64,000 bases of DNA, taken from contig NC_135177.1 in the NCBI RefSeq assembly GCF_041146795.1, positions 24,216,560-24,280,559 on the forward strand. Direction: 5' to 3'. The notes beneath the pieces are model-generated. The model had not been told where the DNA came from, ran no database searches, and saw only the letters and a list, made by a program, of their open reading frames with translations. Within the stretch, counting starts at the first letter, position 1. Each line of letters begins with the position of its first letter. The position numbers were made by a program, and so were the translations under genes. Positions 1 to 64,000 of the stretch are shown here, in pieces. The stretch comes from Maylandia zebra. Lineage: Eukaryota > Chordata > Actinopteri > Cichliformes > Cichlidae.

Positions 1-39
1 CTACAGTCAGTGCTTAATCAATGAGATTTATGCTCTTAC

Positions 40-103
40 CATAAACGCACGTCATGAGGTATCCAGTTAAAATGACTTTAATAACCATCATCATCCCCAC
101 CAT
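40..103 (-). CDS. Candidate signal-peptide first exon of a gene running off the left edge (partial)
   Basis: Read on minus, an ATG at 103-101 opens a 21-codon hydrophobic stretch (MVGMMMVIKVILTGYLMTCV...) that ends at a GTAAGA donor with exon end at 40, in phase 1. A short hydrophobic first exon ending in phase 1 is typical of secreted or type I membrane immune proteins; this is family knowledge, not proof. The rest of the gene lies left of position 1, so the product cannot be named. About 290 bp upstream (391-406) is an ISRE-like site in the orientation expected for this gene. The call rests on one exon and may be chance. Confidence 0.35.
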
Positions 104-949
104 AGTGCAAGTGTTCCCAGTTTTTTTGTAAATTAAAATTAGAAGGATATCAAATAACTGCTGAGTGCACCACAGCACTTTCACTTTTGATTTCAACAAC
201 TACCACCGCATTATTCAGGAGTTTACTGCCTAGAGTTGTTTATATCCGTTCTTCACTCCATCGATGGCGATCATCATACGTGCTGGACTTTAAATTTAAC
301 GCAATCTAAAAGTAAACAATAAAGGTAGTTCAAGAGTCTGTGCAGCTGTTTCTTTGTCAGGAGCATGCGCACTGTAGCAGTGGGTGGAATGAAAGTGAAA
401 GCGAACAGGCAGGATCGCCCAATGACAGAACAGAGGTCCGTCATCAGTCAATGCGGAAACAAGCACACACGCTCATTTTAACGTAAATCGACAACATAAA
501 TAAAATATATGGATGAATGAATTAATAATTAAATAAATAAATCTTCTTTTGTCTGTTTGGTTTTAGGGTTACCAAAGTGGATCATGGATAGGGACAGGGA
601 CTGGACATCCATGCTTTGTCCAGTCCACACAAGCATGTCTCCAAACCGTTCAACCAGAGGTGTCTCCACTGTGTCCCTCTGATGTGTCTGATTTCTTATA
701 GACCCTAATGAAGACTTAGATTCTAAATGTATTGGTCTGTTTTGTTTGCTGAATTTCTCCAAGAATAAATTGTTACAGGATTTTATCCTGGGCTCTGTGT
801 TGGCCCTGCGACAACATGGTGACCTGTCCAGGGTGCACCCTGCTTCTAACCTTATGGTACTGTAGCTCGGATAGGCTCCAGTGTTGCTCAAGTTCAGATA
901 GTTATAGACACAATGTGCCCCCTATGTTTTTCTCCTAAGCAAAATGATT
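104..949. other. Intergenic stretch with one interspersed repeat
   Basis: No gene recognised. It contains the ISRE-like site at 389-406, AT-rich sequence near 490-545, and at about 785-885 a copy, in a degraded state, of the widespread fish repeat whose core reads 'gacctgtccagggtg'. The 120-codon minus-strand open frame across 529-891 is made largely of this repeat and is not a gene. A related copy lies at 49163-49247. Confidence 0.5.
389..406 (-). promoter_or_regulatory. ISRE-like interferon response element
   Basis: The plus strand reads GAAAGTGAAAGCGAAC; the minus strand therefore has the TTTCNNTTTC core that IRF and ISGF3 proteins bind. It lies about 290 bp upstream of the putative minus-strand signal exon at 40-103. 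A match this short can occur by chance, so the function is inferred. Confidence 0.3.
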
Positions 950-2850
950 AAATTCCTGCATGTCTCCTGCTTCACCACTGAGAAATGCACATACTCCAGT
1001 TTGCTTGTTTGAATCTGCCTGTTATCCATGTTTACAATGCAAAAGCAACACACCAAAGCCTGAAACAAAAGTACAGTGGGATGCAAAAGTTTGGGCAACC
1101 TTGTTAATAGTCATTATTTTCTTGTATAAATTGTTGGTTGTTACAATAAAAAAAAATGTCAGTTAAATATATCATATAGGAGACACACACTGTGATATTT
1201 GAGAAATGAAAAGAAGTTTATTGGATTTACAGAAAGTGTGCAATAATTGTTTAAGCAAAATCATGCAGGTGCATAAATTCGGGCACTGTTGTCATTTTAG
1301 TGATTCCAAAACCTTTAGAACTAATTATTGGAACTCAGATTGGCTTGGTAAGCTCAGTGACCCCTGACCTACATACACAGGTGAATCCAATAATGAGAAA
1401 GAGTATTTAAGAGGGTCAATTGTAAGTTTCCCTCCTCTTTTAATTTTCTCTGAAGAGTAGCAACATGGGGGTCTCAAAACAACTCTCAAATGACCTGAAG
1501 ACAAAGACTGTTCACCATCATGGTTTGGGGGAAGGATACAGAAAGCTGTCTCAGAGATTTAAGCTGTCTGTTTCCACAGTTAGGAACATATTGAGAAAAT
1601 GAAAGACTACAGGCTCAGTTCAAGTTAAGGCTCGAAGTGGCAGACCAAGAAAAATCTCGGATAGACCGAAGCGACGAATGGTGAGAACAGTCAGAGTCAA
1701 CCCATAGACCAGCACCAAAGACCTACAACATCATCTTGCAGCAGATGGAGTCACTGTGCATCGTTCAACCATTTGGCGCACTTTACACAAGGAGATGTTG
1801 TATGCAAAAGTGAAGCCTTTTCTCTGCCCACAGCACAAACAGAGCCGCTTGAGGTTTGCTAAAGCACATTTGGACAAGCCAGCTTCATTCTGGAATAAGG
1901 TGCTGTGGACTGATGAAACTAAAATTGAGTTATTTGGACATAAGAAGGGGTGTTATGCATGGAGGAAAAAGAACACAGCATTCCAAGAAAAACACCTGCT
2001 GCCTACAGTAAAATATGTGGTCATCAAGACAACGACCCAAAACACTGCTCAAAATCCACTAAGGCATTCATGCGGAGAAAAAAGTACAACGTTCTGGAAC
2101 GGCCATCTCAGCCCAGACCTGAATATTATTGAAAATCTGTGGTGTGTGTTAAAGAGCGCTGTCCATGCTCGGAAGCCATCAAACCTGAATGAACTAGAGA
2201 TGTTTTGTAAAGAGGAATGGTCCAAAATACCTTCAACCACAATCCAGACTCTCATTGGAACCTACAGGAAGCGTTTAGAGGCTGTAATTTCTTCAAAAGG
2301 CAGATCTACTTCATATTGATTTCATTTCTTTTTTTGTGGTGCTCAAATTTATGCACCTGCCTGATTTTGTTTAAACAATTATTGCACACTTTCTGTAAAT
2401 CCAATAAACTTCATTTCACTTCTCAAATATCACGGTGTGTGTCTCCTATATATTTAACTGACATTTTTTATTGTAACAACCAACGATTTATACAGGAAAA
2501 TAACGACTATTAACAAGGTTGCCCAAACTTTTGCATCCCACTGTATAACTGAGACTTATGGAAAATTCAAAACATCTACAAGTATTTCATGTTGAAGCCG
2601 AGTGAGATCTATAGGTTGGCACTCGAGTGGAGAAAAGCATAAATTGGCGAATGTGTTCACAAGAATCAGCATCTTCTGCTGGCAAGCATATGGACATAAT
2701 CATAATGAATGAGGTGAATATGATCAAGTGTAGAGGTTTGATCAAGGTGATGGCATTGTTGTAGTGTGACCAGAAACATAGGGGAGACCTGGTGGGTTCT
2801 GATATTATTAGATCACATGAAAATCTGCAAATCAACACCATAAGAGGAAG
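950..2850 (-). pseudogene. Decayed C1r copy 1, split by a Tc1 element
   Basis: 950-1073 aligns by eye with the start of the last protease exon of the C1r copies (5468-5102 and 9617-9251), with many mismatches and no usable frame. 2668-2850 aligns with their middle protease exon (the blocks around 'gtcattgttgtagt' and 'catgaaaatctgcaa'). Between them sits the Tc1 element 1074-2543, inserted at a TA at the edge of the first block. Exon order and strand agree with the intact genes. No CUB, EGF or CCP exons remain. It is the most diverged member of the array, so probably the oldest dead copy. Confidence 0.65.
1074..2543 (+). mobile_element. Tc1/mariner-type transposon with long terminal inverted repeats, dead transposase
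   Basis: The ends are mirror images: CAGTGGGATGCAAAAGTTTG at 1074 and its complement ending at 2543, flanked by TA on both sides. The inverted similarity runs about 200 bp inward from each end. The transposase frame begins at ATG 1465 and reads a Tc1-like helix-turn-helix N-terminus, but has in-frame stops at 1600 and 1705. The middle of the DDE domain is deleted near 2010-2025. The second catalytic region (QDNDPKH) lies in another frame (about 2019-2040), and the third (SPDLNIIENLW) returns to the first frame, which stops at 2319. It cannot encode a working transposase. Confidence 0.9.
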
Positions 2851-3097
2851 GGGGGGAAGTATTCAATAAGCAAATATCAAATAACACATGCAATTGAACC
2901 TGTTAAATTTGATACAGGTTGCCCGTTACAACATAACTATTTGAAGTCATAATTAACTGGTCTTGCAACTATGCTTGCTCTCCTGGCTCCATTTATACTC
3001 ATGATATACTCTTACACTTAAGGGATTTTGCTGTCTGACAACAGACTGAAGACTTAAATGTGTGATTAAATGCCTTTATGCTAACAACAGATTGTTA

Positions 3098-3820
3098 CCT
3101 GGTATGCACTCAACCCACCAGCTGACAATCCCAGCAGCCCAGTGTCTCTGTCACCCTGGCACGAGTCCTTCCCACCTTCAGGGAGTTCAGCACAAAACAT
3201 GTTATTTGTTAATTCTGGTATTTCATGTGTCTCCTTGTGGAAATACACATGCTCATTATTGAAAGACCAAAGCCCGAAACCAGCGTGAAAACAAAAATAC
3301 AGCAGTGACTTCCTGTAAATCTTTTCCACAAAATTAGTGAAATTTATACATGTTGTTACTTAGGGGAGAAGAACAAATTCAAAAATTTATGAGGAAAATG
3401 TTTACTCCTTTTAGATAAATATGATACTTTTAAAAAATCTAATGTATTTATTTGCCTCTTATTTCAGTTATGTGTGTAGTACCCTCCTCTGGCAAACATA
3501 TGGGCATTACACATGAGATTATGAGATCTACTTTTGCACTCTGATCAAGTCAGTACCATTGCTGTAGTCTGTACTGCTGGAGTAGTTGTACTCAGGGTGA
3601 AAATAGACTGAGCTGCTTACTGAAGAGAGCGCTGAAATGTTCTGATATCATTAAGTTACATAAAAATCTGAAACCAGTAGATACAGAGGTCCCATTGCTT
3701 TTGCAGGATGAGAGGATAAGGTTGAGAATATTGGGGAGACTGGATTTGTCCGTGCATGACAGGCTCAGTGTTGGAGAGCTGCCGGCACTCGCTCACTGAA
3801 AACCACAGACACCTGGAAAA
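3098..3820 (-). pseudogene. Decayed C1r copy 2 (protease exons fused to a CUB1 exon)
   Basis: 3098-3286 matches the last protease exon; the minus strand still reads a recognisable [19 protein letters not shown], after which the frame is lost at the catalytic Ser. 3480-3670 matches the middle protease exon. At about 3680 the sequence jumps directly into a copy of the first CUB exon (3683-3815) with the same acceptor region. All exons between CUB1 and the middle protease exon are missing, so a deletion of several kb removed the gene body. Its upstream region (3816-5030) is still highly similar to the upstream region of copy A (8201-9240). Confidence 0.75.
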
Positions 3821-6177
3821 GTGAAAAAATCAGAGCGCTGGAGCTGAGTCAGTCGTCCAAGGTTGATGCAAACAGAACAAGAGCAAATAAAGTGATGCAA
3901 TCGCTGATTTTTATTTTAATTTTAACATCAACTTTCTTCTAACACCAAACTGGTTTCTTCTATATTACTAACAATTTGCTCGCCTTGTTCAATTTTAACA
4001 GCTTCATGTCTAGAACATTGGTTGTAGACGGAGCATAATGATTAAAAAAAACACCATATAACAAAAAGCTCTAAAATCTTGATAGGCTTTGTGAGCTAAA
4101 TTGGAAATTCACAAAAGAAAAAGAAAAACAGCCCATGTCTGTAAAGCTCTGGCATTGATTGAACTTCCAGAAGAGATCTCTCAGACTGGAATGAACCATG
4201 ACTGTCACACAGAAGATGATTAGCTATATTTAGCACTGGAATTTGAACTGGACTTTTTGTGGTAAATGTTGTATTTATATAGCGCTTTACTAGTCCCTAA
4301 GGACCCCAAAGCGCTTTACATATCCAGTCATCCACCCATTCACACACATTGTAGCCACAGCCACCCTGGGGCGCACTGACAGAGGTGAGGCTGCCGGATA
4401 CTGGCGCCACCGGGCCCTCTGACCACCACCAGTAGGCAACGGGTGAAGTGTCTTGCCCAAGGACACAACGACCAAGACTGTCCAAGCCGGGGCTCGAACC
4501 GGCAACCTTCCGATTACAAGGCGAACGCCCAACTCTTGAGCCACGATCGCCCGTCTTCAAGCTTCTTCTTTTTTTCTTTGTTTGCTTTGGTAAAAACAAG
4601 TAGAAACATGATTTGTATGGGAGAAAAAATGCCAATAATGCCTCGAACATGGTTGCACATAAAAGCCGAAAGAATTTAAGTTCGTATCAAGTACAAACCT
4701 GTAGAGAATGAGCCGAAGGAAAAGCACATGGAAAGAGAGCGGGCCTTCTTTGTTAGAGCGGGATGAAATGACTGATGATGTGTTTATCATTTTCAAAGTG
4801 GGAGGATTTGATTAATCTTTGACACAAGAAAAAAACGCATGCAGATCTGCATTAACTATCTTTATTCAAACGTAGTAAAAGACAGGCGTTACAGGGATTT
4901 AAAGACTATGCACCGACTTTCAGACAGTATTTTGTGGTTGTTTCCAGAAAGCGGAAAATCAAAAACTGAGCTTTTAGTGAAATATAGATTAAAAATTCTC
5001 AAATCAAACTCCACAGCAGAGCGAAAATAGTATAATATTTATTGTCCAAATGTTTTGCCTCATCGTGTATTTACACCGTGTTGTACTGAATTACTGTAAC
5101 TTTAGTTCTCCTGCATGGTCTTCTGGATCCAGTTCAGGTAATTAGCGACTCTGGTATAGACTCCATATGTGCCCTTTCTTCCACACTCAACCCCCCAGCT
5201 GACAATCCCAGCAGCCCATTGTCGCCCATCTTTAGTCAGAGTGAAGGGGCCCCCAGCGTCACCCTGGCAAGAGTCCTTCCCACCTTCAGGGAGTCCAGCA
5301 CAAAACATGTTATTTGTTAAGTCTGGTATGTTGTTACGTCTTCTCCTTGCCGAAGTGACTGAATCCCTGCATGTCTGCTGGTCCACCACTGGGAGATAAA
5401 CATACTTCAGTTGATTTGTTAGAATGCGACGATTATTCTCGTTTGTAACACCAAAGCCAGACACCAGCCTGAAAGAATACAAAACACATTCATTGTGGGC
5501 TCAGTAAAATTTTTACTAATCCAGAACCTTAAAGATAATAGCTTGTCAAAATAAAGTGGTTAACAAACAATGAGAGCACTTAAAAGTAACATCAAATTTT
5601 ATACAGTGTAGATGACATTAAAGAGACTTCAAAATCATTATGACACAATAGTAGTTTGTTTACCCCATCACACCAGTATCATATGTGGCTCCCGGTTCTG
5701 GCAAACACACTGGCATTACAGATGAGTTGAATGTGAGTGTGTCTTCCAGTTTGATCAGGGCAATGTCATTGTTGTAGTCTACATAGTTGGGGTTGTTGTA
5801 CTCAGGGTGAACATGGATTGAGGCAGCAAACAGAGGAGATTTCTCGAGGGCTTTTACCTCATTAAGTCCCATGAAAATCTGCAAGTCAATATCATAAAAG
5901 GAAAGACTTACCAAGGGAATCCCAATCAGACAAAGATCATGCAAAGTAATCCTCACAGTCAACTACTTACCCGTAGAGTTTCATTTGATACCACCACTCC
6001 CCTATTTACTACATAATGAGCTGCTGTCATAATCCACCGGTCTCCAATCACCATGCCTCCTCCCCTGTTTCCACTTACACTCAGTAGCACTTGCCAGGGG
6101 ATTGTATTATCTGGAGCATCCTGGCCTCCAAAGATCCTCTGATACACATTGATGTGATTTGTTGGCTGACCACAAAC
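3683..6177. repeat. Left copy of a long direct segmental duplication (partner about 8075-10327)
   Basis: From the CUB1 exon of the downstream copy, through the spacer, to the first protease exon of the upstream copy, this block matches about 8075-10327. From the stop codon back to the first protease exon the offset is exactly 4149 bp at every exon boundary, introns included, so that part has essentially no net indels. Similarity stops within a few bases upstream of the protease-exon acceptor (6177 versus 10326). The array therefore grew by units that span gene borders. Confidence 0.85.
4261..4554 (-). mobile_element. tRNA-derived SINE inserted in duplicated C1r upstream DNA
   Basis: On minus the element starts with a tRNA-like head (GGCTCAAGAGTTGGG as box A, GGTTCGAGCCCC as box B) and runs into a body ending in 'agcgctatataaatac'. 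The paralogous site near copy A (8690-8715) reads straight through 'ctttttgtcttcaag' without it, which gives the boundaries and shows that the SINE arrived after the duplication. Related copies are at 31353-31635 and 37397-37724. The tRNA-derived class is clear; the family name is not certain. Confidence 0.85.
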
Positions 6178-8583
6178 TGGATAAGATGAACAGAACTCAG
6201 GTGTAAGCAAAGGCTTCATGCTTTCATTTTGAAGTCCTAAATTTGTTATTAGAGTATTTTATTTTGACAGCACATCAGTACCTGCTATGCAGGTTGGGAG
6301 AGGGAGTTGCCACTGCCCGTCGCTTTGACACATGGCTGAGAATGTCTTAATCTCTTGTTGTCCCTGAAAATATATGACTGTTACACACATTTTCTAATTG
6401 ACAAATTCACCAAAGAAAAAACCTAAAGAAAAATGAAGAAAGATCTGCTTCTGTTGCTCAAACACAGACACATGGAGATAGCAAAAAAAACTCTATAAAT
6501 ATCCTGTGAGGGAAAAGAGGCTGTTAATAAAGTTCACTGATGCACACTGTAGTAAACAATGAAAATGTCATATTACCATCATCAACTTGTATTCTTGGTC
6601 ACAAGTGACATGGATCGAGTCTCCACTAAAGTATTCATTTAAATCAGGAGTGATCCTGCCTTTTGTCACACTCCCTGGGTGTGGACATTTCACCTCTGTA
6701 AAGAACGCAGCAACCAAACATGAATGAACAGCATGAGAAAAATAGTTTTAAACTGCTAACGTGGAAATGCCACCTCTCCTCCTCACCATGTGTGCTATAT
6801 TGCAGGCTCCAGCCGTTGCTCAGACCTTCCTCCTCAGTGTGGTAGTCCAGCCTGACTGTACTTGAGTTTGTAACTATCAGACCAGGACTCTTTGTTCCAC
6901 AAAATTTCATAGCTAATCTGCCTGGAATGGTCACCTATGAGGGGAGAGATAGTGGAACGCTACATACAGACCAGAGGAGCATGGTTTGTAACTTTTAATC
7001 CCTGTGGGTACCGCGAGTCGTTACCTGTAAAAAGTGACCTTGGCAGCTTGAACCATGCTGATTATCTTTATTATCAATGTGAAAATTGTCTCTGAAGTTG
7101 AGCGTCACGATGAATCTGGGCTCCACAGAGATGATGTACTTGCAGGAGAGAAAAGGGGGTGAGGGTTTAGGATACCCTGGACTGGACAGATGTCCTTCAT
7201 GCTTGTCAAAAACACACCCACCACAGGACACTGGGCAAGAACCAAAGGTCAGTATAATAATAACAGTAAGAGAATCAGTAATCAGCATACCACCTCAACC
7301 ATATTCTAGCGACTGAGCTTCATATGACAAGTATTAATGTACAAAAAGGCCTAATTTCTTGTATTCGACACTTACACAGACATGTGCGCTGGTCTAAATG
7401 AAGCTTGTAACCACTGTGGCAGGAGCAGTGGTAGGACCCAGCAGTGTTGATACAGATTTGAGAGCAAAGCGGACCTGAATCCAGTCCTGGGTCTGTTTTG
7501 GAACACTCGTCTATGTCTATTTAAAGAATATTTACTGTGTTAAACTTTTCCTGAAGCTGTTGATGAAATAGTACATTAATGGGAGTTGGAAAATTTCAGG
7601 AAAACTGTACCTATTGCCTTATACGTGGCAGAAAAACCAGTATGTTGTTGATGCTCTGGTGTAGAGTCACTTGTTTGGAATACGAGAGTCAGTTTGTTGC
7701 CTGGAGAAAGGATCGTCTCGTCACCATGGTGATCAGTAGAGTTTCCCTGGCCACAAAACTTTCCCAAAACCTTTTCATCGTAGAAAAACTGGAAAATTAA
7801 GTCAAAACTCATGTTAACAAACTGCTTTTGTAAAAAAAAAACAAAATTCTAAACCAACGTCTTAATTCAAATTAACTTCCAATCAAACTGAATGAATGAA
7901 TACACTAAAATTGAAAACTGCAATATAAAAAGTTTTGTATCTTGTTTGAAATATTTTTTAAATTCAGATCTAATCAAAGCTCTGACTGTGAGAGAGTCTT
8001 GACTGCAGTCTGCAGAAACTTTAATATCCAGATGTGTTAAAGACAGCTGGATCTGGTAACCCCTGGGAACCCAGAGGTCCCATTGCTTTTGCAGGTGGGG
8101 AGGATAAGGTCGCGGATATTGGGGAGACTGGATTTGTCCGTGCATTTCAGGCTCAGTGGTGGACAGCTGCTGGCACTCGCTCACTGAAAACCACAGAAAC
8201 CTGGAAAAGCAAATAAACAGAGAGCTGGAGCTGAGTCAGTCGTCCAAAGTTGATGCAAACAGAACAAGAGCAAATAAAGTGACACAACCGCTGATTTTCA
8301 CTTTAATTTTAACATCAACTTTCTTCAATCACCAAGCTGATTTCTTCTACATTACTAACAATTTGTTCAACGTCTTCAACTTTAACAGCTATATGTCTAG
8401 AACATTGGTTGTAGATGAAGCATAATGATTAAAAAAAACATCATATAACAAAAAGCTCTGCAATACTGATAGGCTCCATGAGCTTAATGAGAAATTCACC
8501 GAAATAAAAGATTCTTTAATACAACGAACAAATTAAAAAAATCTTCATCACACTCACCAAATGATGCAGTGGGTCCAGCCCAT
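5102..8583 (-). CDS. c1r: C1r-like complement protease, copy A: lacks CCP2 and the catalytic serine
   Basis: Eleven coding exons on minus: 8583-8558, 8200-7987, 7788-7611, 7516-7376, 7230-7025, 6934-6787, 6695-6577, 6363-6282, 6176-5971, 5878-5664, 5468-5102. They sum to 1902 nt, 633 aa. Order: signal peptide ([15 protein letters not shown]), CUB1, Ca-binding EGF (DIDEC), CUB2, CCP1, then the S1 protease domain after activation site R-IFGG. His425 (TAAHY) and Asp478 (NNDIAL) are present, as is the trypsin-type Asp six residues before the active site, but the catalytic position is Ala583 (GDAGGP, codon GCT). CCP2 exons are absent: only 105 bp separate CCP1 from the protease exons. Known family role: C1r activates C1s in the C1 complex. 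This copy should be proteolytically dead. Candidate polyadenylation signal at 5038-5043. Expression unknown; it could be a decoy or a pseudogene in the making. Confidence 0.88.
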
Positions 8584-9250
8584 GTTTGTAAAGCTCTGGT
8601 GTTGATTGTACTTCCAGAAGAGATGTCTCAGACTGGAATGAACCATGACTGTCACACAGAAGATGATTAGCTGTATTTAGCACTGGAATTTGAACTGGAC
8701 TTTTTGTCTTCAAGCTTTTTTATCTTTGTTTGTTTTGGCAAAAACAAGTAGAAACATGATTTGTACGGGAGAAAAAATGCCAATAATGCCTCGAACATGG
8801 TTGTACATAAAAACCAAAAGAATTTAAGTTCGTATCAAGTACAAACCTGTAGAGAATGAGCCGAAGGAAAAGCACGTGGAAAGAGAGCGGGCCTTCTTTG
8901 CATATAAAAGTATTGCTTAGTAATGTTAGAGTGGGATGAAATGACTGATGATGTGGTTATTGTTTTTAAAGTGGGAGGATTTGATTAATCTTAGACACAA
9001 GAATAAAACACATGCAGATCTGCATTAACTATCTTTATTCAAACGTAGTAAAAGACAGGCTTTGCAGGGATTTAAAGATAATGCATTGACTTACAGACAG
9101 TAAATCAATAACTGAATTTATAGAGTTTTTTAATGAAATATAGATTAAAAATTCTCAAATCAAACTCCACAACAGAGAAAATTTAGTTTATTATGCAATT
9201 TTTTTTTCTCATCGTGTATTTACACCGTGTTGTACTGAATTACTGTAACT
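8584..9250. other. Intergenic spacer between C1r copies A and B
   Basis: 667 bp holding the 5' flank of copy A and the 3' flank of copy B. It is paralogous to 4100-5101, apart from the SINE inserted there. A TATA-like TAAATA lies about 100 bp upstream of the copy A start (minus strand). Polyadenylation-type TTTATT (AATAAA on minus) is at 9187-9192, about 60 bp past the copy B stop. Confidence 0.5.
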
Positions 9251-12200
9251 TTAGTTCTCCTGCATGGTCTTCTTGATCCAGTTCAGGTAATTAGCGACTC
9301 TGGTATAGACTCCATATGTGCCCTTTCCTCCACACTCAACCCCCCAGCTGACAATCCCAGCAGCCCAGTGTCGCCCATCTTTAGTCAGAGTGAAGGGGCC
9401 CCCAGAGTCACCCTGGCAAGAGTCCTTCCCACCTTCAGGGAGTCCAGCACAAAACATGTTATTTGTTAAGTCTGGTATGTTGTCACGTCCTCTCCTTGCC
9501 GAAGTGACTGAATCCCTGCATGTCTGCTCGTCCACCACTGGGAGATAAACATACTTCAGTTGATTTGTTAGAATGCGACGATTATTCTCGTTTGTAACAC
9601 CAAAGCCAGACACCAGCCTGAAAGAATACAAAACACATTCATTGTGGGCTCAGTAAAATTCTTACTAATCCAGAACCTTAAAGATAATAGCTTGTCAAAA
9701 TAAATTGGTTAACAAACAATGAGAGCACTTAAAAGTAACATCAAATTTTATACAGTGTAGATGACATTAAAGAGACTTCAAAATCATTATGACACAATAG
9801 TAGTTTGTTTACCCCATCACACCAGTATCATATGTGGCTCCTGGTTCTGGCAAACACACTGGCATTACAGATGAGTCGAATGTGAGTGTGACATTCAGTT
9901 TGATCAGGGCAATGTCATTGTTGTAGTCTACATAGTTGGGGTTGTTGTACTCAGGGTGAACATGGATTGAGGCAGCAAACAGAGGAGATTTCTCGAGGGC
10001 TTTTACCTCATTAAGTCCCATGAAAATCTGCAAGTCAATATCATAAAAGGAAAGATTTACCAAGGGAATCCCAATCAGACAGAGATCATACAAAGTAATG
10101 CTCACAGTCAACTACTTACCCGTAGAGTTTCATTTGCTACCATCACTCCCTTATTTACTACATTATGAGCTGCTGTCATAATCCACCGGTCTCCAATCAC
10201 CATGCCTCCTCCCCTGTTTCCACTTACACTCAGTAGCACTTGCCAGGGGATTGTATTATCTGGAGCATCCTGGCCTCCAAAGATCCTCTGATACACATTG
10301 ATGTGATTTGTTGGCTGACCACAAACTGAATTGGATACAAACTTACATATAAATCTCACACATCAATTTCCCATTAAATTAACCATTTGATCTTCATCAA
10401 GTTTTGCAGGATGGAAATGTATACCTGGTAAACAAAGTGGACTGTCAATAACTTCATGGGTTGATCTCCATTTCCTGTCTGCATCACATGTGAAGTTAAC
10501 TGAGGAGCAGAAGAAGAAACAATGTGACTTTTACATTTTTTTTTGCTGATCCTCAAGAGTTTCAGTTCTCCCCCTTGTGGAAGAAATGTAAAGGGTATAT
10601 ATTTCCAGTTAAATCATGTTAGCATTTAAATCTTATTTAAGTTTTGAATCATGGTAGTATATATCATGTATCATCATATCAGTATGCCATGATGGTTTGA
10701 CTGAATGAGAATCGCACATTATAGTTAATGGAGCCTGCTAATAGTAAAGTTTCAGAACTGTGCAAAAGGAAAGTAATGAACAGTAGGAATCCAAAACAAA
10801 TTGCACTATTAACATCTCACCGTTTGCATCCCCAAGGAGAGAGTAAAATGGTTCATTGCAGCGATACTGAATAACAGAAAGATACTGATTCTGAAACCCA
10901 GAAAGGAAGGCCACGCCTCCGTTCAGCAAGGGGTCAGGTTCTCCGCAATCAATTACTGCAGAGGAACAAAACAAGAAAATACAACAAAATGCACTTTGTC
11001 TGTGAACACTAGTATGGATGGAGAAGACTTTGTGTCTATATGCTTAGAGACGACCTACTGTGGCATTCTGGCAGAGGAAGGTGCCACTGCCCATTGCTTT
11101 GGCAAATGGAAGAGAAACTCTCCATCTCCCGACCATTCTTTAAAGAAGGGTATAAAAACCATGTTTTACATTATACACAGTAACCAGGAAACAATTATTT
11201 TGTTTTTCACTGTTAAAAAACACAATTTCAGCTAACCATCATCAGCTTGTATCCTTGATCGCAGCGTACATAGATGTAATCTCTGAAGAGATATTCACTC
11301 AAATTAGGAGTGACCCTGCCTTTAGCTACACTTCCAGGTGATGGACACTTCACCCCTGGAAACAGCAAAAACAATCAAACATATATTTTACACTGAGATT
11401 TAAACCCAGAAGGACAAACAGGAGAATTGCAGTTGCTTGATGACATGTTACTGTGTGTGCTGTAGTCGAGGCTCCAGCCATTGCTCTGTCCTTCATCATC
11501 AATGTGGTATTCCAGCTTGACCATGTTTGAGTTTGTGACTATCGGTCCTGGGCTCGTTTTGCCACATAGCTTTGTGGGCTGTTCGTCTCTGACAGTCAAC
11601 TTTTTAGGAGAGAGTAGTGCACAGTTTATTAATTGTATGACATATAGAGACATTTTTATTTCCTGTGATTTTGATGAATCTAGGTGTGCTGAAATCGCTC
11701 GCCATTACCTCCAACCAGTGATGGAGACATTGCGGGCCCTCTGGGCTGTCCATGCTCTCAATGTGGAAGTTGTCAGTAAAGTTTAGAGTAATAGTGAAGC
11801 CCTCTTGTACAGAAATGACATACTGACAGGACACAGCATGAGGTGGGTGATTAGGATATCCCGGACTGAACAGATGCCCCTCTGGTTCATCAAATATACC
11901 ACCGCCACAGGATACTGGGCATGAGAGAGAGGAAAGAAACTGAGAAAGTTTACCCTCTTAATGAATTGACTGAAGTGTTTGAGGATAATTTGGGGAGTCC
12001 TTACACAATGTTTTAAGTCCAGAATCAAAAAAGTGATAATAATTAGTGCTGTTTGATGACCCAACTGCCTCCAACATTAAACCCAGACTCCCCATCCTCT
12101 CCTCTTTTTTATAGTGCTTTTGGTAATCTTGAGATCCTATATGTTTGAATGTGTTTGTGAAGTGGAGCTAAGTTCTCCCAGCAGACTCCAGTTTGATGGT

Positions 12201-14165
12201 CTGAGCGCACATTCATTGGAAGCATCTTCATGGTACTCACACACACAGGTGCGCTGATCAGAGCGAAGTTCATAGCCATGATGACAGGAGCAGAGATATG
12301 AGCCAAGAGTGTTGAGGCAGATCTGAGAGCAGAGTGGCCCTGAGCCATCTCCAGGCTCTGGTGCAGAACATTCATCTATGTCTAATAATGAGAAGTCATT
12401 ACGTTAGTGTGAGTTGGCGCAGCAGTAAAAGAAGGAAGTGCAAGAAACAGAGGTGGAGGAGCTACCTATTGCATGGTACTGGGCAGAGAAGCCCAGATTC
12501 TGGTGGGCCTCCGGGTTGTTGCTGTCTGATTGAAAGATGAGGGTGAGACTGTTTCCTGGAGACAAGATGGGCTCGTTGCCTGGGTGATGCCCATCAGCAG
12601 AATTCTCACTGCCACAAAATTTCCAGAGGGCCTTCTCTTTGTAGAAAACCTAAAGGATCAAAGAATAAAATCCTACATGAAAATAAGGCAAAATCCAGAA
12701 GATGAAAATTTATGTTCAGTTCATGGGTTCTTCATTTAAATGTCTAAGATGGTTAAAAGTGCCAGAAAGGCCAAACATAATCCAATGACCCGCCAGAACT
12801 AATGCTAAGTTTAGTTAAGTCAACATCAAACTGGATATAGTAATGCAGAGAAAAAAATCTGTTCAGTTATGTGTCCCTCTACCATTTTAAATTCTGTGCA
12901 ACGTCACAGTAAAGACTGACTCTAAAACTTTTTGTCATAGCAGCAGCGATACAATCTGCTGATAAGCTACAGCTATCTGTTGCTGTTGTCTCCAGTGGTT
13001 ATACACTGTTGTAAATTTTTAACTTACAATTATCACAATCAACAAGATGATCACGGTGATTACCAGGGTTATCATAGTTTCAGTTTAGTCTTTTTTAAGT
13101 ATTATTGTATGGATGTATATTTCAGAGGCAAGATTTAGGAAAATCAAGTACTACAATAAAAACACGCATTTTTGAAAGCAGTTGACTGACAGTCCTCTAG
13201 ATATCCAAAGTCTCATTAAACATGTTTGGCAACATCTCATCAGACAAGTGTCGATAAAATTTTGTGACTGCAATTATATTTTATTTTAATTTCCCAACTT
13301 TAAAAAAAAATTTCAGTTAGTTTTAATTTTATTCAAAAGTTTTTCAAAACTTTTACATCTAGTTTTAACTATAATAACCTTGTTAATTACCTTGACAGAA
13401 ACATGAAAACATATGTAAGTGGTAAACTCAAATCAGGTTGTCAAGCGTTACTCTTGAATCATATTTGGGTTTTCACCTTAAGCTATTTATTAATATTATG
13501 ATTTTTAGGGTAATTCTGTATATGTATTGAAATATGGGTCTGACTGTAAGTGAGTCGTAGTAGCAGTTCGCAGAAGCTTCAATATCCAAATGTGTGAAGG
13601 TGAGTCGAATCTGGTAGCCCTCAGGGACAACGAGGTCCCACTGCTCCTGCAGGTTGGGAGGGTAAGGCTGAGGGTACAGAGGAGATTGGACCTTCCCGTA
13701 CATTTGAGGCTCTGGTTCTGGCAGAGGTGAGCACTCACACACTGAGACATACAGAAACCTAGAAAGGTACAAAAAAGGAAAGAGTTTGATCTGTTTATCA
13801 GTCTGCAGTCATCTGATCTGCCAGTCCAAAGTTGATACAAACACAGAAGAACAAACACAGTGGCACAATCGACACCACTGTGCAACTAATATAATATTGT
13901 CAAGACTGCATATATATGGCATACTGACTGATGAATAAAAATATAAAACACTGTTCATCTAAAGTGAATTCTTGCAGATTATCAGTATAAAAACACAAGT
14001 AATTCTCCACTATTTTCAGCTACATGATTTGAAAATTTCTGCACAAAAGTGGAAATTTATGACCAAAAAAGGGATTTTAGGAGATATTTGACAACTTGAA
14101 AATGTCTAATCCACTTACCAGATGATACAAGAGACCCAGCGCATTTTCCAATTAACCGTATCCAT
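9251..14165 (-). CDS. c1r: Complement C1r, copy B (full-length, intact catalytic triad)
   Basis: Thirteen coding exons on minus: 14165-14119, 13758-13545, 12649-12466, 12381-12241, 11914-11709, 11599-11452, 11355-11237, 11137-11059, 10955-10821, 10499-10425, 10325-10120, 10027-9813, 9617-9251; 2136 nt, 711 aa. A second in-frame ATG at 14144 aligns better with copy A's start and may be the real one (704 aa). Domains: signal, CUB1, EGF (DIDEC), CUB2, CCP1 (about 325-390), CCP2 (about 380-449), protease from Arg463-Ile464 (R-IFGG). Triad His503, Asp556, Ser661 (GDSGGP, codon TCT) with trypsin-type Asp655. The missing His-loop cysteine, the CLPVCG linker and VSGFGV favour C1r over MASP1. It secretes as the zymogen that activates C1s. 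Its protease domain is split over three exons, unlike C1s here. The last three exons are almost identical to copy A. Confidence 0.93.
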
Positions 14166-15439
14166 GAGTGAACTGGTCGGCTGCTGCGAGAGCAAATGTC
14201 TCACATTCAAGTAAAACATTAATGTCACAAAGTCTGTCGTTTCCAGTGTTTAGCAACTCTCTACGTTAATGCCAGGAATTGTTTATCTTGGCAAAATCAA
14301 GCAACTCCAAATTGCAGATAAACAGGAAAAATTTTGTTCTAAACTAGAGAACGAGACAGACTTTGCAAATTCTACATCTAAAAAATATAACATAAACTCA
14401 TGCAATTTTTGAGCACAATTATCACATTAGAATAATGAAGCGATCTTGATTTATTTCACTGTCTAATCCACTCTTAATCCTCATCCTACCACCAGAGGGC
14501 GGCATTAACAGTTTTTTAGGCATCCTTGATCACAGCAAGTGTTTTCAGAGTTTAACTTGAGGCCAAGCAGACATGCCGAAACGTCTGGATGTTAAAATAG
14601 CAGGTGAAGCAACTGATTTCCAGAATGAGGAATCAGATTCATCAAGTATGTGGATGTGTTTGTTGCCTGTCATTATTTATATCAGCATGTGGTTTATTTC
14701 TGCCCTCAAAATAGCATCAGTGTTTCAGTTTCTGAAGGCGAACTGAAACAACCTGTTCCTCTCTGCTTTACCTTAGAATGTTTTGCATTAGTTCCCATAA
14801 GTCTGACGCTCTTTAGTCTTGTGTTCTTGTGTTTGTTTAACCTTGTTAGTTGCCAAAACGGACTGATCTGAGTGTAGGGGCCGCCATGCTGTTATTTTAC
14901 AGACCACTAGAGGGGGCCACCAACAAAAATCTACTATTGAAAGGTTTACATTTTTTATCTGGTCGCAACAACCATGTATATTTCTCGATTTTATTTAATT
15001 TAGCTCCTCCCAGCAAAAGCATCCTAAAACTTTAACTGATCGAGGCATAGAAAATCTGTTATTTTAAGTTGACAGAGACAGGAGTCAGCTATAATTTGAT
15101 ACAAAATTAGAAAGTCTGTTACAATGATGCTACCTGGCTAACACATTTTAATACAGATACATTTAATACACATTTTAATGAAAACAATGAATATTTCTTA
15201 ATGTTTTTTATTAAAAAGTAGTACAAAGGATAATTCATTGTTATTATTAGTAGTAGTAGTAGTACAAACTACAAAGGGATAAACCCATGGGAAAGAGTTT
15301 TTGAAGCTAGGCTGACAGGTGATGGTCACTGAGCAAGAAAGCGAACTACAGATGCTATTTTTGTTTTGATGGAGAAGTCTAGAAAAGGTCAGGAGGAATT
15401 GCACTGTGTCGTTGTTTATCTTTAGAAAGCATAAGATAG

Positions 15440-15740
15440 AGTTCAAAGAAAGGAAGTGTGGTTCTGCATGAGGAAGTGTGGCAGAGTGAGGGTGAAAGTG
15501 AGGGTGGTGCAGGACATGTATGAGGACAACAAGGCAGTGGTGAGGGGTGTGATATGGGTGACAGACTGGGGTGGGATGATATCAGGGGTCAGCTTTGATC
15601 CACTGGACAGGTTGACAGATGAGGTCAAGCAGAGTCTCCGGGCCTGTGATTGTATGATGCTTGCAGATGACATAGTGAGGAAAATGGAAGATTTCCAAGA
15701 TAATAATGAGACTTACGTGCTTGAAAAGAGAGCAACTGGG
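15440..15740 (+). mobile_element. LINE (non-LTR retrotransposon) reverse-transcriptase fragment
   Basis: The frame beginning at 15456 reads a stretch typical of fish LINE reverse transcriptases: VVQDMYEDNKAVVRGV, then DRLTDEV, then a LADDIV motif, a variant of the catalytic YADD box. Part of the domain between these motifs is missing. It is truncated at both ends. The clade (RTE/Rex-like) is a guess from general pattern. Confidence 0.65.
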
Positions 15741-16559
15741 CGTTCCTTTCTTGTCTTTTTTAATTGAAAAAAATGTCTCCTGTCATCCAAGAGGCTTGTC
15801 CAGTTCTAAGACCAAAGCGTGTAGAGCTCCCAAATATTTAAACCCTTGACCTATACTTTCAATCATGTGCATCATCTCATGAACCAAGGCAAACTCCTAA
15901 TCAGAATATTTTATTAAACCCAGAGAAAATTCTGTGGTCCCAGTTGGTCCAAGACAGTAAAAATAGTAAGAAATGAGTTAAAGTACTATATTAAATAATA
16001 CATGACATTACAAAATATTGCTCAGTAGCTCCAATAATACAAATATCTCTAATATATAAAGGTATATGGCGTGCAACGTCTGCAGTGTGTACCTGTGCTT
16101 TTAAATGGAATCCTGTTTGCAAATGACCTTAAAATAAGGGGAATGGGTCAGAGGTGTAGATGACACCATCGTGACACCTTGAACTACCTTATCACATGAT
16201 CTATTGAGGTCACCTGGTGTAAGATGTGAGTCGGGGTTGAAGTGTCTGGGAAGGCATCTAAAGACTGAGAGCGTGTGAGCCACCCCCTCTGTTCAGTGAT
16301 GGTCATTTACAGTTTTAAATCATCTGTTTTCTCGGTCCAAAATGGGAACTCATTCCTTGAAAGAGGGACCTTTATACTTTAGGTGTAACTGTATAGCGGA
16401 GTCTTGTACTGTCGAGGTGGCTTTTAGTAGTGAGAGCTGTTATGATGTACAGTTTGGAGATGGTAGCAAAAAGACAGGAGGCAGAGCTGAAGGTTTGAAG
16501 ACTTTCACTGGGAGTGACCGAGAAGAACAGGGTTAAAAATTTGAGGACCAGCTCAGGCT

Positions 16560-16740
16560 GAGTTGGTTTTGACATCTGCGGAGAAGGGATGGTGGACGTA
16601 TTGGACAGAGGATGTCAGACAGGAGGAAAAGAGGAAGACCAGAGAGAAACTTCATGGATGAGCTGAAGGAGAACATGCAGAGAGCTGGTGTGGTAGAGGA
16701 GGTTAGGTTTAGATGAAAGCAGATGTTGCACTGTGGGGGG
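16560..16740 (+). mobile_element. LINE 3'-end fragment
   Basis: The stretch 'aggaggaaaagaggaagacc' and neighbours match the C-terminal coding end of the LINE type also seen at 18190-18505. It may be the tail of the same insertion as 15440-15740, broken by about 800 bp of unrelated or diverged DNA. Confidence 0.45.
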
Positions 16741-18189
16741 GTTTCAGCCGTTCAGCACTTTGGTCAGCAGCTGGGGTTTTTTTAATGTGGTATACAAATA
16801 AATTTGACTTGACTTGAATTAAATGCTCACACTATTTACATTTATCGCGTCATTCTTTGTAACTATATTGTTTTCAGTGCATGCCAACCAACCCCATACA
16901 ATAATTTCATTTGTGTCATTTCTAAATATTAGCTGGTTCCTGTGATTTACATAAGCTTTCATAGACTTCACTATGAGAAAAATGAGCAGGACATTGAAAT
17001 AAGGCCAAATCTATCATGTATTTATTTATTTTTAGGTCTGTGTTTTTTAAAGTATATTTATTGCCTCCATGAGCTCTGACTCTCACAGTCTGTGGTCTCA
17101 CATGCAGCTGGCTAGTTTGACTTGTGGGCGTTTAGCTGGATGTTTGATTCTCCTTTATATCATCTTAAGTTTTCTGTCACAGTGTAGTTCAGTTTAGGAA
17201 GTAAAACCACTCGGCTGAATCTAGGACGTCTCAGAAACCTGTGTGAGAGATAACCAAAAATTCAAACTTACCCCATGTGCACCGTCTACAGCTGCCAACA
17301 TCTGTTGCTGTTGAAGGCCAAAGCAAAGCAACTGAATTCTGTTTGTTTTTTAAACACAAGCATCTCTCTCTCTCACCATTTAACTCAGTTTCTTTGGGTC
17401 TTGCAATCATCCGATTGGTGAGACGGCCTCGCAGTTTGATCATGTGTTAAAGTATGCACATTCATGCATTGATCATTTTTGTATTCGGAAAAGAAATACA
17501 GGTGAATGTATGGGGAAAAAACATATAACGGGCAGTTAATAAGTTCAGTTTTGTTTTGGATGGATAGAATTACAGTAAGTAATATGTGTCACCACTAAGC
17601 GGCAGTAGAGCATCACTACCCCTAATGAGGAAGTGAGACTGGAGCCATGATTTGTTTTCGTAATGAGCTGAGGGTTGTTTTTAATTATAGTTTAGTTTTT
17701 TTTAAAGAGCATATTGGCTGCAGTATTAATCAGAACAACTTTTATGAAGATTGCACTGCTGTGACGCTAGAACATGCTTCTCATACTGATGTTAAACACT
17801 GCAGTGTCAGGGATTAGGCCGATGGTTTGTGGCTGTCTAAAAATAAGTGCCCTTCTCCTGTGTGGCTCTGTCAGGCTGTTGGTTTGAGGGCCTTGTTTTC
17901 AGTTGTCATGCACTATTATGCAGACACTGTCATGCAATATCAGAACAATACACCACTTCTTATAGAGTGTGTCTGTATGTTATAACAGTAGATATCATAG
18001 CCAGACCTCTGCCACAAAAATAACAAATAACTGAAGAATTATTTTGAAAAAATAAATTGTTTAAAAAAAAAATAGGCGAATTGGTTAATTAATTCAATAC
18101 TGAGAGCAACATCTGGAGCTACTGGTGTTAGTTTTTTAATGTGAGAAAGCTTGTTTGTCTGTAAAGCACTGTGATGATCCTCTAATTTA

Positions 18190-18505
18190 TGGTTCTAACT
18201 ACATTAGAAATGAGTACATCGGAAGGACGGCTCAGGTTAAGCGATTTGAAAATAAAGAGGGACGATGTCGAGATGGTTTGGACATGTGCAGAGGAGGCGT
18301 AGTGGATATGTATTGGACAAAGGATACTGAAGATGGAGCTGCCGGGCAGGAAGAAAAAGAGGAAGGTGGATGTAGTGAAGGAAGGACACGCAGAGGGTTT
18401 GTGTGACAGAAGAAGATGCTATAGACTATAGAGACAGGGTGATATGGAGGCAGATGATCTGCTGTGGCAACCCCTAAAAGAAGCACCGGAAAGGAAAAGA
18501 AGATC
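18190..18505 (+). mobile_element. LINE 3'-end fragment (C-terminal coding end and 3' terminus)
   Basis: Reads the usual C-terminal pattern of this fish LINE (RWFGHVQRR-like, then a Lys/Arg-rich GRKKKR-like block) with frameshifts, and ends in the characteristic 'tgtggcaacccctaaaagaa' followed by an A/G-rich tail. It is 5'-truncated, as is usual for LINE copies. It ends 330 bp before the C1s stop codon. Confidence 0.55.
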
Positions 18506-18834
18506 ATAGCCTGCTGTCACTTATAGGGAAAATATACTGATTATACAAGAGTTTTTAAAAATGCAGCTTTGTGTGTCTCTTAACTAATAGGGATTAAATA
18601 ATTGAAAACACGCACACACACACAGATTGTCTGCAGATGATTTGCAAACATTTCTCTTTAATAGGAAACAATGTAGAAATAACAAGCTGTTCTGATTGTG
18701 TTATTTATTTTGGTACATTTGATTATAAGGTTGCGGTCTTTATTTTATAAGCAAAGTAATTTTTTAAAATGTGAATCAGCCCTGAAAATGATTTTATTAT
18801 CGTATATAACAGAGTGTTTTCTTCATCATTTATT

Positions 18835-21800
18835 TTACTTTCTCTCTGATTCTTCTGCCTCTACTCTCTCTATTGTCTGCTTAATCCACTTCACATAATT
18901 CCCTACCTTGGTATAATAACCCTTGTTCACTATTGCAGTTGAGTCTCGTTGGGGAATCAGACAGCGAGCTCCCCATGACACAACCCCAGTCAGATAGTAA
19001 GGCCCACTGCTAGAAGACAACATGGGCAAAACAAAAGGACCTCCACTGTCTCCTTTACAACTGTCCTTCCCGCTGTCTCCAGCACAGAACATGTTATTAC
19101 TGAAAATCATGGAGTTCCCACGTGAAGTGACAGGTGTTTTCTCACACTCTCTGCGTGAGTAGGCTGAAACATGAGCATATTTTAAAACATCTGATAACTG
19201 TTTTTTCTCTGTCACCCCCCAGCCTGACACTGTACCTTGTTCATTTTCCAGCACATCACTGTTTTCTTCTGGCAGACAAATGGGAAGCAGGTTTGGGCCT
19301 AATGTGATTCTGGAGGTGAATCTTATAAGAGCAATATCATTGTTAAAATCAGTGCGTGCACTTCCAGTGATCCCCTTTCTGTAGCCAGGATGAATTATGA
19401 TCCTGTTAGTGATCAAGGAAGGTGCGCTTGGGGCATTTGTTGTCGTTTTATCTATCAGTCCACCAAAGACACTCAAAGGGCTGTTCTCATGCCCATCCAC
19501 AACATGAGCCGCTGTCACAGCCCACTGATCATTTATCAGGGATGCTCCTCCTCTGCTGGGCTCTTTTATGAATAGCTGCCATGGTATTTCTCCCAGTTTT
19601 GCATCCTGACCTCCCAAAATTCTTCCTGTACCTGCTATCAGTGTTTCAGGCTGCCCACACACTGAAACAAATAGAAGTCATCATTAAACCCAGAGCTCCA
19701 AACGAATAGTGACATTGAAAAACAGAAGGAATACATCCGTACCTGGAAGACATTTTGGAAACTCTGCATTTCCGTTAGTTGATATCCATTCGCCACTGGC
19801 ACCGCAAATGAATGTGTCTGAAAAGAGTCAAGGAGAAATTTGCAAAAGGAATAACAGATCAGTGATACTAGAAAAGGTATGAGCAAAAACGTCCTGTAAT
19901 CACCATCTCCTTCCAGCGTGTAGTACTTTGAGCTGCAGCTAAACTGGATCTGGTCTTTATATTGAGTTTGTGGGTCATCTGAACCCACCAACTGAAGAAT
20001 ACCATCTTCCGGTATATCAGGAAGTCCACAATTGACCACTATATATGAGAAAAAATGATACTGAGTGTGAAAAAAACAAGTAGACACAAACAGAAAAATC
20101 TGAAATTAATTGTAGTCAGACTCACATCCACAGGTGTAGCTGGGAGTCCATACGCCTGTGCTATGGCACATTGCATTGAACTCTGATTTCACATCATGGA
20201 TGCCTTTATCCTTAATAAAATGAGAATGTAATTTAATTTAGAATTCAATTTATTTAATAAATTAAATATTTACATCAAATGTCAAGGATACACTTCAGAT
20301 TTCTTTCTGCACTCACATCATTTACAACATAGCCCTCTTCACAAGTGACCTTCACTTCTTCACCACGATTATATTCTGCTTTCTTGGGAGTCACGGTGGA
20401 GTGTGAGGTCACCACTGCTGGACAGACCTTATCTGCAATTAAGATGTGAGAAGAAGAGTCACAGTCGTTTCCAACAAACATCCAAACAGATGCTCTTTAC
20501 CAGCTGTGTCTGAGATGAGGAGGCTGCAGTACCTCTGGTCCTGAAGTTGAGGTGGAATCCTTTGTTGGTGCCAAAGTCGTCAGTGGTGAAACGGATCGTG
20601 AGCTTGTTTGCGTGAGTGAGAAATGGCGATTCGGGAGGCGTGTTGCCACAGAACGGTCCCAGAGTCCCAGAGGGAGTCTCAATCTGCAAACAAAACAACA
20701 CAGGCACTGTCACCAAGTTCAAGTTTACAGACTTTCTTTAAGATGCAGACGTGCAGCACCTGTCAAGAATTTGAACACAACTGCTCGATGGATGTGCGAG
20801 ACTATCCGTTTATAGCATTCTGACATGGACGTTTAAAAAAAGAAAACCCTTGTAAAAAAAAAAAAAAAGAAATCATTAGGCCCACAACAGTGTGTTGTCC
20901 TCCCAGCTACAGAGGAAGACCAGCCTTAGAAATCACATATTATAACCCACATCAATGCTTTCCAGACATAAGGTTGCACTTAAAAACTGGATTTATGGTT
21001 TGCATCTGCTTATGTGGTTACTGATACAAGTCTAAGGTGTGATAGTCTGTTAACCAGCATGACTACCACAGTATCCTGCAGTGGTTTGTGCTCAGTGGGA
21101 TGATTATTCATTTCTGAAAAAGACCTAATGACCTAAAACACACCTCCAGGCTCTATGAGGGATCTTTGACCACAAACCTCCACAGCCTCCTGTCCTTATT
21201 GTAACTGAGACTACACAGCAGCAGCCAACAAGATCGTCAATTTTAGAAGGCGACAGACTTAAAAAAAAGTCACAACATTTAAGTAACATGTTGCCAGAAA
21301 ATGCATACAGGAGGCTTTCAGATAAAAATGATTGAAGTCAATTACAGAGAAATCCTGGAGGAAATTCTGACAGTGCATACAGCAGGGCGGTGACGTTGTT
21401 AGCACCATTTCCTCTGAATGTGCTTACAGCAGGTTGGTGACGTTGTTAGCACCATTTCCTCAAAGAAAGAGGGGCCTGGGCTTCAAGCCCCAGCAGGGCC
21501 CTTCTCTCTCTGGAGTTTGCACATTTTTCCCACCGCTTTGGGGGTTTTCTTCTGGAGCTCTGGTTTCTCTTGGTAGCAGCTGTACTCACCCTCCCTCCCC
21601 CTTTTGGTTAGCGCTTGTCTCAGGTATCTCACAAAAGAGATTCTGAATCTCGAATAGTTTCACTTCCTGGTTAAGGGCTAAAAAACTGCTGTTACTTGGT
21701 GAACGACATGGGCTCTAAATGTAAGAACTGAGGCCTGATATGACCTTAAAAATATCAGCCTTAAAGTTCCTGTGTAGATGAAAATGACAAAAGACGTGAT

Positions 21801-23914
21801 GTCTAACACTGACAAAGAACTAGCCTAACTTATATTTCTAGCACTTATCCATTTATTATTTTATTATTTGGGAGAAAATTTATTTCAAATGTCATTAGAG
21901 ACTCTTTTTCTGTGGCTCTGAAACAAGAAACAACAACAGTACAACAACAAAATAATAATTAGGTTATATGTCAAATTGAAACTAAACAAGATGAGATCAA
22001 TGTACACAGGAATGGTACACAAAGAAAAAACCCAAATGTGTAACACAGAGAAACCATAAAACGTCAAAAATAGGATGACTGTCTGTTGTCAAATCCATGG
22101 TTACAACACTTTTTTTTCTGAACTTCCTCTTTGTTTATTGATATGCAAAGTTAAAGTTTCTGGGGGGAACACACACACAGCTTCGAGGGGTATTTGCATA
22201 TTCTGAGTCATCACTTACTCTCAGTGCATCTATGCATTGACCATTGGGGCCTTGTTCCACATCAAAAACGTCCGAGAATTCGAGCTCCACCTGAGACTGG
22301 GAGTCGACGAGCAGCGTGTACTGGCAGTTTGCGTTCTCTGCATACGAGTTGGGCCAGGAAGGACTGGATATGATACCGTTGCTCTTTCCTGACAGGTCCT
22401 TATTGCAGTTCACTGTGAACATGAGAGATCATTGCCATTACCTTCATTTTAACAAAATCATAAGTTTTACACAATCAGTACCTTCCCAAAAATCTCCCCA
22501 CAATACTTCTGCTTCCTCTATTTTCCCATTTTCACTTCTCTTTGTGTATTTTTGTCTCCTTCAGACATGTTAAATCCTGATTCTGTTGAATGTTTGGAAG
22601 CAAATTTGATTATTTGTACCAGTGCAAGTGTGGTTGTCCACATCCAGGTGGTAGCCGTGGCGACAGGAGCAGTGGTACCCTCCGATGAAGTTGTGACAGA
22701 ACTGGGTGCATTGGCTGATTTCGTTATCCTTGCATTCGTCATAGTCTAACAGAGGGAATGAGCTAACGGTTAAACGCAGAAAAGCATTAAAAAAAAAAAA
22801 AACAATTCCTTGGAATGACTTGATAAATATATCAATCATGCTATCTATCGTAACATTTTAACAGAAGTCATAACTCAACAAGTGATCAAACAGCAAATGT
22901 TTGTTCATCTCGACAGAGTGACAACAAAAATCCTTGACATTTTGCATCTCTTGCATTAAAAAAAATCAGAGAAAACCACAGTTTCGCATCAGTTCTCCTG
23001 GTTTGTATTCTAGGTAACATGTGTGGCAAAAGTCTTCAGTAGAGGAACAAGAGTCTACTGATACTAGACGAGGTTTAGGTGAAACATCAGTCACGTTAGT
23101 GTCGTCAGCACTTTTTTTTTGCAGTGCAAGAAGACAAACTCTTGCACACAAATGTTTTTTAATCTTATGTTTTCTTTATTAAACAAAAAGCTTTTTACAC
23201 TGTGATTTATTCTCTAAAAATGACTTCCTTGAAATATGATTACAAAAGTATAAGTATATTTCCACAAGCTGAGCTCCTTCTGCAGATTTCTACTCTGATT
23301 CTCACCTTGGGTTGTATAAAAGCCTCTAAAGCCGGTGTGCCTCTTTATGTTTGAGTAGTCCGAGTGGAACGAAAGGGCGAGGCAGCCACCCGGGGGCGAG
23401 AAAAGCGCAGGATTTACAGTGGACTGAAGCTCCTCAAATTCCTTTGTGCCACACAAAACGGAAATTAAGTTTCCATTTGAAAAGATCTGAGGGGGAAAAA
23501 AAGATGAGAGGCATAATGAGACAATAGTATGTGGCAGGTATTAACAAAATTTAATATTCTTGATATGGTAAGATATCCTCTTACCTTCACTGCATCATTT
23601 TCACAGTCGATACTGTCCTCCAGGTCCAGGTGGATGAACCTTATGGAGAGGCTGTGACCTTTGGGGGCGCACCTGCTCCAATTTAGACTAGCATGAGGTA
23701 AGTACCCATTGGGATAACCTGGAGACTCCACCCATCCCAGCAGCATGCAGTACGTGGAGTGGAAGAGCGGGAGAAGCAGGAGACTGAAGAAAATGTAGCG
23801 TTAAACAGAAACAGAAATTAAGTAGTTGGATGTCAGAGACAGACACTCTGTAATCACTCTTTGCACATCTATTGTGATAATTAAACAAATCCAAACCCAC
23901 CTTGATCTTAACAT
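18835..23914 (-). CDS. c1s: Complement C1s serine protease
   Basis: Eleven coding exons on minus: 23914-23901, 23783-23585, 23486-23306, 22745-22620, 22412-22219, 20683-20533, 20432-20317, 20210-20126, 20038-19904, 19817-19743, 19661-18835; 2103 nt, 700 aa. Signal peptide (MLRSSLLLLPLFHSTYC), CUB1, Ca-binding EGF (DYDEC), CUB2, CCP1, CCP2, then the S1 domain after Arg439-Ile440 (R-ILGG). Triad His478, Asp534, Ser631 (GDSGGP, codon AGT), Asp625 giving trypsin-like specificity, no His-loop cysteine. The protease domain lies in one exon with an AGT serine codon, the classic C1r/C1s/MASP-2 lineage arrangement. After activation by C1r it cleaves C4 and C2 in plasma. Intron 5 (20684-22218) holds a SINE. 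It shares a divergent promoter region with the TNF receptor. Confidence 0.94.
21370..21650 (+). mobile_element. tRNA-derived SINE fragment in a C1s intron, with a short tandem duplication
   Basis: The sequence 'ggtgacgttgttagcaccatttcctc' type tRNA-like head occurs twice in tandem (about 21388-21415 and 21436-21461). A body follows that reads 'ggagtttgcacatttttccc' and 'ttttcttctggagctctggtt', a pattern known from a common fish SINE. It lies antisense to C1s in its fifth intron. Confidence 0.65.
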
Positions 23915-24715
23915 CTTGTCCTGATCAAATCTCTTCTCAAATAAAGCATTTGAACATGTCTCCTTCCTCTTTTCATATTAATTTCTATTTCACCCTCTTC
24001 CTGCTGCCCCCTTCCTCTCTTGCTTATGTTTTGCACCCGTAAGCATTTATAAATCTATTTCTAGATAGTTTCTTTATGCATCTACGGCAACAGGAGGGTG
24101 ACTGTGGAGCAACAGGAAGACAAACCGAGCCAAAAGCTTTTCAGCAGCTTTGCACTTTTCAACTCAACACCGATCCTTTGTCAGCGGGACAAATATTGTA
24201 TTGAAACAATGGTGACAGGATAAAAGGAAAGGGTGTAGTGGATGAAGGAAATATTCCTTTGTGCACTTCGAGTGCCAAAATCAGCATTTAGTCCTGTAGC
24301 TACAGTACGGAAACACATTTACAGTTAACATGAGAAGGCTAGTACAGGAAGGAAATGAGGAACGACAGAGCTACAGAGAGGCGAAGGGGGAGAAACAGCA
24401 GATGAGGGTCACTGGGGCTTTCCACTGTGTAGGACTAGAAAAGACATTAGAAGTAGGTAAGACTGAGTGAGGAGGGGGAACAAATCAGAGACAGTACGTC
24501 AGAAATAGAGTGGAGGCAGATGAACCTGAGCAGCAACTGCTTGATCATCAGAAAAGCCAAGGCGATCGACAGAGTTCACTTCTGGATTTTATCTTCTGAG
24601 CTACCATACCGATTTAGCCAATTTTCAGGTATAGAAACAGCTTGAAAAGACGCAGGCTTTTACAGTTTAGAGAGTTTACACGCAGGTGGAGGGCTGTTGA
24701 CGAATAGGATACAAA
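23915..24715. promoter_or_regulatory. Divergent promoter region between C1s and the TNF receptor gene
   Basis: About 0.8 kb separates the C1s start codon (minus) from the first recognised TNF-receptor coding exon (plus). The 5' ends of both genes, including any noncoding or signal-peptide exon of the TNF receptor, must lie here. Purine-rich tracts and candidate splice donors (24453 GTAAGA, 24629 GTATAG) occur, but I cannot assign a transcription start. Confidence 0.5.
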
Positions 24716-25747
24716 ATGTGCAAAGAAGATCAGTTCGAGTATGGTGACAGATGCTGTCAACGCTGTAATGCAGGTCAGTGAATACGACAATGCTTCAGTT
24801 CCTCACGTTTCTCCTCGGTTAACAAACTTTCTTTACAGGCTGCACAGCAATTTTCAAAAAACGTATTTTCATTAACCAACATCTAATATACAAGTCTGTT
24901 TGTTTCACCTTGTCAGGAGAGTACATGAAGACAGCATGCGATGGCACAAAAGAGACCGAGTGTGCCACATGTCAATATGGGTTCTACACAGACTCTCAAA
25001 ATCATGTGGACAAATGCCATCGCTGCAAGCAATGCCTTCTCAGTAAGTTACACAGGCATACACGCAGCATTAGTCTTAGAAGCTCAGTCAAAGAAACACA
25101 GAACCACAATTCAGTCTATTTCTAATAGAAATACGACGATATAGAACTAGAAAGACCGTATTTGAACTCTACTATGCAAAATACAAAAAAGCTAGCAGTG
25201 CTGCTTTCACAGCAAAAGAAAGAAAGAAATATACTGTTGGACAGCAGGAAACTGCGCAATAATGATGTTGCAGATTGTGAAAGCTGATGGCTTTTGATAT
25301 CTATACTTATGGAGTAATAATACCTGCTTTGCTGTTGTTTGTCCAAGTCAGCACCACATGCTCACAGATCCACTTCTTTAACATCTTCTTTATTTCTCAC
25401 AAGGGGTCGTTTGACTGTTGAAGTTTCTTTGTATTTTTGTGTTTTTGCAGCGTCCAAAAGTGTTTTGTGGCAACTGTTGTTGTCATTTGGCGCTATTAAA
25501 GTTCAAGGGAAAATTGAATTAAACTAAATTTCCATTTTGAACTAATTGTAAATCCCACAGAGCTTAGCTCAGATTTATGTTAAGATAATTGTGTTAAGAG
25601 ACGATTTTGAGACAATAAAGGAACTTACATTTTCAAGTTCAAGACTTTCAAAATGTTTCATAGCGCAGAAACTGTGAGGTGGGTTTTCACTGTTCTTTAT
25701 GTTCAAGCCACTTTGACACTTTGAACTGGCGATCAACGACCCCCATC

Positions 25748-25806
<59 letters not shown>

Positions 25807-28800
25807 AAACGCAAAGAAAATAACGTCTCTCCCTTGCTCTTTCAGGTATCAAACAGCAGACACTCAATGAATGCAAAGCTGAAGCAAACACAGTGTGCAA
25901 GTGTGTGTCAGGTTTCTACTGCAACGATGCTGAATGTGAACACTGCTTGCCTGTAACCCGCTGCCAAGTGGGTGAAGGGGTCAAGACTCCAGGTAACCTT
26001 GAACTATAAAAATCATAATGGATGATAATTTTCTCCAGTGATGTTTCACATTCTTAGCTAAAGTGCCACAAAGTCAGGTGAATAAATTTCACTCCTCATT
26101 ATAGGCGACGGCACGAGTAACGTAATCTGTGCTCCATGTGGAAAGGGGACCTTCAGCAACGTAACAGATTATGTGTCACCCTGTAAACCTCACACCAGGC
26201 AAGACTGCATTACAACTATTATCATTGTTATTATTATTATGTTATTATTAAATCTGAAGAACTGTGTGTTTTATGTAGACTGTGAGTGAATTAGTCATCC
26301 ATTGACACAGAGCCGAAATTAGTCTCTTGGTTTCGGTTGGTGCCCTCAGTCTACAAACTCGAAACGTACAACATCCCACATCCTACCTACTGTAAATATT
26401 TCATCCAGACTGTAAAAATTGTGCTGAAACAGTTTCCCATGCTTGTAGGAGGCCTTTTTCTTTAAATCCCTTTAACACCGATTTTGTAGCAAAAGCTTGT
26501 CCAGTTTTTTTTTTTAAAAACAACAACTATAAATTGCGACTTTTATTATTTTATTATTATTCATATTTATTGTGTTCACCTGTTGTTGGTGGTATTTTTT
26601 TTTAGATGTGAGGACTACGGAGGAGTGCTGAAAATTCCAGGAGATAGTGAAAGAGATGCAGTTTGTGGAAACTTCAAATCTGGTAAGTTTCTGGCTTTAT
26701 CAGTGTTTGAGATCTTGTTAAAAAAAAGAGAGAGATGGAGTTGTCAGCGGATGCTCTTATGCTGAGTGATTCACTGAGTTCCTGTTGACATTATCTTCCT
26801 GTAACAGGACCTATAATTAAGAAAGGAAGTTGAAGATGTATTGATGCAAAATTACTAATATATACATTTTTCATGTAAAATTAAAGTAGTAGCTATAGTT
26901 TAGCCCACTGGACCTCAATATTGCTCTAGTTCACGCTCACTACATCTATAGCTTGCCTTAAAAACCAAACATCATATCTAGTCAGAGGCTGTGAGCGGCA
27001 AATAACACTAAATTAATGTGCCACTCAAACAGCCTCACAGTCAGCCAGCGTAAAATTCCAACAACTAAATGCGAGACAAAGAGTATTTGTGTGGTCCATT
27101 TAACTAATCTGAAATTTATATCCTCAAGCTTAAAAAAGAAAAGTCGGAAGGTGAGTGGTACACTCACAAACTTCTCCAGTCAGTTTGTTGAAGCAAGATG
27201 TTGTTCTTGAGCAAGATATTGAAGCGTCAGTTCGGTCTTTGTACCATGAGTTGGTGTAGTTCTCTGAAGAAACATGGGTTTAGGGCAGATACTTTCAAGG
27301 CACTGACAAGAAGAGAGTAGTATTTGTTAGGTAGCAGAGTGCTGTGGTGTATGGCCACATCAGTAACCCTGTAAGGCTGTATTTAGGTATTAATTTTTGA
27401 CCTGTTAACACCCTGATGTTAAGAACGTATATTGCTTAACTAGCTCACCACCTTAGATTTTAATTTTAGAAGGTTAAGAGGTGCTTAACTTTCTTTCAGA
27501 AACATCTAAACCACAAACTGAGCCTAGCATTACTTCAGGAAGGCTACTAAGCTGAGCTCAGCCCACAGTCCCAGTAGATCAGCTGATAACGGCTGATCTT
27601 AATATCAGCACATGTCAGCTGACACTCTTCTGTGCTTCAAACTGACAAATCTTATGTAGGGTGTCCTATTTAGACTGCTTTAGCCTGTTTATAGCTGCAG
27701 TGTGAGCTATTTTGCAACCCCAGCTCCCTCTTTTCACACTACGTCTGACTCAATTCATGTGATGTTTGTCGTAATCGACGTTAGTTTTGTTCTGTGAGGG
27801 GGTCCTGCTGCTGCTCTTTTCACCGTAGGCTTTCCCCATCTGAGCATGGAAATGCAGAGAAGTCCCAAAGCAGAGCCACACCACCAAATATAAGTAATGG
27901 CATATGGAAATAGTCATTTTTCTTTTGGCTAAAGTTTTTTGGATTAAAAATCAGTTTGATGGTGGTGTCAGCAGAAAACTTTAAAAACCATCAAAGTTTT
28001 TAAAATACCTCGTGTGAACATCTACATTACCGCGAAAAATGATTTTGCATACGACCCCGCCGAGCCTTATTTTTCAGTGGTATTTCTTTTTAATGAAACC
28101 AAAGGAAGACATTCTTTTGCTTCAGTACTAAAAACAAATTCACCTATCAAAGTCACTTCTGGGAAAGCATGAAGCCACATGCATTGTTTAACAGGAAGTG
28201 TTTTTGTGAGGCGCATTGAATTTTGAGCAGCTAAAAAAAAAAGAGGGGGCAGAAGAAGCACACAGACAAAGAATACAGACATACTGAAATGTCTAAATAT
28301 ACTCCAGACAATGAATCAAGTCCAAATATCGCATGAGATGACTTCTTTTAACTACTGTGATATTTGCTGGGGTGATACTGAGAGGGGGGTGGGGATGTTG
28401 AAGATGGTGAAGATTTCCAGTGTTTATCACATTTTAAATATAGTCATGTTATGCAAGCTTTAAAGCCTACTTTCAGGTTTCATAAAATGCATATTTTGCC
28501 CCTTAAATACTTATTTCCATTAAATTGAGTCAAATCAGTAGTGAAACTCACACATAAGTCTAATGTTGAAGTCTAAATTTAACCTAAAACGGTTTAAATT
28601 AGAGTCCGATTTACCTTTTTCATCTTCTTAGGTAGAAAAAACAGCATAAATTATTATTTAATCCAATATATTTTAAAGTATAATAGTGTATAACTCTATA
28701 ATGCATTGCTGCATTACCATAAAGCTCCTACAGGCTGAGGAGGGCTTCCCAAGTGTTTCTTCTTCACTCCCCTCTTTTTACTCTCAGTGTTTATACACCA

Positions 28801-31800
28801 CTTTGTGTTTAATGATTAGTTTTCATTCATCTCTGGCTCTCTTCCAAGTGTGTCTTTTGTCCTGTTTCTGCCTGCCGTGGCAGATGGCTGCCCTGAGCCA
28901 GGTTTCCTCCTGTTAAAAGGGAGTTTTTCCTTCCCGCTGTCACTAATTGCTTGCTCATGGATGGGGAAGTCATCTGATTGTTCTATTACCTTATTTGGCA
29001 CTATGCATATAAAATTGAACTGAATTGAATGATGAAGCGGCTTAACCTGCTGTACAGTCAGTAAGTGAATGCTTGAAAATATATTGAACTGACGTCTTTT
29101 GCCTTGGCTCCCTCCCTTAAATAAAACTGATTTAAATTGAATACATATAATTTATATCTTTCAAAATATTATTTTAAACATGTATTCAACATATAATCAG
29201 CAATGTGATTAACAAATATGCGAGTCATATTTATACAGCACATTTAGACCTTATGATATTTTGTTGTAGATATCATTGCTTTATGAACACAGTACGTAAA
29301 GCTGTATGTTACAAATGATTGGACTGTTCTGGAGTGGATTGCGGCCATTTATTAAGAATTAATGCTGCTTAGACATGTTGGCACTTCACCAGAAAGAGTT
29401 TTCTTTAAGTGAGCTTCCACGGATCATGAGTCACCACCTGCAAATTCAAAAAGAAATGCATATAATCTTTCACTAACAATAATCAGTCTTTTTATTTCTT
29501 TGATAAAGTCAGAAAAAAATCCAGTTTCTCCTCGTCACAGTCATTTCACTCACTACCTTATTAATGAAGAAACATGAGTTGTAATCAGTAATCACTCCCT
29601 CCCACTTTAAGTTTCCCAGAAGTTATATTACGCTTGTGAAAATTTATTGTGCAATCAGGTGAATAACCCACTGTAGATGTACTCGGCATGGCCCTAAGAA
29701 CATTTTCTTCTCGTTGTTTTCCAGATTGTTATTGGATGTTGCCAGCAGGTTTGTGGTCAGGGCTCGTGTTGACCGCAATCGTCATCGTGTTGATTTTCAT
29801 CCTCTGGAGAAAGAAATGCAAAACGTACAATGCAGGTGTGTACGACACGTCACTCGGATGGGCATGTTTGCCACTTTTTCTCACACTTGTTCTCATAATT
29901 GTCTTCCTGAAGAGGCGGCAAAATGATGTGCGTGTAAGCCCACCCACTGGCAGTAACTACTCATGCTTTAAGCCACAACAGTGAGAGGGTACTGGCTTTG
30001 AAGTCTTACAGTTGAAGGTCACTGCTTATCTCTCTCAAACATGGCCTCCCACTGTTTCCTTGCAGTGTATTAATAACAAAACCTCAGGGAAACCTAATAT
30101 TACATTTGCAGACTGGATTTTTTGAATATTAAAATGTGATCTTTCATGTAAAGTAAGTTGAATTTCTCCTTTTCTTTTCGCTTGAAAAGGATATGATGTA
30201 GTTGAACTCTCTGACAGATTAAGAAAGCAGCAGCCGAGTCTGATGCTCGAGGAGCTTTAGCGAACATGACTGTCTCAATGAGGAAACCACATCCTGTACA
30301 TATTCAGGCTGACACAGTTATTTGGTGTAATGTGACGCACTCTTCACGGGCAGACAGCTCATACTGAGAAACAATTCCTACGTATGTGACACAGTCACAC
30401 AGCTTATTATTTTGGCTACCCTTCTATTTCACTGACATTTCTTTTATTTCCACAGAAACAATGTGCTAGTACTGGAAATCACTGATGAACTCACAGAATA
30501 TAATTATTGTCTTAGAGAGCGTGTGTGCCGTTTTGCTAATATTACAGGAAGGGGTGTGTGTTACTTTTAAAAGCACCAGTTGTTACTCTTTGTACAGTCA
30601 TGTGGGAAAAGTTTAAGAGTGATTCTGAGCCAATAAGATCCTTTGATTTCATGACATAATGCCTGTATTTTCCACATATCTGCACGTGGATATATCAAAG
30701 GCTTATTACTAGAGAAATTACCAAAATGCAAGTTTCCTTTTTCATAGCCTCATAATATCCTGCCATGCAAACAGTTTCAGTTTTATCTTCTGAGGTTTGG
30801 AGATACTTATCTTTAGGATTTTTACTGCCAGCTCAGTACAGTAGATGGTATAAATATACTGTATATGTTGGTTTGTGCAGCTCAAAGTTTTGTTTTCTAG
30901 TAATAATTTATTGCTATGTTTTTTTCAGTATGTGATATAAATTGGAAGTTTCTCTTTGCTCAGAAAGTTTTTTTCTTAATGCCACTTGTTTGAGTCTCGT
31001 TTTAGAAACACTTCAGAGTAATTATAGTTTTGAATTTATTTTAATTCTGTGGGTTTTTATTTAATCAGTCGTTTCCTGAGTCTCGTTACACACTGGTTAT
31101 TTTTATTGGCGTGTATGTTGTTTAAAACTGTTTAGTTTTAGTATTAGTTTTCCTTTCTTTCGTTGTGAAATGGTCAGTATTAGTCAGGGGCTAGTTTACA
31201 GCAGTTATTGCAACATGCGCAATTATCTCACAGTCATGTAGAAACCCCGGTCTCAGTAAACAAGCGTAATTAACACGCCTTCTCGAGCTAGTTGTGTTGA
31301 CAAACTGAACAAAGCTGACAAAGACTAAAAGTGGATTAAAAAAAAAAAATCAGTAATGGTAAATGGCCTTTGTATATTTGTATAGCGCTTTACACACCCA
31401 GTCATCCACCCATTCACACACTGGTGGAGGCAGCTACAGTTGTAGCCACAGCTGCCCTGGGGCAGACTGACAGAAGCGAGGGTTAGGGTTATCGCGCCAT
31501 CGGCCCTTCTGGCCAACACCAGTAGGCGGTAGGTAAAGTGTCTTGCCCAAGGACACAACGACCGAGACTGTCCGAGCCGCCTTGTAACCTTCCGATTACA
31601 AGGCGAACTCCCAACTCTTGAGCCACGATCGCCCTAGTAACCTGCTTATGGCTAATGTTCTGTTTAGTCTCGGGAACTCTAACAGCCTTGGTTTGCTTGT
31701 CTGTATCTCAGAGCTGTTCTCAGAGCTGTTCGGAGCTGACTCAGAACAAAGTTCACACAGATGGTCAAAAGACAGTGAAGGGACTCAATGTCGCGACTCT

Positions 31801-34433
31801 AATGACCAGTGGCTGGTGTTTTTTTTTTTACATGGAGGTGCTTTGGTCAAACTCAACCCCTTGGATTTTGGGGGTTTTGGGGAGGCTTTAGTGCCATCTA
31901 AAGTCCAACTGGTGGAATTATTTGTATGTTTTGTGCATGTTTGTGAGCATAAAGCTAAAATGCCTTTTTTTTCCCTTGTGATTTGTGATGTCTGTGTGAC
32001 AGCTCGATCCAGTATTTGTGTTACTCCAGTAGCAGTGGTTCCCATTCCAGATGTAATGCCTCGAGAGCAGCCTTCTTACTGCCAAGAAACCTGCATCATG
32101 CCCGACTGCAAGTTACCAATTTTTAACGAAGGTGAAGAATCACATCGACTCTTTTACATCATTTACACATAATGTTACCGACTTGTTCTCAAACAGCAGG
32201 ATTTAAGTTTGAAACAAAGTCACTGCGTGCAACAAAAGTGCCCCAAGACTTTTGTGTTGGTGCAGCAGTCCACTTGTTTAGGCTCGAAAATCATTTTCTG
32301 TAAAACATTTTCACCCGTATTTAGTGCCATTATAAAACCTTGCTCACATGCTTGGCTTGTTGAAACATTATTGTTATTAATTTCACTATAATGATTGTTT
32401 TTCAACACTGTATCTACTCTAAGCACAGCCCCATAATGCCTAGAACAACTCAGTTATCTCTCCACACACACTTAGTGTTTGACATTGGAATTAGTGATTG
32501 CAGAAATACAAGAACAATGTATGTAAATAATAAATCTCCAATGATCTCAGCTTAATTCAACACCTAGGTGAGACTGTGGCAGCCTTGGTTGATAATCAAA
32601 ACAGCATTTCCCCCTAAAATCGTCAAAACACGGCCTTAATTCATGTAGGACAAGCCTGCTTCATCTATGCTGGGGATGTGAAACTCTTTTTATATCGCAG
32701 GCCACGACTTTGATCTTATGTGGGCCAGATGGGTGAAACTACAATTTCTGTCAGTGTGAAAAGTTGAACTACACATTTAATCAATGAGATAACTTAAAAT
32801 AGGACAAAGAACCACAATTTCAACAGTATGACTCATTTTTCCTACATGGTAAAGAAGTGCTGCTCTGGTGTCACCGTGAGTTTTTGAGCTTGGATCGTGA
32901 GAACGCGCATAAAATTACACAACTCTAGAAATCAATGATCTTGGTGTATTGTGAACAGTGTTGGTCAAGTTACTTCAAAAAAAGTAATCAGTAACGAATT
33001 ACTGATTACTTCCCCAAAAAAGTAATCCCGTTACTACTTAGTTACTTAGTTACTTTTTTAAAACACGATTTACAACCTGAAGAGGTGATAAAGCGATAGA
33101 TCTTTCAGCCCAATTCTACTTTTACTGCATAATCCATCATAAAAAATGTAATCAAATGGAAAAGTCTCTTTTTTTAACTTGTTTTATCAGTTTTAATCTT
33201 TTAACTTTATGCATCAAGCAAAAATTTAATTATATGCAACATTCTCTGAGTTGAATAAATTAGTTTAACATTTAAACCTATTTTCTACACATTCCAGCAC
33301 ATAAAATAAAATATTTTTTGTGTTTACACTCACTCTTTCAAATAGATGCAAGTAAAACACAGCAGAACATAAATAAAGTCAAAGACTCAGCGGTCCTGTG
33401 CTCTATTTTCACCTGTAAAGCAGGACTGCAGTAGGCGGAGGTTTACCCTGGTGCAGGTGTGCCGCGGTCAATTGAAGAATCCGCGAGTTTCTCTGTGAGT
33501 TTCCCATTACATCGTTGCGCACTCGGTGCTTGCTTGGAAGTTTAGGGGTTTTTTTCGCTGTAAAAAGAAGTTTTCTTCTCACGCACGATGGACGCTAATG
33601 TTTTTGTCACTTTTTATGGAATCAAACTCAAAGTAAGGTCAGTACTTCCACGCTTTAAACGCTACACGCTCATACTCTCTCCCACAATCGATATGTGATC
33701 CATTGTTGATCTGCACACAGCTGTTGTCACTAACGCTGCACTCGCGTCCGTCATCTTCGTGAGACATTCTCGCAAAAAATCACGGTTTTAGTAACGCAGT
33801 AACGCAGCGTTCCTACGGGAAAGTAACGGTAATCTAATTACCGTTTTTGCAATAGTAATCCCTTACTTTACTCGTTACTTGAAAAAAGTAATCAGATTAC
33901 AGTAACGCGTTACAAGTAACAATCAGAGATGGGCAGTAACGCGTTACTGCCCATCTCTGATTGTGAATGGCGATGAGGGAGGGTTTTATGGGTAGAAATG
34001 GTCTAAAAGCTTCCAAAGCCATCCAGTGGGCCAGATTGGGGTCTTTCCTAGGTCAATTCTGGACCTGGGGCCTTATGTTTGACACTCTTGATCTATGTGA
34101 CACAACACTAAAGCTGGATGCTATATGTTGGTCATTTCTGCAGTTTCTCAGGAACTCATTTACATTCATCTTACAAACATTGCAGCTCATAAAGTGCAAA
34201 ACTGCATTTCCAGTGAGGAATGGTCATACTTAATGATTTTATCGTTCTCTTCAGATGATCCTTTGGTCATTTCCTGCACAGAGGACACCTTGAACACCAG
34301 CCACCCCATAACTCCACTGAAAGCTTCCGTTTCCTTTGTCGAATCCAGTAACACGAATGGAAACGCGAGTTACTGCAACAACTTCTTCAGGTCGCAATCC
34401 GAGCCACAGGAGGACGAGTACTGTGGGACATAA
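24716..34433 (+). CDS. TNF receptor superfamily member, CD27/TNFRSF9-like (signal exon not found)
   Basis: Eight coding exons on plus: 24716-24773, 24917-25042, 25846-25992, 26105-26198, 26606-26682, 29725-29835, 32003-32131, 34255-34433; 921 nt, 306 aa from the first in-frame ATG. Cysteine-rich repeats: residues about 2-60, 60-105 (ANTVCKC...CNDAECEHC, much like CD27), and 105-165 (CGKGTF...RDAVCG, like TNFRSF9). One membrane segment follows (GLWSGLVLTAIVIVLIFILW) with a basic stop-transfer. The tail of about 110 aa has no death domain and ends in EPQEDEYCGT, whose PQED resembles TRAF-binding motifs (CD27 has PIQED). The 26198 donor is GC rather than GT (AG-GCAAGA, a usual GC-AG intron). An in-frame stop precedes the ATG, so the signal peptide should lie in an upstream exon. 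Large introns carry a SINE and nested hAT elements. Synteny favours CD27. Confidence 0.82.
25470..25522 (+). repeat. Fragment of a common fish interspersed repeat
   Basis: Reads 'gttgtcatttggcgctatta' then an A/T-rich tail 'aaaattgaattaaac', the 3' end of the same repeat type found nearly complete at 28700-29035. It lies in a TNF-receptor intron. Confidence 0.5.
25751..25804 (+). repeat. (AC)27 microsatellite
   Basis: 54 bp of uninterrupted AC dinucleotides inside an intron of the TNF-receptor gene, ending about 40 bp before the acceptor of exon 25846-25992. Its closeness to the acceptor could affect splicing if length varies, but that is speculation. Confidence 0.97.
28700..29035 (+). mobile_element. 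Interspersed repeat (SINE/LINE 3'-end type) in a TNF-receptor intron
   Basis: Contains the blocks 'tgttaaaagggagtttttcc', 'ttgcttgctcatggatgggg' and the tail 'ataaaattgaactgaattga', which together are characteristic of a repeat found by the thousands in percomorph genomes. The open frames in it (28686-28916 and the antisense) are not genes. The superfamily is not certain. Confidence 0.6.
31353..31635 (-). mobile_element. tRNA-derived SINE (same family as 4261-4554)
   Basis: On minus it starts 'gggcgatcgtggctcaagag' (tRNA-like box A) and ends near 'tacaaaggccatttacc'. It carries internal deletions against the copies at 4261-4554 and 37397-37724, including a damaged box B. It sits in the intron before exon 32003-32131 of the TNF receptor. 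Confidence 0.8.
32956..33959. mobile_element. Inner hAT-like nonautonomous element with palindromic right end
   Basis: Flanked by perfect 8-bp direct repeats ATTGTGAA (32948-32955 and 33960-33967), the hAT target-site length. The left end reads CAGTGTTGGTCAAGTTACT; the right end, complemented, reads CAGAGATGGGCAGTAACGC. Both subterminal regions are dense in 'gtaatca/gttac' motifs that can fold back. The last 36 bp form a perfect palindrome. No coding capacity for a transposase is seen. It lies inside the element 32670-34090 in the last intron of the TNF receptor. Confidence 0.8.
33919..33964. repeat. Perfect 46-bp palindrome at a transposon end
   Basis: Base-by-base pairing around the centre 33941/33942 is perfect for 23 pairs; the half reads AGATGGGCAGTAACG towards the centre. 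It includes the terminal inverted repeat of the inner hAT-like element twice, in opposite orientation, plus a few bases of flank. As single-stranded DNA it would form a loop-poor hairpin. Confidence 0.95.
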
Positions 34434-35742
34434 TCCAGTGTAACGGCATACTTACCCAACCTCAGACCCTCACTGGATCGGAGGCAATGCAGTTCTTTTC
34501 AAGACCTTTAAACCCTTTTAATACCAAAAGAGAGAGACTGGGCTCTCTTTCAGGTCCCTTGAAGGTTGACTGATGCCACCTGCAGGACACTCATGAGAAT
34601 TTCCTCTCAAATGAAGTGACATTTCTGTGCTGTCCTGACCACACAGCTGAAAAAACACTGGTGATGCACAGTGGTGTCCTGTTCTCAGGAATAATCTGAC
34701 ATGTTTTGTTTTTGTTTAGTTTTGTTACTACAACAATTCTCACGAAATGACCAAAAAAAATTAAGCGGTGATAGTAACAAACAGAGCCTAATATAGTTTA
34801 CATTTTAAGTGAGCCAAAGTGACGCAGTGCGTGATATCATCCTTCATCATCCCACATCCTGCTGCTGCTATGAGTATTTTTGAGCAGCGGGAATAAATCC
34901 TACAAAAATAGCATCATTTCCACCCATTTCAAAAACATTTTTAGGTATCCCGATGACCAAAGGCTTTTTCTTTGCTTTTAAAAGATTTGCTTTCTTTATA
35001 GGAACAAATCGTTTTATTGCTGATAAGATAGTGAAATCAGAAAATACATGAATCTTTGTAGCTTTTCCTTGGATTTGTTGATAGTGGGAAATCTACTGCT
35101 ATCCTGACCGTTTAATGGAATCTGTATATATTGAGTTGTTTAACTTATATTGTTCCCACTTAAGTCAGTAATTCAGATTTGAATGTATTGTATATGTAAA
35201 TCATTATAATGCGCATGAACACACTGATTCAAGTTTTCCTTTCTGCCATGCAGCACACATCAGTAAATAGTCGGCTTCACATAGACTTTGAACCAGGGAA
35301 CAGGAGGTTAAAGGCTAATGTCTGAGCTGACTCTGTCAGACTGTTTTGTTGTTTTGTTGTCGTTTTTGCATTTTTTTTACTTTGGTACTTTCTGTAAAAG
35401 TTCAGGGCTGCAGTTCATGAGTGAAAATGACTTTAGATATGAAGCAGCAACACGCACAGACACACACGCACACACACATTTTGTATAATTTAAAACACGG
35501 AATAGAAACACGACAGATGCATGAATTATGACTTCTTTATAACATTGTGCAATATGGGGAAGGATGCAGTCATTCTGCTAAACTGCTCTCTTCTCTTTGT
35601 TAAACCCATCAGACATATTCAGTTCATATTCTGTTTTCAATATTCAGTACTGCTGATTATAATAAAAATGCTATAAACGTGACTCTTGTACCGGCTACTT
35701 TGTTTTAATAGGATTATTCGCTGTAAAACATTTCCTGTGACT
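34434..35742. other. 3' flanks of the TNF receptor and rbp5 (tail to tail)
   Basis: 1.3 kb between the two stop codons, with no gene seen. Plus-strand AATAAA signals at 34892-34897 and 35661-35666 could end the TNF-receptor transcript. On minus an ATTAAA at about 35704-35709 lies just past the rbp5 stop. A short CA-rich stretch is at 35456-35480. Confidence 0.5.
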
Positions 35743-38700
35743 TCAGTTTGCCTTCTTGAAGACTTGCTTGGCTTTGATTCCTTGGACTCTCATCTCCTGC
35801 AGAGAGGAAGTGGAAAAGACGAGAAAAGAAAAAAAAAAAAAAAAAAAGAAAAACACGAAGTGAGAGGGTGTAAATGAATGGTGAGAAACAACGAGAACAT
35901 TTGGCACATTAAAGACGAGCACAAAACTGGGATTGTGTCCAGGACACCATTTCCACCCCACCTCTCTCCTTCTCATCCTTTGACCTCGTAATCCGTCTTC
36001 TACTCTCTCACCATCTATTCATCAGGTCTTTTCAGCCCGCTCTCTACTTTCCTCCTCCGCCTCTATATTAGTCCCTCACTGTTCCCTTCCCCTGCTTTGT
36101 GTAATCTCTAAAACCCACCATTATAAGTCTTGATCCTAGCTGGCATTTCTTTCCCAATTCTCTCTTGAGTTTAGCATCAACAACACATTGTTTTCTCCCG
36201 ATTGCAACAAAGGTATTAAAAAAAACCTCGTGAGAGCTTTTTAGCGGAACAATGTAGATCGTTTGAAAACGTAACCAGTAATGAAAGATAAGCTATGAGC
36301 TTGAACTGTTTGAGCTCAAAAGTGCCTCTGAGCTTCACTCCATAAAGACGTGCATTCAGGGCTCCTCTGCCTCCTTTGTGTGTACTCCTTTGTCAGGTCG
36401 TAGTTTGGCCTTAGGCATGTACAAACTCCACTGACCTCTTAATAAAAACCTCTTCACACAAAGACGGTAACAGAAATGAATAACTTCTAAAACCTGCCTT
36501 ATTTGAATACCCTCCCTCATTTAGCATATCAATTTCTCCATCACTTCCCTTTAAGCTTTCATTTTCCTTCTTCCCTCTTCCTTGCTTTCTCTCTGCACTG
36601 GCCTCTTCTTCCCCTCGTACATCCTTACCAAATGCAGCTTGTCGCCCTCCAGCCAGTGCGTCCAGCCTCGTCCCTCTTTCTCGCCTCGCTGTACACAAAC
36701 CAGCTTGTCTCCGTCCCAATCTACTGTAGTCTGTGTAACCACAGAGATGCCGTTAGTGTGAGACATTAGCATGTACAGTAGCTCACACAACGCTTAGCCA
36801 CACAGAGACAAGAAGCTTTGTGCAGCGCAAAGAGGGGAGACTAATACAGTGATCCGTGAAAGGTCATGAACCCTTTAAAATATACTTCATTTGTTCAAAC
36901 ATGTGACAAAAAAACATCTGATTTTTATACAAGTGGATTTAAGTTTAAGATTTATATGTATTAGATTATTTAAGTCTGACTCTGGTTTGTTTGCTGAGAA
37001 AAATGATCTCTGAGTGGAAAAAATTTATGAACCTTTGCATTTTTTTGTATCATGTAGACAGCAATGACTACAAAAAATACATTTTACATCTTCATTCTTC
37101 TTTGCCTCACTTTGATGGGGGAACTTGTGAGTTTGAGGCCATTATCTTGTTGTATAACCCACATTCTCGTGGGATTTAGTCCACGGACAGGCATCCTGTC
37201 ACCTCCCTGAGAGTTTGCTGGTATCATTCAGAATTCATTGCTTCATTAATGAGAAAAAGACAACTAAGAACAGCAAAACAAGCCACCATCAACATTTCCT
37301 TCATTTAAACTGGTTTCTCATTTTATACCAAAAAGCTCTGCTTCAATATCATCTTTACCTGAATTATAGTTCAGTGTCCTGGTTTTTCAATTAGATGGTA
37401 AATGGTAAATGGCCTGCATTTGTATAGCGCTTTTCTAGTCCCTAAGGACCCCAAAGCGCTTTACACTACATTCAGTCATTCACCCATTCACACACTGGCG
37501 ATGGCAAGCTACATTGTAGCCACAGCTGCCCTGGGGCGCACTGACAGAGGCGAGGCTGCCGGGCACTGGCGCCACCGGGCCCTCTGACCACCACCAGTAG
37601 GCAAACACGGGGTTAGTATCTTGCCCAAGGATATTTGGCATGCAGCGAGGAGACAGCCTGGGATCGAACCACCAACCTTCTGATTAGTGGCTGACCTGCT
37701 CTGCCACCTGAGCTACAGCCACCCATTAGATCTTTTGCAAGCTGCAAATGGAGATCAGCAGCTTTCTTCTGGTAGCCCTACTCCACACCCCATTGCTGTT
37801 TAAAGTTCTGCTGATGTTAGACTCAGTAAGCTGAAGATTGTCACTGTTAGAGAGGCCTTTAAGTTTTTGGATGTTGCTCCTGGAGTGATATTTGTTGGTT
37901 GACTACACCTGGGGAGGGCAACAACAACCTATGATTTCCATCATTTGTCTGACTGTGTTTTGGTGTAGACCAAACTCTTTAGGGGTGGTTTTAGCCTTCA
38001 CAGCCTGATGAGCATCAGCAAATCCTTTTCTGAGGAGCCGCATCTATTCGGGCTGTGATGCACGTTCGTGTTTTGAACATCTGACCTTCGATTCCCGTCC
38101 CACTCACACCTGAACATCATGCAAAGCAATGAAACCTAACCCAGTTTCACCTTGGCAAGTGAAAATACATTACATATTTTTCCACAGCAGATCTGCTTTA
38201 AATGCTTATGTGACAAACATATTTATTTAGAAAAAAGTTCAAACTTTCAAGCACAAGGTCTCCTCCTATCTTGGACCTTTTCAAAATCATTGTGGAGTTA
38301 ATGTACGTTACTGCAATTCTTAAGCCCTCCTCTAAGCAGCAAGTAGCAGCTATGGAAAAAAAAAACCTCAGCAGGTGTGTTGACTTTGTTTGAACACTAA
38401 GCATGCAAATCAAACTTGTATAACAAGTAATGACTTAATAAAATCAATGTAATGTTAAAACTGCGTGCATGTACAAACATGCCGATGTGCACATTTGGAA
38501 AAACCAAAACACGTACCTGACACACACGGCCATCCACTGGCCCAAGGTCCTCAGTAAATTCTTTTCCAATAGTGAAATCCATGTTGAAGTTCTTGAAGGT
38601 GGTGAGTGTGCGGATTTTCATGGTTCCTGTGGCCGGGTCATGGGTGACCTCTTTAGTGGGCTTCAACAGACAGACGATCTTCCTCAGAGCAAAATTTATA

Positions 38701-39175
38701 TCTAAGAGAAGAAAGAGAGAGAGAGATGTTGTAGCATGAGCCACAGTCTGTTACTTCAGTAAAGCAGGTTTTTTTGTCTCTCACACACACTGCAGGCAGA
38801 GGGGACGCACAGTGTGAGGGAGTGAATGGATCCGGGGTCACACAGAGGACAAGGTGGTGATTTCATTACACTAATGTGCTTCAGCAAATAAAGATGGTCC
38901 TCACCATTAAATCAGACACTTAAGGTTACCTTTTAAAGTAACCTAATGGCAACGAGTCAGTGAACATATGAATACTTAAAAAAATAAAAGACATGAAAGA
39001 TTATTGTTACATTGGAGGGTTTTAACTGCACATCTGTTACAAAAAGCAACGCACTTGAAGATTACAAAAGTATTTAAAATACTGTATAAAGATTTGTACC
39101 CAAAGCTCCGAGGTAGGAATCCATATTCTCCTGTTCCACCATATGATAAGTGCCGCTGTAATTAGGTTTTGCCAT
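35743..39175 (-). CDS. rbp5: Cellular retinol-binding protein, RBP5-like
   Basis: Four exons on minus: 39175-39100, 38701-38517, 36730-36629, 35796-35743; 417 nt, 138 aa, with the canonical four-exon structure of the intracellular lipid-binding protein family. It starts [19 protein letters not shown] and contains the helix-loop region [25 protein letters not shown] and [15 protein letters not shown]. The residue equivalent to CRBP-I Gln108 is His here (WTHW), as in the RBP5/RBP7 group rather than RBP1/RBP2. The protein carries retinol in the cytoplasm for storage and conversion to retinoic acid. In human, RBP5 lies close to C1R/C1S, which supports rbp5 over rbp7. The long second intron holds a degenerate transposon and a SINE. 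Confidence 0.88.
35829..35848 (+). repeat. Poly(A) tract in an rbp5 intron
   Basis: About 20 A (T on the rbp5 sense strand), roughly 35 bp upstream of the acceptor of the last rbp5 exon, where it may serve as the polypyrimidine tract. Confidence 0.85.
36849..38160 (-). mobile_element. Degenerate DNA-transposon remnant in an rbp5 intron
   Basis: Blocks such as 'cagtgatccgtgaaaggtca' at the left and 'gatgttgctcctggagtgat' and 'tttaggggtggttttagcct' at 37873-38000 look like the antisense of a mutated fish Tc1-type element, read from one terminal region inward. No open frame survives. It is split by the SINE at 37397-37724. This is recognition by general pattern; borders are approximate. Confidence 0.4.
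37397..37724 (-). mobile_element. tRNA-derived SINE with target-site duplication
   Basis: Same family as 4261-4554 and 31353-31635. It is flanked by a perfect 7-bp direct repeat ATTAGAT (37390-37396 and 37725-37731), so both borders are exact. The tRNA-like head is at the right on minus; its box B region reads 'ggttcgatccc', intact, in contrast to 31353-31635. Confidence 0.88.
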
Positions 39176-41938
39176 TTTTTTCTTCTTCTTTGTTGTTTCC
39201 GAAACTCCAGAAATCCCCGTTTTTCCTCGTTCTTGCTTTTCCTCCAGTCCCGTGTGGATCTCACAGACAAGCTGCCGGTTCCTGTGATATCACTTTCAGT
39301 TGCGCAACGTTTTGGACAATGGACCCGGATTTGACGGGAATGCGCGTGGAATGAGTGCTGCCTGTTGCAGATTGTTGCTGGAGTTTGGTGCTCGGTTATG
39401 CTGCAAGCTGCTCCAAATATGCAACTCTGGTGGTGACTCACGCTCAGTATATGCAATCGTTTCCAGGGAGGGAGCGGGGCCTTTTCTGCAGGACCTCATG
39501 CAGGGGGAGGTTCATTCATCTTTACTAATGCTTTTCTCAGAGGGATCAGTTGCAAGAAGAGGCGGCGCTTCGGATCCCAGACATGCAGAGGGTTGGTTGA
39601 TGCACTAAGTAAACGGGTATGCTCGTGCACTAGCAGCTGAGCAGCACAAAGTCAAAGCGAGGAACAAAGAGACATCAAGGATAACCTGATATGCTCATTT
39701 CCAGCGCCATCTTTTATTCTTTGACCATACTAAAGAAGTTTTGCATGTTCCAAATCGTCCTTATTTACTTTGATGTACAGACCTCATTTAATCATTCCTC
39801 TCAAAAAGGCTGTTTTCTCCGTTTAAGCCAGCTTTCCTCTGATCGGTTGGTTTTAATGAAAGTCCTCTTCAGTACACATGGCTAACTCTGACCCTATTTA
39901 TACAAAAGAAAACTCACAGAGGTTTTTCATGTTTTACTGATTGATGCTTTTGTAGGTGTTTCCTTGTTGGTAGCCTCCCAACTGGTACTGATGAAGTTTA
40001 GTATATATAGTATAGCAAGTTTTGTTACGCCAACAGGTGAGAGGCAGGAAAACAAGTTCATAGTTAACCAATGAAACATTTTAAAGGGCCAGATTGTGTC
40101 TCTTACCTGTGTGCCGCCTTCTGCTTTCTCCCAAGGGTGTTCCATCCAAAAAAAGTGCAGATCAATCCAAATACCTATAGTATCAGTGCCAACAGTGGAT
40201 TGAACTAGTTCATATACTTGAAACATGCGCTATAAAATGTCTGAATGTTTTTGTGTCTATTTTATTTACAGCCTATAGCAGCGGTCCCCAACCCCCGGGC
40301 CTCGGACCGGTACCGGGCCGCGAGGGTAGAGGCTCAGGTGTGAAATGTATGGTTTTCAGGGTTTTTATCGGTTTTCAGCGTTATTTTGTTATCGTTTTTA
40401 TTGTTAACTCGGTTTTCCTCGGTCTTTTCACGTGTGTTATGAATAAATCTTATTTTTTTCGATACTGGTACTAGTTTTATTTTGTTGTATTTATCCGTGA
40501 CACCTTAAAGGCCGGTCCGTGAAAATATTGTCGGGCATAAACCGGTCCGTGGCGCAAAAAAGGTTGGGGACCGCTGGCCTATAGCACATTTAAACAACTG
40601 AAGTTGACCCAGATCACTTTTAAATTCCAGGTCAAACTCAAAATACTTGAAAAGCTGAAAGGTGTGTTTTGTTTTATTAAGTCATTATTGATTCTGATTC
40701 AGTGGTTGCTACAGTTTGTTCAGAATCTACCTCATAACAGTGATTTATCTTATATGTCATGACACACTACTCTCCTCTACAACTGCCTTTATAAGTTAAA
40801 AGTATCAGTGCTGGTATCGCCAATGCTGGGCCTGTATTTACTTGGTATCAGATCAATACCAAAGTTAGCTACATAATCAGTATCAATTTGAGATTTAAAG
40901 GAGGTCTGAGCAGTCTGTTGGTTTCTGCAAACAGAAACTGGGTAAATGTAAGAAAAAATGAAAATAGAAACTAAAACAATTTTTTGAACTCAAATAAATA
41001 ATTTTAGAGAAAATATCCTTAGTTTTAGGATGTGCTAATTTAGTAAGATTTTCTATCATGACTGCATGACTGTGAGTCAAATGCTTTCAGTAAGTTATGT
41101 GATTTGTTGCAATGGCTGTGGGGATTTTCCTTAAAATAATACTTCAAAAGACTAAAAGTAACACTGAAATGAATAAAAACTCATTTAAAACGAAACATTT
41201 TCAAACAATAAGAAGGAAACTGAAACAAGCAAAGCCACTCTGACATTAAACTGAATTCAAAACAAAAATTAAAAACAAAACAAAAATAAAAACTAGAGTA
41301 GAAAATACAAATTCAATAACACCTGCTGTGGGCGAAACTTCCAGAGAGGCAGAAAAAGTCTGCTTAATGCTTCTAACTGAAAATGAATTTGATGAGTTTA
41401 TAAATGGTCCAACCCAGAGAAGCTTTAGAAATTGAATAAATGCAAAATAAAATAAATAAAAACAAAAGAGAATTTTTATGGTTTCGTATAGTTTTGCTAA
41501 AACTGTGTGAGATTCATACTACTACTGCTCATGTTTCGCTAAAATTAAAACCTGACACCAGTTTTCTTTATGCAAACAGAAGTAAAGCGAAATTAAAAAT
41601 GTTTTTCCCTCCTGAATGAAAACCAGTGCTGAATCCCTCCTGCTTGAACTGCAAACAGGGAGAAGCTCCCATCGGTGTTGCATGCCTTATAGCTTCTGAT
41701 GTTTCATCTTGGAGAACAGACATAAATAAAGATGCAGCACAGAAAGTGTACACACAGCCCGCCTTTATTTTGAACAAACATTAGCCAAGCAATCATGTAG
41801 CATAGACGATGTCATCAAGTTATGCTGTTTTTCTGAACCTTCCTTTTATTTTGCGTAAGGCTTCAACAAATAGATTGCATTAACAAGGGTGTCTGCATAA
41901 ATATAACATGACATACTTTGATAAAACCTCCCAGTCTT
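39176..41938. other. Intergenic region between rbp5 (5' side) and ptpn6 (3' side)
   Basis: Contains the rbp5 promoter region, including a perfect C/EBP palindrome TTGCGCAA at 39300-39307, about 125 bp upstream of the start codon. A hAT-type element is at 40279-40576. Polyadenylation-type signals for ptpn6 lie on minus at 41845-41850 and 41764-41769. The 102-codon frame at 39300-39608 has no recognisable similarity. 40600-41560 is A-rich with nothing identified. Confidence 0.5.
40279..40576. mobile_element. Short nonautonomous hAT element with perfect ends
   Basis: 298 bp with perfect 15-bp terminal inverted repeats (CAGCGGTCCCCAACC) and a perfect 8-bp target-site duplication GCCTATAG at 40271-40278 and 40577-40584. 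It has no coding capacity. The ends match the known vertebrate hAT pattern 'CAG.GGTCCCCAACC'. The perfect duplication suggests a fairly recent insertion. Confidence 0.95.
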
Positions 41939-44900
41939 CTATCTCTTTTTCACGGAGCCACTCTTCTTGTCCGACTTTGACTTTTTCGCGTCTTTCTTTC
42001 CTTTTGACAGATTCTCGTAAACGTCCTCTTTGTTTCTGGAAAGAGACGAAGAGAAAGCTGATTAGTGATTTCATCCTAGCCGCCAAGACTGATTAAACAC
42101 AGATCTGTGAGAAACGCATCAGAGAGAGTGGAGAGATTAATGAAGGTCACGCTGCATGAGAAACGTTTAAACAATCCATCACTCAAAGCTGCAGGCCATC
42201 TATTCAGCTCTCCAAGTGGGTCAAAGTTTACAGCGTTACAGTGAACCGGCCAATGTGTGTCTGCTTTCTCCTAATAATTAAGTTCATTAAAAGCCTCGTC
42301 CAGTATGAGCATCTCATAGTCCAGAGGTCACAACAGACAACAGGTAAACAATATGACTTCATTCATTCACACAGTGCAAAATGTAAAAAAAACATTTTTT
42401 ACACTTTTTTTACACCTACATCCATTAAAAGTCCTCTTTGCATTAAGTCATCATGATGGCTGAAAGCAGCTTTTAGCAGGATACTTGTGCTTCAAGCTCA
42501 TAAAGCAGGATGTAGCAAATGTAGGATCCAGTGTTTTTGGAGTTTGACCAAGTGGCCAGTGCAGTAGAGCCAAAAAACTGCACTTTCTCAAACAGCCACT
42601 TGGGGCTGGTTTCTAAAGTGTTATGAGGGGCAAAAAGCTCAATGTGAGGCTTCAGAAGAGTGTCTGTGTCCATCTTTTATACACAACCTGTGTTTGACTA
42701 ATAGTCAGATCAGCTGCTTTGATCTTTAATCGTTCCTTCTTAAACTTGTCTTTGGACCTAACGCTAAAGACCAAATCAGCTGAATTCTACTTTTATTTTC
42801 TCTTTACAGGTATTGAGGCGCGCTACTACATCTATGAATCATCTACGAAAAAACAAGATTGTGGAAAGTCTTTTATGGCTCCAGAGAGAGCTCTGAAACC
42901 TCTGAGATTTACTGTCAACTGGGTCTGAACACAACAGGCCTGAAAAAAACCCCAACAAATAAAAAGGTCAAAGGTCTACTGATGTCGACTGAAAACTAAA
43001 CAAGTGTTTCTCTCATTAGTATTTTTACATTGCAGAGATTTTATCTCCATGAGGTTAGCACCTGTCCTTTTTTGCACTACCTACACAGGGAACTACACAA
43101 TATTTAAATAATGAAATATTTGGGTCGAGCCCTGCCTATTTCTCGATTTCCTCTCTGTATCTTTTCTAACATAATAAAAAAAAAAAAGGCCAAAATTGCC
43201 ACAAAAAATCTTTCAAAAGTAAAATCCTTTCTAACTTCCTCTTGTACTGATGTCCCTTTATTAAATTAAAATGAATCAATCTGTTTTTCTAAGAATATTT
43301 AAACACATAAATCAGATTTTAATTGGTTAATTAATTGGTTTAACTGGTTTAAACTAGAGTACGAACTACTCGCCGATAGCTCCCCATGTTAATGAAACAA
43401 GACTGTAAATCAGTTCTTCCTCCAGAAACTGCAGACATGAACCCGAAGACGGATCGTGTTTTTAAACAAAAATAGGGTGGCAGTGTGAGATTTAGAGGAA
43501 CAACGTGAGTGCATTCGGGACACTCGATTCACAATCACACACACAGAGTCACTCACTTTGACACCACTCTGCCCGCTGGTTGGTGTTTGATTTGGAGATT
43601 TCCATACTCGGTCTCGGTTTCCTGAGGAAGAGAGAGGCAAAGACGTTTCACAAGTGACTGAGAAAGAATTAGTCAAACAGGGAGTGAGGTCACGTTGCTG
43701 GATCAGTCTGCGTGGTCGACTGTTTTCGCGTCTTTGGGTCAACGTTCATCTTTCATGAGGGACTCTGATAACTTATCATTCTGCTGGCATTGAACTGCTC
43801 CGCTGTAGTGTTTAAATCAATGATGAAATGAGCCAACACTCATTCACAGCCTCTTTTCTATGTTTCCCAATTTTAAACTATATTTGAGCCACAGTGACTA
43901 GATTCTCTGCTCCTCTCACCATTGAGGCGGAGTCTTTGGCCTTGGCGATCTGTATGTACTCAGCCACAGCCAGGTAGATGAATTTGTACTGGGCCTCAGT
44001 CTGCACCATACCAGAGCGCTGCTCTCGCACCATCTGAATGTATTTCGCAATGTCAATATCAATGTCCAGACCTGCAATGAAAGGGAAGTGAAAAAAAGGA
44101 AGGCGGTGAACGGAGGCACAGCAACAAAGAGTAAAACACGTCGAATGGTTTCATTTTTACTTGACTGATTTATCAAGAACATATTTCTTTACTGTATTGT
44201 TACCTAAAGTATCAATGGTCTCGATGATCATGTCAATTACCACGATTGTGCCCGTTCGACCAATACCAGCACTGCAAAAATCACAAAAGAAGCAAAGTTA
44301 ATCTCACCCACGGAGACAAACAGGTCAGAAATTTGGACCAGAAAAGAAAGCACAAATGGATTAATGATGCAAAGTCCATTAAGTGTTCTAGTAAGCGGCG
44401 ATACTGAACCAACATGTGCAACAGTAAGATCTCTTCTAAGTGCAATACAAACATCAATAACAATGTGCTTTGAGAAGTACTTACCAACTTCCCAATTTCT
44501 TAGTCTGTCACTTTCATGTTTCAGATCATCAAACAGATTTTATTATTAGACAAAGACAACCCAAGTAAACACAAAATGCTGTTTTATTAAGTGGAAAAAA
44601 GAGATCCAAACCACCAAGCCCCTTTGTGAAAAACTAGTTTTGCCACCTTTGGCAGCAAAAACTGCAATCAAGCATTTGCAATAACTGTCAATGATTATTT
44701 CAGATTGCTGTGGAGGAATTTTGCCCCACTCTTCTCTAGAGAATTGTTTTAATTCAGCCACAGTGGAAGAGGTTTGAGCATGAAACAGTTGTTTAGGTTA
44801 TGCCAAAGCGTCTTAATCCGATTTAAATTCAAATTTTAACAAGGCCACTCCAAAACTATTGTTCCTTTCTTGCTTTCTTTTGTTTTTGAGACACTGAGAG

Positions 44901-47900
44901 GTGGACTTGTTGGTGTGTTTCCAATATTTGTAGTGCTGCATAACCTGACAGCGACTGAGCTTTAGGACACAAACTGATGGCCGGACACACTCTGCTTCAG
45001 GATTTTCTGGTAGAGAGCAGAATTCATGGTTCCATCAATTGCAGCAAGTCATGCAGGTCCATCACACTATCAGTACCATGTTTGACTGCTGATATGATGT
45101 TCTTTATATTAGTTGCTGTGTAAGTTTGTAACAGGATTCAGCTTTTGTCTCAGTCTGTCCACAGAATATTTCTCCGATTACATTTTCACACAGGCAGCAC
45201 TGACCTAGAGGCAGTTACACTCACAGCTCAGTGAGATGCCAACAGGCTCGCATTACTCAATCAATACTGGTGCTTACCATGTGCAACACGTGCAACATTT
45301 ATCATCTAATATCTGGCTTACATACAGCAAAACCCAATGCAAAGCTAAAATTGGTCATAAATCAAAGTAATGCACACCATAATAGTAGTGAACGCTGGGA
45401 AGGGACTGGCATAAGAGGACTAAAATCAATGCAAATCTATTCAGTAGTTATTGAGACGTTTCTCCAAGAACCACAAATGTCAGCCTCATGATGCTGCAAG
45501 AGAAAAACTCATCTTGTCACAGCACCATTAATGCCAATTATAAACTTCCCGACAAAAACAGGGCACAGATAGCTCAGTAGGTAGAGTGGTCGCTCCATGA
45601 TGGGAAGGTCAGGGGCTTGAATCCACTTAACAGCTACCCTGAGGTACCCCTGAGCAAGGCGTCGTCCCTACACATTGCTCCCTGGGTGCTAGATTGGTGG
45701 CAGCCTGCTGCTTCACTGAGTGAATGGATTAAATGCAGAGAGAAATTTGTCCCCACAGGGATCAATAAAGTATACATTATTATTATGTTGTTTCTGAATC
45801 ACTAGTCACAAATCTATATTTATTTCTCTCTAAAGAAAAAATACACATGCAACCATTTGTGAATATTTTTTAAGCCATTTTGTTTTTGCAGAGCCTCATG
45901 AGAATCATACAATTTTGATCCTGTTACTGGATTACTATATCCAGTGATCTGAACAAATGGCTCATTTGTGACTCATCCACGGCCCTGTGCAGGGGAAAGT
46001 GCACAGGATTTTACAACTAAACTTACACTTTTACTAGTTTGAAATATGTAAAACTACAAAAAAACAAACAAACAAGTTGTTTCAAAAAAAAAGAAGAAAG
46101 GCCAGGATGAAGCTTTAAAACAAAATTAAAATCAAGTGTTAAAATCATTTGTTATTAATTATTAATCAGAAAAATATTTTCTAAATCAATAGGTTTGTCT
46201 AGGAAATGTCAGAAATGTGGACTTGATGCTATATTATTAGCTGATGAGATAGGCACTCCCAAATAACCAATCTGAGAGTAGGAGAGATTTTAAAAAATTA
46301 ATTTAAAGTCTTTACTTGTTTTCATTTGAAAATATTCTATATTTATACATTATCAGGCAAAAATCTAAGTGAAGGAAACATCATGCTGTTGCATGCAGAG
46401 TCCTGTGTTGGGTAAAGTATTAAATTCTTCATACTTCATTTTTTAAACATGTCTGTATCGTTCAAAAATGCTAACACGGGGATCACATAATCACTTGACC
46501 GACATGCAAAATCTCTTTAAGGAAGCACAAGCAGCCTCAGCATCTTTTAAATCACACTGGGAAAATTCCAGTAGGATAAACTGTCAGTAAACTTGAAGCC
46601 TTTTGTTTAGTTACTACTAATCTTAATCCAGAAAATGTGCTTGTTTTAATCTTAAACCTCTAAGTATTATCACCTAATTAAGGATTATGAAACCCAGCAC
46701 TTTGCAAAAAAAAAGAAAAGAAACAGTGTTGCTTTGATATGTCTACTGTATTTAAAATGCAGATGTTTTCCACATCACTTGTTTAAAGTAGAAAGGATTT
46801 GAGAAGTGAAATATTCAGTGAAGAGTGTGGGTTGCAGCTGTTAGGTACCTGCAGTGGACGATCATGGGACCGGCGTTAGGAAATTCAGCCTGTTTAGAGT
46901 TCACTTGAGTGAGGAAGCCGAGGACACCGCTTGATTCCTGAGGGACGCCGTGATCTGGCCAGCTGAGGTACTGGTAGTGCCACACTTTGCGAACATGTTT
47001 TGGCTAAGAATGGGGGGGGGGGGAAACAAGAAAGGTCAAAACCTGGAGAAATCATTAGGTGTGCAGAGATGAGGAACCACAGTGAGGTGAGAGTTTGGTG
47101 TTTGTAGGTCACCTGGTCCAGGGGTGCGATCTCCAGGACTCGGATTTTATAATCACCAGCTTCCCTCTCTAGCTCGCAGCTCACCACGTAGCGGCCCACC
47201 TCCTTAGTTGAGTGGAGCTCAGGCCAGTATGGAACGCATTTATTCTGCACAAAAATGAAAAATAACTTCACCTTAAGCGTCACTTCAAAATCAACTAACA
47301 TCTCAGGCTTTTTAAAAATCATGGTTGTCTTTCCAATTATAGTAATTTTTTTTTTCTGTGCTTCCACTTTTAACTTAAAAGCCATGCAGACAACTATTTA
47401 AAGTAGTTTCGCGCTGATCATTGTTTACCAGTCTTCTCTCGAAGGACAAACGAGGGTTACTTTAAGAGGGAAGTAGTCAGATGACGCATGCTTTTGAAGT
47501 GTTTTCACACATGAGCATAAATGGACCGTGTCGGGAGACGCAGGTCAGGGTGATGTATGAAGGTGGCTTTTCTCACACATAGCACACAACAGGAAATTGT
47601 TGGCTTCAGCCACTTTCTCACGCCCAAGATTTTTTTTTTTGGGGGGGGGGGGGGGGGGGTAAGGGATAAAACATGGCGACCAATCACACTGTGAATTCAC
47701 TCAGTAGGTTAAAGGCTTAAGATCAGGGCAGCATGGTAAGTGTGAAAACCACTTACAAATGTTGGATTTAAGTTGTCAGTCAGTTGTCTAGCACCTAACA
47801 TGCACACAGCAGCTAATATGTGAGAGCTGGATAATCAGTGTATTTTACATCAAAAGCCACATACACATAATGTTAAGTGGCACAGACCAATGAAACTATT

Positions 47901-50900
47901 ACCTCATACTATTAAAAATACCCTCCAAATTTGTCTCTTTTCTTTCAGCTTAATGATACACAATAATTAATTACTTGTAAATAATTGTTTGTTTTAGCTA
48001 ATTACTTTGGGACATGATAGGCACAGATAAAAGTCCAAAATTTCTCCTTCTTTATAATTTTCACATTACAATCACACTGAACTGTCTGGCCGCTCATTTC
48101 CGGCTCTTGGGCCTTATGTTTGACACCTCTACTATAGATCATCAGTTTTACAGGTTCCAGCCAACAACACGCAACAGGTGTGAAACACAAACAAGAATCA
48201 GCACACTATAAAAAACTGAAATAAATGTATTAGAGTATAATTAAATGTCTACCAGTCACTTTATTAGGTATATCTGTTCAAACACCTGTAACCCCAAATG
48301 CTTTGACCTGATAGGAAGGCAACAGATAAACCTCATAAAAACCTCATTACAACGCAGGCATGAAGAAGGGCATCTCTGAATCTGTAACATGTTGAACTTT
48401 GAAACAGATGGGCTACAGCAGCAGAAGACCACACTGAGTGTTGCTTCTGTCAACTAAGATCAGGAAATTGAGGCTATGATTCACACACGCTCACCAAAAT
48501 TAGACTGGAAGGCTGGAAAAACTTTGTTTGGTCTGATGAGTCTTAATTTTCTGCTGCATCATTTGGATTGTAGGGTCCGAATTTGATGTAAAAAAAACAA
48601 ACAAAAAAAACACGAATCCATGGATCCATCCTGCGTTTTCATCATCAATTCAGACTGATTGGTGGTATAACTGTGTGGGGGACATTTTCTTGTCACACTT
48701 TCGCCCCCTTAGTACCAATTCAGCATTCAGCACAAGCTACCTGAGTATTGCTACTGAACATGTCCATCCCTTGACCAGAGTGCAGTGTTCTCAAACTAGT
48801 TTCCTAAGATGACAGTAAGCTCTCGGTACTCCAATGGCCTCCACAGTGCTCCGCGTAGAGCACATTTGGGATACAGTGGGACAGGAGATTCACATAATGC
48901 AGACAAATCTGCAGCAACTGTGTGATGCTTTCATGCCAATGTGGATCAAAATGTCTGAGGATCTAGCACCAATCTATGAAATGAAGACTTAAGGCCATTT
49001 TGAAGGCAAAACCCGATGCTCAAATTAAGCGTTTAAGGATGTCCTGATCAGCTCACAAATTCATTCAAAAAGCACAAAAAAAAAACCCCCCTCAAAACAA
49101 AAATGTAAAAGTCCCTAATCTGCTTTTATTTTATTATATTAATTATTCTGATACTTTTCGATAGATTGGTAACATGTCCAGGGTGTACCCTGCCTCCAGC
49201 CCAACTGTGACCCTGTATTGGATAAGTGGAAAAAAAGGATGCATGGATGTTGCTATACTGACCCGTCCTTTCTCGACCTCTCTTGTTGTCATCACGATCA
49301 CGCTGGTCCTCTCTTGCCATACCATCTGCCAGAAATCATTAACTGTTGTTGCTAGACACCCCTGAGTGGCAATGTAAACTTTCTGATCTTCGGATTCCTG
49401 CAGTTTGTTCTGCAAACACAGAGCGAATCAATGCACACTCGGAACCAAGAAAGACTTCAAAGCAACAAATATCACAGTTTTCTTCTGTGTCTTTGTCACG
49501 CTGTGTTTCTATGAGCTCAGTGGCTTTGGATTCTTACTTTCACATAGTTGCCGTTGATGTAATCTGAACCCACAACATTGGGATCACTGTCCTCCAAGAT
49601 GACCCTGGTGTCATTGACTTGTGAGAGGAAAAAAGTGGAAAGAAGTTCATTGAGAAACAGTGGGAAAGTTAGCTCTGTGTTGATTTCTTTAATTCAGAGA
49701 ATAATAATGATAAAATAAAAATGCGCTCACATGGAAGTATGTTCTTGTATCTGTTTTTGCTCTTGTTTTCAGGTCTTTGGCCCTCATCTCTGCTCTTTTT
49801 CACCTTTGCCTCCAACTTTTGAAGAGCCTGGCAGGAGAGAGGATGACAGCGTGATGCCTGCTGTGACCTGTGCAGTATGCTCCATATACAAACCAACGCA
49901 TGTTACAGTTTTATACTAACACGAAATGATAACAACAGCTGTTTTCACAGAAAAATGAGGTCAGCAGAAGGCCTGAACATGTCCTTTCTCACATGTAGCA
50001 TACAAAAGGACATGTTAATCTAGCCTAGGCTACACCCACTTTGTCAATAATAACCCATTAACTCATGTCCTGTACTGCAGTCCTGGACATGAGTTCATAA
50101 ATGTATCTACAGGAATTAATGTTTGTCCATTTTTACATTTTTTTTGGATGACCCTTCCTCCCCAAAAGACACAAATCCATCTACGTATGGTGATCTTTAT
50201 GCACCATCAGTCACATGACTGACATGGGCTGCTTACTAGAGTGACAGCATGCTACAAACAAATGTCTTTTTCCTTGCACAGACAGAAAAGGATTACTTGG
50301 AATGGGAATAGTTTTCTTTTCCTTTAGTTTCCCATGCGTACTTTGTCACTGGCCTCTTGCATGTTTATTACATTCTTAGTCATTTAAAAATGACTAAGGT
50401 TTTTCATACTACACCAATGTAATTAAGTCGTGGCTAAACAATTAACTGACAAAGGTTTCTGTTTTTTCCACTATCTAACATAAAAAGTTTTGGGTTTCTA
50501 GTGAATTCACAATTAAAAACACGAAAATAGAACATTTTCTGTGAATTAACAAAAAAGTTCTGTTTTATAACTACAGGGACAGTCTGGACATGAGCTACTG
50601 CTTTTACACATTCATTTTATCATGTTCAAAAAATTAAATATACTGCTGAAACTGCAATGTTAAAATACCTCATGGATCAAAGTGGGCCGTGTGCGGTCCA
50701 CGATGATTTCACCACTATAGGAGAAACTTGAAGGATAAGTTTAGTTCTCCAGAAAATCCTTTGAACTGATTTTTCGATTAAAATGTTCTTTTGTAAAAGA
50801 ATTTCTGACTCTGGTTTTGGAAATTAGTTTACAATCTTTCCATTAAGTATTTACATTTTAATGAAATAATGAAATAAAGCCACGAGGGTTTAAATTTACT

Positions 50901-53900
50901 AATATTCTTTACCTGGTTTGACAAGTAAATCAACAGAAGTTCAAAATGAATCGATGAAAAGAAACACTTAAATGTTCTGCTTGTGTGGTGATCAAAGCTG
51001 CAAATGAAGCTTTGAATGCCCCATATTTAGTGTATTCTCCAACCACAAGATGGTAGCATACTGCCTGTACAGTTGTTTAGGCCCCACAAGGAAGTAAAAT
51101 ACCAAAGCCTGATGGCAATTTCTGTTGGTTTATAAAATGCTGATGTGTGGTCTATTTTATGCTAATGCTTTGTGTGAAACAGCAATAAGTTTGGATTAAA
51201 TCTTACGTCGAATTCCTCCCAGAAGCCCGCCTTGCTCTTCTCTCCCTCGCCATCCTGCTGCTTCTGTGTGGTCTGGTCCAGCTGTTTCACTCTGCTGTCA
51301 ATATCTGCTGCGTTCACTCTAGTGGAATAATACGGCTGAGGGAGGGAAGGAAAATTTTATATTAGAGATTAAAGGAAATAAGAAGCCAATGAGCGCGTTA
51401 CACATAGTCATAATTAAGACAAACGCAAACAAGTGAGTAATGTTTCCTATCTGTGGGCTGTGCTGCTCGTCTTTTAAAATAATTTACAAAGAAGACATCC
51501 TGCCCTCGTTTTATAAGATTCAAACATGGTTTCATGTGACATTTACCTCAGACATCACTCACACTTTTAGAGTTTCTGGTCTATTGACATAATTTGTCTA
51601 TAGTTTATCTCACCTGTTTGAGGTAAACCCAGTTTCCAGAGATCTCCTCAATGCCTTTGCGTTTGTAGTGCTCCACCAAGTCTGTCAGCGTGTCAAACAT
51701 GTCTGAGCCTCCGATGGTATACCTGTCACTCTGCACACACCAATCATGTCAACGACAACAACAACAAAAAAAGTTTCAAAGACGGCCAAGTGAAAACCCA
51801 CAATTAAAGACAAAGCAAAATTGGAGTTCAGTCAGACAACCCGAGCTTAAAATGTTTAGAGTTTAACATCTAGGCTCCAAACTCTTTCATATTTCAAATA
51901 TGACACATAAAGTTATGTGTCATAAATATAACACATAAATTGGGAAGTGATGAGTAGATATTGCCCCGAAACCTGCAGGTGGATCCTGGGGCAGTGTTTG
52001 ACATGTCAAAGGGAGACATGGGAAATTCTGCAGAAATTCTGTGAATAGGTCACCAAATTGAGATGGCCTGTATGGTACAAGACGGTATAAGAGTGTAGAA
52101 TTGGTGTGTATTAAGGAGCATACACGATTCAATCCAAAGTAAATAAGAAAGGTTTTGGTACAAAAGAGCTGTCAGAGAGCATCCCTCTGTGACATGCACA
52201 TGCAAACAATATTCAAAGCATGTCTACAAAAATGCGTCAATGCTAGACTGCCCAAAATTCTCAGTTTTACAGTTGCTACAAAGCCGATTTCCTCAGGCAG
52301 CGAGCAACCTTCTGCAGCAGCCGACGATTCAGAGCAGTGTGGCCGGCAAACTCGCCTGATCTCTGCCACGTGCTTGTGAAAAGCCCCTTTGTGACCCCAC
52401 CACTAATCTTATATTAATCTTGTTAACCCCAGCAGTGCACAAAACATGTAACCAATTTAAATGCAGGCCGAGGAGTGTTTTCTGTGAGGTGTGCCGTGGT
52501 TAAAAATAACATGCAAAGGCCCTGATAGTGACCAATGGCGGAAAGACACAATCTATGAAAATGAGTCGGCCATGTGAGACGTTTTTGTGAGTATCATTGG
52601 CAGTTGTTTGCTGTGGCTGTGTAAACAAAGACTGATATCAGGATAAGGTTGGGTTTCATCTGTTTGTCTATTTCCACTAAAACATGACACTGCTTTTTTC
52701 TTTTTTTTTTATTTCATCAGTAGCTGAAGTATGAGAAAAAAGTCTTTTATTACATAAGAAGGGGAAATGAGACCTAAAACCTTTTTTCAACGTGAGTTGC
52801 ACATATACGGGAATGTCCCTCAGTATTTTTGTGATGGGACGCAGTTTCAAGGTCTCTTGTTTCTGTACGTTTACACTAAGACAGTGATAAAGAAAAACAA
52901 TACCCTGGTTTCATGCATTCGTATTTGCCACTGAAACATGCATGGCACCCACCTGGCACATTATCTTTATGTGCGAGACCCTCTTTCCTCCGCTTTTGCT
53001 GATCTCGTCCGTCAGAACAGAGAGGACAAAGTCTCCAGGTTTGGACAGCGACTCTCTGACCAGGAAGGTCCCTGGCTCGTCTTTCACAGAGAGCAGCTTC
53101 TCGGCGTTGGGCCCTGACAGGTGACCGTGGTACCACCTGAGACACATGCACACTTGTTTAATATTAAAATGGCAACTTGTGTCTCCTGCAGATTTTTGGC
53201 TTGTGAGCACTGCAAGATAACTTTGACATTTTAGACACAAAAATAAAAAACAAAAAAAACCTCCTTCTTACTGCTTTCTACACGTGAGCTAAGAACCGGT
53301 AGCGCCATGGGTGCTGCATTAAAGGCATTCAAGCCTGAGCGGTTGTCAGAGAGACACTGATGTGGTTCACTGGGCTGTTATGCGTACCGTACAGTAAAAT
53401 AGAAATAGAAAGCCACAACAGAATCGGGAGAATTAGAGGAGTTATAAACAGCGAGAGAAAATACACAGATGTTGCCGTTATAGAGCAGGTCAAGTGTATT
53501 TTTATGTCCAACACTTACTTCGTGTGTGTGTGTGTGTGTGTGTGTGTCAGTGCATGCTCAGTCAGGCTGGGCTGTGACTTAATTTTAGGCACAGTTCTCG
53601 ATTTCTTCGTCTAAACTTCCTGCATTGCGGTCGGAAAATTTCTGATGACAGATTTCGTGGCTGAAGAGGACAAAGTATTTATAGACTCCCCCCGGTTTAT
53701 CATCCACAGATAAGTACGCTTTGTTTTTTTTTTCTTCTTTTTTTGTGTGTTGCAAGTAGTTTTTGCATGCTTTTAATAATTCCCTTCTTTCTTTTTTTCA
53801 AGATTTACTTCTTTGCCAAATCACACAGCATGCTTTTACAAAGAAAAATAAATAGAGACTGCACCTGGTGATTTTTATTTAAGGCAGTGTGCAAGAAAAA

Positions 53901-56900
53901 CAGCAAAGACAGAAAAAAAGAGGTCGTTTTGGCTCCGTTTTACAGACGCTGTGCAGCAGAAAACAGCAGCTGTGCGTGTGAGTGGTCAAAATTTTTTTTA
54001 GCACAGTTTAAATATGCATGTGTTGTGTGAGGTTGAACATGATAATTGTCCTCAGAGCACTTTTGTCCTTTTTCTAGGAAGCGTTAAGCTTCTAGGTAAA
54101 TAGGAACTCTCATATAAAGAGGACTGCATCACAATGCAACCTGGTGAGGTAACTGTGCTCTGCAAAGAGCCGAGAGAGAGTTCGGGTTAGATGAGGAAGA
54201 TAGCAAGTGAGTGAGCAAGAACATGATGGAGTGTGCAATAGAGGAAGGCAAAGCAGGGTCTGGCCATTGCTTTCAAAAGTGTCAAAACTTAAAGTTTCCA
54301 ACCGCAGCAACAAAAGGGAAGTTAGACAACCGACAGAGAGAGAAGGACGGGGAGGGAGGGGGGGCACAGGGTAGAGCATCTAGTTTGGGTGAAACACACC
54401 ATAATACACACATACAGAAAGCAGTGTCCTCCTTGAGTCATAAAAGGAGTCAAAGTGTACAACTTTACCACTACAAGTTGGACATTAACCCACTTTAAGC
54501 AGCCTAGAGTCGCACAATGTTTCCAGCTTGGAGGAATATACCGTCAATTAGCCGCCACCTCTAGCAGCAATGTCATAGCGTTCAAAAGCCTGCGCATATA
54601 AGCTCTAAGAATATATATATGCAAGCTTTCTGATGTTGTTTTTGTCAAACAATACATAGATTAAGATTTGGATGTGTATAGCAGAAGGGCAGATTGTCCT
54701 TTGATGTGAACGCAGACAAAGACGTTAGAAAATCTGTATCATCTGTGGCTATATTTAGCAGACACGTCAGACATCAGCAAGAATGAAATAACGGAAAAAA
54801 AGTGTTTTAGGAAGCAGCATGATAACTGCTACAAACTCTGCTACGCGACTAAAATTCCTGCATTTGAAAACACATTTTTAGGTTAAATTTAAAAGCGGTC
54901 GTTTTAGTGAAGAACTACTCCTGTTACAGCAATGACTGCAATGCTGATTTGTAACCAAACCACTCAAAACTCAAGCGTTAAAAGGCAGGCTCTTCCTTAT
55001 GCAGCTTCTCGTAACAAGATCCTCTCCAAACGGTTCGAAATGATATCCTCTATGAGTTCATTCCATCCTAAATAAAAATAAAAATCTTTATTTACATAAA
55101 CTGTTTCAAATTATTCGTTAATATTTCTCTCAAAAAAATGGCTTTCGTGGACGATAATTGCTGGTTATTTTTTCCACATTCACTTACTTAAACTGCTCTG
55201 TTCTGGGAACAAAGATAAACAATGCTTCCGGCACTGCTGCGTAAAGTACTGACAGAATCTCTCGGATACATGGGTGCAAAGGTTAAAAATAAATCTACGC
55301 TATCAGAAGAGTCAAAGTCTGATATCACTGCATATTTAAATTCATGCCAGATATTGATTTCCCTTCTTTTTTTTTCTCTCTTTTTTTTTTGGCACCTCTG
55401 ATTAAAAATAGAAGTAATTTTAGAGGGAATTCTGGTTGACTTTGATCTATTTCTATTAAGAGGAAAAAATAAAACCAGTGTTGCAATAATCTATTTATAT
55501 GCAACAAACACACCACCTGAATGTTTGATCATCACTGTGCGTGTGATGCATGTCCGGAGCTGGGTTAAAAGTGTTTTTAAATACTTCTGGAGGAAGTAAA
55601 ATGTTAAGCCGAACTAAAAATCTGAGCTCAAGAGAAGCCCTAGGAGATGATGTTTTTGGAGTCGATCATGGGTGAATACCCCACTTAAAACAGTGTCATG
55701 CAGCATTTAAACCAAAACACGCAGAATATTTGATCATATGTCAGGATTATGGATTATGAATAATCAGGGAGGAAGGATGAGGTAAAATTTTTTGAGTCTT
55801 CTTAGTTTTTTGGGGCCCAAAGCCATATCCGATTGTTTTGAGGGAGCTACATTTTTTATATGTAACCTGTGGGGGTTTCTCTGAAGAAATACTTGAATTG
55901 CAAATAAAGTTTCCACCTGGAAAAGAATACATGCTGCTCGTATGTAATCCACAAGCTGCGGCAGGGGAGACTGGCGTAGGAATAAAGTCTCGACAGCTCG
56001 ACAGCGTGGGCACTTGTTTTTACTGACTCATACGGTAAAAGAAAAGTTGCTATTACATATACATTTTTTTTAAAATTGGCCACAGATCAAAAGTGTTTCC
56101 CACAGAGGAAAAGATTAAAGCCGAAAGAAATATTGAAACAACAAATGATGCCTGTTATCCCAACTACAGAGGAAATATACCTGGTCACAGTTGACTATAT
56201 TTGACTCAACCGCCTAACTAACCACTGTTTTAACTTAACCCGAAAGTGTAGGTGGAGCCAGCGCAGAGAGGCCGGTGACTGTGGGCCACATTAACCGGCT
56301 GGGGCTTGAACAGTGAACACAGAGCTGAGACGTAATGATGCACACACCTCTCTGTGGTGGGGTCGGAGCAGTTGAGGGGATATTTGAGCTCGATAACGGT
56401 GCCGTCCTTGTCCTGCAGGATGCCGTTCTCTGCCGTGTAGTAATCCACCAGCTCTGACAGCGTGGCAAACTTCTCACCGCCATATAAGTCATAGTAGTCT
56501 CCTGTATTTTGGATGCGGATGTGGGTCACCAGCTCACCCACCCTGAGAAGATAAGGCCACACCAACTAACCGTCAGTGTTTTCCTGGCATAAAACTTCCT
56601 GTTGACAGTGTGTAATAAAAATTGACCTGCACAACAAATTTTATGTCGTTTTTATCTGTCAAAAAAAAAAAGATCAAGGGCGCTCGGCCCACAAATTACT
56701 CAACCACAATCTCACAGAGCATTTCACAGATTCTGCAGCCAACAGTGCTGTATAGTACCTGTGTGTGTGTCAGTGCATGCTCAGTCAGGCTGGGCTGTGA
56801 CTTCACTTTAACACATGGTGTATATATTTTGTATTCTCTGGTTGCCTGAGTAGTAAAGACTTTTCTAGATATATTGTGTTTCCTGTTATCACTTTGGACC

Positions 56901-59500
56901 AGGAATCTTGCCAAAGTCTTTTTCTTTTTGCATTTAACAAGACTTTGGCTTCAAGAAATAAATACCCTTTAACATCGACTGAATTTAGGCTTGGGACAAA
57001 ATTTTAAACTGTTATCTTGGCACTGGAGCAACTGGATGTTACCGTTTCGTGTCTATTCAGTGTAAAGGCTCCAATCTGCAAGACGTGTCTAAGATGGAAA
57101 AAGAAACCTGTGTAACTAAAATGTGTTTTTAAAATATCCTCCGATGGTGGTTAATGGGTTTAATGTACTTTGACTTGGTAAATGAGAGGAGCTGTGGTTT
57201 TGATCACCAACCTTCAACCCAAAAAAGACAAAAGCGCCAAAAGTGTTTTTTTTTTAACGTGTAAAAACTGGACGATGGTTTCTGAAATATAAAAAAGCTA
57301 CAATTTATTCCATCTTTTTGTCTCTTAAACAACAGATTTTACCCCTCGGATCATCAGTGAACAGATGTTTTATGTCATTTCAGCTTTCAGGATTATGAAA
57401 CTGACCTACATGGTAGCTTTACTTTAAGACCTGCTTATAGGAAATGACCACTGACACACTGCAAAAGCATCTACAGAAATATTGTCTTTGGAAAAAGTTC
57501 TGACATGTGACCTTCACAAGTGTGAGTGTATCACACTTCTACTGCACAGTCACAACATAAGCCAACACTGTGAAACAAGGTTTTGCTACTCAGGATGATT
57601 ATTTCAGGTATCAGATATATTTATCTGTACTATTTTAACAGGAATAAAATGGTAATTTACAATTCACAGTTTGACTTTGTCACGATCACAAAGTGTGGCG
57701 GGTGCTTTCATTTACACCTGCAGTACATGGAGTCCTCAAATATTCAGCATCTCTTTTTGTATTTAAAAAGAAAAAGACAAAAAATAGAGAAATACTTTAT
57801 ATTGTAGGAATTTAGGGATTTAAAGAAGCTGGGAATGCAGGAATCCAATTTTTGCGCTGGGGGTATCTTGAGATGAATCATGCACATCAAGCACGAGCTT
57901 TAAAATTCACAAAATCAAACAAAGATTTTGGGTGCTCTATTACCTTACAGACAGGGAGAAATCGCCAACATTTTTCTTACTGGGCCGAGCCAAAAAGCTG
58001 CCATGAATGCCTCGAGTCTTGAGTATCTCCTCGGCCTGCAGGCCTGTGATATCTCTGTGGAACCATCTGCATAGACATAAATATAGTGTGTAAAACATAG
58101 AAATGCACTCAATGCGAAGCCGCCACAAAAGACTTTACGAGATTAATGTCGTATGCATATTAACATGCAAGTAACTGTGCACAGGATCGCCGCGAGTATA
58201 AGGTAAACTGATTAAAAACACACACAAAAAAACGCAAAATAGCTGCACATCCTCACAGAAACTTTGAGGCTGATCTCACCGGTCTACAAAAAGAAAAAGA
58301 AAAACTTAGTTCAGCCTTTCGAACACCAATTTTAGCACATCTCTGATCTAATTGCTGCAAACTTCTGTTACTATTTTTTAGATATTTTTAGATTATGCCA
58401 ATTTTACAGTTAATATGTTATGGTTCACAGTCAAAACGGCAGTTTTTGCTGTGCATGCATATTAATCACGTTTACAGACTTTAATCTTGATCAGAAAATG
58501 CAAAATTACTTTTTCCGCTCATTCTCGTTATCATTTACTATTAAACAGGACATAATGACATCTGTTTAAACGTTTCAATAAGGCATTTCAGAATGGAATA
58601 AAACAGCAGCAGAAATATTGATACTATGCAGCACATCTGTCCAAATATAACCCACAAATCCACAAACTCTCCGGACCAAAACGGTGTTTGTCATTTGTTT
58701 GCTTTAAAGGTATGATACACGTTGGCTAACACTCTGTGGCTAACCACAAAAAAAATTCAACAGACCTAACGTTGCTTTTTAAAGATTTTATGCACATTAG
58801 ATTAAAAATGCTTTTTTTAAAAAAAAACAGCAAGAACATTTTGAATGTCGCTGCATCAGGAAAAGTCACCTCACCAGCTCACTGCAAGAGCATGGCACAA
58901 AAACGGGCCCCAGAAATGTTGGAGAATCCTAACTTTGGGTTTTTCGCGACAAATACGGTGAACTAGAATTAGTCAAGTTTGAATACATCACTGTCAAAAG
59001 GGTAGGGTGTATTCAAGGTTCATAAAACTACACTCACAGATAATTTAAAAAAACCCAACTTGTTTTAAATGATTACATTTTCCATTTTAATCAAGGAAAT
59101 CTTTAACTTTGGGATGCCAAAAGTGATCTTTATATGGGAATGGGTTGAAAAGGAGAACATCTGTAATACTGTTACCAATACACACTAGTGGCAGCTCATG
59201 CAAAGGGAACGTGATACAGAACCACTAAAGAAGGCAAGTGTTGAGGCTAACAGGTGTTTTACTCAAAGCTCTGAACTTAAACATCATCTATGACACATTT
59301 TTTTAGAACAAACAGACAAGACAAGGCAACCACATGATAGGGGAAGAGAGCAGGACGAGTCGGCAGCTGGAGAACGACACAGGAGGAAGAATGGAAAGAG
59401 AGAAGTTGTCTTTACGGCTTGCACAAAACACAAAGAACACGACCAGAGCTGGCTAACAGAGTACTACAGTGTCCAGCGGGGGACTGACTCACCGAACCAT
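41939..59500 (-). CDS. ptpn6: Protein tyrosine phosphatase SHP-1 (PTPN6)
   Basis: Fifteen coding exons on minus: 59500-59493, 58066-57944, 56542-56348, 53136-52953, 51730-51614, 51335-51207, 49827-49731, 49617-49538, 49409-49263, 47244-47113, 47003-46849, 44271-44204, 44071-43920, 43621-43557, 42035-41939; 1749 nt, 582 aa. N-SH2 (about 4-100, FLARPS with the phosphotyrosine-binding Arg), C-SH2 (about 110-213, FLVRES), phosphatase domain (about 250-515) with WPD loop Asp421, P-loop [10 protein letters not shown] with catalytic Cys455, and QTEAQY. The tail has two tyrosines, TEYGNL (Tyr535) and DVYENL (Tyr557), and a Lys-rich NLS-like end, as in SHP-1 rather than SHP-2. It dampens ITIM-coupled immune receptor signalling in the cytosol. 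An acceptor just upstream of the ATG (exon start 59518) shows that the first exon is noncoding; a donor after 59888 could belong to it. Confidence 0.96.
44560..45160 (-). mobile_element. Tc1-like transposon remnant in a ptpn6 intron
   Basis: The minus frame 44761-44546 reads [16 protein letters not shown] followed by a degenerate [14 protein letters not shown], the C-terminus of Tc1-type transposases. Sequence to about 45160 continues the antisense of the DDE domain with stops and frameshifts. It belongs to a different subfamily from the element at 1074-2543. Confidence 0.75.
45560..45788 (+). mobile_element. tRNA-derived SINE in a ptpn6 intron
   Basis: Starts with a tRNA-like head 'gatagctcagtaggtagag' (box A) and 'ggcttgaatcc' (degenerate box B). 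The body follows, and it ends 'gggatcaataaagtatacat' plus a TTA-rich tail. This is a different SINE family from 4261-4554. It is not a functional tRNA gene, because the 3' half of the cloverleaf is not preserved. Confidence 0.8.
47630..47659 (+). repeat. Homopolymer junction, poly(T)-poly(G)
   Basis: A run of about 11 T is followed directly by about 19 G. A second run of about 10 G lies at 47013-47022, just upstream of a ptpn6 acceptor (minus strand C-run). Both are in ptpn6 introns. The long G run could form a quadruplex, and its length may be an assembly or sequencing artefact. Confidence 0.8.
47990..48135. mobile_element. hAT-like fragment (right end of the family at 32670-34090)
   Basis: The block 'ctcttgggccttatgtttga' ending 'cacctctacta' matches the right end of the outer hAT-like element (34068-34090). 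Only this end is recognisable. Confidence 0.45.
48245..49045 (+). mobile_element. Tc1-family transposon remnant in a ptpn6 intron
   Basis: The left end reads 'cagtcactttattaggtata', the known terminal pattern of a widespread fish Tc1-type element. Inside, degenerate frames read blocks such as 'tttggtctgatgagtct' (the WSDES-like first catalytic region) and 'gatgctttcatgccaatgtg' near the C-terminus. There are many stops and frameshifts, and no clear right terminal repeat was found. Confidence 0.65.
49163..49247 (+). repeat. Interspersed fish repeat next to a ptpn6 splice donor
   Basis: Reads 'catgtccagggtgtaccctg' and 'tggataagtggaaaaaaagg', the same repeat type as 785-885. It ends about 15 bp from the donor of ptpn6 exon 49409-49263. 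Confidence 0.6.
53522..53547 (+). repeat. (GT)13 microsatellite
   Basis: Uninterrupted GT run in the ptpn6 intron upstream of the C-SH2 exon, followed directly by a unique block that recurs at 56770-56802. Confidence 0.95.
56761..56802 (+). repeat. Intronic copy of a dispersed repeat (partner 53540-53581)
   Basis: About 42 bp beginning in a short GT run and continuing 'cagtgcatgctcagtcaggc' then 'tgggctgtgactt' is identical to the block following the GT microsatellite at 53522-53547. The copies lie 3.2 kb apart in different ptpn6 introns. Identity ends on both sides soon after. Confidence 0.85.
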
Positions 59501-60549
59501 GTTGTCTCGTCAACGTTTCTGGGACCAAAGAGAAGAAGAAGAGCGATTGGTGAGCAGGAGCCGCTTGTACCTGTGTCACATGTGTAAACTCAGAAGTATA
59601 CGTTTCTTCTTTTTTTCAAATCACTAATCTAAGACAAAAACTAGCCTTCCTCACTTCACGGTCGCTTAAACTGAAATTAAGTCTGGTTCATTCGTGTGCG
59701 TTTACTCTTTAACTTACTTACTCGACTTCAGACACCGACATTTCCCATCTAATGTTAACCTCTGCATAAGGCCACATTCACAAAACAACCATCAGCCCAT
59801 GCCATTCTCCTCCATCTACTCTTGCCTCCACCCTCTTCCTACATCCTACTCCCCTCAGTCTCAGTAGGAAAACAGGTAAACACTTACTCTCCTCGGCTTC
59901 CTCGGCAAACAAGTGACACTCAACAAGACGTACAGACTGTATACGTCTGCCTCTCCTCCTCTCTGTCGATCTCTCTCGCGCTCCTCTTCCTTCCTTTTTA
60001 CGTCTCCTTTCACAAAATAGTGAAAGCAAGACAGGAACCAAAATAGCTGACAGGCCGGAATTCCTCCACCAGATAGACTTTTTTAGACGACAACCACAAC
60101 AGCAACCAAAAAAAAAAAAAAAACTTGTTACATTTGACAACGGTGTCGTTTTAAGCTATGAACATGTGCCCTCTGGCGCTCCATCGCTTAGTTTTCTGTG
60201 CAGACCTCGACAAAAACGGCAGCAGGCGAGATTCAAACGGTTCCATTCGGCAGCGAATCACAAGCCAGAGCGACACACCAGTAATTCCAGCTCAGTTACA
60301 GGAATAAAACATCCACCAAATAGGCAGTTTGAGCTTCTCGTGCCAGCGTGAACAAGCCCGCACTTTGTCTCTCACTAAGCATTTGCAAAGCTTTTCCCCT
60401 CTGCCTGCCCACCTGTCTGCAACCACTGTTGACTGTTTGTGCTTTACTTCCAGGTGTGTATATAACACACAAAGGTCAGAGTCACAGATCGCTTCCTCAT
60501 TCACAGTTTAACCTTCCCCCCTCGGTGTGCAGAAATGTTTATACATAAC

Positions 60550-60581
<32 letters not shown>

Positions 60582-61600
60582 CATGTGCTGCTTTCAGCTG
60601 CAAGCGTGAGCGCCTTTCATTATCAGACTACAGAGGCAGAAGCACCAAACCCGAAGCTGAAAACTGGCATTAGGCAAATAATTTAATGCCACATGTTTAT
60701 CTTTGCTCCATAATTTTCAAGGAGAGGCCAGGTTTCTTGCAATGCAACACAGACACACATAAGAAATGTCTGGCTACTCTGCAAACACATGAAAAAAAAA
60801 TGTTAAAGAACCACAGATAATCTGAATCTAACTTGCATGTCATATTTACCTATAACAGGCTTGAGAAGGCAAATTTGAATTCAAAATATTTAATTCCTTT
60901 TCCCAAGAATATATACCCATGGGCCATGCTGAAGTGTGAAATCAATTCTAACGGTCTTAATTTAAGATCGTTACAGATAAATTTGCAAAGCTGACAGTGA
61001 AGCTGTGCTTAAACTCTGGGTGAAAAAAAAAAAGTTAAGACAAAGTGGAAGAAACTGCAACATATAGTTCACCTCACCCCCCCTATAGACACACACACAC
61101 ACACACACACAGAGCCCTGCAGGTGCTGCTGGTCGTGGTTAACACAAGCTATTGCAGTTTGCATTATTCTGCGCTGAGGTTCTCATGTTTAACAGTTGAA
61201 GCTGGCTTCCCCATCTAACATCACAAAGCTTCAGTTCTCAGGCTGGGGGACACAGGCAGAAATGTGCACACACACTTTGTCTTTGTACCGCCTCAGAGTG
61301 ACAACAAGGATGTTTCCCAGATTTGGTCAGTCTGCTGAGTGTTGCAATGCATCGGTATGTTGCAATGCATCAAACTGTTTCTGTTTAGAGGAATTTACAG
61401 TACACGCACTTCTGCTCTGTTCATTAAAGGCCTGAAGAGCGAAGATAATATTAGTGATTGGTGACAGTTATTTTGTTATTTTAGCCTCACAATCACAACT
61501 TCTTTGTTTCTAAATGTGAAGAGTTGTTCCTCTCTGTTTTTGTATGTTTCAAACTAAATGCCACCGCTTTGATTGGGGAACAGTCAGGCAGCATTTAGGC
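59501..61600. other. ptpn6 5' region and upstream intergenic DNA
   Basis: Contains the ptpn6 5'-UTR acceptor at 59519-59521 and, on minus, a good donor (GTAAGT) following 59888, suggesting a noncoding first exon near 59.9-60.1 kb. GT and CA microsatellites are at about 60551-60577 and 61088-61111. A poly(A) stretch is at 60108-60123. The 120-codon frame at 59778-60140 is low complexity, and no gene was recognised. Confidence 0.45.
60551..60577 (+). repeat. (TG)n microsatellite
   Basis: About 12 TG units running into a CG-CA stretch (gcgcgcac), which as alternating purine-pyrimidine could take Z-DNA form. Upstream of ptpn6. Confidence 0.9.
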
Positions 61601-61608
61601 TGCATTTC

Positions 61609-61866
61609 CTACCAATTATTGCTTTGAGCTTTTGCCTTTAGTGCTGCTTTAATTCTTAGTGGCTTAGACTCAACAAGGTTCTGGAAAAATTCCTCAGAGA
61701 TTTTGGTCCATATTGATCTGACAGCATCACACAGTTGCTGCAGCTTTGTCAGCTGCTCACCCATGATGTGAACCTCTCGTTCCAACACATCCCAAAGGTG
61801 CTCTATTGGATTGAGACATGGTGACTGTAGAAAACCCCTGTGATTTGTGTATATAGACTGTTCCAC
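61609..61866 (-). mobile_element. Tc1-like transposase C-terminal fragment
   Basis: The minus frame reads CLNPIEHLWDVLEREV followed by about 50 residues typical of the Tc1 transposase C-terminus, ending at a stop at 61609. The glutamate of the DDE triad (IEHLW) is present. The rest of the element is not found upstream, where the LTR element appears to begin. Confidence 0.75.
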
Positions 61867-62509
61867 GGACCCCCTCTAACCACTGCTAAGATGGTACATT
61901 CCTCCCATCCCTTGTTTGTGTTTGCGCTGGTCCACCTTGATAGCGCTGGTGGAGCTGGGCTGTTGTACTGAACATGTGTAGTGCGTGTGCGTGAATGATA
62001 AGTAAGTGCCTTGTATTTGTTTGTTCTATGGTTGTAACTTATCATATACTTAGCTATGTACATTGGGTGATGCTTAGTAGAGTTTTCCAGCTGTTCGTGT
62101 AGCCACGAGACACTGTATATTCACGCTGATTTGACCAAAATGGCGCTACCCTTGTGAACTGAGCTGCCCAAAGTAAAGATGGAGTCTATCCCTGTGCAGC
62201 AGCCCATTTGTGTCCACCAGGGGGTGGTGTTTAGTCATTTCTGTTCAACCCTTTCTGTATTATTTAGACCAGTTTGGTTGACTTTAATTGTTTGCTAATT
62301 GTAATTTCTGTTATTTTACAGAACCACACACACACATATACATATACTCACACGAATTCACTTCTGGAGATGTTTGGATTAAAAGAACCCTAATTATCAT
62401 TGCTGTGGACCCTCTCTTTCATCATATAAGTCACCTGTGCCTTCTGACCGAGGATAGGAAAATCCTGCTGTAATTTGCCAGTCTATTAAGCACACACATG
62501 TCCAGTTCA
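61859..62509 (+). mobile_element. Probable 5' LTR and leader of a BEL/Pao-like retrotransposon (left border uncertain)
   Basis: This stretch lies between a Tc1 fragment and a primer-binding site. It ends in ...TTCA two bases before the site. A left border beginning TG could be at 61859, but I could not confirm it because the 3' LTR is outside the window. A CATATAAG box at about 62426 could serve as the promoter. Confidence 0.45.
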
Positions 62510-62511
62510 AG

Positions 62512-62528
62512 TGGTCCTTCGAGCCGGA
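62512..62528 (+). other. Retrotransposon primer-binding site complementary to tRNA-Tyr
   Basis: The 17 bases TGGTCCTTCGAGCCGGA are exactly complementary to the 3' end (with CCA) of vertebrate tRNA-Tyr as I know it. The site lies 21 bases upstream of the gag-like start codon, the expected place for priming of minus-strand DNA. Confidence 0.85.
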
Positions 62529-62549
62529 GTAATTACAGCATTTCCTAAC

Positions 62550-64000
62550 ATGGCGGCATCCCAATATGATGAAGAACAACAAGGTGCCCGGCAAAGGAGA
62601 CCACATAGGGCTCCAAGATATCTGGATGACTTCATCTGGACCTATCCCCCACAGCCGACTAACCCAGTTCCACCGAACACTAACGCAGCTACTCCAATAC
62701 ACCAAATCGCTGGCATCGATGGCTCACCAGAGATGGAGAGAATAAGGAGGATGGAGCAGTGTGTTACCCAGGTACAGGAGCAGATGAGGGAGATACAGAG
62801 CGCTATACAAGTGTCTTTGAACTTTGGCCAAAGAACCCCCCAAGTACAGTTACAAACCCAGGTCCGGAGCCATAGTATGCCTTTACTAACTGTGGATAAT
62901 AATCCTACACAAGCTCCTCCTATGGGCGGACTAGAAAACATCCCTCCCATATCTCCAGTAATACCTGGCCCTCAGTTTCATACTGTACAGCAGACCTCCC
63001 CTTCCACAGCTCATCATGTTGATAACCCTCAAATATTACAGTCAACAGCTCCTACTCTCCCTGTTAACCGACCTATTCCTCAGTCCCCTCTATACGTCCA
63101 CTCTTCCATGCCATCAGCTGCTCAGCCAACACCAGTGGTACCCCGGTCTGCATCTACAGCAACAGAACAGCCACATCCTCCCTGGTATCAGCAAAGAGAC
63201 CTGAATTGGCAGTCATCAACCCCACAGTGGTCTGTGCCACACAGTGCTGCTCAGTTTAGTATCCCTGGCACTATGCAGTACCCTGTCACGCTGCCGCCTG
63301 GCATGCCCTCTCCAGGTTATCCGCCTTGGACTTCAGGCCCACCTCTCAGTCAGCCATACGTTACACCCGTGCTGCCACCTGCTGTTAGCTCACAGTATAC
63401 CTATCAGCATCCTGCTCCAGCTGCACCTGTCAGTTCACAGCATGATGTAATTCAGAGCAGCCCACAACACTCCTCATCTCTGCTTTCCTCTCAGAGACCG
63501 AACTTGATGGAGATGGCTATTTCCTCTTCTTATGGCATCCCAAAACCCAACCTGATCCGCTTCACCACAGGAAAAGAAAGTGATTTCCTGCTACTGAAGA
63601 AAGGTCTGGATGGAGTTTTGGGACCACACCCACACCTGTCTGAGGATTACAAATTCCAAGTACTTCTGGATCATCTAAAGTTTCCTCCTGCGTTTCAGCT
63701 TGCAAAGAGGTATGTGCATGACACTATGCCCTTCAGTAAAGCAATGCAGGCTCTACAGCAGCGCTATGGACAACCACGCCAATTAGTCCAAGGTGAAATT
63801 AACAACATTTTGAGAGCTCCCACAGTGAAAGCTGGAGATGCACAGGGGTTTGAAGACTTTGCTCTATCAGTTAGTAGTTTGGTGGGACTACTAAACTCCA
63901 TGGAAGGAGCTGCTAAGAGCGAACTAGAGTGTGGTTCCCATGTGGACAGGCTTTTGAGTAAACTCCCCTTCTCCTATCAAGACAGTTTTGCTGAATATTG
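62550..64000 (+). CDS. Gag-like protein of a BEL/Pao-type LTR retrotransposon (3' end beyond window)
   Basis: An open frame from ATG 62550 runs without a stop for 483 codons to the end of the window. The first 340 residues or so are Pro/Gln/Ser-rich and low complexity. From about residue 335 (GIPKPNLIRFTTGKESDF) a folded region begins, with ALQQRYGQPRQLVQGEINN and a following helical block. This resembles the gag domain (DUF1759 type) of BEL/Pao retrotransposons in my recognition. A protease and reverse transcriptase would be expected downstream, outside the window. The tRNA-Tyr primer site just upstream agrees with an LTR element. The undamaged frame suggests a young copy. Confidence 0.8.
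   Translation, partial: MAASQYDEEQQGARQRRPHRAPRYLDDFIWTYPPQPTNPVPPNTNAATPIHQIAGIDGSPEMERIRRMEQCVTQVQEQMREIQSAIQVSLNFGQRTPQVQLQTQVRSHSMPLLTVDNNPTQAPPMGGLENIPPISPVIPGPQFHTVQQTSPSTAHHVDNPQILQSTAPTLPVNRPIPQSPLYVHSSMPSAAQPTPVVPRSASTATEQPHPPWYQQRDLNWQSSTPQWSVPHSAAQFSIPGTMQYPVTLPPGMPSPGYPPWTSGPPLSQPYVTPVLPPAVSSQYTYQHPAPAAPVSSQHDVIQSSPQHSSSLLSSQRPNLMEMAISSSYGIPKPNLIRFTTGKESDFLLLKKGLDGVLGPHPHLSEDYKFQVLLDHLKFPPAFQLAKRYVHDTMPFSKAMQALQQRYGQPRQLVQGEINNILRAPTVKAGDAQGFEDFALSVSSLVGLLNSMEGAAKSELECGSHVDRLLSKLPFSYQDSFAEY

Follow-up and report, generated by a model that had tools for sequence, protein, structure and literature searches.

One of two tandem C1r-like genes of Maylandia zebra, here called copy A, carries an alanine codon at the position of the catalytic serine. 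Codon 583 of this gene reads GCT (5257..5255, minus strand), and the corresponding codon 654 of the neighboring copy B reads TCT (9406..9404). The two codons are one base apart, C at 5257 versus A at 9406 on the plus strand, which corresponds to T to G on the sense strand. All positions are those of the window, i.e. the whole stretch of 64,000 nucleotides that was analyzed. Provided that this base is real, it is nearly certain that copy A is catalytically inactive, and we lean towards the view that it is a recently inactivated mosaic C1r duplicate in early decay. Since copy A has neither the catalytic serine nor CCP2, and since its protease part was recently shared with copy B, it is probably a duplicate being lost and not a purpose-built decoy. 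The features of the array are collected in Table 1.

Table 1. Features of the C1r-like array, in positions of the window
Feature	Positions	Strand	Evidence
Copy A: 11 exons, 633 aa, signal peptide-CUB1-EGF-CUB2-CCP1-SP, without CCP2	5102..8583	-	gene models, Pfam
Ala583 codon (GCT) replacing the catalytic Ser	5255..5257	-	A/B alignment, assembled models, residue read-out
First CUB1 exon of copy A, with Lys and Gln at the E49 and Y56 positions	7987..8200	-	alignments, residue read-out
Copy B: 13 exons, 704 aa, CUB1-EGF-CUB2-CCP1-CCP2-SP, intact triad	9251..14144	-	exons, assembled model, Pfam, residues
The two CCP2 exons of copy B, 10821-10955 and 10425-10499, which copy A lacks	10425..10955	-	exons, Pfam, assembled models
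Recombinant tract, aligned without gaps to 9208-10331 over 1124 bases, introns included, with 23 differences	5059..6182	-	A/B alignment, recount
Repeated segment, found again at 8072-10331; stretch of about 4261-4552 unaligned	3684..6182	-	self-alignment, windowed identity
Remnant C: pieces of SP exons (about 69-76% like A/B) adjoining a 5' end (88-95% like that of A), middle missing	3107..4260	-	DNA search, alignments
Remnant D: pieces of SP exons at 930-1055, 2709-2824 and 2926-3001 (about 69-74%), interrupted by a Tc1-like element	930..3001	-	alignments, Pfam

Catalytic site, modules and contact residues

The exchange of the catalytic serine for alanine by a single T-to-G change had been proposed in a sequence-only reading of this DNA, and it was confirmed by our alignment of the two copies. 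The span assigned to it there, 5257-5265, covers only the first base of the alanine codon together with preceding codons; the codon itself occupies 5255-5257. The same reading held that the gene is otherwise intact, and this was borne out: the model of 633 codons contains no stop, 10/10 introns are GT-AG, and His425, Asp478, the Arg385-Ile activation site and the specificity Asp of the S1 pocket (Asp577) are all retained. The polyadenylation signal is intact as well, at the place aligned with that of copy B, and the Pfam Trypsin domain of copy A spans the whole profile with a score as good as that of copy B. Among the four structure alignments that reach the catalytic position, the residue is Ser in three and Ala in one, the human C1r chain 9ekd. 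This chain is presumably an engineered form, because a 2025 paper reports the deliberate change of S654 to alanine in human C1r (PMC11928764), and Ser was therefore taken as the ancestral residue. The human mutation was made because the zymogen otherwise autoactivates (PMC11928764), and this purposeful use of Ser-to-Ala supports the earlier claim that copy A is unable to act as a protease. A DNA search of the single assembly gave no second copy or allele of copy A elsewhere among the matches listed.

Apart from CCP2, copy A has the exon layout of C1r. Pfam assigned one Sushi domain to copy A and two to copy B. In copy A the CCP1 exon is spliced directly to the protease exon, and the intervening intron of 105 bp (6177-6281) holds no CCP2 exon. 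This join preserves the reading frame, because the CCP1 and CCP2 exons both end in phase 1. When intron 6177-6281 was compared with both candidate introns of copy B, the matches were too poor to time the loss of CCP2 at, or before, the recombination described below. Copy B (704 codons; GT-AG in 12/12 introns) shares the full module order of C1r. Its best solved match across CCP1-CCP2-SP is human C1r, and for its CUB1-EGF-CUB2 part the top score is that of MASP-1. Copy A agrees with C1r in homology and in its position beside C1s, standing in tandem with a gene whose best solved match is C1r. It departs from C1r in the order CUB1-EGF-CUB2-CCP1-CCP2-SP, in the catalytic His-Asp-Ser, where H425 and D478 are accompanied by Ala583 at the place of Ser, and in the C1q-binding residues of CUB1.

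The latter residues were located by counting along alignments. E49, Y56 and D102 of the human C1r CUB1 module are described as essential for C1q binding, with E45, Y52 and D98 as their C1s counterparts (PMC4222235). At these positions copy A, aligned with human C1r, has Lys, Gln and Ser, and copy B, from its alignment with MASP-1 and the A-B alignment, has Glu, Tyr and Asp; the assignment of D102 in copy A is less certain because an Asp sits one residue further on. The same source also names D226 and H228 of CUB2 (PMC4222235). The D226 position is Asp in copy A and Glu in copy B, and the H228 position is Lys in copy A and Met in copy B. As H228 is replaced in both, CUB2 fails to set copy A apart in the way CUB1 does. 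An additional Cys is present in the CUB2 module of copy A (SCGGC versus SCGGG in copy B). Its EGF module retains the DIDEC calcium motif and all six cysteines, and judging from these residues copy A may bind C1s through this module.

In mammalian C1r the protease lies in a single exon and the serine codon is AGY. In both C1r copies of the window the SP domain is split over three exons (9251-10325 in copy B), with TCT as the serine codon of copy B, and the neighboring C1s has a single open protease frame (18835-19677) with the serine codon AGT. TCN and AGY serine codons in lamprey are treated in PMC6015906.

Mosaic structure of copy A and the surrounding array

The two copies are unevenly diverged along their length. 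In the 5' halves, 228/371 residues are identical (61%), with dN 0.27 and a saturated dS of 1.65. In the protease parts the identity rises to 247/261 residues, and the DNA of this part, exons as well as introns, is 98% identical. Six of the tract differences fall in the 287 bases of the two internal introns, 16 in 788 bases of exon, and the remaining one at 6180; the similarity stops immediately upstream of 6182, 6 bp before the first SP exon. Because it sits within a tract that is only 2% diverged from copy B, introns included, the alanine codon is young and would postdate the last exchange between the copies, in support of the term 'very recent' that the earlier reading applied to a possible pseudogene. 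At usual fish mutation rates, this divergence would represent on the order of a million years.

The tract is part of a longer repeat, which holds the 5' end of one C1r gene, an intergenic stretch and the SP end of the next gene. Between 3700 and 5099, repeat identity is 74-98% in 12 of 14 bins of 100 bp, and the remaining two bins are unaligned. We infer that an older duplication may have placed the protease end of copy B beside the other type of 5' half, and that the tract would later have been re-homogenized, most simply by gene conversion.

Copies B (14144-9251) and A (8583-5102) form a tandem pair on the minus strand, with two broken copies, remnants C and D, downstream of them. Remnant C has a 5' end at 3684-4260 and, next to it, pieces of protease exons (3107-3235, 3475-3667). 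The pieces of remnant D would, from their order, belong to one copy. The Tc1-like element between them (1072-2545) has inverted repeats of about 215 bp that are 91.6% alike and, at 1708-2319, an open frame for a transposase (Pfam HTH_Tnp_Tc3_2). The C1r array thus seems to be shrinking through decay of its downstream members. The C1s gene lies further along, at about 18.8-23.9 kb, and its protease frame at 18838-19677 best matches human C1s (186 bits; C1r 162). A TNFR_c6 frame at 24823-25125 (27.6 bits, below the Pfam cut-off of 29.4), a Y_phosphatase frame at 49143-49427 and an SH2 frame at 52911-53267 suggest a gene for a TNF receptor and one for a PTPN6-like phosphatase, whose human counterparts lie next to C1R/C1S. 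A protein search of the 962-Mb genome (63 contigs) with copy B, in which 63 of 409 candidates were scored, gave no locus outside the array that matched across CUB, CCP and SP modules among the 74 matches listed. These included a region of contig 14 in which three pieces, one CUB and two protease, matched at 45-54% identity.

Constraint on the two copies and polarity of the changes

The earlier proposal to compare dN/dS between the copies gave a divided outcome. In the 5' half, dN/dS is about 0.16, an average over the A-B pair with dS saturated, which indicates strong constraint. In the protease exons, dN is 0.025 and dS 0.0055, with 15 nonsynonymous changes and one synonymous change since the recombination, and here the nonsynonymous rate is not below that of the introns, from which it does not differ (Fisher p 0.82). 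The whole-gene A/B dN/dS (0.16/0.53) was set aside as a mixture of old and young parts. Because the dS of the 5' half is saturated (1.65), a simple relative-rate count was used in place of branch-specific rates, restricted to CUB1-EGF-CUB2 and with C1s exon peptides from the window as outgroup. Twenty sites were unique to copy A and 12 to copy B (p 0.22), so there is no significant speed-up of copy A in this part.

With the neutral rate set by the intron divergence and the number of nonsynonymous sites estimated at about 595, 3.7 nonsynonymous changes are expected in the protease exons at omega 0.3 against 15 seen (P 9e-6); at omega 1, at least 15 changes have a P of 0.27. In neutral simulations of 16 changes, 11.7 were nonsynonymous on average, and one or no synonymous change occurred with P 0.05. 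In at least one of the two copies, then, the protease exons evolved without constraint or under selection for change. The intact frame of copy A had been read, together with the dead active site, as suggesting a pseudoprotease or a very recent pseudogene. It proved uninformative as to function: when 20 substitutions were simulated neutrally over the whole coding sequence, 44% of the runs were free of stops (substitutions only, no indels).

Remnants C and D served as outgroups to assign the changes to one copy or the other, and as they are only about 69-76% like A and B, the resulting polarity is provisional. Eleven of the 23 tract differences were resolved (nine coding and two intronic, at 5512 and 5556) and 12 were unresolved. 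Ten of the 11 had changed on copy B and one on copy A (p 0.012). With the Ser-Ala change, which was polarized by family comparison and entered in this second test only, the tally is 10/12 on B (p 0.039), and without the disputed site 5335 it is 9/10 on B (p 0.021). At 5335 two alignments conflict, one showing C gapped and D with a third base, the other C with the base of copy A; at 5341 they likewise conflict, with a third base in C versus the base of copy A in C. The outgroups concur at all four doubly resolved sites in one alignment (5341, 5728, 5742 and 5744). As most of the resolved changes fall on B, the pairwise lack of constraint cannot be assigned to A, and decay of the protease domain in copy A alone, which was considered, is not supported by these counts.

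The protease domain of copy B carries an N-glycosylation sequon, NVT, at residue 556 (9887-9895), which is absent from copy A. With most outgroup-resolved changes since the recombination on B, and this sequon, the active copy B may be the one that changes fast, and it may be adapting.

Alternative explanations and relation to known proteins

If copy A is a decaying duplicate, unequal crossing-over followed by gene conversion would have joined an old, diverged CUB1-EGF-CUB2-CCP1 part to B-like protease exons, and Ala583 would have arisen after the last exchange between the copies. The protein would be secreted and cleavable at Arg-Ile, incapable of cutting a substrate and, without the CUB1 residues for C1q and without CCP2, of little use to C1. 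Copy A would then be an early-stage pseudogene beside two older broken copies, with copy B remaining as the working C1r. The catalytic loss and an A-B nonsynonymous rate in the protease that is not below the intron rate argue for such decay, as do the mosaic tract with its abrupt edge, the missing CCP2, the altered CUB1 residues, the extra Cys of CUB2, the two broken remnants in the array and the lack, among the genome matches listed, of another locus with all three kinds of module. Against it stand the location of most resolved changes on B, the constraint on the 5' half with no significant speed-up, and the intact frame, splice sites and polyadenylation signal. A post hoc calculation also counts against it: 2 to 11 changes would strike a triad codon by chance with a probability of about 2-12%.

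Another reading is a functional pseudoprotease that works without C1q. Through the EGF/CUB1 interface it would be a dead partner of copy B or C1s, or else it would bind the substrate of C1r, and either way it would damp the classical pathway. We consider this unlikely but credible. In its favor are the long-term constraint on the 5' half with no significant speed-up there, the small number of protease changes resolved to copy A, and the preservation of the activation site, the pocket and the calcium motif of the EGF module, and regulatory relatives with a dead protease or none are known, such as MAp44 and tilapia MAp34 (PMC7435015); the inactive protease-like domain of haptoglobin likewise serves binding (PMC5807381). 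The alanine, however, has existed too briefly for prolonged selection on a pseudoenzyme, and the protein would act without CCP2 and the CUB1 residues for C1q. A related scenario, to which we attach a small probability, makes copy A an older, separate paralogue that did not bind C1q, gained the protease of copy B and lost catalysis, and would now restrain C1r/C1s, either as a dead partner or by trapping substrate. That copy A occupies C1q as a decoy had been put forward earlier and is very improbable. It was dropped as the leading idea because the CUB1 module of copy A itself has K, Q and S at the positions on which human C1r depends to bind C1q (PMC4222235), where copy B has E, Y and D; H228 is missing from CUB2 too, although copy B also lacks it. 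The decoy draws on the resemblance of CUB1-EGF-CUB2-CCP1 plus a dead protease to MAp44, a competitor of MASPs for MBL and ficolins (PMC7435015), and a shift by one residue could yet bring an Asp near position 102. Finally, the alanine base might be an assembly error or a segregating variant, with copy A otherwise an active, single-CCP C1r-like protease. This is improbable, even if a single base within a tandem repeat that is 98% identical, where reads can be misplaced, rests on one assembly and is accompanied by just one other resolved change in the protease part of copy A. GCT is not a copied base of B, because B reads TCT, and a mixture of A and B reads would be expected not to yield GCT.

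No catalytically dead C1r duplicate was recognized in the literature among the matches listed (titles and abstract openings, with few subscription journals), and a paper on fish complement genes (PMC7768046) had, as far as its listed text goes, no bearing on the question. The closest counterpart in residue is the engineered human C1r S654A (PMC11928764; 9ekd), with the identical Ser-to-Ala exchange at the equivalent residue; it is a laboratory product meant to keep the protein in its zymogen state, and it retains CCP2, which copy A lacks. MAp44 and MAp34 resemble copy A in having CUB1-EGF-CUB2, with CCP1 in MAp44, and no protease activity (PMC7435015), and they are alternative splice products of MASP that have no SP domain at all. 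Copy A, in contrast, is a gene of its own whose SP domain (Pfam Trypsin) is full-length but dead, and its collagen-binding residues are altered. Haptoglobin combines a CCP with an inactive S1 domain and is described as MASP-derived (PMC5807381), and 4f4o is among the PDB matches listed; the description gives it a CCP and an SP-like chain and no CUB-EGF-CUB (PMC5807381), and copy A is likened to it by its modules.

Domain-based annotation would label copy A a trypsin-type protease, which it cannot be if the alanine base is real. If copy A is dying, the array would be a snapshot of the loss of a tandem complement protease, with domain swap, catalytic death and fragments side by side. If it is kept, copy A would be a pseudoprotease of the classical pathway, and as a dead partner it would represent a gene-encoded counterpart of MAp44 for that pathway.
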